The notes below the pieces were generated by a model. It was not told the DNA's origin. It was given only the letters and a program-made list of their open reading frames with translations, and ran no database searches. Source: Methylophilaceae bacterium (GTDB lineage Bacteria > Pseudomonadota > Gammaproteobacteria > Burkholderiales > Methylophilaceae). Taken from it: a stretch of 55,394 nt of DNA. Every line of letters begins with the position of its first letter. Positions within the stretch are counted from its first letter, which is position 1. The position numbers were made by a program, and so were the translations under genes. This document shows positions 1-55,394 of this stretch, in pieces. The stretch is from the NCBI GenBank assembly GCA_017858095.1, contig JAFMCB010000006.1, forward strand, positions 1 through 55,394. Reading direction: 5' to 3'.

Positions 1-52
1 CGTGTTTAGGGTGAACTCCCTAACGCGGGTTCGAATCCCGCCCCTTCCGCCA
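1..52 (+). tRNA. tRNA-Ser, 3' part only (5' end outside window)
   Basis: The T arm (GCGGG, TTCGAAT, CCCGC), the 3' acceptor strand CCCTTCC, discriminator G and an encoded CCA are visible. They are preceded by a long variable arm that folds on itself (TTAGGG / CCCTAA). A long variable arm with a G discriminator and a GGAAGGG-type acceptor points to serine rather than leucine or tyrosine. The anticodon lies outside the window, so the isoacceptor cannot be given. Confidence 0.85.
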
Positions 53-62
53 TTTAATTTAA

Positions 63-566
63 TTAATCAAGAATGTTGCAGAAAGAACCATCAAGCTTAA
101 AGTTATTGTCATCAATCTTTGTAGCAATAATTAATTTATTAAGCAAATTTTTATAATGTTCAATAATGTCACTATCAGGATTTTCGAACAAGGGTTTTAA
201 TGTTTGATGTTTTATTAAGAGATTTTTTTTTAGTTTACCAGGAGCCTCAAACACTCTTACTTCGAGATCAGTATAAAATGTAGTCATCTTAGGATTATAA
301 AAAGAACGTGGATATAGATAATAAATTAAGTTAGATTTCTCCCCAGCATTACATTTTTTTAATACATGCCCATTTTCATTAGAATATAATTTAGCTGCTT
401 CATCAAAAAGATTACCCGTATTATATCGAACAGCAATCAAGCCATTTATTTGAAATGAATCTGGATTTTGATAAAAATATGGTGATAGAAAAAATTGATA
501 ATTCGTTGTTGCAAAGCTTGTTTGTATAAATAAACTAAAAAATATTATGAAGTATTGAATTTTCAT
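63..566 (-). CDS. Hypothetical exported protein
   Basis: I do not recognise this 167-residue protein. It starts with a lysine followed by a hydrophobic stretch (residues 4-17) and a plausible signal peptidase site near SFA-TT (about residue 19), so it is probably exported to the periplasm. The mature part is rich in Asn, Tyr, Phe and Lys, with two Cys (around residues 73 and 163) that could form a disulfide. No membrane segment follows the signal. Its start codon lies only 11 bp from the divergent nuclease start at 578, so the two promoters must reach into each other's genes. It ends 10 bp after the tRNA-Ser. Confidence 0.6.
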   Translation of the reverse strand: MKIQYFIIFFSLFIQTSFATTNYQFFLSPYFYQNPDSFQINGLIAVRYNTGNLFDEAAKLYSNENGHVLKKCNAGEKSNLIYYLYPRSFYNPKMTTFYTDLEVRVFEAPGKLKKNLLIKHQTLKPLFENPDSDIIEHYKNLLNKLIIATKIDDNNFKLDGSFCNILD

Positions 567-577
567 TGGGATAAGTT

Positions 578-1060
578 ATGTTTAATTTAAAATTAATTTT
601 ATTGCTAATATTAATCCCTAGTATATGCCTTTCAGACATTACTGGAAAGGTCGTTAAAGTTTCAGATGGCGATACGATATGGGTATTGGATACTAAAAAA
701 AAAGTGAAAGTAAGGTTACTGGGCATTGACGCCCCTGAAATAAAACAAGCCTTTGGTGAAGAGTCTAAGATGATATTAGCTAGACTGATTAAAAAACAAA
801 ATGTTATCGTAGTTGGAGATGGCAAAGATCGTTACGGCAGGCTAATTGGAAAAGTATTATTAAATGATCGTGATATTAATTTGGAAATGATTAAAGCGGG
901 TGCTGCGTGGCACTACAAAAAATATCAAGCAGACCAGTTAGAGGCGGATCGCATTCTATATAGCCACCATGAGCAGCTGGCTCAAAAAAACAAAAGAGGC
1001 TTATGGAAAGAGGATGACCCATTAGCTCCTTGGCAATGGCGAGCAAAAAGACAACATTGA
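578..1060 (+). CDS. Secreted thermonuclease-family protein (SNase fold)
   Basis: 160 residues. A hydrophobic signal peptide covers residues 4-18 and an SNase (staphylococcal nuclease-like) domain covers about 21-150. The catalytic set of the family is present: Arg46, Asp51 and Glu54 in the VRLLGIDAPE block, and Arg88 in DRYGR. The DGDT motif (30-33) and a closing GLW...PWQWR block are also there. Family members hydrolyse DNA and RNA with Ca2+, outside the cytoplasm when they carry a signal peptide; a role in scavenging environmental nucleic acid is inference. It is divergent from the unknown exported gene and followed after 31 bp by the peroxidase gene, so the two may be co-transcribed. Confidence 0.88.
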   Translation: MFNLKLILLLILIPSICLSDITGKVVKVSDGDTIWVLDTKKKVKVRLLGIDAPEIKQAFGEESKMILARLIKKQNVIVVGDGKDRYGRLIGKVLLNDRDINLEMIKAGAAWHYKKYQADQLEADRILYSHHEQLAQKNKRGLWKEDDPLAPWQWRAKRQH

Positions 1061-1091
1061 ACGTTATTAAAGTTATATACTCATAGATAAT

Positions 1092-1616
1092 ATGAAAAAA
1101 TTATTTTATACATTTCTTTTATTTCCTTTCACAGTATTTGCGGCTTGTATGGATTTCTATGACCATCAAATGACAACGTTGCAAGGAGAATCTTTCAACT
1201 TTTGTGAACATCAAGATAAACCTATTATTTTTGTTAATACCGCCAGCAAGTGTGGCTTTACGTCACAATTCGAGGGCTTAGAAGCGCTCTACAGCAAACA
1301 TAAAAATAACCTTCTGATTGTTGGCTTCCCCTCCAATGATTTTAACCAAGAGTTATCCACGGATAAGGAAATTCAAGATTTTTGTAAATTAACTTATGCA
1401 GTCGAATTTCCAATGATGAGTAAATCAAGCGTGATAGGTAAAAAAGCTAACCCCATTTATCAAGAGCTTTACGCAAGAACGAAAGAGGCGCCAATGTGGA
1501 ATTTTTATAAGTACGTTGTTTCCCCAGGCGCAAAAAAAATTGATGTCTTACCGAGCACCGTTTCACCAGAATCAAAAGAATTTAAAAAACTTGTAGATCC
1601 TTATTTAAAAAACTAG
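1092..1616 (+). CDS. Exported glutathione-peroxidase-family thiol peroxidase
   Basis: 174 residues. The N-terminus is a signal peptide (residues 2-18) ending in F-A-A-Cys19, which could be cleaved as a lipoprotein or by ordinary signal peptidase. The GPx fold follows: peroxidatic Cys54 in NTASKCGFTSQFEGL, Gln86, and Trp136-Asn137 in MWNFYKY complete the usual tetrad. A second cysteine, Cys98 in the DFCKLTYAV helix, sits where 2-Cys, thioredoxin-dependent members carry the resolving cysteine. It therefore probably reduces peroxides with a dithiol partner rather than glutathione. Export is less common for this family. Its TAG stop overlaps the stop of ppsR on the other strand in a shared CTAG. 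Confidence 0.85.
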   Translation: MKKLFYTFLLFPFTVFAACMDFYDHQMTTLQGESFNFCEHQDKPIIFVNTASKCGFTSQFEGLEALYSKHKNNLLIVGFPSNDFNQELSTDKEIQDFCKLTYAVEFPMMSKSSVIGKKANPIYQELYARTKEAPMWNFYKYVVSPGAKKIDVLPSTVSPESKEFKKLVDPYLKN

Positions 1617-2422
1617 TTTTTCATATGCTGAATAATTATAGTGGAGAGCTCCTCAACGGAGCGTGAAGTTGAATCCGCCATAGGAATACCAATTTTCTTC
1701 ATCAATGTTTCGGCTTTCAATATCTCTTCACGACAATTTGCCATAGACGCATAATGACTATCCGGTCTTCTTTCACTTCGCAGCGAGTGAAGTCTTTCTG
1801 GCTTAATAGTGAGGCCAAAAATTTTATCGAGGTACCCGTCTAAAATTGGGGGGAGAGTGCCACGCTCAAAATCCTCAGGAATTAATGGATAATTCGCTGT
1901 TTTAATACCAAATTGCATCGCCAAATAGATACTGGTTGGTGTTTTACCACTTCTTGACACGCCAATAAGAATTACTTGTGCTTGATTTAAGCCAGTGTGT
2001 GTCATGCCATCATCATGGCCTAGAGCAAAATTAATAGCCTCCATGCGGCTGCCATAATTTGCCCCTTGAATACTATGAGATACCCCTGGACGGGTAAGTG
2101 CCTCTTCATCTAATTCTCTTGCCAATGGGTGAATAAAGACATCAAATAAATCGATGTAGTATGCATCGACTTGCTTGAGATCTGAACTTAGACTCGGGTC
2201 ACCAATAGTCATAATAACAATAGGCTTTAAGCCGTCTTTGAGTTTAGCGTTTACAATTCTTTTTTGTGCATCGTCAATTTTATTGGCAGAGTCAGTAAAA
2301 GGAATTCGAATTTGTTCAAACTCAGTTTCAGGGAAATGGGATAGCAAACCACCCAATGAACCAGCAGTAATACCCGTTCCATCAGATATAAAAAAGGCCG
2401 TCCGTTTTTTTTTGTTTGCCAT
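1613..2422 (-). CDS. ppsR: PEP synthase regulatory protein (bifunctional kinase / pyrophosphorylase)
   Basis: 269 residues, the normal length for the PSRP (DUF299) family, which phosphorylates a threonine next to the catalytic His of PEP synthase with ADP and reverses this with phosphate. A P-loop, GVSRSGKT (154-161), and the N-terminal SDGTGITA segment (13-20) are typical. It starts directly after the ppsA stop codon with no gap, so regulator and target are one operon. In a methylotroph this would switch pyruvate-to-PEP flux on and off with carbon and energy supply; that role is inferred from family knowledge. Confidence 0.93.
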   Translation of the reverse strand: MANKKKRTAFFISDGTGITAGSLGGLLSHFPETEFEQIRIPFTDSANKIDDAQKRIVNAKLKDGLKPIVIMTIGDPSLSSDLKQVDAYYIDLFDVFIHPLARELDEEALTRPGVSHSIQGANYGSRMEAINFALGHDDGMTHTGLNQAQVILIGVSRSGKTPTSIYLAMQFGIKTANYPLIPEDFERGTLPPILDGYLDKIFGLTIKPERLHSLRSERRPDSHYASMANCREEILKAETLMKKIGIPMADSTSRSVEELSTIIIQHMKN

Positions 2423-4786
2423 TTATTTTTTTGTGAGATTTTTCCAAGTACTGATAACTGTATCAGGATTTAAGGACAGTGAGGTAATGCCTTGCTTGAC
2501 TAACCAATTTGCAAAATCCGGGTGATCCGAAGGACCTTGCCCACATATACCAATATATTTTTTAGATTTTTTAGCCGACAGGATAGCCATTTCTATAAGC
2601 TTGGTCACGGCAGGATTACGCTCATCAAATCCATCAGCGAGAATACCAGAATCACGATCCATACCTAAAGTAAGCTGGGTAAGATCATTTGACCCAATTG
2701 AGAATCCATCAAAATGTTGCATAAATTCATCAGCAATAATGGCATTCGAAGGCACTTCGCACATCATAATAATTTTAAGCTCATTTTCACCCCGCTTTAA
2801 ACCCAATTGAGACATGAGCTGGATTACATTGGTTGCTTCTGAGACCGTGCGAACAAAAGGAATCATAAGTTGAACATTAGTTAAACCCATCACGTTTCTG
2901 ACCTTTTTCATAGCTTCACATTCGAGCGCAAAGCATTCTTGAAACTCCTCCGAAATGTAACGGGCTGCACCCCTAAAACCAATCATTGGATTTTCTTCGT
3001 CTGGTTCGTAAATATCACCTGCAATTAATTTTTTATATTCATTTGATTTAAAATCAGACAAACGAACGATAACAGGGTTTGGGAAGAATGCTGCGGCAAT
3101 CGTTGCCACACCCTCAGCTATCTTTTCAACATAGAAATCTTTTGGATTCTTGTAACCACGCGCACGGTAATTAATGGCTTTTTGAATATCAGCAGGCATG
3201 GCTTGATAATTAATAATTGCTTTAGGGTGAATACCAATCATGTTATTAATAACAAATTCAAGCCTTGCTAAACCGACCCCATGATTCGGTATTTGAGCAA
3301 AGGTAAATGCCATATCAGGATTACCTACATTCATCATGATTTTAACCGGTGGTTCGCATAGCTCTCCATTGTTTTCAGTCGTAACCTCATAGTTGAGCTC
3401 ACCCTGATAAACAATACCTGTTTCACCCTCAGAGCAGGCAACTGTGACAAGGTCACCGTCATTGAGAAGTTCGGTCGCATTTACGCTACCAACAATGGCA
3501 GGAATACCAAGTTCTCTGGCAATAATCGCCGCATGACAAGTTCTTCCACCACGATTTGTTACCAGTGCGGATGCCCTTTTCATTACCGGTTCCCAGTTTG
3601 GATCTGTCATGTCAGCGACAAGAATATCGCCAGGTTGCACGGTATGCATCTCTGAGGGATCGCTAACAACCCTTACAGGACCGACACCGATTTTTTGTGT
3701 TACTGCACGCCCCGCTACAATCGCTTTACCTGTCTCCAGAAGCTTATAGGTATCAGTACCACTTTGTGCTTGAGATTTCACTGTCTCGGGCCGGGCTTGC
3801 AGAATATACATCTTCCCATCAAGACCATTTTTACCCCATTCAATATCCATAGGACATTGGTAATGTGATTCAATGGTGTCTGCATACCTAGCTAATTCAA
3901 GTATATCTTCATCAGAAATACAGTATTGATTTGCCTCTGGCTCAGCAACATCGATAGTTTTGGTACTTAAGCCCGCTTTTGTATCATCACTGAAAATCAT
4001 TTTAATTTTTTTTGAGCCAATCGACTTCCTCACTATGGCAGGCTTGCCCTGACGAAGTAAGGGTTTATGCACATAAAACTCATCTGGGTTAACCGCGCCC
4101 TGAACCACTGTTTCTCCAAGGCCATAAGAGGCAGTTATAAAAACAACATCTCGAAAACCAGATTCTGTATCTATCGTAAACATTACACCTGAGCAACCTT
4201 GATCACTGCGAACCATTTGCTGCACACCAGCTGAGATTGCAACATCAGCATGAATAAATCCTTTATGGACACGATATGAGATTGCTCGGTCATTGTAGAG
4301 GGAGGCAAACACCTCTTTAACTGCGTGCTTTATGTTTTCAATACCTTCAATATTAAGAAAGCTTTCTTGTTGGCCAGCAAATGAAGCATCGGGAAGGTCT
4401 TCTGCAGTTGCAGATGAGCGCACCGCAAAGGTAGTTCCTTTAGCAGAGTTTTTTGTTAAGAGTTTATAATTTTCAATGATTGCTTGATCAAGATCGGCTG
4501 GAAAAGGCGTCTCAATAATCCACTTCCTAATTGTTTTACCAACTTTTGCTAGCTTGTTAACATCGTTAACATCTAAATTCTCTAGCTCCACCTCAATTCG
4601 TTTGCCCAAATCGTTATGACCAAGAAATTCATTAAATGCATGCGCTGTCGTTGCAAAACCTGTTGGTACACGTACACCCTTTGCATGCAATTGGGAAATC
4701 ATCTCACCTAAGGAAGCATTTTTTCCACCAACCTTACCCACATCTGTATTTCTTAAATTTTCAAAAGGTATTACATGTTTAGGCAT
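2423..4786 (-). CDS. ppsA: Phosphoenolpyruvate synthase (pyruvate, water dikinase)
   Basis: 787 residues, full length. The order is an N-terminal ATP-grasp-like nucleotide-binding domain (about 1-340, with [11 protein letters not shown] at 19-29), the mobile phosphohistidine domain with [15 protein letters not shown] (catalytic His418, PpsR target Thr416), and the C-terminal PEP-utilising barrel ending near the active Cys in [11 protein letters not shown]. It converts pyruvate and ATP to PEP, AMP and phosphate, the entry to gluconeogenesis. It is followed immediately by ppsR. A minus-strand -10 TATAAT is present at 4867-4872 in the 221-bp spacer shared with tal, but its -35 is poor. Confidence 0.96.
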
Positions 4787-4930
4787 TCATCATCCTTCAA
4801 CTGGAATTAACTACTAATAGAAATCAAGAATCGTAATTCTGCCAAATATGTCAGTGCTTGTCATTAATTATAGAAAATTAAAATACCCTATGCAGCGAAA
4901 ATTAGACATCTAAATAAATTAGCAGAATAA

Positions 4931-4960
4931 TTGCAGAGAATTCATGAATATTGGTAGAAT
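4931..4960 (+). promoter_or_regulatory. Candidate sigma-70 promoter of tal
   Basis: TTGCAG (4931-4936) and TAGAAT (4955-4960) are separated by 18 bp. Transcription would start near 4967 and leave a leader of about 40 nt before the tal ATG, which has a GGAG-type ribosome site at about 4994. The rest of the 4787-5007 spacer holds an imperfect hairpin (AGAAT CGTA ATTCT, 4829-4842) in the ppsA leader and nothing else I can name. Confidence 0.5.
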
Positions 4961-5007
4961 GTACGTTCTTTTCCAGTTAACAATAGATTTTACGGAGACA
5001 TAGACTC

Positions 5008-5958
5008 ATGGCATCATTATTAGAACAACTTAAAGAAATGACAACAATTGTGGCGGACACTGGTGAAGTTGCTGCAATCCAGACGCTTAAACCAGTAGAC
5101 GCAACAACCAATCCTTCACTGTTGCTTAAGGCTAGTCAATTACCCCAATGCGAATCTATGATTGAAGATGCAATTGGTTATGCAAAATCTCAAGGGGGCT
5201 CAAAAGAAGAGCAGATTGCTCATGCTGCTGATAAGCTTGCGGTGAATGTTGGCTTGGAAATTTTAAATCATATTCCCGGACGAATATCTACTGAAGTGGA
5301 CGCCAGCTTGTCTTTTAATATTGATGCGATGGTCACAAAAGCTAGAAAGATAATTAAGCTCTACAATGATGCTGGGGTTACAAATGATCGGGTATTGATT
5401 AAACTTGCATCAACATGGGAGGGTATTAAAGCTGGTGAAATTCTAGAAAAGGAAGGCATTAACTGTAACTTAACATTGCTATTTAGTTTCGCTCAAGCAA
5501 GGGCTTGTGCAGAGGCGGGCGTGTTTTTAATTTCACCCTTTGTTGGTCGTATTCTAGATTGGTATAAAGCAAAAAATAACCAAGATTATCAAGGTGCTGA
5601 GGATCCTGGTGTCATTTCTGTAACTAACATTTACAATTGGTATAAAGAGCATGGCTTCAAGACGGTTGTTATGGGCGCTTCCTTTAGAAATATTAGCGAA
5701 ATAACAGAACTTGCTGGCTGTGATCGTCTAACAATTGCACCAGCATTACTGACCGAATTAGAAAATACCCAAGGCGATTTACCAATCAAATTGGTTGATA
5801 ATGGGGCAAAAACTGATAAGCCAGCAAAATTAACAGAATCACAATTCAGATTTGATCATAATGAAGATGCAATGGCGACAGAAAAGTTAGCTGAAGGTAT
5901 CCGAAATTTCGTTATTGATCAAAACAAATTAGAAAAAGCACTAGCAGAAAAACTCTAA
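5008..5958 (+). CDS. tal: Transaldolase
   Basis: 316 residues, the TalB-type length. The [13 protein letters not shown] block (30-42) and the Schiff-base lysine Lys132 in [12 protein letters not shown] match the family. It exchanges a dihydroxyacetone unit between sugar phosphates. In RuMP-cycle methylotrophs this helps regenerate ribulose 5-phosphate. The next gene, hps, is 135 bp downstream and has its own strong promoter, so tal may be transcribed alone or read through. Confidence 0.96.
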
Positions 5959-5968
5959 TTTGAAGTAG

Positions 5969-5999
5969 GGCAGAATCATTGACAAGCATTGCTTCTGCC
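5969..5999. repeat. Inverted repeat overlapping the hps promoter
   Basis: GGCAGAA (5969-5975) and TTCTGCC (5993-5999) form a perfect 7-bp inverted repeat with a 17-bp interval. The outer bases (TA...TA) nearly extend it, apart from one extra G. The interval contains the -35 box of the hps promoter (5979-5984), so it could be an operator. As RNA it would be a stem-loop after tal, but no T-run follows, so a terminator is unlikely. Confidence 0.5.
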
Positions 6000-6007
6000 T
6001 ATATTAT
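5979..6007 (+). promoter_or_regulatory. Strong sigma-70 promoter of hps
   Basis: A perfect -35 TTGACA (5979-5984), a 17-bp spacer and -10 TATTAT (6002-6007) lie between tal and hps. The leader to the hps ATG would be about 80 nt. It holds a small hairpin (AAGTGAA / TTCGCTT, about 6026-6042) and a GGGAG ribosome site at 6081-6085. This is one of the closest matches to consensus in the window, as expected for an abundant assimilation enzyme. Confidence 0.72.
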
Positions 6008-6093
6008 CGTCGATCTGTGTAAGTTAAAGTGAATTGTTCGCTTCAATCAATACGTAGATTTTTTTTAAAGTATTATATATGGGAGATTAAACC

Positions 6094-6723
6094 ATGGCAT
6101 TAACACAAATGGCATTAGATTCATTAGATTTTGATGCAACCGTTGCACTCGCTGAAACAGTTGCACCACACGTTGATATTCTTGAAATTGGAACACCATG
6201 CATTAAGCATAACGGTATCAAGCTTCTCGAGACACTTCGTGCAAAATTTCCAAACAACCTTATCTTAGTTGACCTTAAAACTATGGATGCTGGTGAGTAT
6301 GAGGCTGAGCCTTTTTACAAAGCTGGCGCAGATATCTGTACAGTTCTTGGTGCTTCAGGCATTGCTACCATCAAGGGCGTTATTGCTGCTGCTAAGAAAT
6401 ATGGCAAAGAAGTGCAAGTTGATATGATTAACGTTGCAGACAAAGAAGCACTTGCAAAAGAATGCGTTGCTGCTGGCGCTCAGATCATTGGTGTTCACAC
6501 TGGTCTTGATGCTCAAGCTGCTGGCCATACTCCTTTTGCAGACTTAGCTGCTATTGCTGCATTAAATACAGGCGCTAAAATTTCTGTTGCTGGTGGCGTA
6601 AAAGCTAACACAACACAGCAAGTTAAAGATGCTGGTGCTGCAATTATTGTTGCTGGTGCTGCAATTTACGGTGCTGCTGATCCAGCTGCTGCGGCTGCTG
6701 AAATTACAGCGATCGCTCACTAA
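6094..6723 (+). CDS. hps: 3-hexulose-6-phosphate synthase
   Basis: 209 residues, an OMP-decarboxylase-superfamily TIM barrel. Characteristic blocks are VDILEIGTPCIKHNG (28-42), the VDLKTMDAGEYEA active-site segment (about 69-81) and VAGGVKANT near the C-terminus. It condenses formaldehyde with ribulose 5-phosphate to D-arabino-3-hexulose 6-phosphate, the first step of the RuMP cycle. The gene is visibly richer in G/C and uses GCT/GCA alanine codons repeatedly, unlike its AT-rich neighbours, as expected for very high expression. It has its own promoter upstream and an intrinsic terminator downstream, so it can be a single-gene transcript. Confidence 0.95.
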   Translation: MALTQMALDSLDFDATVALAETVAPHVDILEIGTPCIKHNGIKLLETLRAKFPNNLILVDLKTMDAGEYEAEPFYKAGADICTVLGASGIATIKGVIAAAKKYGKEVQVDMINVADKEALAKECVAAGAQIIGVHTGLDAQAAGHTPFADLAAIAALNTGAKISVAGGVKANTTQQVKDAGAAIIVAGAAIYGAADPAAAAAEITAIAH

Positions 6724-6747
6724 GTTTCATTTTAGTGAAATTATTAG

Positions 6748-6777
6748 AAACCCGGCATTTATGTCGGGTTTTTTTTT
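6748..6777 (+). terminator. Intrinsic terminator after hps
   Basis: AAACCCGGC and GTCGGGTTT pair over 9 bp (one G-T) around an ATTTAT loop and run straight into T9. It lies between hps and hpi, so most hps transcripts should stop here and hpi would depend on read-through or on its own promoter. A weaker hairpin (TTTCA / TGAAA) precedes it at 6725-6740. Confidence 0.85.
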
Positions 6778-6806
6778 GATATGATTTAGTTTTATAGGGA
6801 AAAATT

Positions 6807-7343
6807 ATGGATACACAAAAATTAATCATGGATAAAATTTCTGATGTCCTCGCGGCAACAGATAAATCTCAGGCGCAAAAATTAAAAGATTTAGTAGATG
6901 GTGCTGGTCGGATATTTGTTGCTGGTGCAGGTCGCTCTGGACTGGTGTCAAGATTCTTTGCAATGAGACTTGTTCATAGTGGTTATCAAGTGAATATGGT
7001 TGGTGAGATAGTGACACCCGCAATTAAGTCGGGCGATTTATTTTTAGTCATCTCGGGTTCAGGCGGGACAAAAACATTACTGCCTACCCTGGAAACAGCA
7101 AAATCTAAGGGGGCAAAAATTGCTGTAATTTCGATGAAATCATCTTCAGCTATGGCTGATTTAGCAGATTTGACGGTTCAGATTGGGAATGACGAGGTTT
7201 TTGCATTAACCAAAGGCATGCCCATGGGCACCTCGTTTGAGCTATCAACTCTTATTTACTTAGAGTCCGTGATAGGTGAAATTATCTTTGATAAGGATTT
7301 AACAGAAGAGGGCATGCGCGCGATACATGCTAACCTAGAGTAA
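6807..7343 (+). CDS. hpi: 6-phospho-3-hexuloisomerase
   Basis: 178 residues, a single SIS domain. The sugar-phosphate-binding segments VAGAGRSGLVSRFFAMRL (about 38-55) and SGSGGTKTLLPT (about 84-95) are clear. It isomerises 3-hexulose 6-phosphate to fructose 6-phosphate, pulling the HPS reaction forward. It starts 30 bp after the hps terminator with an AGGGA ribosome site and is followed by its own terminator. The symbol phi is also used for this gene. Confidence 0.94.
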   Translation: MDTQKLIMDKISDVLAATDKSQAQKLKDLVDGAGRIFVAGAGRSGLVSRFFAMRLVHSGYQVNMVGEIVTPAIKSGDLFLVISGSGGTKTLLPTLETAKSKGAKIAVISMKSSSAMADLADLTVQIGNDEVFALTKGMPMGTSFELSTLIYLESVIGEIIFDKDLTEEGMRAIHANLE

Positions 7344-7364
7344 TAATCCATTTTGTTTATAAAG

Positions 7365-7394
7365 AAAGCACTTTAGGGTGCTTTTTTTATTTTC
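7365..7394 (+). terminator. Intrinsic terminator after hpi
   Basis: AAAGCAC (7365-7371) and GTGCTTT (7378-7384) form a 7-bp stem with a TTTAGG loop, followed by a T-rich run. It closes the RuMP block before pabB. Confidence 0.8.
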
Positions 7395-7421
7395 TTTTTA
7401 AAAAAAACATATAATAAATTA

Positions 7422-8780
7422 ATGTTACAAATTAATATTCCATACCATCCGAACTCTACGTTCTATTATGAAAAAGTAAGGCATTTTGATTGGCCATTAT
7501 TTATTGACAGTTGTTTTCAGGCCTCTCTACCTCAAAATCCTTTGGTTAGATACGATATTATTGCAGCCCAACCATTTAAAAAAATCATTGAGCAAGATGG
7601 CGGTGCAAATTTATATAACAATGATGAAGTCACTTTTATTGCAACCGATCCAGTTAAGCTATTAAAAAAAGAAATGGCCAGCTTTAAGGTTGTTGATTCA
7701 GAATTACCTTTTACTGGTGGGGCAATTGGTTATGTATCTTATGAAAGAAATACTATTTCAAAGAAAAAAAATTTAATTCCTAAATTTATGTTTGGTATTT
7801 ACGATTGGGCTATTGTTGTGGATCATTTTTTATCGAAGGCATTTTTAATATCCTCAGAAAATGACGTAAATACCAAGCTTCTTTGGCAAGATTTACTCAA
7901 GTCTTTAAATGAAAATAATCAGACATATGATCAAGAGTTTTTTTTGTGTAAAGGAAATCTGTTCAAAGAGGATCATTACAAAGATTACACAAAAAATTTT
8001 GCTAATGTTAAAAATTACTTGATCAATGGTGATTGTTATCAAGTCAATTTATCTTTAAAGTGGCAGGTTGAAACAGAGGGGGATAGCTGGAATTTGTATA
8101 AAAAATTTCGTTCTATTAACCAGTCTCCATTTATGGCTTTTATGGCCTATGATGATTTTGAGATATTATCCGGCTCACCTGAGCGATTTATTACCTGCAA
8201 CAATAGTCATGTAACAACACGACCGATTAAGGGCACAAAACCACGAGGCAATAGTATTGCAGAGGACAAAAAAAATAAAGATATTTTAATCAATAGCCAG
8301 AAAGATCAGTCTGAAAATTTAATGATTGTTGATTTGTTAAGAAATGATCTGGGGATTAATTGTGAGACTGGCAGTATATTAGTGGATGAATTATTTAAGC
8401 TAGAAATTTATCCAAATGTATATCACTTAGTTAGCACCATATCTGGAAAATTAAAACAAGGATCTACCAATTTTGATCTATTTTTTGATGCCTTTCCAGG
8501 TGGCTCTATTACAGGCGCACCCAAGAAAAGAGCCATGCAAATAATCGATGAGCTAGAAGCGCATGCACGAGACTTTTATTGTGGCAGCATTGCCATCTTT
8601 AGTTTCAATAATAATTTTGATAGTAATATTGGTATTCGAAGTATGCTTCACAAGGAGAATATGCTCCATGTATACTCTGGTGGAGGATTAACCATTGCCT
8701 CTGATGTTGATGATGAGTTTAAAGAAATTCAAGATAAACTAGGCAATATTCAGAAGACCATAGAGTTTTTTAGAGGATAA
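7422..8780 (+). CDS. pabB: Aminodeoxychorismate synthase component I
   Basis: 452 residues, the length of stand-alone PabB, with no fused lyase domain. The chorismate-binding domain (about 175-450) has RPIKGTKPRG, where Lys270 is the residue that separates PabB from anthranilate synthase (PIAGT). It also has DLLRNDLG and FPGGSITGAPKKRAMQIIDELE. With a glutamine amidotransferase (pabA, not in this window) it makes 4-amino-4-deoxychorismate for p-aminobenzoate, the precursor of folate and of methanopterin. No clear ribosome site precedes the ATG, so the start is the least certain part. phhB follows after 2 bp. Confidence 0.92.
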   Translation: MLQINIPYHPNSTFYYEKVRHFDWPLFIDSCFQASLPQNPLVRYDIIAAQPFKKIIEQDGGANLYNNDEVTFIATDPVKLLKKEMASFKVVDSELPFTGGAIGYVSYERNTISKKKNLIPKFMFGIYDWAIVVDHFLSKAFLISSENDVNTKLLWQDLLKSLNENNQTYDQEFFLCKGNLFKEDHYKDYTKNFANVKNYLINGDCYQVNLSLKWQVETEGDSWNLYKKFRSINQSPFMAFMAYDDFEILSGSPERFITCNNSHVTTRPIKGTKPRGNSIAEDKKNKDILINSQKDQSENLMIVDLLRNDLGINCETGSILVDELFKLEIYPNVYHLVSTISGKLKQGSTNFDLFFDAFPGGSITGAPKKRAMQIIDELEAHARDFYCGSIAIFSFNNNFDSNIGIRSMLHKENMLHVYSGGGLTIASDVDDEFKEIQDKLGNIQKTIEFFRG

Positions 8781-8782
8781 TT

Positions 8783-9139
8783 ATGTTACTTGATAGCGAT
8801 ACGTTGAAACATGAGCTTGAGCTACTAGATGGTTGGAAAATCGATGACAATTCAATATCTCGAGTAATTCCGATGCATAATTGGAAGGGTGTTTTAATGC
8901 TTGCAAATGCTATTGCACACCTTGCTGAACAAGCCTGGCATCATCCTGATTTAATGCTAACTTTTTCTTCAATAACAATAAAATTAACAACTCATGACGA
9001 AGGGGGTATTACCGATAGAGATATTATCCTAGCAAAAAAAATTGACGCATTGGTGAATTGGGATCCTAAAGCCGAAAATAAATTTATGGGGACACCTCAT
9101 GATGATGAATTTAAGTATATTAAGAAAGATAACTCCTAG
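8783..9139 (+). CDS. phhB: Pterin-4a-carbinolamine dehydratase
   Basis: 118 residues covering the whole PCD/DCoH fold. The family signature EQAWHHPDL (about 50-58) and the LTTHDEGGITDRDIILA block follow each other as expected. The enzyme dehydrates 4a-hydroxytetrahydrobiopterin in aromatic hydroxylation. In bacteria without phenylalanine hydroxylase it is thought to have other pterin roles. Here it sits 2 bp after pabB, so a folate or methanopterin context is more likely than phenylalanine breakdown (inference). Its TAG stop abuts the stop of the efflux gene on the other strand. Confidence 0.92.
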   Translation: MLLDSDTLKHELELLDGWKIDDNSISRVIPMHNWKGVLMLANAIAHLAEQAWHHPDLMLTFSSITIKLTTHDEGGITDRDIILAKKIDALVNWDPKAENKFMGTPHDDEFKYIKKDNS

Positions 9140-12100
9140 CTAAAACTCTTTTTTTGTAAAACTGCCAAAGTTGAGAAGTATTGTGGGTAGTATTAGTAAA
9201 TTTAAAATGGTTGACGTAAATAGACCTCCGATAATTATTGTTGCCATGGGGCCTTCAATTTCTTTTCCAGGCTGACCTGAGCCCAGAGCAATAGGTGTTA
9301 GCGCTAAACCAGCAACTAAAGCTGTCATGAGTATTGACGGTAACCTTTCTTTTGCACCCTGAATGCAAGTTTCAAGATTCCATAAGTGGCCTTCATTTTC
9401 AATTAAATGTTGATAATGTGAAATCAGCATAATTGAATTTCTCAGCGTGATACCAAAAAGTGTAACAAACCCAACTAACGACCCGATTGAAACCCATCCA
9501 CCGTAAAACAGAGCGGCTATCACTCCACCAATTAAAGCAAATGGTAAGTTGAGCACCGTAAGACTTAGATTACGTAGCGAACCAAAAGCGATGTAGAGCA
9601 TCAGAAGAACCGCACTGCCTGCTAACATCGAATGTGTAATTAACTCTTCTCGGGATTTAGCATTTTCTTGAGCAGAGCCAGTGAGTTCAAAATATACCCC
9701 ATCATTCAAGTCTAATTCATTTATTTTTTCTTTTAGTTCTTCAATAAAATCATCAATATCACGTTTATCTATGTTTGCAGTAATGGTTTGAACCCGCTTT
9801 CCATCCTGATGTAAAATTTTTGAACGACCATTTTGCTGAGAAATATCAGCGACTTGATCAAGGGAAAATATTTTATTATTAGCACCGCGCACAGGAAGTT
9901 TTTTAATATCAGAAATGTCATCTTTGTAGGAATAATCAAGAGTTAACACCACTGGAATTTTAGTAACCCCATCATAAACCACAGCACCCGGATAACCCTC
10001 ATAGGCGGCTCGAATAGTATTTAATACTTCACTTTTGCTAATACCGAGCCGAGAAATTTTAGCTTGGTTTAAGCTGATTTTTACTTCAGGTGTACCTGGT
10101 GGCGATTGCAGGGTGATGTCTTTAGATCCCTGAATATTTTCTAACAAATAAGCAATCTTTTGTGCGTCTTGGTCAATAGCGTCCAAACTATTGCCAAACA
10201 AGTTGATAACAACGGCTGCATTATATCCAGATATGGTTTCTTCTATTCTTTCCGTTAAAAAAGTATTGATAGCAAAATTAACCCCAACAAACCCATTCAT
10301 TTCAGTATCTTTACCATGTAAAATATTGTTTATTTCACCCAATATACGATCTTGACTAGGCCCATCTAATGGATCTAGTTCAATTTCAAACTCACTGTAA
10401 TGCGTTCCAAATGTATCGGCACCCATTGGTGATCTGCCCACCCACTGTGCAACTGACTTTATCCCATCGATCTGCCTTAGTTGATTTGTTACTAAATTAC
10501 CAATTCGAATAGATTCTTTTTCTGAGGTTCCAGGATAGGCCGTCATGTGCATAATAAAGTGACCTTCGTGCAGTGGGGGAATAAATTGTGTTTTAAGAAA
10601 GGGAATGAAGGCCAGCCCAACACTGATTAAAAATAATGAGATAAACACAATAAGCTTTGATTGGCTTTCAATCTTTCTTAGAATTTTTTCGTAATTTCTT
10701 TTGATAACGCTAATTACTGGGGAATCTTGACTTTCAATATTTGAGTAACCCAGCATTAAGTAACATAAAGCAGGCGTCACCGTTAATGCGACAAATAAAG
10801 AGGCAATAATTGATGAAATGTAAGCTATGCCCAGAGGCCCAAATAATTTACCCGCAACTCCCGAAAGGGAAAGTAGGGGCAGGAAGACAAGTACTATTAT
10901 GATTGTTGCGAATACAACCGATTTCCTCACTTCCATGGATGAGCTGAAAACTACTTGGTGGATAGGCAGGGGCTTTGCTTTTGTTTTATTTTGCCGTAAA
11001 CGGCGGAATATATTTTCAACATCAATAATGGCATCATCAACAACCTCCCCAAGTGCGATAGCAAGCCCACTAAGTACCATGACATTCAAACCCATATTAA
11101 AGTAGCTCATGACACATATTGCAGATAATAAGGAAATAGGGATGGCAATTGCAGAAATAAATGCAGTTTTAATGTTAAAAAGAAAAAAATATAAGATTGA
11201 GATAACCATTGTGGCGCCCACAATAATGTCAAATCTTAAGCCTTTGATTGATGCGTCGATAAAATTTGCAGGTTTAAATAAGTCAGGATAAAGTTGAATA
11301 GATTCTTCATCCAGTAAGGGTTTTAAGCTTCCAAGTGCAGCCTCTAAATCAGAAGTTAATTTATAGGTATTTGAGCCTAATTGACCTTGCACTGATAGGT
11401 AAACACCGACTTCTTCATTGATTGAGACTGCGCTGATTGAGGGCGCAGCCCCATGAATTACATTTGCTATTTGATCAACAAAAATTATTTGATTCGAACC
11501 ATTAATAATAGGAGTTTTTTTAAAATCCTCAACATTTTTTGATTGGCCGTCTGTATTTATAATAATTCGCTGATTGTTATTCTCAATGAAGCCGCCTCCA
11601 ATTAAGCCTGTTGAATTTTTTACTGCATCTATTACCTGGTTGATTGAAATATCATGTTTGACTAATTTATTAGGATCAATTTGAATCTGAATTTGTTCAA
11701 CTGAGCCTCCAAATCGATTCACATCCGCAACACCTTGCACTGACATGAGATGTGGAATGATGACTTTTTCAGCGAAGTTTCGAAGCTCAATACCATTTTT
11801 ATTGTTTGACACGATACCAACACCTAATACTGTAGAGGCGGATGACGTGAGCGGAGTAATGGTTGGGATGACACCCTCCGGCATTGAGGTTGTTAATGTT
11901 GACAATTTTTCAGCAATGGATTGTCGGTTCATGTAGATATCGGTATCCTCTTCAAAGATAATGGTGACCACCGATAGCCCTGGTATGGACTGCGATCTTA
12001 TTTGTTTTATACCAATCGTCCCACCAATGACTTGCTCAATAGGTTTAGAAACTAACGTTTCCACTAAATCGGCTGAAAAACCAGGGGATTCGGTTTGAAT

Positions 12101-12244
12101 GACGACTTGTGTGGGAGAGAATTCAGGGAACACATTTAATGGACTTAAGCGTATTTGATATATTCCATAAGCAATAATTAATAATGCCAGCCCAACTATT
12201 ACACCTGGATATCGAATAGAAAAGCGAATTAAAGCAGCCATCAT
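9140..12244 (-). CDS. RND efflux permease, heavy-metal-efflux-like (CzcA/CusA type)
   Basis: 1034 residues with the 12-helix, two-loop RND plan: a first helix at 7-27, a large periplasmic loop, a helix cluster (about 335-530), a second loop and a final helix cluster (about 860-1025). The TM4 proton-relay region reads GEVVDDAIIDVENIFRR, rich in acids as in the HME branch. It would be the inner-membrane, proton-driven pump of a tripartite system whose adaptor and outer-membrane channel genes lie directly upstream. The substrate cannot be fixed; no metal-resistance regulator or soluble metal-binding protein is nearby. Organic substrates remain possible. Confidence 0.88.
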   Translation of the reverse strand: MMAALIRFSIRYPGVIVGLALLIIAYGIYQIRLSPLNVFPEFSPTQVVIQTESPGFSADLVETLVSKPIEQVIGGTIGIKQIRSQSIPGLSVVTIIFEEDTDIYMNRQSIAEKLSTLTTSMPEGVIPTITPLTSSASTVLGVGIVSNNKNGIELRNFAEKVIIPHLMSVQGVADVNRFGGSVEQIQIQIDPNKLVKHDISINQVIDAVKNSTGLIGGGFIENNNQRIIINTDGQSKNVEDFKKTPIINGSNQIIFVDQIANVIHGAAPSISAVSINEEVGVYLSVQGQLGSNTYKLTSDLEAALGSLKPLLDEESIQLYPDLFKPANFIDASIKGLRFDIIVGATMVISILYFFLFNIKTAFISAIAIPISLLSAICVMSYFNMGLNVMVLSGLAIALGEVVDDAIIDVENIFRRLRQNKTKAKPLPIHQVVFSSSMEVRKSVVFATIIIVLVFLPLLSLSGVAGKLFGPLGIAYISSIIASLFVALTVTPALCYLMLGYSNIESQDSPVISVIKRNYEKILRKIESQSKLIVFISLFLISVGLAFIPFLKTQFIPPLHEGHFIMHMTAYPGTSEKESIRIGNLVTNQLRQIDGIKSVAQWVGRSPMGADTFGTHYSEFEIELDPLDGPSQDRILGEINNILHGKDTEMNGFVGVNFAINTFLTERIEETISGYNAAVVINLFGNSLDAIDQDAQKIAYLLENIQGSKDITLQSPPGTPEVKISLNQAKISRLGISKSEVLNTIRAAYEGYPGAVVYDGVTKIPVVLTLDYSYKDDISDIKKLPVRGANNKIFSLDQVADISQQNGRSKILHQDGKRVQTITANIDKRDIDDFIEELKEKINELDLNDGVYFELTGSAQENAKSREELITHSMLAGSAVLLMLYIAFGSLRNLSLTVLNLPFALIGGVIAALFYGGWVSIGSLVGFVTLFGITLRNSIMLISHYQHLIENEGHLWNLETCIQGAKERLPSILMTALVAGLALTPIALGSGQPGKEIEGPMATIIIGGLFTSTILNLLILPTILLNFGSFTKKEF

Positions 12245-12250
12245 GAAGCC

Positions 12251-13303
12251 TTAATCCTCATTTTCATTTTTAATTTGATATTTAAATTCTTCTGATAATA
12301 ATAATTGTGCGCCGTCAGTTACCAAAAAATCATTTTCTAAAAGATCTTCTTGGTTAATAAGCCAACCATTTTCTGTTTCGTGAGGGTTTTGAAGTGGCTT
12401 CCTTAAGAATTTAGGAACGTTAGGGTCTCGAATGTATACCCAAGATTTACCATGACTCCAAACCACAGCTTCTTTGGGAATAAAGAGATAATTGGTATTA
12501 GCTTGTTCGCTAGACAGTTTTACCATCAGTTTTGAGCCCGATGGGACTAAAATATTTTCAACCAGGTAATAAAAACTTTCTCCCTGGATGGATCGATTTA
12601 GTTTCGGTGAAGGCCCTATCAGCGATCCTTGATAATTCGTTTGATCATTGGTATTGAAAAGCGAAATACTGTTAGGAAGTTTTTGATCAAACTTCTTTCG
12701 ATCGATTGTTACATGAGCTAATGAGCATTGATTCATTATTAAACAATTTTTTCTGTTTTCGTTAGTGATTAATTTTACGAAATATTCTCCCCAGTTATAG
12801 CGCACTGAATTTTTGATTGATTGCAATTCACTCTCAGTGATACTGTATTCATTATTCAGATTATTGACTAAAATTTCCTGCTCATGGACCACTTTATCTG
12901 CAATGTTTTTATTATCATTATTTAGTTTTATAAATTTTTCTAGATGCTCTCTTTCCTCTTTAATTTGCGCACTTAATTTATTTAATAAAAAATAATTTTT
13001 TTTAATTAATTTACTTGCCTCAATTAGTTCGTTGGTATCAAGTATTTCACCATGTGAAGATATCTCTTTTTCAAAACTCGTTGCAGTAATGGGCTGGGTT
13101 TGTATACGACTATTTTTTTCAACTGCTTCAGAGAGGACCACATAGGTTAAGCCACTTTCATTCAATGTGTAATCAACGATGACCTCGTCTTCGAGCTCTT
13201 CCTCATTAAACAACTCATCTTTAGAAACAAGAATAAGCAACCAAATAAGCACAAGAATCAGGAGTGACTGAGTAATTATTATTAAAAAAGATTTATTGTT
13301 CAT
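12251..13303 (-). CDS. Divergent periplasmic adaptor of the RND efflux system
   Basis: 350 residues from the chosen ATG at 13303. The frame is open to 13369, but MNNKSFLIIITQSLLILVLIWLL is a natural membrane-anchor start and overlaps the upstream stop by 11 bp. After the anchor (6-25) come an acidic linker, a coiled-coil hairpin (about 94-163, rich in Lys/Glu/Asn) and beta-rich C-terminal parts (FIPKEAVVWSHGKSWVYI is typical of adaptor barrels). The usual lipoyl half-motifs are hard to find. The region where the second half should be carries a Cys187-x5-Cys193 pair instead. The function is assigned mainly from position between the channel and pump genes. Confidence 0.72.
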   Translation of the reverse strand: MNNKSFLIIITQSLLILVLIWLLILVSKDELFNEEELEDEVIVDYTLNESGLTYVVLSEAVEKNSRIQTQPITATSFEKEISSHGEILDTNELIEASKLIKKNYFLLNKLSAQIKEEREHLEKFIKLNNDNKNIADKVVHEQEILVNNLNNEYSITESELQSIKNSVRYNWGEYFVKLITNENRKNCLIMNQCSLAHVTIDRKKFDQKLPNSISLFNTNDQTNYQGSLIGPSPKLNRSIQGESFYYLVENILVPSGSKLMVKLSSEQANTNYLFIPKEAVVWSHGKSWVYIRDPNVPKFLRKPLQNPHETENGWLINQEDLLENDFLVTDGAQLLLSEEFKYQIKNENED

Positions 13304-14720
13304 AGAAATCAGTTGCGTAATTAAAGATATTGATTTGAAAAATAGCCTCAGCCTCAAGTCCAAGATCAATTAAATTATATATGGCATCATGCAGTTGTCG
13401 GTCAAATTTTGATAAATTTATTAACTCTCTTTCAAGCTCCAATCGATCCAATAAACCCTCATTAAACCTCTTCATAAGTTGATCACTTAAATCATTTTTT
13501 TTTGAATTTATTTTTCGCGCATGAACCAATTGATCCTTGAGATTTGAAAAATTATTCTTTAGTAATTCAATATCATTATTTAGTTGAAATTGATAATTAA
13601 TTATTTTTGCAGCCTCTATGTCTCTAATTTTTTCTGCTCTGGAGATGAACACTTCATTTCTGTTACTTGAGGTGAGCAAAGAATCGATGCCTAATTGCCA
13701 TACATTGTTGCCGAACTCATAAGCATACGCAGGTGAGAATGTAAAATCAGGATATTGTTTCGCATATTCATATTTTAGTTCTGCTTCTCTAATCGCGTAT
13801 GCTGCGAGCATACTTCTTAGGTTAATGTTATGAATAAGTGCATTAGTTTTTATAACATTAATCTTATTTTGATCAAGAAAATTTACTGTAACTTTTTCCA
13901 ATGATTGTTCTAAATCTAAATGATTCATTGGTAATAAGTTAAACTTCTCGGTCGACATACCAACTAACGTTGCAATTTCTTTATTAAGTGCTTGTTGCTG
14001 AAATTGATAATTCGATAAATTTTTATAGACATCATTAAGTTCAAGCGCAAGCAGGTCATAATCAACCCGTGAAGCAATACCCAAATTTACTCTATTAAAA
14101 AGCATATCGAGTATTGATTTTTTTAATTTTACTTCTGCTTTGAAGTTATTTATCAGGTTTTGGTTTTTAGCGAATTTAAAAATCTTTCTAATTAATTCGT
14201 TTTTTAGTTTCCAGTTGATTGATTCATAATTTAATAGAGCAAGTTGAGTCTTATTGAAAGCAATTTCATGCCGTATGATTCGTTTATTTGCTGTCTCAAA
14301 AGTAAATGAAAAGCCAGCACCAAACAGATTTTTTGAAATTTCCTCATTACTATCCCCTTGGCCTATAGCGATACCTATTGAATTTGGTGGGTTTAATAAG
14401 GCAATTTTTTCATCAATCTGGATCGTTTCCCATTCTTTTTTAGCAATTTTAAAATCATGGTTAAAAAATTCTTGAGCAAGCAGCAACTCTTGAAGCCCCC
14501 ATGATTTAAATGGAAGTGAATTTGTTGCATAGTTTTTGTTTTGAAGGAATACAAGAAACTCCTCGTCATCATAATTAGCTGACGTTATTTTTTGGTTTAT
14601 TTGTTCAATCTCAACTTTTGATTCCTCATAAGGCAAGTAACTGCATGAAGTAATTAGCAGTGAAAGCGTAATCATTGGATAGATTAAAAATGAAAAAAAA
14701 GGTGGAATAATTAACTTCAA
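13293..14720 (-). CDS. TolC-family outer-membrane efflux lipoprotein
   Basis: 475 residues. A signal peptide ends in LLITSC, so Cys26 is the probable lipid attachment site. The rest is long alpha-helical, Asn/Leu/Glu-rich sequence with the two-fold repeated helix and strand pattern of outer-membrane efflux proteins. Matching turns are seen in each half (GIASRVDYDLLALEL around 225 and NEGLLDRLELERELINLSK near 435). It is the first gene of the efflux operon (channel, adaptor, pump), the reverse of the more common order. A perfect palindrome 26 bp upstream may be its operator. Confidence 0.82.
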   Translation of the reverse strand: MKLIIPPFFSFLIYPMITLSLLITSCSYLPYEESKVEIEQINQKITSANYDDEEFLVFLQNKNYATNSLPFKSWGLQELLLAQEFFNHDFKIAKKEWETIQIDEKIALLNPPNSIGIAIGQGDSNEEISKNLFGAGFSFTFETANKRIIRHEIAFNKTQLALLNYESINWKLKNELIRKIFKFAKNQNLINNFKAEVKLKKSILDMLFNRVNLGIASRVDYDLLALELNDVYKNLSNYQFQQQALNKEIATLVGMSTEKFNLLPMNHLDLEQSLEKVTVNFLDQNKINVIKTNALIHNINLRSMLAAYAIREAELKYEYAKQYPDFTFSPAYAYEFGNNVWQLGIDSLLTSSNRNEVFISRAEKIRDIEAAKIINYQFQLNNDIELLKNNFSNLKDQLVHARKINSKKNDLSDQLMKRFNEGLLDRLELERELINLSKFDRQLHDAIYNLIDLGLEAEAIFQINIFNYATDFYEQ

Positions 14721-14745
14721 AGTTGTTTATTGGTTTATTTATTAA

Positions 14746-14767
14746 TTTGCTTTAATTGTAAAGCAAA
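14746..14767. promoter_or_regulatory. Perfect 9-bp palindrome upstream of the efflux operon
   Basis: TTTGCTTTA and TAAAGCAAA are separated by only ATTG. The site lies 26 bp before the ATG of the outer-membrane channel gene and upstream of the tRNA-Leu promoter on the other strand. Size and symmetry fit an operator for a dimeric repressor such as TetR or MarR. No T-run follows on either strand, so it is not a terminator. No regulator gene is adjacent. Confidence 0.5.
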
Positions 14768-14827
14768 CCGCTTGTTTTATAACAAAAAATAGTTGGAATT
14801 ATTCCTTTTCCTAATAGACTAAGCTGT

Positions 14828-14833
14828 TATAAT
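14828..14833 (+). promoter_or_regulatory. -10 box of the tRNA-Leu (and tig) promoter
   Basis: A consensus TATAAT in the context TGTTATAATACGCG lies 26 bp upstream of the mature tRNA-Leu 5' end. The -35 is weak (TTTTCC-like near 14806). A GC-rich ACGCG follows, like a discriminator of stable-RNA promoters. Confidence 0.55.
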
Positions 14834-14859
14834 ACGCGATTATTAATTTTAAGGATTTC

Positions 14860-14944
14860 GCGAGAGTGGCGGAATTGGTAGACGCACTGGATTTAGGTTC
14901 CAGCGCCGCAAGGCGTGAGAGTTCGAGTCTCTCTTCTCGCACCA
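14860..14944 (+). tRNA. tRNA-Leu(UAG)
   Basis: 85 nt with encoded CCA. Acceptor GCGAGAG pairs with TTCTCGC (one G-U). The D arm contains GGTAGAC. The anticodon stem CTGGA / TCCAG encloses loop TTTAGGT, giving anticodon TAG. A class II variable arm (CGCCGCAAGGCGT) and T arm GAGAG TTCGAGT CTCTC follow. It lies 18 bp before tig with no terminator between, so a joint transcript cut by RNase P and 3' processing is likely. Confidence 0.96.
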
Positions 14945-14962
14945 ATATTTTAGGAAATTTGT

Positions 14963-16270
14963 ATGGTACAAGCAGTTGAAAAAATAAGTGATATTGAAAG
15001 ACGGGTCAAGGTGACAGTAACTATTGCACCTTTGCAAAATGAGATCACTGACAGATTTAAACAAATCATGAAGACAGCGAGGGTTCAAGGTTTTAGGCCT
15101 GGTAAAGTACCTTTAAATGTTGTGGAACGTCAATATGGCGGTGATGTTAAATCTGAAATCTATGCAAAGGCTATTGAGCAAAAATTTGGTGAATTTATCC
15201 AGGCCAACAACTTACGTGTCGCCGGAATGCCAGACATCCAGCACGAACCACTCGAGAAGGTTACCAAAGATTTTGAATTTACAGCAACCTTTGAAGTTTT
15301 TCCTGAATTCAAACTCGAGGATGTGAAAAAGTTAAAATTAGCCAAACCTGACGTTACCATCACGAAACAGAATATTGAAAAAACAATTGAAGTGATCAGA
15401 AAGCAAAGGGCAACATTCAAAATTGTTGATAGGGCAGCTAAATTAGATGACAAGGTTAATCTTCAACTACAATCCTATATAGATGGAAAAATTGCTGAAT
15501 CTACAGGTAAAGAGCCATTTGAAATTATCTTAGGTGACGCAACCAGAATTAAAACTTTTGATGAGCAAATTTGTGGTTTAAAAAAAGATGATGGCAAAGA
15601 GTTTGAGCTCAAATACCCCAAAGACTACGAAACTGAACAATTGGCTGATAAGACAGTGAAATATGTTGTTAAAGTACTTGACGTTTTTGAGTCGGAGTTG
15701 CCAAAAATTGATGCGGAATTTGCTAAGTCATTAGGTGTCGAAAGCGGCGATGTAAAACAGCTTAATGATGAAATTAATAAGTCATTATCTGAAGAAATTG
15801 AGCGTCGTATTAAACAAAACCTTAAAGAACAAATTTTTAAAGGCTTACTTGACGCCCACAAATTTGATCTGCCTAAATCGCTAATTAATGCTGAAATTAA
15901 TCGTCTAGCACAATTAACCTATCAGAATATGAAGCAAAATGGTGCGGAGGATAAAGATATTAAATTAAACCCAGCCATGTTTGAAGATCGGGCTAAACAG
16001 ATGAGCAAAACCCGTATTATTATTTCGAAAATTGTTGAGCAAAACAAACTCGAAGCTTCTGCTGATCAAATTAAAGGCAAAGTTGAAGAATTTGCTTCAA
16101 ACTATGATGATGTTGATCAAGCAGTAAAATGGTTTTATGAGGATCAAAAGAGACTAGAGGAACCGCGCGCATTGGCGACTGAAGACAATGTAGTCGATTG
16201 GGTTCTAAAGTCATGTAAGCTAGAATCAAAAAAAGTTAGCTTTGATGATGCACTCGCAGGGAAATTTTAA
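14963..16270 (+). CDS. tig: Trigger factor
   Basis: 435 residues, full length. The N-terminal ribosome-binding domain carries the signature GFRPGKVP (43-50). The FKBP-type prolyl isomerase domain (about 150-245) and the alpha-helical chaperone domain follow. It binds nascent chains at the ribosome exit. It heads the tig-clpP-clpX-lon order, and its TAA stop overlaps the clpP ATG by one base. Confidence 0.96.
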
Positions 16271-16899
16271 TGAAAAAAAACCATCTGGACTCTATCAGTC
16301 ACTTTTCGCCGAATAACCTTGGCTATGTGCCAATGGTTATTGAGCAAAGTGGTCGTGGCGAGCGAGCCTACGATATCTATTCCCGACTTCTCAAAGAGCG
16401 CGTAATTTTTCTTGTAGGGCCTATAGACGATATGACTGCCAATGTGGTTGTCGCGCAAATGCTGTTCTTAGAAGCGGAGAATCCTGATAAGGATATATCT
16501 TTGTATATCAATTCCCCAGGCGGCTCAGTAACTGCTGGAATGGCTATTTATGACACGATGCAATTTATTAAACCAGATGTAAGCACACTGTGTATTGGTC
16601 AAGCTGCAAGTATGGGCGCCTTATTGCTGACTGCTGGAGCAAAAAAGAAGCGCTTTTGTCTGCCCAATTCACGCGTCATGATTCACCAGCCATTAGGGGG
16701 TTTTCAAGGTCAGGCGTCTGATATAGAGATTCATGCAAAAGAGATTTTGTTCCTTAAAGAAAAATTAAATGCAATTCTTTCTAAACATACAGGTCAACCA
16801 CTAGATAAGATTTCGATTGATACTGATCGTGATAATTTTATGAGTGCTGAAAATGCCGTTGACTACGGTATGGTTGACGAGGTTATCGCTAACCGCTAA
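16270..16899 (+). CDS. clpP: ATP-dependent Clp protease proteolytic subunit
   Basis: 209 residues. The catalytic triad is complete: Ser114 ([10 protein letters not shown]), His139 (VMIHQPLGG) and Asp188 ([10 protein letters not shown]). A propeptide-like N-terminus of about 14 residues precedes the mature protease. Fourteen subunits form the chamber fed by ClpX, encoded 23 bp downstream. Translation is probably coupled to tig through the TAATG overlap. Confidence 0.97.
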
Positions 16900-16922
16900 T
16901 TTGTTTAACAAAACGAGTTGAT

Positions 16923-18200
16923 ATGGCTGATAAAGATAAAGAGAAATCACTTTTCTGTTCCTTTTGCGGAAAGAATCAAACCGAAGTAAAGAAATTAATT
17001 GCAGGCCCTTCTGTTTTTATTTGTAATGAATGTGTCGACTTATGCAATGACATTATCATTGAAGAATCAAAACAACATCAGGTTGAAACCGATAAAACAG
17101 ATTTTGATCTCCTCACACCACAACAATTATTCGATAAATTAGGTGAATATGTGATCGGTCAAAGTGAGGCCAAAAAAAGTTTAGCGGTAGCAGTCTATAA
17201 CCACTATAAACGCCTTAAAGAATTCGATCTGGATGATTCTCTCAATGAGGTCAAAATTGCTAAGAGCAATATTCTATTCATTGGCCCCACAGGATCAGGT
17301 AAAACTTTGCTAGCACAAACACTTGCTGATCTTCTTCAGGTACCCTTTGTTATTGCCGATGCAACGACCTTAACCGAAGCCGGCTATGTCGGTGAAGATG
17401 TTGAGAATATCATGCAAAAGTTATTGCAAAAATGTGATTATGATATTGAAAAGGCGCAAAAAGGTATCGTCTACATAGATGAGGTTGATAAGATTTCAAG
17501 AAAATCAGACAACCCTTCAATTACCAGAGACGTTTCGGGTGAGGGTGTTCAGCAAGCTTTATTAAAATTAATTGAAGGAACAACGGCATCCGTACCTCCT
17601 CAAGGTGGTCGTAAGCATCCAAACCAGGAGTTTGTTCAAATTGATACTACAAATATCCTATTTATTTGTGGTGGAGCTTTTGATGGCTTAGAAAAAATAA
17701 TTCAACAAAGAACAGAAAAAAATAGCATTGGTTTTGGAGCAGAGGTTTTTAATAAAAATGATGTAAAAAACTATACTAATTTAGTACGCATGGTTGAACC
17801 TGAGGATTTAATTAAATTTGGCTTAATACCAGAATTTATAGGTCGATTACCAGTGATTACTACCCTTGATTCTTTAGATAAAGATGCCTTAATGGAGATT
17901 TTACTCAAACCAAAAAATGCATTAACGAAACAATTTAAAAAACTGTTTCTTATGGAAAATGTAGATTTAGAATTTAGAGACGACGCATTAAATGCTATTG
18001 CCGAGAAGGCATTAGAGAGAAAATCTGGTGCACGAGGACTACGATCTATTATTGAAGTTGCCCTAAAGCAAATAATGTTCGATATTCCTAGTGTTTCTAA
18101 TCTTGAAAAAGTGGTCATTGACAAAAATGTTATTTTAAAAAAACATGAGCCTTACATGATTTTCTCTGAATCAAGAAAAGAGCAGTCCAAGCAAAATTAA
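16923..18200 (+). CDS. clpX: ATP-dependent unfoldase ClpX
   Basis: 425 residues. A C4 zinc finger (Cys12, Cys15, Cys34, Cys37) is followed by an AAA+ module with Walker A GPTGSGKT (121-128), Walker [11 protein letters not shown] and the ClpP-docking IGFG loop (in NSIGFGAEV). It recognises, unfolds and feeds substrates to ClpP. Confidence 0.97.
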
Positions 18201-18201
18201 C

Positions 18202-18230
18202 CTTGTAATTTTATACATCGACCTCATAAT
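18202..18230 (+). promoter_or_regulatory. Candidate heat-shock (sigma-32) promoter of lon
   Basis: CTTGTAA (18202-18208), 13 bp, then CCTCATAAT (18222-18230). The heat-shock consensus is CTTGAAA, 13-15 bp, CCCCATnT, so both boxes and the spacing are close. It lies in the 59-bp clpX-lon spacer and would start transcription about 25 nt before the lon ATG. lon is a sigma-32 target in Escherichia coli. Confidence 0.55.
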
Positions 18231-18259
18231 GTAATTGAGCAAAACTAATTAAAAAAATA

Positions 18260-20659
18260 ATGAAAAAAATAATCACACAAATATTACCGATGCTTCCTTT
18301 GAGAGATGTTGTGGTATACCCCCATTTAGTTATCCCTTTATTCGTTGGTAGAGATAAGTCAATTGCTGCAATTGAAAAAGCAAACAATGGCGATAAGAAA
18401 ATATTCTTAGTTGCGCAAAAGTCAGCTGATAAAGATGAGCCCGATGCATCGGATCTATACCATACGGGAACGATAGCAACCATTTTACAGATGCTTAAGT
18501 TACCTGATGGCACGGTTAAAGTCCTTGTCGAGGGAGTTGATAGAGCTAATATTGAGAAGCTACATGTTGAGGGTGAGTTTTGGACATCTGAAATAACCGT
18601 AATTGAATCGCAAGAAAAAAAAGATAAAAAAACCTTAGCATTTATGCGGTCTATTTTTTCTCAGTTCGACCAATACGTAAAATTAAATAAAAAAATTCCA
18701 CCTGAGATACTTACCTCGCTTACAGGTATAACTGAGCCTGGAAGAATGGCAGATTCCATTGCTGCAAATTTGACTTTGAAGATTGATAAAAAGCAGCAAA
18801 TTCTTGAAACATTTGATGTTAGACAGCGTTTGGAAATACTGTTGAATATCCTTGAATCAGAAATAGACATTCTACAGGTTGAAAAGCGTATTCGTGGCAG
18901 AGTAAAGCGTCAGATGGAAAAATCACAGAGGGAATATTATCTAAATGAGCAAGTTAAGGCGATCCAAAAAGAATTAGGGGAGCAAGATGAAAATGCCGAT
19001 ATTGAAGAGCTTGAGAAAAAAATTAGAGAACACTCAATGTCAAAGGAAGCAGAAGAGAAATGCTTATCCGAACTACGAAAATTAAAAATGATGTCACCCA
19101 TGTCGGCTGAAGCTTCTGTCGTGCGAACTTACATTGAAACTATTTTAAACCTCCCATGGAACAAGAAAACAGACATTAATCAAAATCTAAATAATGCTGA
19201 GATAAGTCTTGATGCAGATCATTTTGGTTTAGATAAGGTGAAAGAAAGAATAGTTGAATATTTAGCTGTTCAAAATAGGGTGGGTAAGTTAAAAGCCCCT
19301 ATCTTATGTCTTGTGGGACCTCCTGGAGTTGGAAAAACATCACTTGGGCAAAGTATTGCGAAAGCAGTTAATCGTAAATTTGTACGCATGGCTTTAGGTG
19401 GAGTAAGGGATGAGGCCGAGATAAGAGGCCATAGACGGACGTACATTGGTTCAATGCCAGGAAAAATTCTGCAAAACATGACGAAAGTCGCTGTGAATAA
19501 TCCACTATTCTTGTTAGATGAAATAGATAAAATGGGACAAGATTTTCGTGGTGACCCATCTTCGGCGCTTCTTGAAGTGCTTGATCCTGAACAAAATCAT
19601 ACCTTTGCAGATCATTATGCAGAGATTGAGTACGATTTGTCGGATGTCATGTTTGTTGCTACAGCTAACTCGATGAATATTCCAGAACCATTATTAGATC
19701 GTATGGAAATTATTCGTCTAGCAGGTTATACAGAGCAAGAGAAATTAAATATCGCCATAAAGTATTTGATTCCAAAACAATTAAAAAGTAATGGCCTTAA
19801 ACATTCGGAATTAAAAATTTCTGAAAGTGCTGTTAGAGATATTATTCAGTATTACACACGTGAAGCTGGTGTTAGAAAGCTAGAGCAAGAAATAGCTAAA
19901 ATTTGCCGCAAAGCAGTTAAACAGCTGTCAACGAAGAAAAAAATACGTAAAATTTCTGTCACATCAAGAAATATTAATGATTTTCTCGGTGTAAGGATTT
20001 TTGATATTGGCCTTGCAGCGAAAAAAAATCAAATTGGCCAGGTAACAGGACTGGCCTGGACACAAGTTGGTGGTGAACTACTAACCATTGAATCGGTGGT
20101 CTTACCTGGGAAAGGAAAGACTATCTTAACGGGCAAGTTGGGCGATGTGATGCAGGAATCGATTCATGCGGCTTTAAGTGTTGTCAGAAGCCGGGCAGAG
20201 AAGTTTGGCATTGATAATACTTTTCATGAAAAAAAAGACATTCATATTCATTTTCCAGAGGGGGCAACGCCCAAGGATGGACCTAGTGCCGGTATTGGCA
20301 TTACCACATCGATCTTATCGTCACTCACAGGAATTAGTGTTCGATCTGATGTAGCCATGACAGGGGAAATCACACTTAGAGGTGAAGTTTTACCCATTGG
20401 CGGATTAAAAGAAAAACTCTTAGCCGCACACCGTGGCAATATTAAAAAAGTTATTATTCCTGAACAAAATTTGAAAGATTTAGTTGATATTTCTGACGAC
20501 ATAAAAGCAGATTTAGAGATCATTCCGGCAAGATGGATCGATCAGGTTTTAGAAGTTGCATTGACAAGAAACCCTGAAGATAAAACTAGTAAAAATAAGA
20601 TTAAACCGACAACAAAACCCAAGAATATTGTTCAGGTTGATAAGTCAATTACCCACTAG
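18260..20659 (+). CDS. lon: ATP-dependent protease Lon
   Basis: 799 residues. The order is the LAN substrate domain (PMLPLRDVVVYPHLVIPLFVGR, 10-31), a coiled coil (about 205-280), an AAA+ domain with Walker A GPPGVGKT (353-360), and a serine-lysine protease domain with Ser676 (PKDGPSAGIG) and Lys719 (GLKEKL). It degrades damaged and regulatory proteins. The short N-terminus (about ten residues before PMLPLRD) is near the family norm. No clear ribosome site is seen. In many Proteobacteria the HU gene hupB follows; here two tRNAs do. Confidence 0.97.
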   Translation: MKKIITQILPMLPLRDVVVYPHLVIPLFVGRDKSIAAIEKANNGDKKIFLVAQKSADKDEPDASDLYHTGTIATILQMLKLPDGTVKVLVEGVDRANIEKLHVEGEFWTSEITVIESQEKKDKKTLAFMRSIFSQFDQYVKLNKKIPPEILTSLTGITEPGRMADSIAANLTLKIDKKQQILETFDVRQRLEILLNILESEIDILQVEKRIRGRVKRQMEKSQREYYLNEQVKAIQKELGEQDENADIEELEKKIREHSMSKEAEEKCLSELRKLKMMSPMSAEASVVRTYIETILNLPWNKKTDINQNLNNAEISLDADHFGLDKVKERIVEYLAVQNRVGKLKAPILCLVGPPGVGKTSLGQSIAKAVNRKFVRMALGGVRDEAEIRGHRRTYIGSMPGKILQNMTKVAVNNPLFLLDEIDKMGQDFRGDPSSALLEVLDPEQNHTFADHYAEIEYDLSDVMFVATANSMNIPEPLLDRMEIIRLAGYTEQEKLNIAIKYLIPKQLKSNGLKHSELKISESAVRDIIQYYTREAGVRKLEQEIAKICRKAVKQLSTKKKIRKISVTSRNINDFLGVRIFDIGLAAKKNQIGQVTGLAWTQVGGELLTIESVVLPGKGKTILTGKLGDVMQESIHAALSVVRSRAEKFGIDNTFHEKKDIHIHFPEGATPKDGPSAGIGITTSILSSLTGISVRSDVAMTGEITLRGEVLPIGGLKEKLLAAHRGNIKKVIIPEQNLKDLVDISDDIKADLEIIPARWIDQVLEVALTRNPEDKTSKNKIKPTTKPKNIVQVDKSITH

Positions 20660-20727
20660 TTTTTCTCATTATTACTAGCATTGCACTAAACATTATTGTA
20701 AAATTGCGTGTTCGAAATTAAGCACAT

Positions 20728-20803
20728 GGGTGCTTAGCTCAGTTGGTAGAGCGTCGCCCTTACAAGGCGAATGTCGGCGGTTCGACCCCGTCAGCACCCA
20801 CCA
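20728..20803 (+). tRNA. tRNA-Val(UAC)
   Basis: 76 nt with encoded CCA. Acceptor GGGTGCT pairs with AGCACCC. The D arm contains AGTTGGTAGAGC. Anticodon stem TCGCC / GGCGA with loop CTTACAA gives anticodon TAC. It is followed 4 bp later by tRNA-Asp, so the two are one transcript. Confidence 0.96.
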
Positions 20804-20807
20804 GTTA

Positions 20808-20884
20808 GGAGTGGTAGTTCAGTTGGTTAGAATACCGGCCTGTCACGCCGGGGGTCGCGGGTTCGAGTCCCGTCCACTCCGCCA
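20808..20884 (+). tRNA. tRNA-Asp(GUC)
   Basis: 77 nt with encoded CCA. Acceptor GGAGTGG pairs with CCACTCC. The anticodon loop CTGTCAC gives anticodon GTC. The T arm is CGGG TTCGAGT CCCG. It is the second gene of the tRNA-Val/tRNA-Asp pair. Confidence 0.96.
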
Positions 20885-20892
20885 ATTTAAAT

Positions 20893-20917
20893 AGGCGAAT
20901 TGCAATTCGCCTTTTTA
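20893..20917 (+). terminator. Intrinsic terminator of the tRNA-Val/Asp transcript
   Basis: AGGCGAA (20893-20899) and TTCGCCT (20906-20912) form a 7-bp stem around TTGCAA and run into a T-stretch. It ends the tRNA transcript before ppiD. Confidence 0.78.
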
Positions 20918-20924
20918 ATTTATT

Positions 20925-20952
20925 AGAACTATGCAATTTTTTTGAAGTCTGT
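20925..20952 (+). promoter_or_regulatory. Possible extracytoplasmic-stress (sigma-E-like) promoter of ppiD
   Basis: AGAACTA (20925-20931), 16 bp, then TCTGT (20948-20952) resembles the sigma-E pattern GGAACTT, 16 bp, TCTGA. It lies about 25 bp before the ppiD start and its GGAAG ribosome site. Weak evidence from a single site in an AT-rich spacer. Confidence 0.25.
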
Positions 20953-20976
20953 AACTTGAAGTTATATGGAAGATAA

Positions 20977-22851
20977 ATGCTAGAAGCAATTAGAAATAAC
21001 AAAGATTCAAAACTTGCAAAGATCATATTGGCAATAATCATTGTGCCTTTTGCTCTCTTTGGCATTGATTCGTACTTAAGCTCGTTGGGCACCAATGCTT
21101 ACGTTGCCAAAGTTAACGGTAAAGAGATATCGTTACAGCAATATCAAAGAAATTTTTCTACGATTCGCGAGCAGATGGCAGATCCGAATGCCGACCCAGC
21201 TATTTTTGATAGTCCAGAATTTAAAAATGCCGTTTTAGAAAATCTCATTTCTGCAGAGTTAGTCAATCAGGCGATCAATGAATTTGGATTCGCCATAAGT
21301 GATCAACAACTGCGTGATTATATAGTGGGCATGCCTGATTTTCAGATTGGCGGTAAGTTCTCCCAAGAGAGGTACGATGAAATAGTTCGCTACAACAATA
21401 TTAGCCCCAAACAGCTTGAAGAAAAAATCCGAGCAGACCTAGCAGGCCAGCAAATTAGAGATTCTTTAAAAAATCTTGTGTATGTTCCTAATGAAGAAAT
21501 ACAGCCCTTAGTGGACTTAGCTTATCAAAAAAGAGATATCAACTTATATGAAATCTATTTGGATGATTATGAAGAAAAAATTAAACCCACAGATAAGGAA
21601 TTGCAATCTTTTTATGAGGAAAACCAATCTTCTTTCATAAGGCCTGACCAAGTTAAAATAAATTTTATTATTTATTCTGTGGCAGGATTAGTTCCAAAAA
21701 CTAAGGTAAGTGATAGCGAAGCTAAAGAATTTTATGAAGCAAACAAAGATCTTTACCAAGGAGATCAACAAAGACGCGCTAAACATATTTTGTTTTCTTT
21801 CAAATCTGAAATGACTGAGAATGAAAAACAACAAATCAAAGAAAAAGCTCTAAGTACGCTTAATGATTTAAAAAAGAACCCAAAACTTTTTGATACAAAA
21901 GCCAAAGAGTTGTCACAAGACCCTGAGTCTGCAAAGCGTGGTGGTGATCTTGGTTTTTTCTCGAGAGGAGCTATGGTAAAACCTTTTGAAGATAAAGTTT
22001 TTACAATGAAGAAAAATCAAATTTCAGATTTGGTTGAAACAAACTTTGGCTACCATATTATTATGTTAACTGATATTAAAGGCGAAGAGGTTACCTTTGA
22101 ATCAGTGCAGGCACAAATTAAAGGTGAGTTGCTCTATGGTAAAGCGCTAGAAGAGTATGCGACAAATGCAGAAGAATTTAATAATACTGTGTATGAAAAT
22201 TCAGCTGACCTTAAGTTGGCTGCTGAAAAATATGGGTTAGAGATTCAGTCAAGTGAATGGTTGTCAATTGAGGATGCCAGGCGCTTTTTTAACAACGATG
22301 CCTTCGCTAACTCTATATTTAGTCAAGATTCTATAGATGGTAAAAGAAATATTCCTGCCTTAGAGGTTTCGCCAAATAATCTTGTATCCGCTCGTGTGGT
22401 CGATTTCAGAGCATCAGACCAGGAATCTTTTGATAATGTGAAAGACAAGATTAAAACTTTTTTAATCAAACGCGATAGTCAAAAGTTAATTATTGAGGAA
22501 GGTAACCAACTGGTTGAAGACTTAAAATCGGCGAAAACGAAAGTGGAGTGGATAGATAAATTAACATTAGATCGAGTTGATAAACAAGGCTTGTCCGATC
22601 CCTTGGTAAACAAGATCTTTCAGATTAATGCTTCCTCATTGCCTGCCTATGAAGGTTTTTATGATACTCAAGGGCAATACTATGTGATCAAGTTAAACAA
22701 GGTTATTGATGAAAAAGTTGATGACGAGCTTTCAGTCGATTTATATCGAGATGAATATGAAAAGGCAATTAAGGAAGCTGTGCAGGCAGCCTACATTGAT
22801 GACTTACGGTCTGAAGCTGAGATTAAAATAAACTCAAAATTGTTAAACTAG
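20977..22851 (+). CDS. ppiD: Periplasmic folding chaperone PpiD (SurA-N / parvulin)
   Basis: 624 residues, the usual size. One membrane anchor (residues 15-33) leaves the rest in the periplasm. A SurA-type N-terminal chaperone domain (about 40-180) and a parvulin domain (about 267-366, with [28 protein letters not shown] and [12 protein letters not shown]) follow. A long C-terminal chaperone part completes it. It works near the Sec translocon on exported proteins. It stands behind the tRNA terminator and so needs its own promoter. Its TAG stop shares a CTAG with the fabI stop. Confidence 0.92.
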
Positions 22852-23630
22852 TCAATTGAGCCGGCTGCTGTGATATTCATGCCACCATCGACGTAAGTTA
22901 TTTCACCCGTTATACCTGATGCTAAATCACTGCATAGAAAAGCAGCAGCATTACCTACTTCCTCTATAGTTACATTTCTTTTTAAAGCCGCATGTTTCTC
23001 ATTAAACCCATACATCTTATCGAAATTTGCAATTCCAGATGCCGCAAGTGTCTTTATTGGACCCGCCGAAACGGCATTAACACGAATACCTTTTTGACCA
23101 AGACTATGTGACATGTACCTCACATTTGCCTCTAAACTGGCCTTAGCTAAACCCATGACGTTGTAATTAGGCATTGTCCTCTCAGCACCTAAATAACTCA
23201 CGGTTAACAATGCAGCATTTTCATTTAGATAGGGTAAGGCGGCTTTGGCTAATGCTGTAAAGCTATAAGAGCTAATATCATGCGCAATTTTAAAATTTTC
23301 ACGTGTGGTTTGTTCAACAAAATCACCAGATAAGGCTTCTTTTGGAACAAATGCAATCGAATGTACCAGCACATCAAATTTTTGCCAATGCTCAGCGAGG
23401 AGGGGGAACAAATTATTTATTTGCTCATCACTCGCAACGTCGCAAGGTAATACTATAGAGGAATTAAAATTGGCAGCTAATTTCTCAACTCGCCCTTGAT
23501 GTTTTTCCATTTGACAGGTAAACGCGAGTTCTGCCCCTTGCTCATACATCGATTGAGCAATACCGTAAGCAATTGAACGATCACTCAATAATCCAAGAAT
23601 TAATACCTTTTTGTTTTTTAGAAAACTCAT
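22848..23630 (-). CDS. fabI: Enoyl-[acyl-carrier-protein] reductase (NADH)
   Basis: 260 residues, an SDR of the FabI type: [12 protein letters not shown] near the N-terminus and Tyr146/Tyr156/Lys163 in the Y-x6-Y-x6-K arrangement. It makes the last reduction of each fatty-acid elongation cycle. It is the last gene of a minus-strand run from gloB, 10 bp after the ABC permease. It is the only enoyl-ACP reductase gene in this window, so it would supply chains for the lipid-modifying operon at 47298-54840. Confidence 0.95.
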
Positions 23631-23640
23631 ATAGGCCTTT

Positions 23641-24462
23641 CTATTTGTTTTTATTCTTTGGATCTAAGATATCTCTTAATCCCTCTCCGAGCAAATTATA
23701 ACCCAATACGGTAAACAAAATTGCTAGGCCTGGAAATAAAGATAACCACCAAGCAAATTGAATATACTCTTTGCCATCCGTCAATATATTTCCCCATGAA
23801 GCTGTTGGTGCTTGCACCCCAAGGCCTAAAAAACTTAGTCCGGATTCAACTAGCACGGCACTAGCAATGCCAAGCACAGAACTGACAATAACTGGGGTTA
23901 GGCTGTTAGGCAGCAAATGTGAGAAGATAATTTTAAAGTCGCTTGCTCCCATTGTTTCAGCAGCTAAGACAAATTCTCTTTGCCGTAAACTAAAAAACTC
24001 TGCTCTGACAAGACGGGTGACACCCATCCAAGAAGTAAGGCCAATAACAATCATAATGTTCCATATGGATGGCGTTAGAAATGCAATGACAGCCAATATT
24101 AAAAAAAATGTTGGAATTGACAACATGATATCAACCAATCGCATGATTAATGAATCTACCCAGCCACGATAAAAGCCAGCCACAGAGCCTAATATGATAC
24201 CGATAAGTGTGGCAATGCCGACCGCGACAAAGCCCACCAGCAGTGATATTTGTGCGCCGAATAGCATTCTTGAGAAAACATCTCTACCCAGTCCGTCAGT
24301 GCCCATAATATGATTTGTATTAGGCGCTACAAGAATTGAATCAATATCAATATAGTTTGGATCATACGGAGCAATTAGGGGGGCAAATATAGCCAAGAAT
24401 AAAATGGTGATGATAATGATTAGGCCGGATAGCGCCAAAGGATTACGAAAAAAAATCATCAT
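23641..24462 (-). CDS. Peptide-type ABC transporter permease (OppC/DppC family)
   Basis: 273 residues. An N-terminal helix (about 8-30), an [25 protein letters not shown] segment and a BPD-transporter permease domain with five further helices follow. The coupling loop is [24 protein letters not shown]. It pairs with the OppB-like permease upstream (4-bp overlap) and the binding protein. The substrate is probably an oligopeptide or murein peptide; the latter is suggested by the nearby mltD, but this is inference. Confidence 0.9.
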
Positions 24463-25478
24463 CGCACTAAGCCTTTCCTAACCCGAGGATCAGCCCATGC
24501 ATAACCCAGGTCGGCAAGAAGATTTCCGATCAATGTTAGAAAGGAGCCAATAGTTAAGATACCCATAATTACGGGGAAATCTCGCATCAATACGGCGTCA
24601 TAAAAAAGTTTTCCCATACCAGGAATTGCGAAGATAGACTCAGCAATTACTGAGCCTCCAATGAGTCCTGGAATTGACAAGCCGACGATAGTAATCAGTG
24701 GCAAGATTGCATTTTTTAGAGCATGAACAAATACGACTTTCTTTTCGTTAATTCCTTTCGCACGGGCGGTAGTAATAAAGTCTTGATTGAGTACTTCTAA
24801 CATGCCATTTCTAACATACAGTGATATGCCAGCAAGACCGCTTAAACAAGAGATGAGAACGGGTAAGATTAAATGTTTGAGTAAATCTAAAATTTGATCA
24901 AATTCACTTAAACCGAGATATCCTGGGCTGTGCAATCCAGATATGGGAAGCCATTGGTTGACTACGCCCGTCCAATACATAAGTAACAAAGCTAACCAAA
25001 AGCCAGGTATTGCAAATCCAACAAACACAAAAAGGGTGATAGAGCGATCCACCCAAGTATTTTGTCTTACAGACGCTAACGTACCTAAAACAATGGAGAT
25101 ACTGAATATAATAAAGATGCCCAATAAATTTATGAGTAAAGTTATTGGCAGGGCTTCCTGTATGAGGCCTTTGGTAATGTTTCCATTTTTATCTTTTGTT
25201 TGCCATAAAACTGGTCGTTGGTGCGAGGAGAAGGAGTTTCCAAAATCAAGCTGACTAATTCGTTTTAACCACAAGCCGTATTGCACAATTACAGGTTTGT
25301 CGAGGTTATAAAGCTCCCTCAATTTTTGTCGGGATTCCTCAGAGGCTTTTGGGTTAAAAGCGGCTTCATTTGACGTAATATCACCGGGTGCTAACTGCAT
25401 AATAAAAAACGAAATAAGACTAATGCCAATAAGCATAGGAATCATCCACAAAATTCTTTTTATTAAGTATTTAAACAT
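24459..25478 (-). CDS. Peptide-type ABC transporter permease (OppB/DppB family)
   Basis: 339 residues. An N-terminal helix (9-30) is followed by the family's periplasmic insert and five C-terminal helices. The coupling motif is FITTARAKGINEKKVVFVHALKNAILP. The insert between helices 1 and 2 is longer than in short DppB proteins (KRISQLDFGNSFSSHQRPVL region), as in YejB-like members. The start overlaps the stop of the binding-protein gene by one base. Confidence 0.9.
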   Translation of the reverse strand: MFKYLIKRILWMIPMLIGISLISFFIMQLAPGDITSNEAAFNPKASEESRQKLRELYNLDKPVIVQYGLWLKRISQLDFGNSFSSHQRPVLWQTKDKNGNITKGLIQEALPITLLINLLGIFIIFSISIVLGTLASVRQNTWVDRSITLFVFVGFAIPGFWLALLLMYWTGVVNQWLPISGLHSPGYLGLSEFDQILDLLKHLILPVLISCLSGLAGISLYVRNGMLEVLNQDFITTARAKGINEKKVVFVHALKNAILPLITIVGLSIPGLIGGSVIAESIFAIPGMGKLFYDAVLMRDFPVIMGILTIGSFLTLIGNLLADLGYAWADPRVRKGLVR

Positions 25479-27121
25479 TATTGGACCGCTAACTCATTTC
25501 TTCTTAAGCTCTGTGGGATAAACCACTCATAACTATTTTGGTAAATTCCTGCCGGTGGTGCGGGTTTTTTAATTCCCTGGACGCGCTTGTTGATTGCAGA
25601 TAAACCATAACCCGCATACAAATAGACAATGGGCGAGTCCTCAAGAAGTAATTTTGAAAACTCATGATAGATTTCCTCTCTTTTATCATTATCTAACTCA
25701 CGTCGGCCAAGCTCTAATAATTCATCTACCCTTGGATTTTCATAACCAACAAAGTTAAATTGCCCTGGGCCTTGTTGTGATGAATGCCAGATATTGAATT
25801 GGTCTGGATCAAGCGACAAGCTCCATCCTAAAACAACAGCTTTAAAATCTCCTGTTTTAATAAATCGATTAATAAAGCTAGCCCACTCAAGGACTCTTAT
25901 TTTAACGTCAATACCGATCTCTTTTAATCTTCGCTGCACTAATACCGCTGTCATCTCGCGCTGCTTATTTTGATTCGTTAAAATCTCAAATTCAAATGGC
26001 TTACCATCTTTTACTAATATCCCCGCTGGATTTCTTTCATAACCTGCCTCTTTGAGTAAAGCAAGCGCTTTACTGGGATCATAGGGGTAGGGAGATAAGC
26101 TTTCATTATTCCATCGTGTACCTGGTTTATAGGGGCTGGCAATAGCCTCTCCGAGGCCTAATAACACCCCCTTAATTATTTCCTCTTTATTGATGGCGTA
26201 ATTCATGGCCTGCCTCACCTTTGGATCGTTAAAAGGGGCTTGTTTTAAGTTAAAGCCGAGATAGGTGTACCCATTCCCCAATTCTTTGTATAAGCCTATT
26301 TTTTGTTTTAAATCTTCACGTGAGGGAAAAACCCGTTGATATTGAATTGGATTGATATTCATCAAATCAATATTATCCGCAATAAGTTCAAGAAATTGTG
26401 AGGAGGTGTCCGGGATTATCCTGGAAGTTAACTTCTCAATGAGGGCTTGACCCTGAGTACTATTCTTATTTCGCTTGAGCGTGACTTGTTGCCCGTTAAT
26501 CCATTGATCCAGCTGATAATAGCCAGAACCTGTAGGTTTCCTTGAAAAAAAAGTATTATTGATGTCTTCATCTTTAAGCACATGTTTGGGTAAAATTTGT
26601 AGTGAGGCCCAAGTATCAAGGGCGGGGGCATAGTTTTGCTCGTAGGTTACCGTAAATGTTTGTTTGTTAGGTGTTTGTGCATCTTTGACTAAAAGATAAT
26701 CTGACGCATAAGGAGTTCGGGTATTTGGATCGGTCACTAATCTCCAAGTAAATAAAACATCGTCACTTGTTAAGGGTGTACCGTCAGCCCAAAACAGATT
26801 CTCTTTCAGTTTAAACGTAATTGTTTTTTGGTCATCGGATATTATCCATTGACTAGCTAACTCGGGAGCATGATTTAAATTTTCATCATATTTAATTAAT
26901 GTATTAAATATGTTTGCTGCAATCGCCGATGAAGCAGAATCACCAGCAATCATGGCGACTAAATTACTTGGCTCACCTATCATCGCGTTAATGATCTCTC
27001 CACCTTCTTCAGTTAAATAATTATCTTTATAATCAATAATTTGGTCTGATTCTTTAGAGCAACTTATTAATAAAAAAAAGCTAATAATGGGGAGAAAAAA
27101 AATAATTTTATTATTAACCAT
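25478..27121 (-). CDS. Peptide-type ABC transporter substrate-binding lipoprotein (family 5)
   Basis: 547 residues from the chosen start at 27121. A Met six codons earlier at 27139 would overlap mltD and precede a normal signal peptide, so it is rejected. The signal peptide ends in FLLISC, with Cys21 as lipidation site. The SBP_bac_5 domain is clear (ELASQWIISDDQKTITFKL, WADGTPLTSDDVLFTW, VRQAMNYAINKEEI). It delivers peptides or similar ligands to the two permeases. No ATPase gene (oppD/oppF or yejF type) follows. Confidence 0.9.
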   Translation of the reverse strand: MVNNKIIFFLPIISFFLLISCSKESDQIIDYKDNYLTEEGGEIINAMIGEPSNLVAMIAGDSASSAIAANIFNTLIKYDENLNHAPELASQWIISDDQKTITFKLKENLFWADGTPLTSDDVLFTWRLVTDPNTRTPYASDYLLVKDAQTPNKQTFTVTYEQNYAPALDTWASLQILPKHVLKDEDINNTFFSRKPTGSGYYQLDQWINGQQVTLKRNKNSTQGQALIEKLTSRIIPDTSSQFLELIADNIDLMNINPIQYQRVFPSREDLKQKIGLYKELGNGYTYLGFNLKQAPFNDPKVRQAMNYAINKEEIIKGVLLGLGEAIASPYKPGTRWNNESLSPYPYDPSKALALLKEAGYERNPAGILVKDGKPFEFEILTNQNKQREMTAVLVQRRLKEIGIDVKIRVLEWASFINRFIKTGDFKAVVLGWSLSLDPDQFNIWHSSQQGPGQFNFVGYENPRVDELLELGRRELDNDKREEIYHEFSKLLLEDSPIVYLYAGYGLSAINKRVQGIKKPAPPAGIYQNSYEWFIPQSLRRNELAVQ

Positions 27122-27122
27122 A

Positions 27123-28499
27123 CTATTTAGGTATATCAAGAATGTCGCCGGCTCGAATTCGCGTTGACCTTAACTCATTGAATTCCATTATGTCCTTCAC
27201 TGTAACCCCATAAAGACCAGCAATTTCACTTAAGGTTTCACCCTTTTCAATTCGGTGCGTTTCAATAGTTTTGTAATCAATCATCCCCCCAGAGGCGGTT
27301 GGAAACTTGGTTGCATCATTATCTTGATTTGGAATGATCATAATATGTTTACTGCTAAAGCGTTTATTTATACTTACTTGATTGACGCGCGCTAAAAATC
27401 TTGCGTCAACTTTAAATTTTTTCGCAATTAATTTGAGTCGCTCCCCTTTAGAAGGTTTATAGACTGTCCAATTCGAGAGGGGCTCTGTTTTTTGATAAAG
27501 CTGCGTATTAAATTTTTCAACAGAATAATTAGGTAATAGGATTATTTGTTCGCCACCATGATTAGATTTGATGATGGGTCGATTGTGTTCTGCGTTAAGA
27601 AGTTGAAATTCCTCTAATGGAATATCAGCAAATTTGGTAGCCACTTCGACATCGATCTGATCTGGAACAGTCACTTCCGCAAAGTAGGGTTGGTCATATA
27701 TTTCCTGCCTCGTAAGTCCGTACTTTGCAGGGTTTTTGATGATATTGCTAATGGCTAATAATTTTGGCACATAATTTCGTGTTTCCATCGGCACATTTAA
27801 GCTGTAAAAATCAGTTCCACGCTTGTACCGTTTATTTTTTTTTATTTGGCGACCAACGCAACCCTCACCACAATTGTATGCAGCCAACGCATGTTCCCAT
27901 GTTCCAAACTCTTCATAAAGTTTCTCTAGGTAATCTAGTGCAGAGTCCGTTGCATTAATTACGCTGCGGCGATCATCCCGCCACCAATCTTGCTCTAATC
28001 CATAAAGCCGACCGGTAGATGAAATAAATTGCCATATCCCTACAGCCTTTGCTTTCGATTTTGCAAGAGGATTGTAAGCACTTTCAATCATAGGTAATAG
28101 AGCTATTTCGGTGGGCATATTTCTTTTTTCAACTTCATTTAAAACATGATAAAGATAACGTTCAGATCGCAAAATCATACGATTAAAATATTCTGGGTGC
28201 GTCGCATACCAGTTTTCATGTCGTGCCAGTCGCTTTAAACCCTTTTTGCTTGGTGTGGTCGTGAGCTTATAGCCACTTATCAAGCGATTCCATATACTCT
28301 TTGCAGGAACAAATGCCTTTTCTGCGATTAAATCGGCCTCTTCTTTTTCGGCCTCCATTGATGCAGGAAGGGGGGTGACAAGTACCTCATCCTTAAGGAT
28401 AATTATTTCATCACCCTTAGCATTTGTTACCGCCTGCAAGGGTGCTGAAAAACTTAAGATGAGAAATAAATAAAATGGGTAAATAATCTTAAAATGCAT
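27123..28499 (-). CDS. mltD: Membrane-bound lytic murein transglycosylase D
   Basis: 458 residues. Signal peptide (about 1-23), a linker, then an SLT lysozyme-like domain with catalytic Glu139 in LLPMIESAYNPLAKS and the GIWQFISSTGRLYGL and AYNCGEG blocks. Two LysM repeats sit at the C-terminus (about 345-392 and 412-456). It cleaves peptidoglycan glycan chains to anhydro-muropeptides in the periplasm. No lipobox is evident. It overlaps gloB by 11 bp and is 1 bp ahead of the binding-protein gene, so products and importer may be linked. Confidence 0.93.
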   Translation of the reverse strand: MHFKIIYPFYLFLILSFSAPLQAVTNAKGDEIIILKDEVLVTPLPASMEAEKEEADLIAEKAFVPAKSIWNRLISGYKLTTTPSKKGLKRLARHENWYATHPEYFNRMILRSERYLYHVLNEVEKRNMPTEIALLPMIESAYNPLAKSKAKAVGIWQFISSTGRLYGLEQDWWRDDRRSVINATDSALDYLEKLYEEFGTWEHALAAYNCGEGCVGRQIKKNKRYKRGTDFYSLNVPMETRNYVPKLLAISNIIKNPAKYGLTRQEIYDQPYFAEVTVPDQIDVEVATKFADIPLEEFQLLNAEHNRPIIKSNHGGEQIILLPNYSVEKFNTQLYQKTEPLSNWTVYKPSKGERLKLIAKKFKVDARFLARVNQVSINKRFSSKHIMIIPNQDNDATKFPTASGGMIDYKTIETHRIEKGETLSEIAGLYGVTVKDIMEFNELRSTRIRAGDILDIPK

Positions 28500-29217
28500 C
28501 TTTTTTTAGCCTATATTCTTTGAACTGATCAACGTCTTGAGCTAAAAAAAAGGGATTTGTTTTTAACTCGTCTTCTATAGATGATGGCAGGGTTAATGAT
28601 AGATCCTTACATGCTTCATAACGCTCATGTATAAGTTTGTTGTTCTTGCAGACAGTCATGGCAAATTTTATATTGTTAAGCGTATACTCATGTGCACAAA
28701 AAACTTTCGTTGCGGGGTGAAGTCTTTTTAATTTTTTTAATGAAGAATACATTTGTTCATAGGTCCCCTCAAACAGGCGACCACATCCACAAGCAAATAA
28801 TGTATCGCCACAAAATAAATTTTTTTCATCAAGATAGACAATGTGATCAAGGGTATGACCAGGAGTTTCTAATACAGAATAATGAAGATTGATTCTCTCA
28901 ATTAAAAAACTATCTCCATCTTTAACAGCCGTAAATGGGAAATCAAGGTTAGAATTTTTTGGTGCAAAAATTTGTATATCAGGAAAGGTATGCAATAGCT
29001 CTTTGACCCCTCCGATGTGGTCATGATGTTTATGGGTAATCATGATAGCGCAGAGCGTCACCTGCTTTGCTTTAATAAAATCGAATACAGGCTTAGCCTC
29101 GCCAGGGTCTACAACCACCAGAAGCTGTTTATTAGAGATTGCCCAGATATAATTATCTTGGAAGGCTCTAATTGGTTCGATTTTAGCTATTAAATTGCTT
29201 GAATGTTCTATAATCAT
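28489..29217 (-). CDS. gloB: Hydroxyacylglutathione hydrolase (glyoxalase II)
   Basis: 242 residues, a metallo-beta-lactamase fold. The metal motif is TH-x-HHDH (His62, His64, Asp66, His67) in ITHKHHDHIGG, followed by ETPGHTLDHIVYL and the CGDTLFACGCGRLFEGT block typical of GloB. It hydrolyses S-lactoylglutathione to lactate and glutathione. The protein begins about nine residues before the usual start, but no later Met offers an alternative. It heads the minus-strand run to fabI. Confidence 0.92.
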   Translation of the reverse strand: MIIEHSSNLIAKIEPIRAFQDNYIWAISNKQLLVVVDPGEAKPVFDFIKAKQVTLCAIMITHKHHDHIGGVKELLHTFPDIQIFAPKNSNLDFPFTAVKDGDSFLIERINLHYSVLETPGHTLDHIVYLDEKNLFCGDTLFACGCGRLFEGTYEQMYSSLKKLKRLHPATKVFCAHEYTLNNIKFAMTVCKNNKLIHERYEACKDLSLTLPSSIEDELKTNPFFLAQDVDQFKEYRLKKDAF

Positions 29218-29261
29218 TGAGTATTAAAGTTTACTATGAAAACAGCTGATATTTTTAATTT

Positions 29262-29930
29262 ATGACATGGTTCAATTCAACTGCTGGAAAATCACTCCTT
29301 GAGCTTGAGGCGTCAATAGTTCAATCCTTTCTGGAAGAGAAGTTTGGCTATTATGCATTGCAAATTAATTTTCCTGAATTTAATTTTTTAAGCACGTCAC
29401 GTATTAAAAATCATTTATTTAGCGATGGTAATAGAAAAAATATTGATTTTCTGGTTGAGGCATTACCTTTTGATAGTGACAGCCTTGACCTTGTTGTTTG
29501 CCCCCATCTTTTGGAACAGATCAAAGACAAGCAGCAATTTTTTGATGAACTCTACCGTATTGTTATTCCTAATGGTTATTGTTTGCTATGGTCTTTTAAT
29601 CCATTTAGTTTTGCAGGTATTCGACATTCTGTTGGTTTTGATAATAATTTTCCCTGGAATAGCAATTTTATGTCCTCAAGTTTTTGTCAGCAATTACTTA
29701 AGAGTAGAGGTTTTGTCATTGAGGAAGCAAAGATTTTTAATTACCAGCCTATTTTTTTTGATGATAAAGATTTTTATTCGCCATTTTTTGAATCTATTGG
29801 CGATCGCTGGTTTCCTTTGTTAGGAAATGTATACTGTATTTTGGCAAGGAAGGATGTGCCAGGCATGACTCCAATTAAACCAAAATGGAAAAAAGAAAAG
29901 AGCACGCGTGCTGTGACAAATAAAACATGA
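29262..29930 (+). CDS. SAM-dependent methyltransferase (Methyltransf_11 type), target unknown
   Basis: 222 residues. The fold is class I, but the glycine-rich SAM motif is degenerate here. The acidic motif LPFDSDSLDLVVCPHLLEQ and the PNGYCLLWSFNPFS strand are recognisable. In Betaproteobacteria a gene of this kind commonly lies between divergent gloB and rnhA, as here. Its substrate is not known to me. It overlaps rnhA by 4 bp. Confidence 0.75.
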   Translation: MTWFNSTAGKSLLELEASIVQSFLEEKFGYYALQINFPEFNFLSTSRIKNHLFSDGNRKNIDFLVEALPFDSDSLDLVVCPHLLEQIKDKQQFFDELYRIVIPNGYCLLWSFNPFSFAGIRHSVGFDNNFPWNSNFMSSSFCQQLLKSRGFVIEEAKIFNYQPIFFDDKDFYSPFFESIGDRWFPLLGNVYCILARKDVPGMTPIKPKWKKEKSTRAVTNKT

Positions 29931-30355
29931 TTAGAATTTATACAGATGGAGCATGCAAAGGTAATCCAGGCAATGGGGGCTGGGGAGCATTAATTCTGCA
30001 TGAAAAAGAAGCAATTGAGATTTTTGGCGGAGAGACAGAAACCACCAATAATCGCATGGAACTGACTGCGGTGATTAAGGCGCTGGAAAAGATTCAGGGA
30101 CAAGAGGGTGAGATTGAGGTCTATACAGACTCCACATATGTGCAAAAAGGCATTTCTGAGTGGATCATTAATTGGAAAAGGAATAGTTGGAAATCGAGCA
30201 GTAAAAAACCTGTGAAGAACCAAGACCTATGGATTCGCTTGGATCAACTTAAGCAGCAGAAGACTATTGAATGGAAATGGGTTAAGGGACATGCTGGGCA
30301 TCCAGAAAATGAGCGAGCAGATATTCTTGCGAATAAAGGCGTCGAATCAATCTAA
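29927..30355 (+). CDS. rnhA: Ribonuclease HI
   Basis: 142 residues. The active-site acids are Asp7 (IYTDGACKGNPG), Glu45 (NNRMELTAV), Asp68 (VYTDSTYV) and Asp132 (NERADILA). It removes the RNA strand of RNA/DNA hybrids. It overlaps the methyltransferase by 4 bp and dnaQ by 1 bp; rnhA-dnaQ adjacency is widespread in Proteobacteria. Confidence 0.96.
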   Translation: MIRIYTDGACKGNPGNGGWGALILHEKEAIEIFGGETETTNNRMELTAVIKALEKIQGQEGEIEVYTDSTYVQKGISEWIINWKRNSWKSSSKKPVKNQDLWIRLDQLKQQKTIEWKWVKGHAGHPENERADILANKGVESI

Positions 30356-31023
30356 TGGCAAAGCAAATATTCTTAGATACAGAGACCACCGGGCTTGATC
30401 CAAAACAGGGGCATCGCATCATTGAAATTGCCGCCATAGAATTTAATAACCGCCAACCGACTAATCGTCGATTTCATTCCTACATTAACCCAGAACGAGA
30501 CATTGACCCAGCGGCGGAGGAGGTGCATGGATTATCGATTGATTTTTTACAGGACAAACCACTTTTTAAAGATGTGGTTAATGACTTCCTCGCTTTTGTG
30601 CAGAATTCTGAGGTAGTAATTCACAATGCACCATTCGATGTAGGTTTTATTAATGCCGAGCTAGGTCGGTTAGGGTTAGATAAATTTGAAGAAAACACCA
30701 TCACCATCACTGATTCGTTGAAATTTGCAAAGGAAATTCGACCTGGACAACGCAACAGTCTTGATGCCTTATGTAAAGCTTTTGATATAGATAATTCATC
30801 CCGAACATTGCATGGCGCATTACTGGACGCACAGCTCCTTGGCGAAGTTTTTATTGGTATGACTCGAGGGCAAGAAGCCATTTCGATTGATTTTGTTGAG
30901 GATGATAATCACCAAGTCTTTAAAAAAGTTGACCTATCAAAGTTACAGGTTATACAATTATTGCCAGAGGATATCGACAATCATACCGCTTACATTAAAA
31001 AGCATGATTTAACAGATTGGTGA
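30355..31023 (+). CDS. dnaQ: DNA polymerase III epsilon subunit (proofreading exonuclease)
   Basis: 222 residues, a DEDDh exonuclease: Asp8 and Glu10 (FLDTETTGLD), Asp95 (HNAPFDVGFIN), and His153 with Asp158 (LHGALLDAQ). The C-terminal part after about 185 would bind the alpha subunit. It removes misincorporated nucleotides during replication. Confidence 0.95.
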   Translation: MAKQIFLDTETTGLDPKQGHRIIEIAAIEFNNRQPTNRRFHSYINPERDIDPAAEEVHGLSIDFLQDKPLFKDVVNDFLAFVQNSEVVIHNAPFDVGFINAELGRLGLDKFEENTITITDSLKFAKEIRPGQRNSLDALCKAFDIDNSSRTLHGALLDAQLLGEVFIGMTRGQEAISIDFVEDDNHQVFKKVDLSKLQVIQLLPEDIDNHTAYIKKHDLTDW

Positions 31024-31030
31024 TAAATTT

Positions 31031-31468
31031 TTAGAAAGCCTCTGCCCAATTGTTTGGGGTTTCATAGAGCCTAACTTTGATAGGCTTAATCTTATTTGCA
31101 AATTTCTCCACAAATTTTTCTTTCAATATCTGTAAGGCTATTTCTGCCATATTTTCAGCGGTTGGCACTTTAGGAAAAATTACCGTCTTATGATTTTTTA
31201 GGCTGCCTAAAAACTGAATAACAACATCATCTTTTTCATAAACAATAAAGGCATGATCCCACGGCTCAATAATTGTCTCTTTGATTAATTCCTTCGCGTC
31301 TTTAAAATCTATTACCATGCCAAAGTCTGATTTATCCTCCTCTTCAATAATTTCCCCACGCACAGTCACCTCAATTGCATAGCGGTGGCCATGCAAATTC
31401 TTGCAACTACTCTTATGGCTGGGGATACGGTGCCCAGCATCAAACTCCATTCGTGTAGTGATTTCCAT
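31031..31468 (-). CDS. queD: 6-carboxy-5,6,7,8-tetrahydropterin synthase
   Basis: 145 residues. Zinc ligands His13, His26 and His28 and catalytic Cys22 lie in AGHRIPSHKSSCKNLHGH. MVIDFKDAKELIKE and ENMAEIALQIL are family blocks. It converts dihydroneopterin triphosphate to the precursor of preQ1 and queuosine. queG, the last step, is at 40915-41973. The gene is 2 bp after the M48 protease and faces dnaQ with a 7-bp gap. Confidence 0.93.
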   Translation of the reverse strand: MEITTRMEFDAGHRIPSHKSSCKNLHGHRYAIEVTVRGEIIEEEDKSDFGMVIDFKDAKELIKETIIEPWDHAFIVYEKDDVVIQFLGSLKNHKTVIFPKVPTAENMAEIALQILKEKFVEKFANKIKPIKVRLYETPNNWAEAF

Positions 31469-31470
31469 GT

Positions 31471-32712
31471 CTAAAGTTTATCAATTGCTTGAATACGAAG
31501 CAGTGCAGGTGGATGTGAATCATAAAAGCTCGAATGCAAAGGATCGGGCGTTAGTGTAGAGGCATTGTCTCGGTAAAGCTTCACTAACGATTGTTTCAGA
31601 TCAGCAGCCTTTGAGAATTTACAGGCATATTGATCCGCCTCGAATTCATTTAATCGCGAATAATAGGCCATGACCGGTCGAATAAAGAAGACAAATAAAG
31701 GCGAGACCAGTAAAAATAAAAGTAGGGCATTAGCATCGGTCATGCCAGAGACGCCTAAACCCTCATAAAACCATGGACTTTCTTTTAACAGGCCAAGCAC
31801 ATACAAGCCAACAAAACTGACGATAAACATCAAAATAATCCGCTTTTTAACATGATTGTGATGGAAGTGGCCTAGTTCATGGGCTAGAACCGCCTCAATC
31901 TCTTTACCAGTTAACTTTTCAAGCAGCGTGTCGAAGAAAACTATACGTTTTGATTTGCCAAATCCGGTGAAATAAGCGTTACCATGATTGCTTCTTAAAG
32001 AACCATTCATGACAAAGAGGCCATTTGATTCAAACCCACATTTTTTTAATAACCTCTCAATTTGTTTCACCAGTGTTGTATTTTTCATGGGTTCAAATTT
32101 GTTAAACAGCGGTGCAATGAATATTGGGTAGACCGCTAACATAATAAAATTAAATGCACTAATAAATACCCATAGCCATAGCCACCATAATTCACCAAGG
32201 TTACCTATGATCCACAGTGAAAAATACAATACAGGCAAACCAATTATCAACGCCAGAATTGATTGTTTAATTAGGTCAGAAATAAAGATCAGCAGGGTCA
32301 TACGATTAAAACCAAATTTTTCATCAATCACAAAAGTTTTGTAGAGCCCTAACGGCATCTCAACAATTGAAGACAGCACCATGACACTAATAATTAGGAA
32401 TGAACCTGCTATGATTGGCGAAAATGAATAATGTGTAAGGTACTGATTTAGCCATTCAATGCCGCCGCCAATAGTAATGAAATAGAGGAAGATTGCTTCA
32501 ATAATTAATCCAAATACATTTAGCTTTGATTTTGCCACCGTGTAATCTGCTGCTTTTTGATGATCCTTGATTTTAATAATATCTTTAAATGGCGAGGGGA
32601 CATTTCCACGATGATTGGTTACATGCGCAATGTGCCTTCGTGCCAGCCAAATTTGTGTGAGGGCGGTAAAGATAATTAAGCCGATGATTAGGTAGTTGAA
32701 TGTTAATGCCAT
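31471..32712 (-). CDS. M48-family membrane metalloprotease (Ste24-like)
   Basis: 413 residues from the ATG at 32712. A TTG four codons earlier (32724) lacks support, while GAAGA lies at normal ribosome-site distance from the ATG. Several membrane segments precede a zinc site HELGH in VLAHELGHFHHNH, with the third-ligand region NEFEADQYACK near residue 350. The N-terminal CAAX_protease_1 type domain marks it as Ste24-like rather than HtpX. Substrates in bacteria are largely unknown; membrane-protein quality control is a fair guess. Confidence 0.88.
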   Translation of the reverse strand: MALTFNYLIIGLIIFTALTQIWLARRHIAHVTNHRGNVPSPFKDIIKIKDHQKAADYTVAKSKLNVFGLIIEAIFLYFITIGGGIEWLNQYLTHYSFSPIIAGSFLIISVMVLSSIVEMPLGLYKTFVIDEKFGFNRMTLLIFISDLIKQSILALIIGLPVLYFSLWIIGNLGELWWLWLWVFISAFNFIMLAVYPIFIAPLFNKFEPMKNTTLVKQIERLLKKCGFESNGLFVMNGSLRSNHGNAYFTGFGKSKRIVFFDTLLEKLTGKEIEAVLAHELGHFHHNHVKKRIILMFIVSFVGLYVLGLLKESPWFYEGLGVSGMTDANALLLFLLVSPLFVFFIRPVMAYYSRLNEFEADQYACKFSKAADLKQSLVKLYRDNASTLTPDPLHSSFYDSHPPALLRIQAIDKL

Positions 32713-32727
32713 ATAATTCTTCAAGAT

Positions 32728-32780
32728 TTAAAAAGTATGTATTTTGAAGCAAAAAGGCCTCTAGAGTAAGTACTTTTTAA
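32728..32780. repeat. 10-bp inverted repeat between M48 protease gene and orn
   Basis: TTAAAAAGTA (32728-32737) and TACTTTTTAA (32771-32780) are perfect inverted copies 33 bp apart, filling the short divergent spacer. They could be binding sites or chance in AT-rich DNA. Confidence 0.35.
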
Positions 32781-32810
32781 TCTTTTTAAGCAAAGATAAT
32801 GGAAATCATG

Positions 32811-33356
32811 ATGAGCAAGAATGACAATAATCTAATTTGGTTAGATATGGAAATGAGTGGCCTTGATGTTGAGCGCGACAAAATTCTAGAGATCGCAGTA
32901 GTCGTAACTGACCCACTGCTCAATACTTTGGCTGAGGGACCTGTATTAGTTATTCATCAGGACAGTAAAGTCTTAGAATCGATGGATAGTTGGAATACGG
33001 CAACGCATGGCAAGTCAGGGCTTATCGAGAGGGTAAAAAACTCAAAATTATCAGAGTCGATGGCAACCAATCAATTAATTGATTTTTTAAAAAAACATGT
33101 TGGCAAAGGAAAATCGCCGATGTGTGGCAACTCAATCTGCCAAGACAGACGCTTTATGGCGAAACACATGCCTGACCTTGAATCATACTTTCACTACCGA
33201 AATCTAGACGTCAGCGTGTTTAAAGAGCTTGCCAAACGCTGGAAACCGAACTTAATAGAAGGCTTTAAAAAAAGTGGTAAGCATGAGGCGCTAGCAGATA
33301 TATTAGAGTCTATTGAAGAGTTAAAGTATTATCGCGAACATTTTTTAAAGTTATGA
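32811..33356 (+). CDS. orn: Oligoribonuclease
   Basis: 181 residues from [19 protein letters not shown]. The frame also has Met codons at 32799 and 32808, but GGA at 32801-32803 fits the 32811 start best, and the resulting N-terminus matches Escherichia coli Orn. The DEDDh exonuclease residues are Asp/Glu in LDMEMSGLD and the later [14 protein letters not shown] block. It degrades 2-5 nt RNAs, including pGpG. It overlaps crcB by 4 bp. Confidence 0.94.
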
Positions 33357-33748
33357 CCCTACCTGTATCACAATTTTTATTATTGGGTTTTGCTGCTGCC
33401 TGTGGGGCCTGGTTACGTTATTTTACCGGTCTTTTTATGCACGTTTTATTTCCAACCTTACCAATGGGCACGTTAGTTGTTAATTTGGTTGGGGGCTTTT
33501 TAATGGGAATGTCTATCGCTTATTTTGAGAGTATTTCTTCAGCTTCTGAGGATATGCGATTAATTATCAATGTTGGTTTGCTCGGTGGCTTGACGACATA
33601 TTCAGCTTACACCGCCGAAATATTCAATTTTATTGATAAAGGCGCAATCATGCATGCACTGTTCTTCGCTGCTGCACACATTATTGGCGCCTTAATTCTA
33701 TGTTTTATCGGGTTTTACTTACTTAATCTTTTTTTACAGTCTTCTTAG
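33353..33748 (+). CDS. crcB: Fluoride efflux channel CrcB/Fluc
   Basis: 131 residues, four membrane helices. The family blocks [29 protein letters not shown] and [15 protein letters not shown] are in order. Fluc proteins are dual-topology dimers that let fluoride leave the cell. No fluoride riboswitch can precede it because it overlaps orn. Its last 26 bp overlap the end of rne on the other strand. Confidence 0.93.
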
Positions 33749-35945
33749 CCGGCGTTTTTTTTAGCGCCTTTGGTTTTTTTGGTGCAATAGATTTCTTCGT
33801 ACCCTTTGTTTCAACTAACTCAATTTGGCCACCATCGTCAGATGCTTTTTCTTTATTCTGCCAAGACGCTTTTTTGCGGGACTTGGGTTTATTGTCGGTT
33901 GGTACTTCCTCTACCTTAATTGCTTTTTTCGTTTCGATTAGCTCGATACCGGCTTTATTAAGGTCAAGCTTGGGTAACTTCGCAGAGCGACGTCGAGCAG
34001 GTCTTTTCTTTGTTTCTAAAGCGGAGCTGTTATTTTTATCTAACTCAATTGGCTTGTTGACAATGCTTTCGTCTGCAGTTTTAGGGGCTATCGTTTCTGC
34101 TGAGTCATTATTTTCCTGTTTCAACTGATTATTTTGATTAGTTGATTCATGACGGGGGTCGCGTTGATTGCGTTTTTTAAAGTTTGATCTTCGATTACGT
34201 GGACGGTTCTCACGATTCGGGCGCGCATCTTTTTCTTCTGTTTCATTAGTAACAGATTCTTGTTCTTCATCTACCTGGGTTGTTTGAACCTCATCGATTG
34301 GTGTAATAAGATTTTTAAAGAATCCAAAAATAGATTTATTGGATTTATTTTTTTTATTTTTTGACTCTGGAACAATAGCTTTCACAACCGGTTGAAGCCT
34401 TTCTTCTTCGCCCTCATTAGTTTCATTAAAGGCCTCTTCTTTTGGAGGCTCAATTGCAGTGTAACTTACCTTGCCTGCTTTTTTAGTAGAGCGATTGAGT
34501 TCAAACTTTGGAATTTCAAAATAACGATTTGGAATAATCACAATATCGTTGTTGTATTTCTCTTCCATCTCATTAATGGCTTTTCGTTTTTCATTGAGTA
34601 TTAATGTCGCGACTTCAACGGGCATTTGTACAGATATCACCTGCTCCTCATCTTTTGAAGCTTCCTCTTGAATTAATCGTAAAATATATAACGCAGTTGA
34701 CTGTATGTCTCTGACACGACCCGTACCATTGCAACGTGGACATACACCATTGATGGATTCACCAAGACTCGGTCTTAGGCGTTGCCTAGACAACTCAAGT
34801 AAACCGAATCTCGAGATGCGCCCAAGTTGTATTCTTGCCTTATCTTGTCGAATGGCATCACGAAGCTGATTTTCTACCTCACGTTGATTTTTTTGATTTT
34901 CCATATCGATGAAGTCAATTACCACAAGTCCGCCAATATCGCGCAGCCTTAGTTGTTTTGCTAATTCGTTCGCCGCCTCAACATTGGTATTAAACGCTGT
35001 ATTTTCAATATCCCTTCCGCGTGTTGAGCGACTGGAGTTTACGTCAACAGATACCAATGCTTCCGTGTGATCAATGACAATAGATCCTCCGGACGGAAGT
35101 TGCACTTCACGCAAAAACGCTGATTCAATTTGATTTTCAATATTAAATTTAGAGAATAGGGACGTATCTTCATCATAGAGCTTAATTCTTGCCGCATAAT
35201 CTGGCATTACATGGCTCATGAATTGATGCGCTTGATCGTAGATAGATTGTTTATCTATTAATATTTCTTCGATATCAGAATGGAAGTAATCACGAATAGC
35301 ACGGATCACCAAATTACTCTCTTGGTAGATAAGAAAAGAACCATCTTGCGCGTTGGCTGCTGCCTCGATAGCTTTCCATAATTGAGCTAAATAATCGAGA
35401 TCCCATTGAATCTGTTCGACTGAAGCGCCAATCCCTGCAGTTCGACCAATAACGCTCATGCCTTTATTAACTTTTAATTGGGATAATACCTCTTTGAATT
35501 GTGTTCTCTCATCACCCTCAATACGGCGCGAAATACCACCACCATCGTTATTATTTGGCATCAGAACAATATAGCGACCGGCAAGTGATAAATAGCTAGT
35601 TAGGGCCGCGCCTTTGTTACCACGTTCATCTTTGGCAACTTGAACAATTATTTCTTGCCCTTCTTTAATTACATCTTTAATCCCAACATCTTTTTTGCGA
35701 CTCTTTTTAGAATAATATTCCGGGGCTATTTCCTTAAACGGAAGGAAACCATGACGCTCGACACCGTAATTAACAAAAGCGGCTTCGAGGGAAGGTTCAA
35801 CACGGGTGACAACTGCTTTGTAAATATTGCTTTTTCGTTGTTCTCGATTTCCGCGTTCAAAATCAAGATCTTCTAACTTGTTATCGTTTACAATCGCAAC
35901 ACGCAACTCTTCTGATTGAGTTGCATTAAACAACATTCTTTTCAT
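33723..35945 (-). CDS. rne: Ribonuclease E
   Basis: 740 residues. S1 domain (about 37-120), then the DNase I-like catalytic part with Asp301 (SVDVNSSRSTRG) and Asp344 (VVIDFIDMEN), and the zinc-link Cys402/Cys405 in CPRCNGTGR. The C-terminal 240 residues are a charged, low-complexity scaffold with an Arg-rich patch (RPRNRRSNFKKRNQR) and a Lys/Ala-rich end. This fits degradosome RNase E rather than the shorter RNase G. It starts rRNA processing and mRNA decay. A leader hairpin at 36005-36049 may serve autoregulation. Confidence 0.95.
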   Translation of the reverse strand: MKRMLFNATQSEELRVAIVNDNKLEDLDFERGNREQRKSNIYKAVVTRVEPSLEAAFVNYGVERHGFLPFKEIAPEYYSKKSRKKDVGIKDVIKEGQEIIVQVAKDERGNKGAALTSYLSLAGRYIVLMPNNNDGGGISRRIEGDERTQFKEVLSQLKVNKGMSVIGRTAGIGASVEQIQWDLDYLAQLWKAIEAAANAQDGSFLIYQESNLVIRAIRDYFHSDIEEILIDKQSIYDQAHQFMSHVMPDYAARIKLYDEDTSLFSKFNIENQIESAFLREVQLPSGGSIVIDHTEALVSVDVNSSRSTRGRDIENTAFNTNVEAANELAKQLRLRDIGGLVVIDFIDMENQKNQREVENQLRDAIRQDKARIQLGRISRFGLLELSRQRLRPSLGESINGVCPRCNGTGRVRDIQSTALYILRLIQEEASKDEEQVISVQMPVEVATLILNEKRKAINEMEEKYNNDIVIIPNRYFEIPKFELNRSTKKAGKVSYTAIEPPKEEAFNETNEGEEERLQPVVKAIVPESKNKKNKSNKSIFGFFKNLITPIDEVQTTQVDEEQESVTNETEEKDARPNRENRPRNRRSNFKKRNQRDPRHESTNQNNQLKQENNDSAETIAPKTADESIVNKPIELDKNNSSALETKKRPARRRSAKLPKLDLNKAGIELIETKKAIKVEEVPTDNKPKSRKKASWQNKEKASDDGGQIELVETKGTKKSIAPKKPKALKKTPAKKTVKKD

Positions 35946-36004
35946 TACCTTATCTCCAATTTCATGAAGATTTCGATAAAGAATTAACTAAATTGTATAG
36001 GTAC

Positions 36005-36049
36005 TATCAGGCGTACTAAGCGCTTCACTTAGTATCACCGCGTTTGATA
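36005..36049 (-). ncRNA. Candidate structured leader of rne mRNA
   Basis: On the rne strand an inner stem (TACTAAG / CTTAGTA, 7 bp, 7-nt loop, 36014-36034) is nested in GCG/CGC and an outer TATCA/TGATA stem (36005-36009 with 36045-36049). It lies 60 nt before the rne ATG, where Escherichia coli rne carries hairpins that bind RNase E for feedback control. The rest of the 339-bp gap (35946-36284) shows no gene; only AT-rich promoter-like sequence toward rluC is seen. Confidence 0.45.
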
Positions 36050-36284
36050 TTTGGTTACGTATTCTTTTACTGTTTTAAAAAAATGGCCCTATTTATTTAT
36101 TAAATTCTTTTATAAAAATCTTTTTTCTATCTGCTTCTTCACAATGGTGAGCAGAACAAACCTTGAATTCTTTAACGTTATGTATAATTCAGAATAATTA
36201 TTCTCTTTGTCTCTAAACCAAAGATATCTGAATAGTTGAAGTATAGGATATAAACGATTAAATGAAAACAAAAAAATTATCAGC

Positions 36285-37241
36285 ATGCTAAAAAAAAATG
36301 TAACATTTGAAACGATAGAAGAGGATAGCGAAGGGCAAAAAATTGATAATTTTTTGCTAAAGATTTTAAAAAATATTCCCAAAAGTCATGTTTACAAGAT
36401 TCTCAGAAGCGGCGAAATTCGCGTCAATAAAAAACGCGTCAAAACGGATTATAAATTAAGCTTAGGGGATACAGTTAGAATTCCCCCCTTGTCCCATTCT
36501 ACTGAAAAAAAATCAGTGACACCGCATGCAACTCAAGTACAAAAACAAAATATACAAGAATGTATTATTTTTGAAGATGACAGTTTAATCGTGTTAAATA
36601 AACCTGCTGGTATTGCCGTTCATGGCGGTAGCGGTATTAGTTTAGGTGTTATCGAGCTCTTTCGGCAACTGCGGCCAGAGGCACGTTTTTTGGAATTGGT
36701 TCATCGAATTGATAAAGAAACTTCGGGCCTATTGTTGATCGCAAAAAAAAGAAGTGTATTGGTTGCTATGCATGCGATTATCCGCTCCAAACGTTTACAT
36801 AAAAAGTATTTAGTTATGGTCATGGGACGCTGGTTTAAAAAACAATTGACCGTGGATTTAGACTTAGTGGAAACAAAAAATAGTGAGGGTCAAAAAAAAG
36901 TTCGTGTGGCTAACCCAGAAAATAATGAAAAAACGAAACAATCGAAATCTGTTTTTTTTCTTAAAAAAACTTTATCAAATTTTAGTTTGCTTGAAGTTAA
37001 ATTAATTACTGGACGCACACATCAAATACGTGTTCATCTGGCACATTTAGGGTTTCCCATTTTGGGCGATGAAAAATATGGTGATTACGAATTAAACAAA
37101 AAATTAAAAGTGAATGGGGCAAAGCGAATGTTTTTACATGCGATGGAACTCGGTTTTGATCATCCTGTATCAAAAGAAAATATTTTATTGACAGCGCCAG
37201 TGCCAAAAGAATTTGCTGAGTTAGAAAGTGGTAATTTATAA
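36285..37241 (+). CDS. rluC: 23S rRNA pseudouridine synthase (RluC type)
   Basis: 318 residues. An S4 RNA-binding domain (about 18-65, IDNFLLKIL and KILRSGEIRVNKKRVK) is followed by the RluA-family catalytic domain with Asp143 in HRIDKETSGLLLIAK and the GRTHQIRVHLAHLGFPILGD block. RluC acts at three positions of 23S rRNA. The rne / rluC divergent arrangement is a classical one, which supports RluC over RluD. gph begins immediately after the stop codon. Confidence 0.92.
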   Translation: MLKKNVTFETIEEDSEGQKIDNFLLKILKNIPKSHVYKILRSGEIRVNKKRVKTDYKLSLGDTVRIPPLSHSTEKKSVTPHATQVQKQNIQECIIFEDDSLIVLNKPAGIAVHGGSGISLGVIELFRQLRPEARFLELVHRIDKETSGLLLIAKKRSVLVAMHAIIRSKRLHKKYLVMVMGRWFKKQLTVDLDLVETKNSEGQKKVRVANPENNEKTKQSKSVFFLKKTLSNFSLLEVKLITGRTHQIRVHLAHLGFPILGDEKYGDYELNKKLKVNGAKRMFLHAMELGFDHPVSKENILLTAPVPKEFAELESGNL

Positions 37242-37892
37242 ATGCATTATGATTTAATCATCTTTGATTGGGACGGGACTCTATCAGACTCCGCTGGCGC
37301 CATAGTGAGATCTATTCGTCTTGCTTGTGAAAAGCGCAGCATAGTAACTCCTTCAGAGGGTGCGATGCGTTCAATTATTGGCTTAGGTTTAGATGAGGCT
37401 TTCGTTAAATTATTCGACACATTATCCGACAATGATCGAATTCATTTACAAGATTCATTTAGGGAAGCTTACTTAACCATGGTTGATAATATCGTTTTGT
37501 TTGATGGCGTGGTCAGTGGAATTAAAATGCTTCATCATCAAGGCTTTAAACTTGCAGTGGCGACAGGAAAAAGTCGACGAGGTTTAGATAATGCGCTTCG
37601 TAAGGCTAATCTAACCGATTATTTTTCGGTCACTAAAACGATGGACGAATGTTTTTCCAAACCGCATCCACAGATGATCAATGAGATTTTGGATCAACTG
37701 ATGATCGAAAAAGAGAAAGCACTTATGGTTGGTGATTCAAGTTTTGATCTTGAAATGGCAAGCAATGCAAGTATTGATTCAGTTGCAGTAGCTTACGGCT
37801 CTCAAGAACCTGCAGAATTACAAAACTACCATCCGAGACAAATTATCCATAACCCACATGATTTATTTGATTGGCTGAGAATTCATGGCTGA
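37242..37892 (+). CDS. HAD-family phosphatase (phosphoglycolate phosphatase-like)
   Basis: 216 residues. HAD motif I DWDGTLSD has nucleophile Asp9 and acid Asp11, motif II is ATGKSRRG, and motif III/IV is VGDSSFDLEMA. The cap is helical. It resembles phosphoglycolate/pyrophosphatase-type HADs found after rluC in Betaproteobacteria. The substrate cannot be fixed. It overlaps the Rieske gene by 8 bp. Confidence 0.85.
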   Translation: MHYDLIIFDWDGTLSDSAGAIVRSIRLACEKRSIVTPSEGAMRSIIGLGLDEAFVKLFDTLSDNDRIHLQDSFREAYLTMVDNIVLFDGVVSGIKMLHHQGFKLAVATGKSRRGLDNALRKANLTDYFSVTKTMDECFSKPHPQMINEILDQLMIEKEKALMVGDSSFDLEMASNASIDSVAVAYGSQEPAELQNYHPRQIIHNPHDLFDWLRIHG

Positions 37893-38229
37893 GTGCATTG
37901 AAATTTTAAAAGAGCAATTTTTGCATGATTCCGCTACAGTAAAATTTTATTTCGCCATGAATAATAAAAAAAAATCTGGTTTTGTAGTAAAAAAAGATGA
38001 GCAATTTTTTGTTTACCTAAACGAGTGCCAACACTTAGAAGTCGAGCTTGATTGGCAGGAAAACGAATTTTTTGAGGAAGAAAAAAAGTATATAGTGTGC
38101 GCTACCCATGGCGCACTCTATGAACCGAGTTCTGGATTATGTATTTCAGGACCTTGTATAGGTGCGCACTTAAAAAAAATTGCATATACTGAAACTTCTG
38201 ACAAGATCATTATTAACCTTGAGGATTAA
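37885..38229 (+). CDS. Small Rieske [2Fe-2S] protein
   Basis: 114 residues, soluble, with both cluster motifs: Cys48-x-His50 (ECQH) and Cys72-x2-His75 (CATHGALYEPSSG). It is short, like Rieske ferredoxins, with no membrane anchor. It may pass electrons to an oxygenase or another redox enzyme that is not encoded here. It lies between the phosphatase and sppA, a conserved but unexplained context. Confidence 0.88.
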   Translation: MAECIEILKEQFLHDSATVKFYFAMNNKKKSGFVVKKDEQFFVYLNECQHLEVELDWQENEFFEEEKKYIVCATHGALYEPSSGLCISGPCIGAHLKKIAYTETSDKIIINLED

Positions 38230-38235
38230 ATTAAC

Positions 38236-39192
38236 GTGGCCGAACAAAAAAAAGAAAATAACGAACAAAAAGTGTTGAGTAAATTTGCTGAAGCGGCATT
38301 CATTGAGCAAAGACGCAGTCGTCGCTGGGGTATTTTCTTTAAAACATTAACTTTTGCCTATCTTTTTTTATTGCTTATCATTTTTTATCGTGGCGCGGAC
38401 CCAGCAGCTGAAGCTACGGGAGAATTTAGCGCCTTGATTTCTATGAACGGTATTATTAGTGATCAAATGGAAATAAATGCAAATGATGTAAAAGCTAGCT
38501 TAAAAAACGCTTATGCTAACCCTGGGACGAAGGCAATAATTATGGCAATTAATAGCCCGGGAGGCAGCCCTGTTCAATCTGGCATGATTAATGATGAGAT
38601 CAAAAAATATAAAAGCTTAAGGCCAGAAATTCCGGTTTATGCTGTTGTGGAGGATATTTGTGCATCTGGTGCCTATTACATTGCTGTTGCAGCAGATGAA
38701 ATATTTGTTGATAAGGCAAGCATTGTCGGTTCAATTGGGGTAAGACTCGATCAATTTGGATTTGACCGGGCAATCGCTAATCTTGATATTGATAGAAGGT
38801 TGATAACTGCAGGAAAAGACAAAGCAATGCTCGACCCATTCTTGCCATTGAATCCAAACCATAAAAAACATTTGGAAGAATTGTTGGCTGAGGTGCATCA
38901 ACAATTTATTACTGTAGTAAAACAAGGGCGGGCCGGAAAATTGTCACTGAATGATGATGTTTTTTCTGGACTTTTTTGGAACGGCGAACGCGCCATCCAT
39001 TTAGGCCTGGCTGATCGTTTGGGTAATGTTGATTTTGTTGCTAAAGAGGTTGTTGGGTTTGAAGATATTGTCGATTTTACCACTTACGAGTCATTTGCTG
39101 ATCGTTTTGCTAAGAAATTAGGTGCCGGTATAGGCTTTGCCTTTGAAGCGACATTGATTAAATTATTGACTAATAATTATTATTTAAATTAA
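38236..39192 (+). CDS. Signal peptide peptidase SppA-like S49 protease
   Basis: 318 residues from a GTG start. A single membrane helix (about 36-51) anchors a periplasmic ClpP-fold domain. INSPGGSPVQ (106-113) and catalytic Ser144 in CASGAYYIA are visible, and GSIGVRLDQFG follows. The size fits the short one-domain SppA that works as an octamer on cleaved signal peptides. It stops 4 bp from the end of pgi on the other strand. Confidence 0.88.
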   Translation: MAEQKKENNEQKVLSKFAEAAFIEQRRSRRWGIFFKTLTFAYLFLLLIIFYRGADPAAEATGEFSALISMNGIISDQMEINANDVKASLKNAYANPGTKAIIMAINSPGGSPVQSGMINDEIKKYKSLRPEIPVYAVVEDICASGAYYIAVAADEIFVDKASIVGSIGVRLDQFGFDRAIANLDIDRRLITAGKDKAMLDPFLPLNPNHKKHLEELLAEVHQQFITVVKQGRAGKLSLNDDVFSGLFWNGERAIHLGLADRLGNVDFVAKEVVGFEDIVDFTTYESFADRFAKKLGAGIGFAFEATLIKLLTNNYYLN

Positions 39193-39196
39193 TTAC

Positions 39197-40852
39197 TTAT
39201 CTATTTTTTTTAAAGTTATTTATTAAATTGTTTGTTGAAGAATCAAAGGCGGTTGTGTCACGATTGACGTTAAGTTCTGGAAGTACCAAGTTGGCGATTT
39301 GTTTGCCATATTCCACACCCCATTGATCAAATGAATTTATATTCCAAATAACGCCTTGCACAAAAATTTTATGTTCGTAGATAGCCAGCAGGGACCCAAG
39401 TGTTTTTGGATTTAATTCCTCAAAAATAATTGAGTTTGAGGGACGATTACCCTGAAAAGATTTATGTTTTACTAAATGCTCCAGTTCACCATAATCTTCT
39501 TCAGTTGGAAAAAGCTCTCTGCGCACTTCGTCTTCAGTTTTACCCATCATCAGCGCTCTTGTTTGTGCAATGAAATTGGAGATTAATACTTTATGATGCT
39601 TATCTGCGTCGCTATTAGGGCGATATTGGGATTTTATCGGCATGATAAAGTCTGTGGGAATAATATCTGTACCCTGATGTATTAATTGATAGAAGGCATG
39701 CTGACCGTTGGTGCCGGACTCTCCCCACACAATTGGACCAGTATGCACTGACACATGTTCGTCATCTCGCCCGATAAATTTACCATTACTTTCCATATCA
39801 GCTTGCTGTAAATATGAGGGTAATAATGATAGGCCTTGGTCATACGGCAGGATAGCAAGTGTGTTGTACTCAAAGAAATTAATATACCAAATACCAATCA
39901 TGGCCAATAGCACAGGGATATTTTTCTCAAGTGGCGCATCAAGGAAATGTTGATCCATCTCATGCGCACCTGATAAGAGCGCTTCATAATGATCCATGCC
40001 CAAATACACGGCTATGGCTAAGCCAATGGCTGACCATAGAGAGTAGCGACCACCTACCCAATCCCAAAATTCAAACATATTCTCCACATCAATACCAAAC
40101 TCACTGACGGCACGTTTATTTGTCGAAACAGCGACGAAGTGCGCTCTTATGGCAGCTTTATCATTACCAAAATGTGTAAGCAGCCATTCACGCGCCGTTG
40201 CTGCATTAGTCATGGTTTCCTGTGTGGTAAATGTTTTGGAGGCAACAATAAACAGAGTTGTTTCAGGGTCACATTGCTGTAAAGCTTGTGCGATGTCTGC
40301 GCCATCGACGTTGGAAACAAAAATAGGGGTTAATTCAGGATGTCCAAAGGCTTTGAGTGCCTGACAAACCATCGCCGGTCCCAAATCAGAGCCACCAATA
40401 CCAATATTCACAATGGTTTTAATTTTTTTGCCAGTAAAACCTTGCCATTTTCCGCTACGCACAGCATTGGAAAAATTCGTAATTTGCGCGCGAACTTTTT
40501 TGATAGCAGGCATGATGTCAACACCATCGACTAAAACGGGTTTATTTGATTGATTTCTGAGTGCGGTATGCAGCGCTGCCCGATTTTCAGTAAAGTTGAT
40601 TTTTTCACCGGTAAAGAGTTTCTCACGCCATTGCGTCAAGTTTGCCTCGTTCACCAGGTCGATTAATAATTTTAATGTTTCGTTGGTAATCTTATTCTTT
40701 GAGTAATCAACAATAATATCGTTAAATTTAAGATGCAACTCATCAAAACGCTGAGGGTTTTGAGCAAAAAAGTCTCGCATGTGTGATGCTTGAATAGATT
40801 GGTGGTGCTCGACTAGTTTTTTCCAAGCAGTACTGTCTGTTATTGCCGTCAT
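39197..40852 (-). CDS. pgi: Glucose-6-phosphate isomerase
   Basis: 551 residues, full length, with the VGGRYSLWSAIGLAIA signature, the GESGTNGQHAFYQLIHQG active-site block (Glu and His) and the C-terminal QWGVEYGKQIA region with the catalytic Lys. It interconverts fructose 6-phosphate and glucose 6-phosphate. In RuMP methylotrophs it feeds the product of HPS/HPI into the oxidative branch. Upstream are a 12-bp palindrome directly before the ATG and an 8-bp direct repeat (40885-40905). Confidence 0.96.
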   Translation of the reverse strand: MTAITDSTAWKKLVEHHQSIQASHMRDFFAQNPQRFDELHLKFNDIIVDYSKNKITNETLKLLIDLVNEANLTQWREKLFTGEKINFTENRAALHTALRNQSNKPVLVDGVDIMPAIKKVRAQITNFSNAVRSGKWQGFTGKKIKTIVNIGIGGSDLGPAMVCQALKAFGHPELTPIFVSNVDGADIAQALQQCDPETTLFIVASKTFTTQETMTNAATAREWLLTHFGNDKAAIRAHFVAVSTNKRAVSEFGIDVENMFEFWDWVGGRYSLWSAIGLAIAVYLGMDHYEALLSGAHEMDQHFLDAPLEKNIPVLLAMIGIWYINFFEYNTLAILPYDQGLSLLPSYLQQADMESNGKFIGRDDEHVSVHTGPIVWGESGTNGQHAFYQLIHQGTDIIPTDFIMPIKSQYRPNSDADKHHKVLISNFIAQTRALMMGKTEDEVRRELFPTEEDYGELEHLVKHKSFQGNRPSNSIIFEELNPKTLGSLLAIYEHKIFVQGVIWNINSFDQWGVEYGKQIANLVLPELNVNRDTTAFDSSTNNLINNFKKNR

Positions 40853-40853
40853 T

Positions 40854-40905
40854 CAGATATATCTGTAATAATTTTTTAGAACCGCTATTGTAGCAAACTA
40901 TTGTA
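40854..40905. promoter_or_regulatory. Palindrome and direct repeat in the pgi leader
   Basis: CAGATATATCTG (40854-40865) is a perfect 12-bp palindrome one base before the pgi start codon, in place of a ribosome site. CTATTGTA occurs twice (40885-40892, 40898-40905) at a 13-bp period; on the pgi strand it reads TACAATAG and includes a plausible -10 (TACAAT). The role is unknown. Confidence 0.35.
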
Positions 40906-40914
40906 AAATTTAAT

Positions 40915-41973
40915 TCATTTATGTTGCTCAATTGCCCATAAAATATGCTCTTGAACAAGCGCCGAGGTTGATGGGAGTCGTTTTTTTAGTAACGTTAAAA
41001 TAGTGTGTGATTTGGGGGCATTACCTAATCCAATGGCAACATTTCTTAACCAGCGTTCATGACCAATACGGTAAATAGCACTGCCGGAAAAAAACTGTTT
41101 AAATTCTGCTTCGCTGAACTTAAAACAATCCTCCAATGAAAGTTGGTGTAAATTATTTCGCACATGAAAATCATTTTCTTTGGTAATTTTTGCATACTTA
41201 TTCCATGGACAAATTATCTGGCAATCATCACAGCCATATATTCGATTGCCTATGGCCTTTCTAAATTCCAATGGAATACTCGTTTTATGTTCTATAGTTA
41301 AGTAGGAAATGCATCGTCTTGCATCGAGCTTGTAAGGCGCAATAATGGCTTTCGTGGGGCAGATATCAATACAGGCTGAACAACTGCCGCAGTGGTTGCT
41401 GGTAGCTGAATCAACGGGTAGTTTTACGTTGATGTAGATTTCACCGAGAAAAAACCAAGAACCATGATTTTTGTTTAGTAATAAGGTATGTTTGCCACGC
41501 CAACCAAGACCTGCTTTTTCTGCTACACCAACTTCTAAAACAGGGGCACTGTCAGTAAATATGCGTGTTTTAATGACCTCATGATGATCTTCCGCTTCAA
41601 TTTTAAGACATAACTGCTTTAGTTTTTTCTTTAATACCTTGTGATAATCACGACCTAGGGCATACCTTGATACATAGGCCTGTTTTTTATTTTTTAACAT
41701 TTGCAATAAATTCTCTTGCATGGGAAGGTAATCTAGGCGACAGGCGATTATTGTTTTTGTTTGCTCCATTAATTTTTCGGGATGAAATTTGAATTCTTTA
41801 TGCCGCTCAAGATAGCCCATCTCACCATGAAAATTATTGGCAAGCCAATCATGATAATTTTTTTTCTGCGCTTGCAATTTTGTATCTGAAATGCCTATTG
41901 CATTAAAACCTAATTCTTTTGCCCAAAATCGAATTTTTTTCTTTAAATCATCTGAGTTTAATTTATCATTCAT
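40915..41973 (-). CDS. queG: Epoxyqueuosine reductase
   Basis: 352 residues. A cobalamin-binding N-terminal domain with Asp141 in TDSAPVLEVGVAEKAGLGW precedes two [4Fe-4S] sites: Cys195/198/201 with Cys255, and Cys248/251 with Cys205/221, in CGSCSACIDICPTKAI and CDDCQIICPWN. A HEAT-like C-terminal tail ends the protein. It reduces epoxyqueuosine to queuosine in tRNA and needs B12. Its start lies 24 bp from divergent tsaE, a pairing common in Proteobacteria. Confidence 0.94.
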   Translation of the reverse strand: MNDKLNSDDLKKKIRFWAKELGFNAIGISDTKLQAQKKNYHDWLANNFHGEMGYLERHKEFKFHPEKLMEQTKTIIACRLDYLPMQENLLQMLKNKKQAYVSRYALGRDYHKVLKKKLKQLCLKIEAEDHHEVIKTRIFTDSAPVLEVGVAEKAGLGWRGKHTLLLNKNHGSWFFLGEIYINVKLPVDSATSNHCGSCSACIDICPTKAIIAPYKLDARRCISYLTIEHKTSIPLEFRKAIGNRIYGCDDCQIICPWNKYAKITKENDFHVRNNLHQLSLEDCFKFSEAEFKQFFSGSAIYRIGHERWLRNVAIGLGNAPKSHTILTLLKKRLPSTSALVQEHILWAIEQHK

Positions 41974-41997
41974 AGAAAAAAATAATAAACTAATTAC

Positions 41998-42459
41998 ATG
42001 GCAATTGAAAAAACAATATTCTTAAAAGATCTTAATGAAACAAATAGTTTTGGAAAAAAATTAAGCGCGTTGCTAAAACCAGGTGATTTGATTTATTTAA
42101 GCGGTGACCTCGGCAGTGGCAAAACAACATGCGTAAGAGCCATGCTTCAGGGCTTGGGCTTTGAAGGCAAGGTGAAGAGCCCCACCTACAGCCTGTTTGA
42201 ACAATACGAATTTGATTTTACTGTCAATCATTTTGATTTATACCGTTTTAAGTCGCCGCAAGAATGGGAAGACGCAGGTTTTAGTGAATTTATTAATACT
42301 GAGGATGTCACAATTATAGAGTGGCCTGAAATGGCCAAAGGAATATTGCCCGGACCTGATTTGTTACTAAATTTTTTTCATCATGATGACCTATCGAGAA
42401 ATATGACAATAAGCAGCTTATCTAAACGAGGGGATGAATGTTTACAATACCTCAGCTAA
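41998..42459 (+). CDS. tsaE: tRNA threonylcarbamoyladenosine biosynthesis ATPase TsaE
   Basis: 153 residues. Walker A is GDLGSGKTT (36-44). VKSPTYSLFEQYEF and HFDLYRFKSPQEW are the family blocks, and IIEWPEMA ends the core. It is the ATPase partner of TsaB/TsaD in making t6A37 on ANN-reading tRNAs. The last 22 bp overlap amiC. Confidence 0.94.
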   Translation: MAIEKTIFLKDLNETNSFGKKLSALLKPGDLIYLSGDLGSGKTTCVRAMLQGLGFEGKVKSPTYSLFEQYEFDFTVNHFDLYRFKSPQEWEDAGFSEFINTEDVTIIEWPEMAKGILPGPDLLLNFFHHDDLSRNMTISSLSKRGDECLQYLS

Positions 42460-43676
42460 GCTTCTTCTTTTTTTTGCTCCTCTGTAACTTACCAGCTTTC
42501 GCTGCAGATGATATTGTTGCTACGCGTATTTGGCCATCGCCCGAATATACAAGAATTACTGTCGAGTCAGCGACATTGTTGCAGTATGAACAAATGATCT
42601 TACAAAATCCAGAGCGGATAGTTGTTGATTTAAAAAATATTTATTTAGGTAAGGCGCTTGAAGATCTAACCTCGCAAGTCAAAGAGGAGGATCCAAGTAT
42701 ACAAAGTATACGTGTCGGCCAATTTAATCCTAAAGTATCCCGTATCGTTATTGATTTAAAGGGCACTGCAAAAGTTAAAGTTTTTTCTTTGGATCCGATT
42801 GAGCCCTATAAACATCGTCTTGTCATTGATGTTTATCCAGAAAATTATGATGCACTCGCATCGCTTTTAAAGCAGTTGGAAGATGAGACTTATCAAGCAT
42901 CCGATGAGGTTATAACGAAAGATGAAGTAAAACCAGAGCCTGGGATCAATAAACAACCTAAGCCCGAACCTATCATCGTCGCTATTGACGCAGGCCATGG
43001 TGGTGAGGATCCAGGTGCCCGAGGAAAGCGTGGAACTAAAGAAAAGGTTGTGGTGCTTAAAATTGCAAAAAAACTAAAAGCACTTATTGACGCTGAAAAA
43101 AATATGAAAGCGGTATTAATTCGCGACGGTGATTACTTTGTTCCTCTTGCAACAAGGGTAAAAAAAGCCCGCGCAGCAAAGGCAGACATTTTTGTTTCTA
43201 TTCATGCGGACGCATTTAAAAAGCGCAGTGTAAGTGGGTCTGGCGTTTATGCTTTGTCTGATCGAGGTGCATCCAGTGCGTTTGCAAAATTTCTCGCAAA
43301 CCAAGAAAATGAAGCTGATCTTATCGGTGGCGTGAGCATCGATGACAAGGACCCCATCTTAGCAAAAACATTACTGGATCTCTCGCAATCGGCAACAATT
43401 AACGATAGCCTGCGTTTGGGTAAACAAGTTTTATTGGAAATCAAGAAGGTAAATAACTTACATAAAAAATACGTGGAGCAAGCAGGTTTTGCTGTTTTGA
43501 AAGCACCTGACATTCCCTCGATCTTGGTTGAAACAGCTTTTATTAGCAATCCGGAAGAAGAAAAAAACCTTCGATCAACAGCGTTTCAAAATAAACTGGC
43601 AAAAAGTATTTTGTTGGGCATCAAAAATTATATTCATACTCAGCCATCAATTGCATTTTATTTGGAAAAACATTAG
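42438..43676 (+). CDS. amiC: N-acetylmuramoyl-L-alanine amidase (AmiC type, AMIN + Amidase_3)
   Basis: 412 residues. A signal peptide (about 1-22), an AMIN domain (about 25-125) that targets septal peptidoglycan, a Pro/Glu-rich linker and a zinc amidase domain (about 180-400) follow. Metal ligands lie in IDAGHGGEDPG, Glu in TKEKVVVLKIAKKL, and His in VSIHADAF; the final Glu is in VETAFISNPEEE. It splits septal peptidoglycan in daughter-cell separation. It overlaps tsaE and abuts miaA, a common order. Confidence 0.93.
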   Translation: MFTIPQLSFFFFLLLCNLPAFAADDIVATRIWPSPEYTRITVESATLLQYEQMILQNPERIVVDLKNIYLGKALEDLTSQVKEEDPSIQSIRVGQFNPKVSRIVIDLKGTAKVKVFSLDPIEPYKHRLVIDVYPENYDALASLLKQLEDETYQASDEVITKDEVKPEPGINKQPKPEPIIVAIDAGHGGEDPGARGKRGTKEKVVVLKIAKKLKALIDAEKNMKAVLIRDGDYFVPLATRVKKARAAKADIFVSIHADAFKKRSVSGSGVYALSDRGASSAFAKFLANQENEADLIGGVSIDDKDPILAKTLLDLSQSATINDSLRLGKQVLLEIKKVNNLHKKYVEQAGFAVLKAPDIPSILVETAFISNPEEEKNLRSTAFQNKLAKSILLGIKNYIHTQPSIAFYLEKH

Positions 43677-44618
43677 TTGAGTCAAAATAAAAAACAAATT
43701 TATTTATTGGGCCCAACCGCATCTGGTAAAACTGAATTAGCCAAATATTGCATGGATCATTTTTCTCTTGAAATTATTAGTGTTGACTCAGCACAAATTT
43801 ATAATTACTTTGATATTGGCTCAGCAAAGCCGGATAAGAATGAATTGCATTGTTATCCTCACCGATTAATCAATATTATCAATCCCGATCAATCTTATTC
43901 GGTAGCAAAATTTCTCATCGATTGCCAGCAGCATATCGGTGAAATTTATCAAAATGGTAAGTCTCCCTTTCTAGTGGGCGGAACAATGATGTACTTTAAT
44001 GCCCTCTCTAAACCAATGAATGCGACTCCGGCTTCAACTAAAGAGAGCAGGGACTATTTTAATGACTTATTAGCCAATGAAGGCTTACCGTCACTTTTTG
44101 AGCGGTTAAAAAAAGTTGACCCGGAATATGCAAAAAAAATTAACCAGGCGGATACACAACGAATATTAAGGGCGCTAGAGGTAAATTATCTATCAAATAA
44201 GACACTCTCCTCTTTTCACACGCAGCCACAAAAAGTCGCTGAAAGTGACCATATCCTAAAGTTAGCTTTAATGCCAACCGATAGAAAATTACTGCATGAA
44301 CGCATTGAGCTCAGAGTAGACCAGATGCTTGCGCAGGGCTTTATTGAGGAGGTTAGAACAATTTTAAAGTTATTCAAAAATATAGATGACAGCCATCCAG
44401 CAATGCGTTGCGTTGGTTACAAGCAGATTTATCTTTATTTAAATAATCAAATTTCAAAAGAGACGCTCCGTGAAAAAATAATTTTTGCCACACGGCAATT
44501 AGCCAAACGCCAAATTACTTGGTTGCGACAAATGGATAAGCTTGAGGTAGTTGATCCATTTGATGAGCAATTAACAATTAAAGTTCATGACAAGATATCT
44601 CAGTTTATGGATTCTTAA
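43677..44618 (+). CDS. miaA: tRNA dimethylallyltransferase
   Basis: 313 residues. The start is TTG, directly after the amiC stop codon. The P-loop GPTASGKT (12-19) begins at the normal distance, so the rare start is credible. ISVDSAQIYNYFDIGSAKP and the DTQRILRALEV and AMRCVGYKQ blocks follow. It adds dimethylallyl to A37 of tRNAs reading UNN. Its stop overlaps the next start by one base. Confidence 0.95.
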   Translation: MSQNKKQIYLLGPTASGKTELAKYCMDHFSLEIISVDSAQIYNYFDIGSAKPDKNELHCYPHRLINIINPDQSYSVAKFLIDCQQHIGEIYQNGKSPFLVGGTMMYFNALSKPMNATPASTKESRDYFNDLLANEGLPSLFERLKKVDPEYAKKINQADTQRILRALEVNYLSNKTLSSFHTQPQKVAESDHILKLALMPTDRKLLHERIELRVDQMLAQGFIEEVRTILKLFKNIDDSHPAMRCVGYKQIYLYLNNQISKETLREKIIFATRQLAKRQITWLRQMDKLEVVDPFDEQLTIKVHDKISQFMDS

Positions 44619-45466
44619 TGCATGCATTCAAAGGGATCTGCTGTTTATTATTTGGTACCATCACGTGGGGTTTGTTATGGTACCCTTACCGCCTTTTAGA
44701 TTTTAATGGCATCAACGGCGTTTATGCCAGCTTGTATAGTTTTATTGGCGCACTCCTATTGGCTGTATTTCTTTATCGATTAAAAAATACGCATTCTTTT
44801 CTGAAAAAAGAATTTTGGATTTATGCTGCCATAGGTGGAATTACGAATATAAGTTATGTGCTTGCTGTGATCAGTGGTGAGGTAGTCAGAGTCATGCTGC
44901 TTTTCTTTTTATCGCCTATATGGACAATTCCCATGTCCTTTTTTTTACTGAAAGAAAAAATTTATAACAAAAATATTATTGCAGCATTATTGGCTATGCT
45001 CGGTGCAATTATCATTCTTTGGCATGAGAACCTATTCAACCAACCGCTAAACCTAAGCGATACCTTTGCAATTATCGCTGGTATTGGATTTGCATTAACT
45101 AATGTGATGGCAAGATTTTATAATTTCTTGTCGGTGCAAGAAAAATCCTATGCCATTTGGCTTGGTGTTGTTGTCGTTTCGGTAATAACGATCCTTCTTT
45201 TTCAATTACATTATGTCGCGCCACATACAGCTTCAAACTCTTTGGGGTTAATCGCAATTATTGCTTTAACGCTGCTCGTGACCACCCTTACTGTTCAATA
45301 CGGATTAACGCTCGTAAAAGCAGTCACTGCGAGCCCAATATTTCTGTTTGAAATTATTGTCGCTGGGGTTTCTGCTTATTTCTTGGCTAATGAAATGATT
45401 GGCTGGAAAGATTTATTGGGTGGCATATTTATTGTTTTAGGTATTTTTATATCCACTCGAAAGTAA
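44618..45466 (+). CDS. DMT-superfamily permease (EamA family)
   Basis: 282 residues with about ten hydrophobic helices in two EamA halves (about 5-130 and 145-280). The first begins CCLLFGTITWGLLWYPYRLL; the second ends with WKDLLGGIFIVLGIFIS. Such proteins export amino acids or other metabolites; the substrate here is unknown. It overlaps miaA by one base and its last 30 bp overlap the TPR/GT41 gene on the other strand. Confidence 0.83.
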   Translation: MHAFKGICCLLFGTITWGLLWYPYRLLDFNGINGVYASLYSFIGALLLAVFLYRLKNTHSFLKKEFWIYAAIGGITNISYVLAVISGEVVRVMLLFFLSPIWTIPMSFFLLKEKIYNKNIIAALLAMLGAIIILWHENLFNQPLNLSDTFAIIAGIGFALTNVMARFYNFLSVQEKSYAIWLGVVVVSVITILLFQLHYVAPHTASNSLGLIAIIALTLLVTTLTVQYGLTLVKAVTASPIFLFEIIVAGVSAYFLANEMIGWKDLLGGIFIVLGIFISTRK

Positions 45467-47296
45467 GGATTTATAAAGTGACTCCAGGCGCCGGGTAAAG
45501 AGCGCGGGTTTAAAGAGGTCGCTGGTTTCTATTTTTTCTTTTATCTTCACTTTTAGTAAGTTAAGTTCGGTTCGATGGGTAGCCAAATAAATGGCTTTTT
45601 TAATAAAATCCTCCTCGGATGGACATATTAATTCCTCACAACCCATGGATGTCAGAATTGACCCTGCGACCCTGCTGGCAAAAGTAGTGCCCGACCTTGT
45701 AATGACAGGACATGTTGTCCAAAGAGCATCAGATGCTGATGTATGTGCGTTATAGGGAAAAGTATCAAGGAAAATATCAATAATTTGATGACGGTTGATA
45801 TGCGCGTCATAGTCTACTTTTGGTGCAAATTTTATGCGCTCAGGAGCGATACCTTGTTTTTCCGCATAGCTCCATAGATTATTTGAACACTCGGTATTTG
45901 ACTCAAGCAGCCATAATTTTGCGTTAGGTACCGATGCTAAAATTTTTAACCAAGAATCAAATCTCTCTTGACTAATCTTTATGGACTGACCAAAAGATGC
46001 AAAAATAAAATCATCGTCTTGAAATCCCAAATCAACTTTTTTTATTTTTTTTAGTTGAGGCCGATGACTTATATTTGGCTGGTAGCAACCATCAATCCTT
46101 AAAACTTTTTCCGCATAATTGTTTTCCTCAGTTGGCGGAATAAGATACTCATCTGCGAGAATGAAATCACACACTGGTTCATGATTAAAATAACCTAATG
46201 AGCCTGCAAAACCCAGCCAATTAATATGAAATCGTGCGGGCCGTAGGGCGGCAATCATCGACCGACTGTTTTGTGTAAACCCTGACAGATCGACCAATAT
46301 ATCAATATTTTCTTCCTCTATTAATGTGGCGAGTTCTATATCAGTTTTTGTGTTAACTTCATGCATGCCGAAGGGGAGTTGGCGAAAATTTTTATATTCC
46401 GCTGAATGTTCTTCAAAGCCGGAATAAAAAAGTTTGACGGTAAAGTCATCCAGGTTGTGATGTTTAAAAACATCAAAAATAAGCGAATACAGTGGGTGCT
46501 GCCTAAAATCTGCTGATAAATAGCCAATCACAGGCTTCGCATTGTTCCCGTGATTTTTTTTCTTAAAAGCAGGTAACTGATATTGCTGAGCCCACAAGCT
46601 AGATGTGTTTAATTGTTGGGACGCGGTAAAGTTAGGCATTGATAACACAGTGAATGGAGACACTTTACCTTTTTTGTTACGCACCTCATTTGCGATGGTG
46701 GACTGATACTCATCAAGCTTATCCCAATCGCAAATATTTTGTTTAAGGTGAGTTAATTCAACCAAGGTGTGCGTATTATTCTTTAGGCTTAACGAGGCTA
46801 CATAGTGCTCCCGCGCTTTCAAAAAATTTCCAACATGACGGTAAGTGTTTGCAAGGTTATTGTGTGTATCAGCACTTTTCTCAATGGCCAATGAGCGCTG
46901 GTAGAGCGGCAGGGCTTTCTTGTAATTTTTTTGTGCAAAACAGGCATTTGCCAGGTTATATAATATATCGGCGCGCATGGTATCAAAACTCAAAGCCTCC
47001 TCAAATGCAGCTTCTGCTAACTCATATTTCTTTCCATTATGGTAATCATTGCCAATGGCGTTTAGGCAAAAAATTAGACCATTTTTAAGTGCAGCATTAT
47101 CAGGAAAGTAGCGATGCGCCCGACGAAGGTAGCCAGATGCCTCCTCAAAGTTATTATTTAACGCATAAAGATTGCCTATTTCTATCTGAATAAAATAATT
47201 TTTCGGGTCAGCCTCAAGTGCTTTTAAATAACTTGCAATCGCATCATCATAGCGACCATGACTTTCGTGTTCTTTGGCTTTTTTTATGTGATCCAT
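45437..47296 (-). CDS. TPR protein with O-GlcNAc-transferase-like (GT41/SPINDLY) domain
   Basis: 619 residues. About five TPR repeats fill residues 1-170 (for example ADILYNLANACFAQKNYKKALPLYQRSL). The GT41 catalytic part follows from about 235. DFRQHPLYSLI matches the catalytic-His region of OGT, SFGQSIKISQERFDSW the UDP-binding Lys region, and DTFPYNAHTSASDALW the end of the sugar site. It would transfer a sugar to Ser/Thr of proteins; targets are unknown. It begins 1 bp after the first CFA-type gene, as last member of the minus-strand run, though its work may be unrelated. Confidence 0.87.
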   Translation of the reverse strand: MDHIKKAKEHESHGRYDDAIASYLKALEADPKNYFIQIEIGNLYALNNNFEEASGYLRRAHRYFPDNAALKNGLIFCLNAIGNDYHNGKKYELAEAAFEEALSFDTMRADILYNLANACFAQKNYKKALPLYQRSLAIEKSADTHNNLANTYRHVGNFLKAREHYVASLSLKNNTHTLVELTHLKQNICDWDKLDEYQSTIANEVRNKKGKVSPFTVLSMPNFTASQQLNTSSLWAQQYQLPAFKKKNHGNNAKPVIGYLSADFRQHPLYSLIFDVFKHHNLDDFTVKLFYSGFEEHSAEYKNFRQLPFGMHEVNTKTDIELATLIEEENIDILVDLSGFTQNSRSMIAALRPARFHINWLGFAGSLGYFNHEPVCDFILADEYLIPPTEENNYAEKVLRIDGCYQPNISHRPQLKKIKKVDLGFQDDDFIFASFGQSIKISQERFDSWLKILASVPNAKLWLLESNTECSNNLWSYAEKQGIAPERIKFAPKVDYDAHINRHQIIDIFLDTFPYNAHTSASDALWTTCPVITRSGTTFASRVAGSILTSMGCEELICPSEEDFIKKAIYLATHRTELNLLKVKIKEKIETSDLFKPALFTRRLESLYKSLLSSGYKNT

Positions 47297-47297
47297 A

Positions 47298-48500
47298 TCA
47301 GTTTCGATAGAGTGGTTTCGTAAGATGCAGATGAATATCGCTGATCACTTTTTCTTTGAACCCTCCCTCGCAGTAACAAAAATAGAAAAACCACATACGC
47401 ATAAATTCTGCATCAAAGCCTAACTCTTTAATTCGGGCTTTATTTGCAACAAATTTTACCTTCCAGGCATTAAGTGTTCTTGCATAATCACTGCCGATAT
47501 CTTGGATATCAAAAATAGTCATGTCTGTGGCACGGGTCAAACTCTCTTGCATGCTTGTTACGGAGGGAATGGTGCTACCGGGGAAGATGTATTTTTGAAT
47601 GAAATCGACTGATTTAAGCGCCGCTTTATATCTTTGATCACGGATGGTGATGGCTTGAATTAATGCGTCGCCGTCATCGGTAAGTAAAGTTGCAATCTTA
47701 CTAAAATACGTGTCATAAAAGTGATGGCCAACTGCTTCAATCATCTCAATGGATACCAGTTTATTGTATTTTCCTGTTAATTGTCGGTAGTCTTTTTTAA
47801 CCAGCGTTATTTTTTTTGATAACTTTAGCTGTTTTATTTTGTTTTTAACATAGAGAAATTGTTGCTCTGAAATGGTTGTCGTCGTCACATGGCAACCGTA
47901 ATTTTGAGCAGCGTATATTGCAAAGCCACCCCAGCCTGAACCAATTTCTACTAAGCGATCGGTACTTTTTAATTTTAATTTTTCACAGATAATTTTTATT
48001 TTATTGATCGCAGCCTCTTCCAAATTCATTTTCGTATTTGCATATATGGCCGATGAGTACATCATGGAAGCGTCTAAAAATAGGGCGAAAAAATCATTAC
48101 TCAAATCGTAATGACGGACGATATTCTTCTTACTGCCTGCTACTGTATTTTTATTTAGATAGTGAATGATCTTGAGCAAAGGTTGCAGCAATACCTTATA
48201 AGACCCCTCCATGCTATCCATTGCCGCACTATTGACGGCCATCAGTCTGATTACGTCCGTTAAATTTTTACTGCGCCAATCACCACGCATGTATGATTCC
48301 GCCGCGCCAATTGAACCGCCGAAAAGAATATAAGCATAGAAATTAGGATTTAAAACTTTAATGTCTGCGCGAATGCGATTACGTGTGCCAAATACTGAAA
48401 CCTTTTTGTTCTCAGTGATAAGTAACTGACCGTGATGTATTTTTGCTAACTGGTGGCTAACAATATTTCTGGCAAGCTTATTAATATAATTTCTAATCAT
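47298..48500 (-). CDS. Cyclopropane-fatty-acyl-phospholipid synthase family methyltransferase
   Basis: 400 residues, the length of full CFA synthases. An N-terminal lipid-binding domain (about 1-115) precedes the methyltransferase: HYDLSNDFFALFLD (130-143), SAM motif VEIGSGWGG (184-192) and VSIEMIEAVGHHFYDTYF with the acid thought to place bicarbonate. It methylenates or methylates the double bond of membrane unsaturated acyl chains. Its neighbours (DUF1365, flavoprotein) are the partners often found beside it. Whether the product is a cyclopropane or a mid-chain methyl group cannot be told. It overlaps DUF1365 by one base. Confidence 0.9.
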   Translation of the reverse strand: MIRNYINKLARNIVSHQLAKIHHGQLLITENKKVSVFGTRNRIRADIKVLNPNFYAYILFGGSIGAAESYMRGDWRSKNLTDVIRLMAVNSAAMDSMEGSYKVLLQPLLKIIHYLNKNTVAGSKKNIVRHYDLSNDFFALFLDASMMYSSAIYANTKMNLEEAAINKIKIICEKLKLKSTDRLVEIGSGWGGFAIYAAQNYGCHVTTTTISEQQFLYVKNKIKQLKLSKKITLVKKDYRQLTGKYNKLVSIEMIEAVGHHFYDTYFSKIATLLTDDGDALIQAITIRDQRYKAALKSVDFIQKYIFPGSTIPSVTSMQESLTRATDMTIFDIQDIGSDYARTLNAWKVKFVANKARIKELGFDAEFMRMWFFYFCYCEGGFKEKVISDIHLHLTKPLYRN

Positions 48501-49231
48501 TACGGATGTCGATAAAATTTTACGCGCTTCAAAAAGAGGAGCAAGGCGTTCATGTAAATCAGGATTATGGCCTTAATTGACATGGGAATGGTTAGAAATA
48601 AAATCTTGTTTAGCTCCCAATTACTCCAAGCGCTTTTTTTTAATTTAAGTCCTGCGTTAAAAATTTTTTCTTTGTTCTGAAAATTATCCATGGAGATATA
48701 TAAAAAATCTCTGGGCTCGGTAAAGATCCATTTATAGTCAATATTCATTGGCATAAAGGGTGAGACGTGAAAGTTTTTTTTAAAGGAAATACCTTCCGAT
48801 TTAAATGTACGGTTTCTGCAATCATGCACGTAGGCATATTTTTCATTCCAGGGTGTGTTAGTAATGTGAGAGATAATGGCGATAAGCTTTTCTTTATCAT
48901 CATAACAATAATAGAAGCTGACAGGATTGAAGCAATATCCAAAATACCGAACGCTGGTGAGGAGAAATATTTTACCGGTTATGCCAATATTAATTTCTTG
49001 CCGTATAAGGTTTTTAACAGCGTCGATCAATGGCTCACTTGCATCACCCAGATAATCTTTACGATGAAAAGCAGCTAAATTAAATTTATCTAAGCTCCAA
49101 AATAAATTTCCTGTAAAGGCGGTCTGTATTTGCTCTAAATCAATAAATAAATAACTCACGTCGTATGCAAAAGAATGTTTTTTTGGTTTGACTCGGTGAT
49201 GCGTAACCTGGCCTTTAAAAATAGCATGCAT
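48500..49231 (-). CDS. DUF1365 protein
   Basis: 243 residues. Family blocks are visible: FKGQVTHHRVKPKKHSFAYDVSYLFIDL at the start, RYFGYCFNPVSFYYCYD (about 111-127), NTPWNEKYAYV and the FHVSPFMPMNIDY segment. A C-terminal hydrophobic stretch (about 210-232) may attach it to the membrane. Its activity is not known to me. It commonly lies between a flavin amine-oxidase-like gene and a CFA-type gene, as here, so a role in acyl-chain modification is inferred from context. Confidence 0.88.
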   Translation of the reverse strand: MHAIFKGQVTHHRVKPKKHSFAYDVSYLFIDLEQIQTAFTGNLFWSLDKFNLAAFHRKDYLGDASEPLIDAVKNLIRQEINIGITGKIFLLTSVRYFGYCFNPVSFYYCYDDKEKLIAIISHITNTPWNEKYAYVHDCRNRTFKSEGISFKKNFHVSPFMPMNIDYKWIFTEPRDFLYISMDNFQNKEKIFNAGLKLKKSAWSNWELNKILFLTIPMSIKAIILIYMNALLLFLKRVKFYRHP

Positions 49232-49233
49232 AA

Positions 49234-50475
49234 TTATGCGATAAGATGATTGAATTGATCTACCGCATCATAGGCACTTTTAACGCCATCTTCATGAAAA
49301 CCGTTGCCCCAGTATGCACCGGCATAGAATGTTCTATTGACCCCTGATATTTTATTTTTCTGTTTTTGTGCAGCTATTGCTTGCAAAGTAAAGGTCGGGT
49401 GATGGTAGTGAATGATTTTTAAAATTTTATTTTTGTTAATTTGGGCAATGGAATTGAGTGAGACAAGAAGCGGGTCTACAGTATCGATGTTTTGTAAAAT
49501 ATTCATGTTGTAGGTTAACTTAATTGGTGTCTGCAAATCATTATCGATATTATAGTTCCATGCAGCCCAAGATAATTTCTTTTTGGGCAATAAACTCCGA
49601 TCGGTGTGCAAGACAACATTGTTTTCTGCATAAGGAATTGCACTTAGGATCTGATGTTCCGCTAAAGAGACATCGCCTAATAATTTTAGCGCTTCATCAC
49701 TGTGGCAGGCGAAAAATACATAATCAAATTGCTCTTTTATTCCATCGTAGCGGATATTTACCGACTCTTTCGCCCGTGTAATTTCTTTAATGCTGGTATT
49801 GAGTTTAATGTTTGCTTTAAAAGGCTGGGTTAATTTATCCACGTAATGACTCGAACCGTTGGTAATCGTAAGCCATTGGGGACGATTATTAACCGACAAC
49901 ATGCCATGGTTATGAAAGAATTGGATAAAAAACTTAGCCGGAAAATCAAGCATCGTTTGCATGTTGGAGGACCAAATGGCGGAACCCATCGGCAAAATAT
50001 AATAATTTTTAAAATAATTTGAATAGCGCTGCTTACTCAAATAAGCACCTAATGAAATTTCCACATCCGTATTGAGTAATTTTGGCGCCTGGCGATTAAA
50101 CCTGACAATCTCGAAAATCATCTTTAAGAAGTTTACATTGAATATATTTTTTCTTTGTGAGAACAGCGTGTTAATGGACGTGCCATTATATTCCACATTA
50201 TTTTCTTCTGAAAAAACACTGAAGCTCATGTTGCTATTTTCATAGGCAACACCCAGCTTATCCATCAGATTGGTAAAAAGGGGGTAGGTCTTTTTATTGA
50301 ATACAATAAACCCGGTATCGACGTTAATTTGCTTGTTTTCAAGCTCGATCTGATGGGTGTGTGAGTGCCCACCGATACGGCTATTCTTTTCAAAGACCGT
50401 TATATCATGTTGACGATAAAGAAGATGGGCAATGGTGTTTCCGGCGATGCCTGAACCAACAATGGCTATTTTCAT
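49234..50475 (-). CDS. FAD-dependent amine-oxidase-like protein of CFA/DUF1365 loci
   Basis: 413 residues. The dinucleotide motif GSGIAGNTIAHLLY (7-20) and the following VFEKNSRIGGHSHT bind FAD. VDTGFIVFNKKTYPLF and the C-terminal FYAGAYWGNGFHEDGVKSAYDAV complete the flavin fold. Relatives are labelled cyclopropane/cyclopropene-fatty-acid flavin oxidases, and one relative takes part in furan-fatty-acid synthesis in Rhodobacter sphaeroides. It may desaturate a methylated acyl chain (inference). Gaps to its neighbours are 2 and 6 bp. Confidence 0.88.
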   Translation of the reverse strand: MKIAIVGSGIAGNTIAHLLYRQHDITVFEKNSRIGGHSHTHQIELENKQINVDTGFIVFNKKTYPLFTNLMDKLGVAYENSNMSFSVFSEENNVEYNGTSINTLFSQRKNIFNVNFLKMIFEIVRFNRQAPKLLNTDVEISLGAYLSKQRYSNYFKNYYILPMGSAIWSSNMQTMLDFPAKFFIQFFHNHGMLSVNNRPQWLTITNGSSHYVDKLTQPFKANIKLNTSIKEITRAKESVNIRYDGIKEQFDYVFFACHSDEALKLLGDVSLAEHQILSAIPYAENNVVLHTDRSLLPKKKLSWAAWNYNIDNDLQTPIKLTYNMNILQNIDTVDPLLVSLNSIAQINKNKILKIIHYHHPTFTLQAIAAQKQKNKISGVNRTFYAGAYWGNGFHEDGVKSAYDAVDQFNHLIA

Positions 50476-50481
50476 TACAGC

Positions 50482-51420
50482 TTACTTGAGTTTGATTTTA
50501 TTCGATTCACGAACATTTGAGCTGACTGTTTTTAAATCCCAAATGATACCAAAGAGGGACAGGATCCTTAACAAATAATAGGTGATATCAATTTCCCACC
50601 AATAAAAACCTTGTTTCGCTGAGCCGGGATAATGATGGTGATTATTATGCCAACCTTCGCCAAATGTCAGCAGGGCTAAGAAAAAATTATTTTTGCTGCC
50701 GTCTTGGGTTTGATAGCGTTTTTTGCCCCAAAGATGAGAGGCAGAATTAATTAAAAAGGTAGAGTGGTAAAGAATTACTGTTGAAAACACAAATCCCCAG
50801 GCAACCAGTTGCCAACCCGTTACCTCAGTTGCTGGGTAGACATAGGCTAGACTTTCGCCTAAGCCATAGAGCATGACGCAGGTCAGTATGGGGATAAGGC
50901 TATCAAATCGATCTATGAGGCGGAGCTCTGGAAAACGTGAGAGCTCTTTTACCCACCTAGTCTCAGTCAAAAAGTTTGCTTTGGTTAGGAACCAACCGGT
51001 ATGGCTCCAGAAAAAGCTATGCACTTTCGGTGAATGTTGATCCTCGTCACTGTCTGAATGCACATGGTGGCGACGGTGATGCGAGGCCCACCAGAGTGGC
51101 CCACGTTGCACAGCCGAGGCACCAACTAAAGCAAAAAAGAATTGCATTAGGCGGCTCGTTTTAAACGTTTTATGCGAAAAGTAACGGTGATAAAAGCCCG
51201 TGATAGCAAACATTCGCGAAACATACATAAAAAGGAATACTGCAAGGGCGATATGACTGTAACCAACATAGAAGAGAGAAATCAAGCCCAAATGAAGGCC
51301 TAGGTAGGGAATAACTCTGGGCCAGTCAATTTCTTTGGCAGGAAAGTTTTTCGCTTGGTATTCATTCTCTTTAACCTTATTGTCGAACCAACCCAAGATT
51401 TGCATTAAGAGTTTTTTCAT
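50482..51420 (-). CDS. Acyl-CoA/acyl-lipid delta-9-type fatty acid desaturase
   Basis: 312 residues. Four helices and three histidine boxes give the di-iron site: His78-x4-His83 (HRYFSHK), His114-His115-x2-His118-His119 (HHRRHHVH) and His258-x2-His261-His262 (HNNHHHYPG). It inserts a cis double bond using O2 and an electron donor. Having it inside the CFA-type operon suggests that substrate double bonds are made on demand, since the cell also has type II synthesis with FabI. It overlaps the lipocalin gene by 4 bp. Confidence 0.92.
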   Translation of the reverse strand: MKKLLMQILGWFDNKVKENEYQAKNFPAKEIDWPRVIPYLGLHLGLISLFYVGYSHIALAVFLFMYVSRMFAITGFYHRYFSHKTFKTSRLMQFFFALVGASAVQRGPLWWASHHRRHHVHSDSDEDQHSPKVHSFFWSHTGWFLTKANFLTETRWVKELSRFPELRLIDRFDSLIPILTCVMLYGLGESLAYVYPATEVTGWQLVAWGFVFSTVILYHSTFLINSASHLWGKKRYQTQDGSKNNFFLALLTFGEGWHNNHHHYPGSAKQGFYWWEIDITYYLLRILSLFGIIWDLKTVSSNVRESNKIKLK

Positions 51421-51935
51421 TGCTGCGGTACCATCCTTAAGTTTTCAATGCTGTAGCCCATGGCTTTAATCATTTCGGTAAATTTTACTATGTCATCATG
51501 CGGCAATTCTTTCTTTCTTGACATTAACCAAACATAATCCAATGCATCCCTGGCAATGATAGTATGGCTGTAATCACTGTCTAAGTAACTTATTTTATAC
51601 TGCGCTTTGATGGGCCAGATAAATTGCATGCCCCATTCGGCATTGCCAGTTGCTGGTACCACAAAACCTTTTGGCCGATATATTTTTTGCGGCCCATCAA
51701 AACTTCCCTCATTGAACGTAAAGGTGGTTGCAATGGTGCCATCTGCATTTAATGCATACGACTCCACGGCATTGAAGGCATTTTTTTCTATAAAGGTTGG
51801 GATATGGGCGATGACATACCAATCACCCATAAATTGATCCATATCCACCGACGTCACGAGAGGTACCTTGGTTTGCTGCATAGAACATCCTGTAAGAAAT
51901 AAAATAAATAAAATAAAACGTTTAAAATTAATCAT
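51417..51935 (-). CDS. Lipocalin-family outer-membrane lipoprotein (Blc-like)
   Basis: 172 residues. The signal peptide ends in FLTGC, with Cys17 as lipidation site. The lipocalin GxW motif is in FMGDWYVIAHIPTF (about 35-48), and a closing YVWLMSRKKELP block matches Blc. Blc-like lipocalins bind lysophospholipids or fatty acids at the outer membrane. It could handle modified or oxidised acyl chains made by this operon (inference). Confidence 0.9.
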   Translation of the reverse strand: MINFKRFILFILFLTGCSMQQTKVPLVTSVDMDQFMGDWYVIAHIPTFIEKNAFNAVESYALNADGTIATTFTFNEGSFDGPQKIYRPKGFVVPATGNAEWGMQFIWPIKAQYKISYLDSDYSHTIIARDALDYVWLMSRKKELPHDDIVKFTEMIKAMGYSIENLRMVPQQ

Positions 51936-51948
51936 TTAATTGATTCAG

Positions 51949-52569
51949 TTAATGTAATTTATAGATAAGATCGCCAGCCGCCGTTGGTGATAACAGCTTA
52001 ACCCAGTTACCATTTTCATCGTACCATAGTTCGATAATGAATTTTTCATAACCTTTCAGACTTGCTTTGAGTCGATGATGCTGAGTCTTGACAGCCTTGC
52101 CTTGAACAGAGATGACCGCATCCCCAATGCGGCTTGCTTCAATATCAAGCCATTCGGCATTTTGCGCGTTGAGCAGCTGCTTTTTATTGACAACATCAGC
52201 ATCCCAGTAGGTAAACGTTGATATGCAACCCGGCAGGCTAATTTCTTTACCGTTTGCCGTGATTTGCATGCCTTGCGCAGAGCCTTTACCTGATACCTTG
52301 TAGTTGTCGCCATCGTCATTCGTCATACTGTGAATGGCCGTTAGACAGCCATCATCATAAGTTTCAAAAGATTCATGCTTGTAGGTGAAATTCATAAATA
52401 AAACTTTAATTCGATAATTTGCCTTGCTAACCACATTGTTATTCTCAATTTCATACAAGTGCGTTCCCACCGGATCCTCATCCATAAAGACGTCAAACAT
52501 GAGCTCCTTTGCGTGGCCTGTGGCGACAACACACCAAAGCAAGATAAAGATTAATTTTTTGGCGGCCAT
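51949..52569 (-). CDS. DUF6134-like exported protein
   Basis: 206 residues. A signal peptide (about 1-19, ending GHA) precedes a beta-rich domain that starts MFDVFMDEDPVGTHLYEIEN and has paired strands throughout, resembling DUF6134 proteins. The fold suggests binding of a hydrophobic ligand in the periplasm, but no activity is known to me. It overlaps the DUF1295 gene by 19 bp, so expression is tightly linked to the lipid enzymes. Confidence 0.7.
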   Translation of the reverse strand: MAAKKLIFILLWCVVATGHAKELMFDVFMDEDPVGTHLYEIENNNVVSKANYRIKVLFMNFTYKHESFETYDDGCLTAIHSMTNDDGDNYKVSGKGSAQGMQITANGKEISLPGCISTFTYWDADVVNKKQLLNAQNAEWLDIEASRIGDAVISVQGKAVKTQHHRLKASLKGYEKFIIELWYDENGNWVKLLSPTAAGDLIYKLH

Positions 52570-53315
52570 GGTATAAATTTTGACGTTGAATTGACGTAGG
52601 CTTTGTAGCCAGGTCGGCGTTCTGTAATTGTCGACTCCATTAAGTCTGCCCCAGAGATTTTTACCAATAAAATCGTCATCAGGATGGGGGAGATGAGGAT
52701 AAATATACTGCTACTCGGCATAGCAATAATGTAAAACCCCCACCATATTAAGCACTCCCCAAAATAGTTAGGATGGCGGCTATAGCGCCAAAGTCCAGTG
52801 TTTAACACAGCGTGTGTCTTATTTGATTTTAAAAAAGTTTGCAACTGCCTGTCAGCCAATAGCTCGATTAAAAACCCGACAGCAAACAGGGCTAAACCGA
52901 TCTTGGTGAATACATCGTAGCTTATCGCCTGTTGGCTGATACTAACGAGTGGCAGTGCGATGAGCAGCGCCAGTAATGCCTGAAATAAAAAAATGATGTA
53001 ACTACTTTTCCATTTGAAGAAAGGTTCGTTATTGGCCCTGATATGTTGGTAGCGAATATCCTCCACCTTAGCCCAATTTCTTATCGTCAGATGGATCGAT
53101 AGTCGTAATGACCAGATCACTAGGGCCACTAAAGTTGCGAGCTGCACATTGCTAATTTCATTTAGGTAACAGAGGCCTGTCAAGTAGGCAACTAGAAAAA
53201 AAAGGCTCCACATACTATCCACATGGGTCACTTTGTTGGCGAATAGGCTATAGAGCCAACCTAAAAGGGCAAAGATAACAAGATTAAGCGCGATAGCAGG
53301 GTAGATCTCTAGCAT
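52551..53315 (-). CDS. DUF1295 membrane enzyme (steroid 5-alpha-reductase-like)
   Basis: 254 residues with six to seven membrane segments. The C-terminal signature RYSRHPNYFGECLIWWGFYI and RRPGYKAYVNSTSKFIPW place it in DUF1295, related to NADPH-dependent steroid 5-alpha-reductases and isoprenylcysteine methyltransferases. It could reduce a conjugated or double-bonded lipid. The substrate is unknown. It starts within the end of the DUF2878 gene (7-bp overlap). Confidence 0.88.
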   Translation of the reverse strand: MLEIYPAIALNLVIFALLGWLYSLFANKVTHVDSMWSLFFLVAYLTGLCYLNEISNVQLATLVALVIWSLRLSIHLTIRNWAKVEDIRYQHIRANNEPFFKWKSSYIIFLFQALLALLIALPLVSISQQAISYDVFTKIGLALFAVGFLIELLADRQLQTFLKSNKTHAVLNTGLWRYSRHPNYFGECLIWWGFYIIAMPSSSIFILISPILMTILLVKISGADLMESTITERRPGYKAYVNSTSKFIPWPPKN

Positions 53316-53812
53316 GGCTTCTTCGTCAATCCCATCAGTAAAGGTGTAATTATCGCCCAGCCCAGCGCGAGTATGTAAAGTGACGAAGTTGACAGGATGG
53401 TAATCGCACCTAACTTTTCGCCGGCGAGATAGGCCAGAGGCCCGCCGATGAGCCCAAATAAAATACTAATAACGATCCGACCTTGCATCCATTTCAAACT
53501 ATGGTTGAGCGTCATTGCAAAAATTCCCCACATGATTAGAATCCATAACGGGGGAAGGGGGTAAGGCCAACCTGGGTTGTTGTACAAGATATATTGTTGG
53601 AACTGTAAAAAGCCGTCAAAAACACTCCCAATAAGAACTGCGTAAATAAATAACCTGACGTCTGCACCTTTTTTATGTGTCACTTTTAGATGAAAAATAA
53701 TCAAGCCCAAAGCAATAAAAATTGCCTCGTAAACATAATTGTGTGCCGCGCCAAGAATACAGACAAACCAGCCGAGCTGAAATAAAGAAAAGTTAATTAT
53801 ATTTTGTTTCAT
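53309..53812 (-). CDS. DUF2878 integral membrane protein
   Basis: 167 residues, five or so membrane helices with little soluble sequence. SLFQLGWFVCILGAAH near the start, YNNPGWPYPLPPLWILIMWG in the middle and GPLAYLAGEKLGA match DUF2878. The function is unknown; it recurs beside DUF1295 and CFA-type genes in other Proteobacteria. It overlaps both neighbours (4 and 7 bp). Confidence 0.87.
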   Translation of the reverse strand: MKQNIINFSLFQLGWFVCILGAAHNYVYEAIFIALGLIIFHLKVTHKKGADVRLFIYAVLIGSVFDGFLQFQQYILYNNPGWPYPLPPLWILIMWGIFAMTLNHSLKWMQGRIVISILFGLIGGPLAYLAGEKLGAITILSTSSLYILALGWAIITPLLMGLTKKPC

Positions 53813-54840
53813 TTTTTAAAGAGGTAGTGTGCTACCCGCCATTCATTCCCATTGTTGTACCCCCAAAGTTCGGCGCACGCCATAAAAAATATGCGCCAGC
53901 GTTGCAACCAGCGTTTGGCTTCCGCGGCACCATAAATTGTCGCAAGGGTGGTGATTGCCGCAGCACGGTTACTATCTAAATTATTCAGCCACGCATTTGC
54001 GGTTTTTTCATACTGCACGCCAGACCACGTCCATTGCTTTACTATGCTCAGCTCATCTTGAAAAAATAAGGGTAAATCTTCACTTGGCATCATGCCACCC
54101 GAAAAAAAATACTTGCTCATCCAGTCATCATCATCCACCACTTCAAACAAATACGGTTGCGATTGATGCACAAAGATATGCATAAAGAAAAGACCATCGT
54201 TGTTTAACCATTGTTCAATTTTTTTAAATAACTGGCGGTGATTACGCATGTGTTCAATCATTTCAACAGAGACCACACGGTCAAATTTTTGGTTTAAGTG
54301 AAAGTCGTTCATATCGCAGGTGATAACCTCGACATTTTTTAGCTTTCTTTTTTTAGCCTGTGCGAGGATATATTTTTTTTGCGAGGCAGAATTTGAGACG
54401 GCGGTAATGGATGCGTTCGGATAGTTGCTTGCCATCCATAGCGTTAATGAACCCCAACCACAACCCAGCTCTAATACCTTTTGCCCGTCAGCAAGCCTGG
54501 CGTGTGTGCAGGTTTTTTTTAGCGCCAGTGCTTCCGCACCGCCTAAAGTTTGCGTCGATTTATTCCAGTAGCAGGAACTGTATTTTTTGTGCTTGCCAAG
54601 ACATAAATCATAAAACGCTGCTGGGATTTCATAATGTTGCGCATTGGCCAGATCGGGAACCAGCGCAATCGGTGCATTATCCATGGCGGCAATAAATTCT
54701 TGCTTTCTCTCTTGATTAACTTCCGCATTAGCGCTAATTAAGCTCGTCAATCTCTTTGACAATAAATAGCGAATGCCTGCCCTGATGAAACAATCAGGCA
54801 GCAAGCCTTTTTCAGTAAGATGGATGAGTGGCTTTATCAT
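53809..54840 (-). CDS. Second CFA-superfamily methyltransferase, coclaurine N-methyltransferase-like
   Basis: 343 residues from MIKPLIHLTEKG at 54840. The frame runs 54 codons further upstream, but that part is Lys/Ile-rich, covers the promoter region and reaches into the divergent gene, so it is rejected. SAM motif LELGCGWGSLTLWMA and VSVEMIEHMRNH are clear. FYDLCLGKHKKYSSCYW and the final ELWGYNNGNEWRVAHYLF tail are those of the branch that includes plant coclaurine N-methyltransferases. It lacks the full N-terminal domain of classical CFA synthase. It is the first gene of the lipid operon. Confidence 0.88.
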   Translation of the reverse strand: MIKPLIHLTEKGLLPDCFIRAGIRYLLSKRLTSLISANAEVNQERKQEFIAAMDNAPIALVPDLANAQHYEIPAAFYDLCLGKHKKYSSCYWNKSTQTLGGAEALALKKTCTHARLADGQKVLELGCGWGSLTLWMASNYPNASITAVSNSASQKKYILAQAKKRKLKNVEVITCDMNDFHLNQKFDRVVSVEMIEHMRNHRQLFKKIEQWLNNDGLFFMHIFVHQSQPYLFEVVDDDDWMSKYFFSGGMMPSEDLPLFFQDELSIVKQWTWSGVQYEKTANAWLNNLDSNRAAAITTLATIYGAAEAKRWLQRWRIFFMACAELWGYNNGNEWRVAHYLFKK

Positions 54841-54852
54841 GCTTGAAAATAC

Positions 54853-54879
54853 TTTCGACTTTTTTATTTTTTTTCGACT
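54853..54879 (-). promoter_or_regulatory. Paired 8-bp direct repeat in the lipid-operon leader
   Basis: On the operon strand AGTCGAAA occurs twice (plus-strand TTTCGACT at 54853-54860 and 54872-54879), 19 bp start to start, just before the operon's first ATG. The GTCGA core stands out in very AT-rich DNA. The near two-turn spacing fits an activator or repressor binding to one face of the helix. Confidence 0.45.
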
Positions 54880-54921
54880 ACATAAATAGTACAGTAAAAA
54901 TGTTTTATTGATGTTTATGTA
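54879..54921. promoter_or_regulatory. Inverted repeat in the divergent spacer before the DUF1993 gene
   Basis: TACATAAA (54879-54886) and TTTATGTA (54914-54921) are perfect inverted copies 27 bp apart between the lipid operon and the DUF1993 gene. The right arm directly precedes TATAAT (54922-54927), a likely -10 for the plus-strand gene, so binding there could affect both directions. Confidence 0.4.
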
Positions 54922-54954
54922 TATAATATTTCTTTCATTCATTTGAGGTAAACC

Positions 54955-55394
54955 ATGGCAAATAATCTTTATAATTTTTCTGTGCCACTTTTTATTCACC
55001 ACTTTGATATGCTCGCAAAAATTCTTAAGAAAGGTGAGAGGTATGCGGAAAAAAAGAAGATTGATAAAGATGTTCTTATAAATTCACGTTTAATAGCAGA
55101 CATGTTTCCATTGACGCGACAAATACAAATTGCAACAGACATGGTTAGGCTAGGCATGGCTCGGATGTCAAATAAGAAAGCCCCATCTTTTAAGGACAAT
55201 GAAAAAACTTTTGCGGAGCTCGATAAGCGTATTCAAAAAACCATTTTATTTTTAAAAAAAATTAAACCGCAGGACATGCAAGGCGCAGAGGAAAAACCGA
55301 TTGAATTTTCGATTCGTACCAATACCTTTAAATTTAAAAATGGCGAGGATTACTTAAAGGACTGGATAATTCCGCATTTCTTCTTCCACATGAC
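54955..55394 (+). CDS. DUF1993 family protein, 3' end outside the window
   Basis: The frame is open from the ATG at 54955 (GAGG ribosome site about 6 bp ahead) to the end of the window, 146 codons without a stop. It reads LYNFSVPLFIHHFDMLAKIL, then RLIADMFPLTRQIQIATDM and KFKNGEDYLKDWIIPHFFFHM, the blocks of DUF1993, a helical-bundle family related to DinB. Most of the domain is inside the window; about 20-30 residues are probably missing. The function is unknown. It is divergent from the lipid operon with a 114-bp spacer. Confidence 0.85.
   Translation, partial: MANNLYNFSVPLFIHHFDMLAKILKKGERYAEKKKIDKDVLINSRLIADMFPLTRQIQIATDMVRLGMARMSNKKAPSFKDNEKTFAELDKRIQKTILFLKKIKPQDMQGAEEKPIEFSIRTNTFKFKNGEDYLKDWIIPHFFFHM

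Follow-up and report, generated by a model that had tools for sequence, protein, structure and literature searches.

The window analysed here, a stretch of 55,394 nt from a Methylophilaceae bacterium (contig JAFMCB010000006.1), contains a nine-gene operon that probably makes a furan fatty acid in membrane phospholipids, most likely to the dimethyl form. Two of its accessory proteins would bind or move the lipid, and its purpose would be protection against singlet oxygen or light. The features of the region are the following:

54955 to the contig end, plus strand: DUF1993 ORF, divergent
54841–54954, no strand: intergenic region with the presumed operon promoter, divergent from DUF1993 (ORF coordinates)
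53809–54840, minus strand: CFA-type 2, FufM-type SAM-dependent methyltransferase, 343 aa, first operon gene (Pfam CMAS)
53309–53812, minus strand: DUF2878 protein, 167 aa, hydrophobic by reading (PF11086, E 4.2e-39)
52551–53315, minus strand: DUF1295 protein, 254 aa (PF06966, E 9.3e-57)
51949–52569, minus strand: DUF6134 protein, 206 aa (PF19630, E 1.8e-39)
51417–51935, minus strand: lipocalin (Lipocalin_2), 172 aa (PF08212, E 3.1e-33)
50482–51420, minus strand: SCD-type membrane acyl desaturase, 312 aa (Pfam FA_desaturase)
49234–50475, minus strand: UfaD-type FAD oxidoreductase, 413 aa (Amino_oxidase PF01593, E 3.2e-18)
48500–49231, minus strand: UfaO-type DUF1365 protein, 243 aa, predicted furan-forming oxygenase (PF07103, E 9.2e-71)
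47298–48500, minus strand: CFA-type 1, UfaM-type fatty acyl methyltransferase, 400 aa (Pfam CMAS)
45437–47296, minus strand: TPR and glycosyltransferase family 41 ORF (PF13844, E 3.7e-55)

The original prediction of nine densely packed minus-strand genes, of these families and transcribed in the listed order from CFA-type 2 to CFA-type 1, was borne out: all nine ORFs were confirmed, every named family scored above its Pfam cut-off, and the ORF coordinates gave junctions with overlaps of 4, 7, 19, 4, and 1 bp and gaps of 13, 6, and 2 bp. For CFA-type 2, a start at position 54840 is backed by relatives that align from residue 1 onwards. Upstream of the operon, 554 bp remain before the contig stops, within the divergent DUF1993 ORF. 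The TPR/glycosyltransferase-41 ORF begins 1 bp past the stop codon of CFA-type 1, the last operon gene, and therefore, the transcript may hold ten genes; in several relatives this ORF lies near the operon set with other genes in between, and it is probably a mere neighbour. The gene order of the operon was found again in relatives and in other gammaproteobacterial families, and thus, the grouping is more than chance.

By homology and gene order, the last three genes correspond to ufaD-ufaO-ufaM, the established genes for furan fatty acids in bacteria, and the link to UfaM, UfaD, and UfaO that had been proposed was thereby upheld. Their order, FAD-DUF1365-CFA, is that of Rhodopseudomonas palustris JSC-3b. 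The FAD oxidoreductase is 38.6% identical over 412 aa to the JSC-3b UfaD homologue and occupies the equivalent place in the gene order. The DUF1365 protein is only 26.6% identical to the JSC-3b UfaO homologue, and therefore, its activity could differ; H11, R13, Y134, and S157 were invariant in 156 of 156 aligned sequences. Its fold gave no Foldseek match at E ≤ 0.001. The best VIA rows (Z 7.8 to 6.0) were barrels of the spirocyclase, nitrobindin, and lipocalin-like kinds; since the tool cautions that such scores are frequent, no cofactor is claimed. PMC7380195 concludes, in the part available, that the monomethyl furan acid depends on RPA2569-2571 and that these genes suffice to make it. As far as the accessible literature goes, the four enzymatic steps (UfaM, UfaD, UfaO, FufM) have been shown in Rhodobacter and Rhodopseudomonas.

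CFA-type 1 fell into a clade with the JSC-3b UfaM homologue, with E. coli Cfa outside (131 sequences, FastTree support 0.971). C139 and H266 of E. coli Cfa, residues of its bicarbonate site, are both absent from CFA-type 1, which carries S and Q at these positions, and Q was found at the H266 position in 129 of the 131 CFA1-labelled sequences. CFA-type 1 reached 268 bits against the NCBIfam Cfa model PRK11705.1 and thus failed the cut-off of 400 bits. A separate ordinary Cfa, with the E. coli Cfa residues kept, is encoded elsewhere in the genome (C18). By plain identity, CFA-type 1 is not far from Cfa (35.7% to the JSC-3b UfaM homologue, 32.3% to E. coli Cfa), and its closest solved structure is E. 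coli Cfa. Clade and residues assign it to the UfaM type, distinct from E. coli Cfa.

CFA-type 2 is 47.6% identical over 338 aa to the JSC-3b FufM homologue and 29.9% identical to the JSC-3b UfaM homologue, and it shares a clade of 124 with the former, E. coli Cfa being excluded (FastTree support 0.909). The JSC-3b protein was assigned as FufM on two grounds, a low identity to UfaM and the neighbouring gene, and the comparison was with this homologue rather than with RPA0924 itself. The two JSC-3b homologues share 25.4% identity with one another, near the 26% given for RPA0924 and R. sphaeroides UfaM in the part of PMC7380195 at hand. The top PDB matches of CFA-type 2 were coclaurine/pavine N-methyltransferases (6gkv, E 2.3e-75), and E. 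coli Cfa (6bqc) matched at 5.4e-29. F replaces I268 (E. coli Cfa numbering) in 123 of 123 CFA2-labelled sequences; at the C139 and H266 positions, CFA-type 2 has S in place of C and retains H, and with 150 bits it also failed the 400-bit cut-off of PRK11705.1. In summary, these comparisons identify CFA-type 2 as a FufM-like second methyltransferase that would not be interchangeable with the UfaM-like CFA-type 1. According to the available part of PMC7380195, FufM (RPA0924) makes the dimethyl furan acid and alone sufficed for dimethylation in R. sphaeroides, and thus, DUF1295 is not required for the second methylation. Because a FufM-like enzyme is encoded beside a UfaM-like one, the likeliest product is a dimethyl furan fatty acid; of the end products first suggested (a methylated, furan, or other modified chain), the furan was retained and, through the split between the two methyltransferases, sharpened to the dimethyl form.

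The surroundings of related genes were compared in a class sample of 274 gammaproteobacterial genomes, with matches to DUF1365 in 78, to DUF2878 in 46 (45 over the cut-off), and to DUF6134 in 27 (21 over the cut-off). The 78 DUF1365 genomes minus the window's own gave 77 loci, of which 12 with less than 5.5 kb on one side were dropped. The census thus comprises 65 loci, each flanked by 5.5 kb or more on both sides; genes were counted within 9 kb, and the counts ignore relatedness. DUF2878-only loci (L261, L263, L265–L271), the re-fetches L262 and L264, and CFA2-module loci without DUF1365 were left out. The FAD gene was present in 64 loci, CFA1 in 62, CFA2 in 21, and the desaturase in 19. DUF1295 occurred in 15 of the 21 loci with CFA2 versus none of the 44 without, the lipocalin in 9 versus none, DUF6134 in 6 versus none, the desaturase in 15 versus 4, and DUF2878 in 16 versus 10. 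Thus, DUF1295, lipocalin, DUF6134, and desaturase go with the FufM-type gene and rarely or never with the bare core. Exceptions are six same-genus loci (L032, L033, L034, L061, L063, L064) with lipocalin, desaturase, and core and with no CFA2 in the stretch fetched.

Within the family, 33 of 120 genomes had no DUF1365 match, and 40 loci were chosen from the 87 genomes with one. In G212 and G333 (one genus; 90 and 95% complete), the set CFA2-DUF2878-DUF1295-DUF6134-lipocalin was present and no DUF1365 match was found, and therefore, CFA2 may not need a furan. The CFA2 module and the core are separable, for example as divergent units in L047. A set of 80 alphaproteobacterial CFA2 loci, the best of at least 583 relatives, leans to that class because a Mesorhizobium sequence led the query and the best matches were used; of these 80, DUF1365 was found in 56 and the FAD gene in 57 (within 9.5 kb), CFA1 in 34, DUF6134 in 12, the lipocalin in 3, and neither the desaturase nor DUF2878 in any. 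The accessory set is thus mostly absent from these loci. Taken together, the co-occurrence of the families in relatives, on which the original prediction had hinged, was found in both the neighbourhood comparison and the census.

The accessory genes were characterized by family and by fold. The lipocalin is related to temperature-induced lipocalin and Blc, judging from its best match to temperature-induced lipocalin-1 (8wb2, 8.8e-16) and from Blc entries at 1.1e-9 to 3.9e-9; it has a lipobox-like cysteine, and C17 is present in 53 of 56 aligned sequences. The N-terminal stretch of DUF6134 reads as a signal peptide. The predicted DUF6134 model (pLDDT 86) matched 6ntr (EipB/DUF1849) with a Foldseek E of 2.1e-5 and a VIA Z of 15.1 over 185 residues (rmsd 3.3), and LmcA (Z 10.2), LolA (up to 8.5), and LolB (up to 7.7) were also found. 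The sperm axonemal chain 9fqr_Xh scores alike (Z 15.2), and DUF1089 (11.7) and VioE (10.0) are also high, so that function cannot be read from the fold alone. The model predicts an EipB/LolA-like half-barrel over the mature domain, and DUF6134 is a possible lipid carrier. The lipid-handling role proposed earlier for these two proteins thus draws its support from family and fold. No mention of DUF6134 was found in the literature search, and DUF2878 was found in two papers. The desaturase is SCD-like by alignment to 4ymk, acyl-CoA desaturase 1 (E 1.3e-31): the boxes HRYFSH, HRRHH, and HNNHH correspond to the three SCD1 histidine boxes, and their histidines are invariant in 55 or 56 of 56 sequences. 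FabA is also encoded in the genome, and thus, the first double bond does not depend on the operon desaturase. DUF1295 had weaker Pfam matches to Steroid_dh, PEMT, and ICMT and no PDB sequence match at E ≤ 0.1; G174, W176, and R180-H-P-N-Y184 are invariant in 110 of 110 sequences, and it is 31.3% identical to the DUF1295 protein encoded beside the JSC-3b FufM homologue. It probably belongs to the steroid reductase/PEMT/ICMT group, as a reductase or methyltransferase.

From these identities, the gene order, the co-occurrence, and the folds, we infer the following reactions, accessory roles, and purpose in this organism. The starting acyl chain, monounsaturated and supplied by FabA-type synthesis or by the SCD-type desaturase, would be methylated by CFA-type 1 (UfaM step) and desaturated by the FAD protein to a conjugated diene (UfaD step). 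DUF1365 would close the diene with O2 to a monomethyl furan (UfaO step), and CFA-type 2 would methylate the ring again to the dimethyl furan (FufM step). The lipocalin, a putative lipoprotein, and the presumably exported, EipB/LolA-like DUF6134 may serve in the periplasm to bind or transport the furan lipid or products of its oxidation. As membrane partners, DUF2878 and DUF1295 would join in, the latter probably working with FufM as a reductase or methyltransferase. The purpose would be protection against singlet oxygen or light.

Other readings of the operon were weighed against the same data. It is unlikely that the pathway ends at the monomethyl furan, or at a methyl-branched ene or diene, and that CFA-type 2 methylates another lipid, for example an amine-bearing one, so that the operon unites two lipid pathways. 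The plant alkaloid N-methyltransferases as nearest solved structures of CFA-type 2, its module lacking a DUF1365 match in G212 and G333, and the separability of module and core fit such a division, but the identity and common clade of CFA-type 2 with the R. palustris FufM homologue argue against it, as do the frequent DUF1365 and FAD genes at the alphaproteobacterial CFA2 loci. Quite improbable is the view that the desaturase, and not only UfaD, acts on the methylated chain and that the set builds polyunsaturated or conjugated chains rather than furans: an SCD-like desaturase is part of the operon, and FabA frees it from making the first double bond, but nearly all DUF1365 loci of the census have the FAD gene and only 19 the desaturase, and in the 19.5 kb fetched at the JSC-3b core locus (L273) no desaturase was matched. 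The plain annotation, by which both CFA-type genes encode cyclopropane fatty acid synthases with accidental neighbours, is extremely improbable; both proteins match the CMAS profile and CFA-type 1 resembles E. coli Cfa in identity and nearest structure, but both missed the Cfa cut-off, and the families of the operon strongly co-occur. Ordinary cyclopropane synthesis was rejected on the UfaM and FufM clades, the residues at the Cfa positions, and the separate Cfa of the genome.

Two kinds of regulation known from elsewhere were rejected for the operon. The genome (89% complete) contained no match to ChrR (PF12973), and TGATCC-n15-18-TAAGA, the R. sphaeroides RpoE-type motif, had no match among 504 upstream stretches of related genes, including the operon; ECF sigma-ChrR control was therefore discarded, and it is from other clades that we infer light or singlet-oxygen control. 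Two relatives (L050 and L057) carry a LitR-like operator, TATACAGGTTAGTATACA, upstream of CFA2 (2 of 504 regions, against a mean of 0.0 in shuffles), and LitR-like control was discarded for the window's operon, upstream of which no exact copy occurs. Promoter-like matches in 54841–54954 were no more frequent than in shuffles, and the terminator scan gave no excess over shuffles.

The Ufa pathway of Rhodobacter (Cereibacter) sphaeroides and R. palustris has three enzymes homologous to those encoded here, but here the core shares one nine-gene operon with genes for a FufM-type enzyme, DUF2878, DUF1295, DUF6134, a lipocalin, and a desaturase. In JSC-3b the fufM homologue lies about 1.5 Mb from the core, whereas here it is linked; in both cases a DUF1295 gene is beside or near it. 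Among known enzymes, CFA-type 2 comes closest to the dimethyl furan fatty acid methyltransferase FufM (RPA0924) and plant LIME1/AtFUFM1 (PMC10940516, as far as available), being of similar length to the JSC-3b homologue and in one clade with it. Of the light-linked clusters, in the accessible parts of the reports, the Pseudomonas pmlR1 region shares the FAD oxidoreductase and ufaM, the Aeromonas cluster shares cfa, FAD, DUF1365, and DUF2878, and Vibrio has a blue-light-induced CFA gene (VC1122) with a DUF2878 gene (VC1123). The Pseudomonas region also has photolyase, SDR, and a LitR-type regulator and the Aeromonas cluster SDR and NTF2-like genes, none of which occur in the flanks available here, whereas the operon contains FufM-type, DUF1295, DUF6134, lipocalin, and desaturase genes. 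A plasmid cluster of Acinetobacter sp. WY4 (L102) has lipocalin, desaturase, FAD, DUF1365, CFA1, DUF1295, and CFA2 on one strand, but in another order, with photolyase and two-component genes nearby and, over the 17 kb shown, neither DUF2878 nor DUF6134 annotated. The Ufa core was already known, and the extended nine-gene operon is a new version of it.

Furan fatty acids scavenge radicals and singlet oxygen, and in the literature covered, their enzymes were tested in two bacteria; no paper pairing Methylophilaceae with furan fatty acids was found among the matches listed. Plain annotation names both UfaM and Cfa cyclopropane synthase, and a Q instead of the H at position 266 of E. coli Cfa offers a one-residue flag between them. 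Five accessory families (DUF1295, DUF2878, DUF6134, lipocalin, and SCD-type desaturase) are named as candidates. A more speculative and rather unlikely extension is that CFA2-DUF2878-DUF1295-DUF6134-lipocalin forms a separable pathway for a further-methylated, perhaps reduced, furan or other lipid, which the LolA-like carrier and the lipocalin would export to the outer membrane; the pathway would operate together with the Ufa core in some bacteria and independently elsewhere, and serve as a photo-oxidation shield there in streamlined planktonic methylotrophs. Rhodopsin was found in 15 of 17 genomes of the genus; small-genome methylotrophs carry rhodopsins and so live in light. For these rhodopsin-bearing methylotrophs, the operon predicts furan fatty acids, which would probably be dimethyl.

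On Pfam, all nine genes matched the families that the original prediction had named for them, and no overlap or gap between neighboring genes exceeds 19 bp. The features are as follows:

47298-54840, minus strand: nine-gene operon, transcribed in the order CFA2, DUF2878, DUF1295, DUF6134, lipocalin, desaturase, FAD, DUF1365, CFA1
45437-47296, minus strand: TPR and glycosyltransferase family 41 open reading frame, beginning 1 bp past the CFA1 stop
54955-55392, plus strand: divergent DUF1993 gene (PF09351, E 6.5e-45), cut by the contig end
6106-6711: RuMP hexulose-phosphate synthase
G000:C18:10913-11695 (another contig of the genome): third strong CMAS gene, L275

The glycosyltransferase open reading frame may be a tenth co-transcribed gene; in several relatives, other genes intervene between it and the operon. 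The upstream region is common to the operon and the DUF1993 gene. In two family relatives (L050 and L057), a direct repeat, TATACAGGTTAGTATACA, is found upstream of CFA2. It is possibly the operator of a LitR/CarH-like light regulator; the window contains no exact copy.

According to the available text of PMC7380195, RPA2569-2571 (UfaM, UfaO, UfaD) of Rhodopseudomonas palustris CGA009 are necessary and sufficient for monomethyl furan fatty acid, the starting point being a monounsaturated chain bound to phospholipid that undergoes methylation, desaturation, and O2 insertion. These conclusions concern CGA009, and the comparison was made with homologues of strain JSC-3b, in which the FAD, DUF1365, and CFA genes are contiguous (L273) and ordered as in the window. 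The identities were 38.6% for FAD, 26.6% for DUF1365, and 35.7% for CFA1. Plain identity failed to separate UfaM from Cfa, because E. coli Cfa is 32.3% identical to the window CFA1 and 38.2% to the JSC-3b UfaM homologue. When 257 CMAS proteins were placed in a tree with FastTree, these two UfaM-type proteins fell into one clade of 131, with E. coli Cfa outside (support 0.971). Glutamine occupies the position of E. coli H266 in 129 of the 131 CFA1-labelled sequences, including that of the window, and also in the UfaM homologue; in E. coli Cfa, H266 and C139 take part in bicarbonate binding. At these two positions, the third CMAS gene, on C18, agrees with E. coli, and by these residues it is an ordinary Cfa; thus, ordinary cyclopropane synthesis has its own gene.

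Among known structures, plant coclaurine and pavine N-methyltransferases are closer to CFA2 than any Cfa. LIME1 belongs to the N-methyltransferase-like group. The Arabidopsis FufM homologue is given as LIME1 in the available text of PMC10940516. Two CMAS matches stand out in JSC-3b, the UfaM homologue and a second protein 25.4% identical to it; just upstream of the gene for this second protein is a DUF1295 gene, and the two overlap by 4 bp (L174). For FufM (RPA0924), the identity to UfaM of R. sphaeroides is 26%, and one plasmid entry reads as RPA0923 upstream of RPA0924 (PMC7380195, available text). Because of the nearly equal identity and the upstream neighbor, the second protein is probably FufM, and RPA0923 probably the DUF1295 gene, both assigned by way of the JSC-3b sequences. 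Between the window CFA2 and this second JSC-3b protein, identity is 47.6%, and the two share a clade of 124, which counts the JSC-3b protein twice (support 0.909). Phenylalanine replaces E. coli I268 in all 123 CFA2-labelled sequences.

DUF1365 was found in 87 of 120 family genomes, and 40 loci were hand-picked from these. They contained CFA1 (39), FAD (39), CFA2 (28), DUF1295 (29), DUF2878 (27), DUF6134 (20), lipocalin (36), and desaturase (35). In the class sample, 65 DUF1365 loci were flanked by 5.5 kb or more on both sides; 21 of them had CFA2 within 9 kb and 44 did not. DUF1295 (15/21 versus 0/44), lipocalin (9/21 versus 0/44), DUF6134 (6/21 versus 0/44), desaturase (15/21 versus 4/44), and DUF2878 (16/21 versus 10/44) were all associated with CFA2 (Fisher p 3e-10 to 7e-4, shared ancestry ignored). 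DUF2878 does not belong exclusively to the FufM module, since it is near 10 of the 44 loci without CFA2 and comes directly after CFA1 in core-only loci such as L213, L216, L225, L226, L229, and L233. Two arrangements recur. In that of the window, seen for example in L093 and L096, CFA2-DUF2878-DUF1295-DUF6134-lipocalin precedes the desaturase and the core. In the other, the core leads, as in L199, L201, L223, and L227: desaturase-FAD-DUF1365-CFA1-DUF2878-DUF1295-CFA2.

Among 80 alphaproteobacterial CFA2 loci, the best of at least 583 relatives, DUF1295 lay within 9.5 kb in 65 and adjoined CFA2 in 50, upstream in 46 of these. Within the same distance, 56 of the 80 had DUF1365, 57 FAD, 34 CFA1, 12 DUF6134, and 3 lipocalin, and none of them had desaturase or DUF2878. 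Compared with the class sample, these counts indicate that the CFA2-DUF1295 pair is widely shared and the larger set gammaproteobacterial. On named plasmids of Rhizobium, Burkholderia, and Mesorhizobium, ECF sigma and anti-sigma genes adjoin the pair or lie one gene off. On an Azospirillum thermophilum plasmid (L106), DUF6134 stands beside SDR, NTF2-like, and DUF3833 genes, with DUF1365-FAD and ECF-ChrR genes near.

Several observations complicate a simple reading of the operon. In two genomes of one genus (G212, G333), the CFA2 module is present and the whole genome has no DUF1365 match; in G167, G272, and G282, the module reaches the contig end, so that DUF1365 absence there means little. 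Six loci of the genus to which the window belongs (L032, L033, L034, L061, L063, L064) have lipocalin-desaturase-core with CFA2 absent from the stretch covered, and thus the lipocalin and the desaturase can work with the core by itself. In L047 (genome G053), the FAD-DUF1365-CFA1 unit lies farther away and runs divergently from a CFA2-DUF2878-DUF1295-lipocalin unit. FabA is present in the window's genome, and therefore unsaturated chains in themselves do not depend on the desaturase. FufM by itself sufficed for the second methylation in R. sphaeroides (PMC7380195, as far as available), which argues that DUF1295 has another job.

The DUF6134 model (12 input sequences, pLDDT 86) matched EipB (6ntr, DUF1849) across 185 residues with Z 15.1, as high a score as that of the axonemal chain 9fqr (15.2); DUF1089 (11.7), LmcA (10.2), VioE (10.0), LolA (at most 8.5), and LolB (at most 7.7) scored lower. 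Its N-terminal stretch reads by eye as a signal peptide. The modeled fold and this N-terminus fit an exported lipid carrier, short of proof. Temperature-induced lipocalin and Blc come closest to the lipocalin, and the desaturase aligns to stearoyl-CoA desaturase, histidine boxes included. The DUF1365 model (pLDDT 88) gave weak matches to generic barrels only.

The genome (1.15 Mb, 44 contigs, 89% complete) contributes the window as one entire contig, C20. The RuMP enzyme, the genome sizes in the genus (1.1-1.4 Mb), the window G+C of 37.7%, and the rhodopsin genes that 15 of 17 genomes of the genus carry would agree with the streamlined planktonic Methylophilaceae that the available text of PMC6794327 describes.

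Taken together, the operon is, judged from sequence, most likely a furan fatty acid operon with a dimethyl product, the roles of the accessory genes likewise being predicted. The core chemistry is known; what is new is the surrounding assembly of five accessory families.
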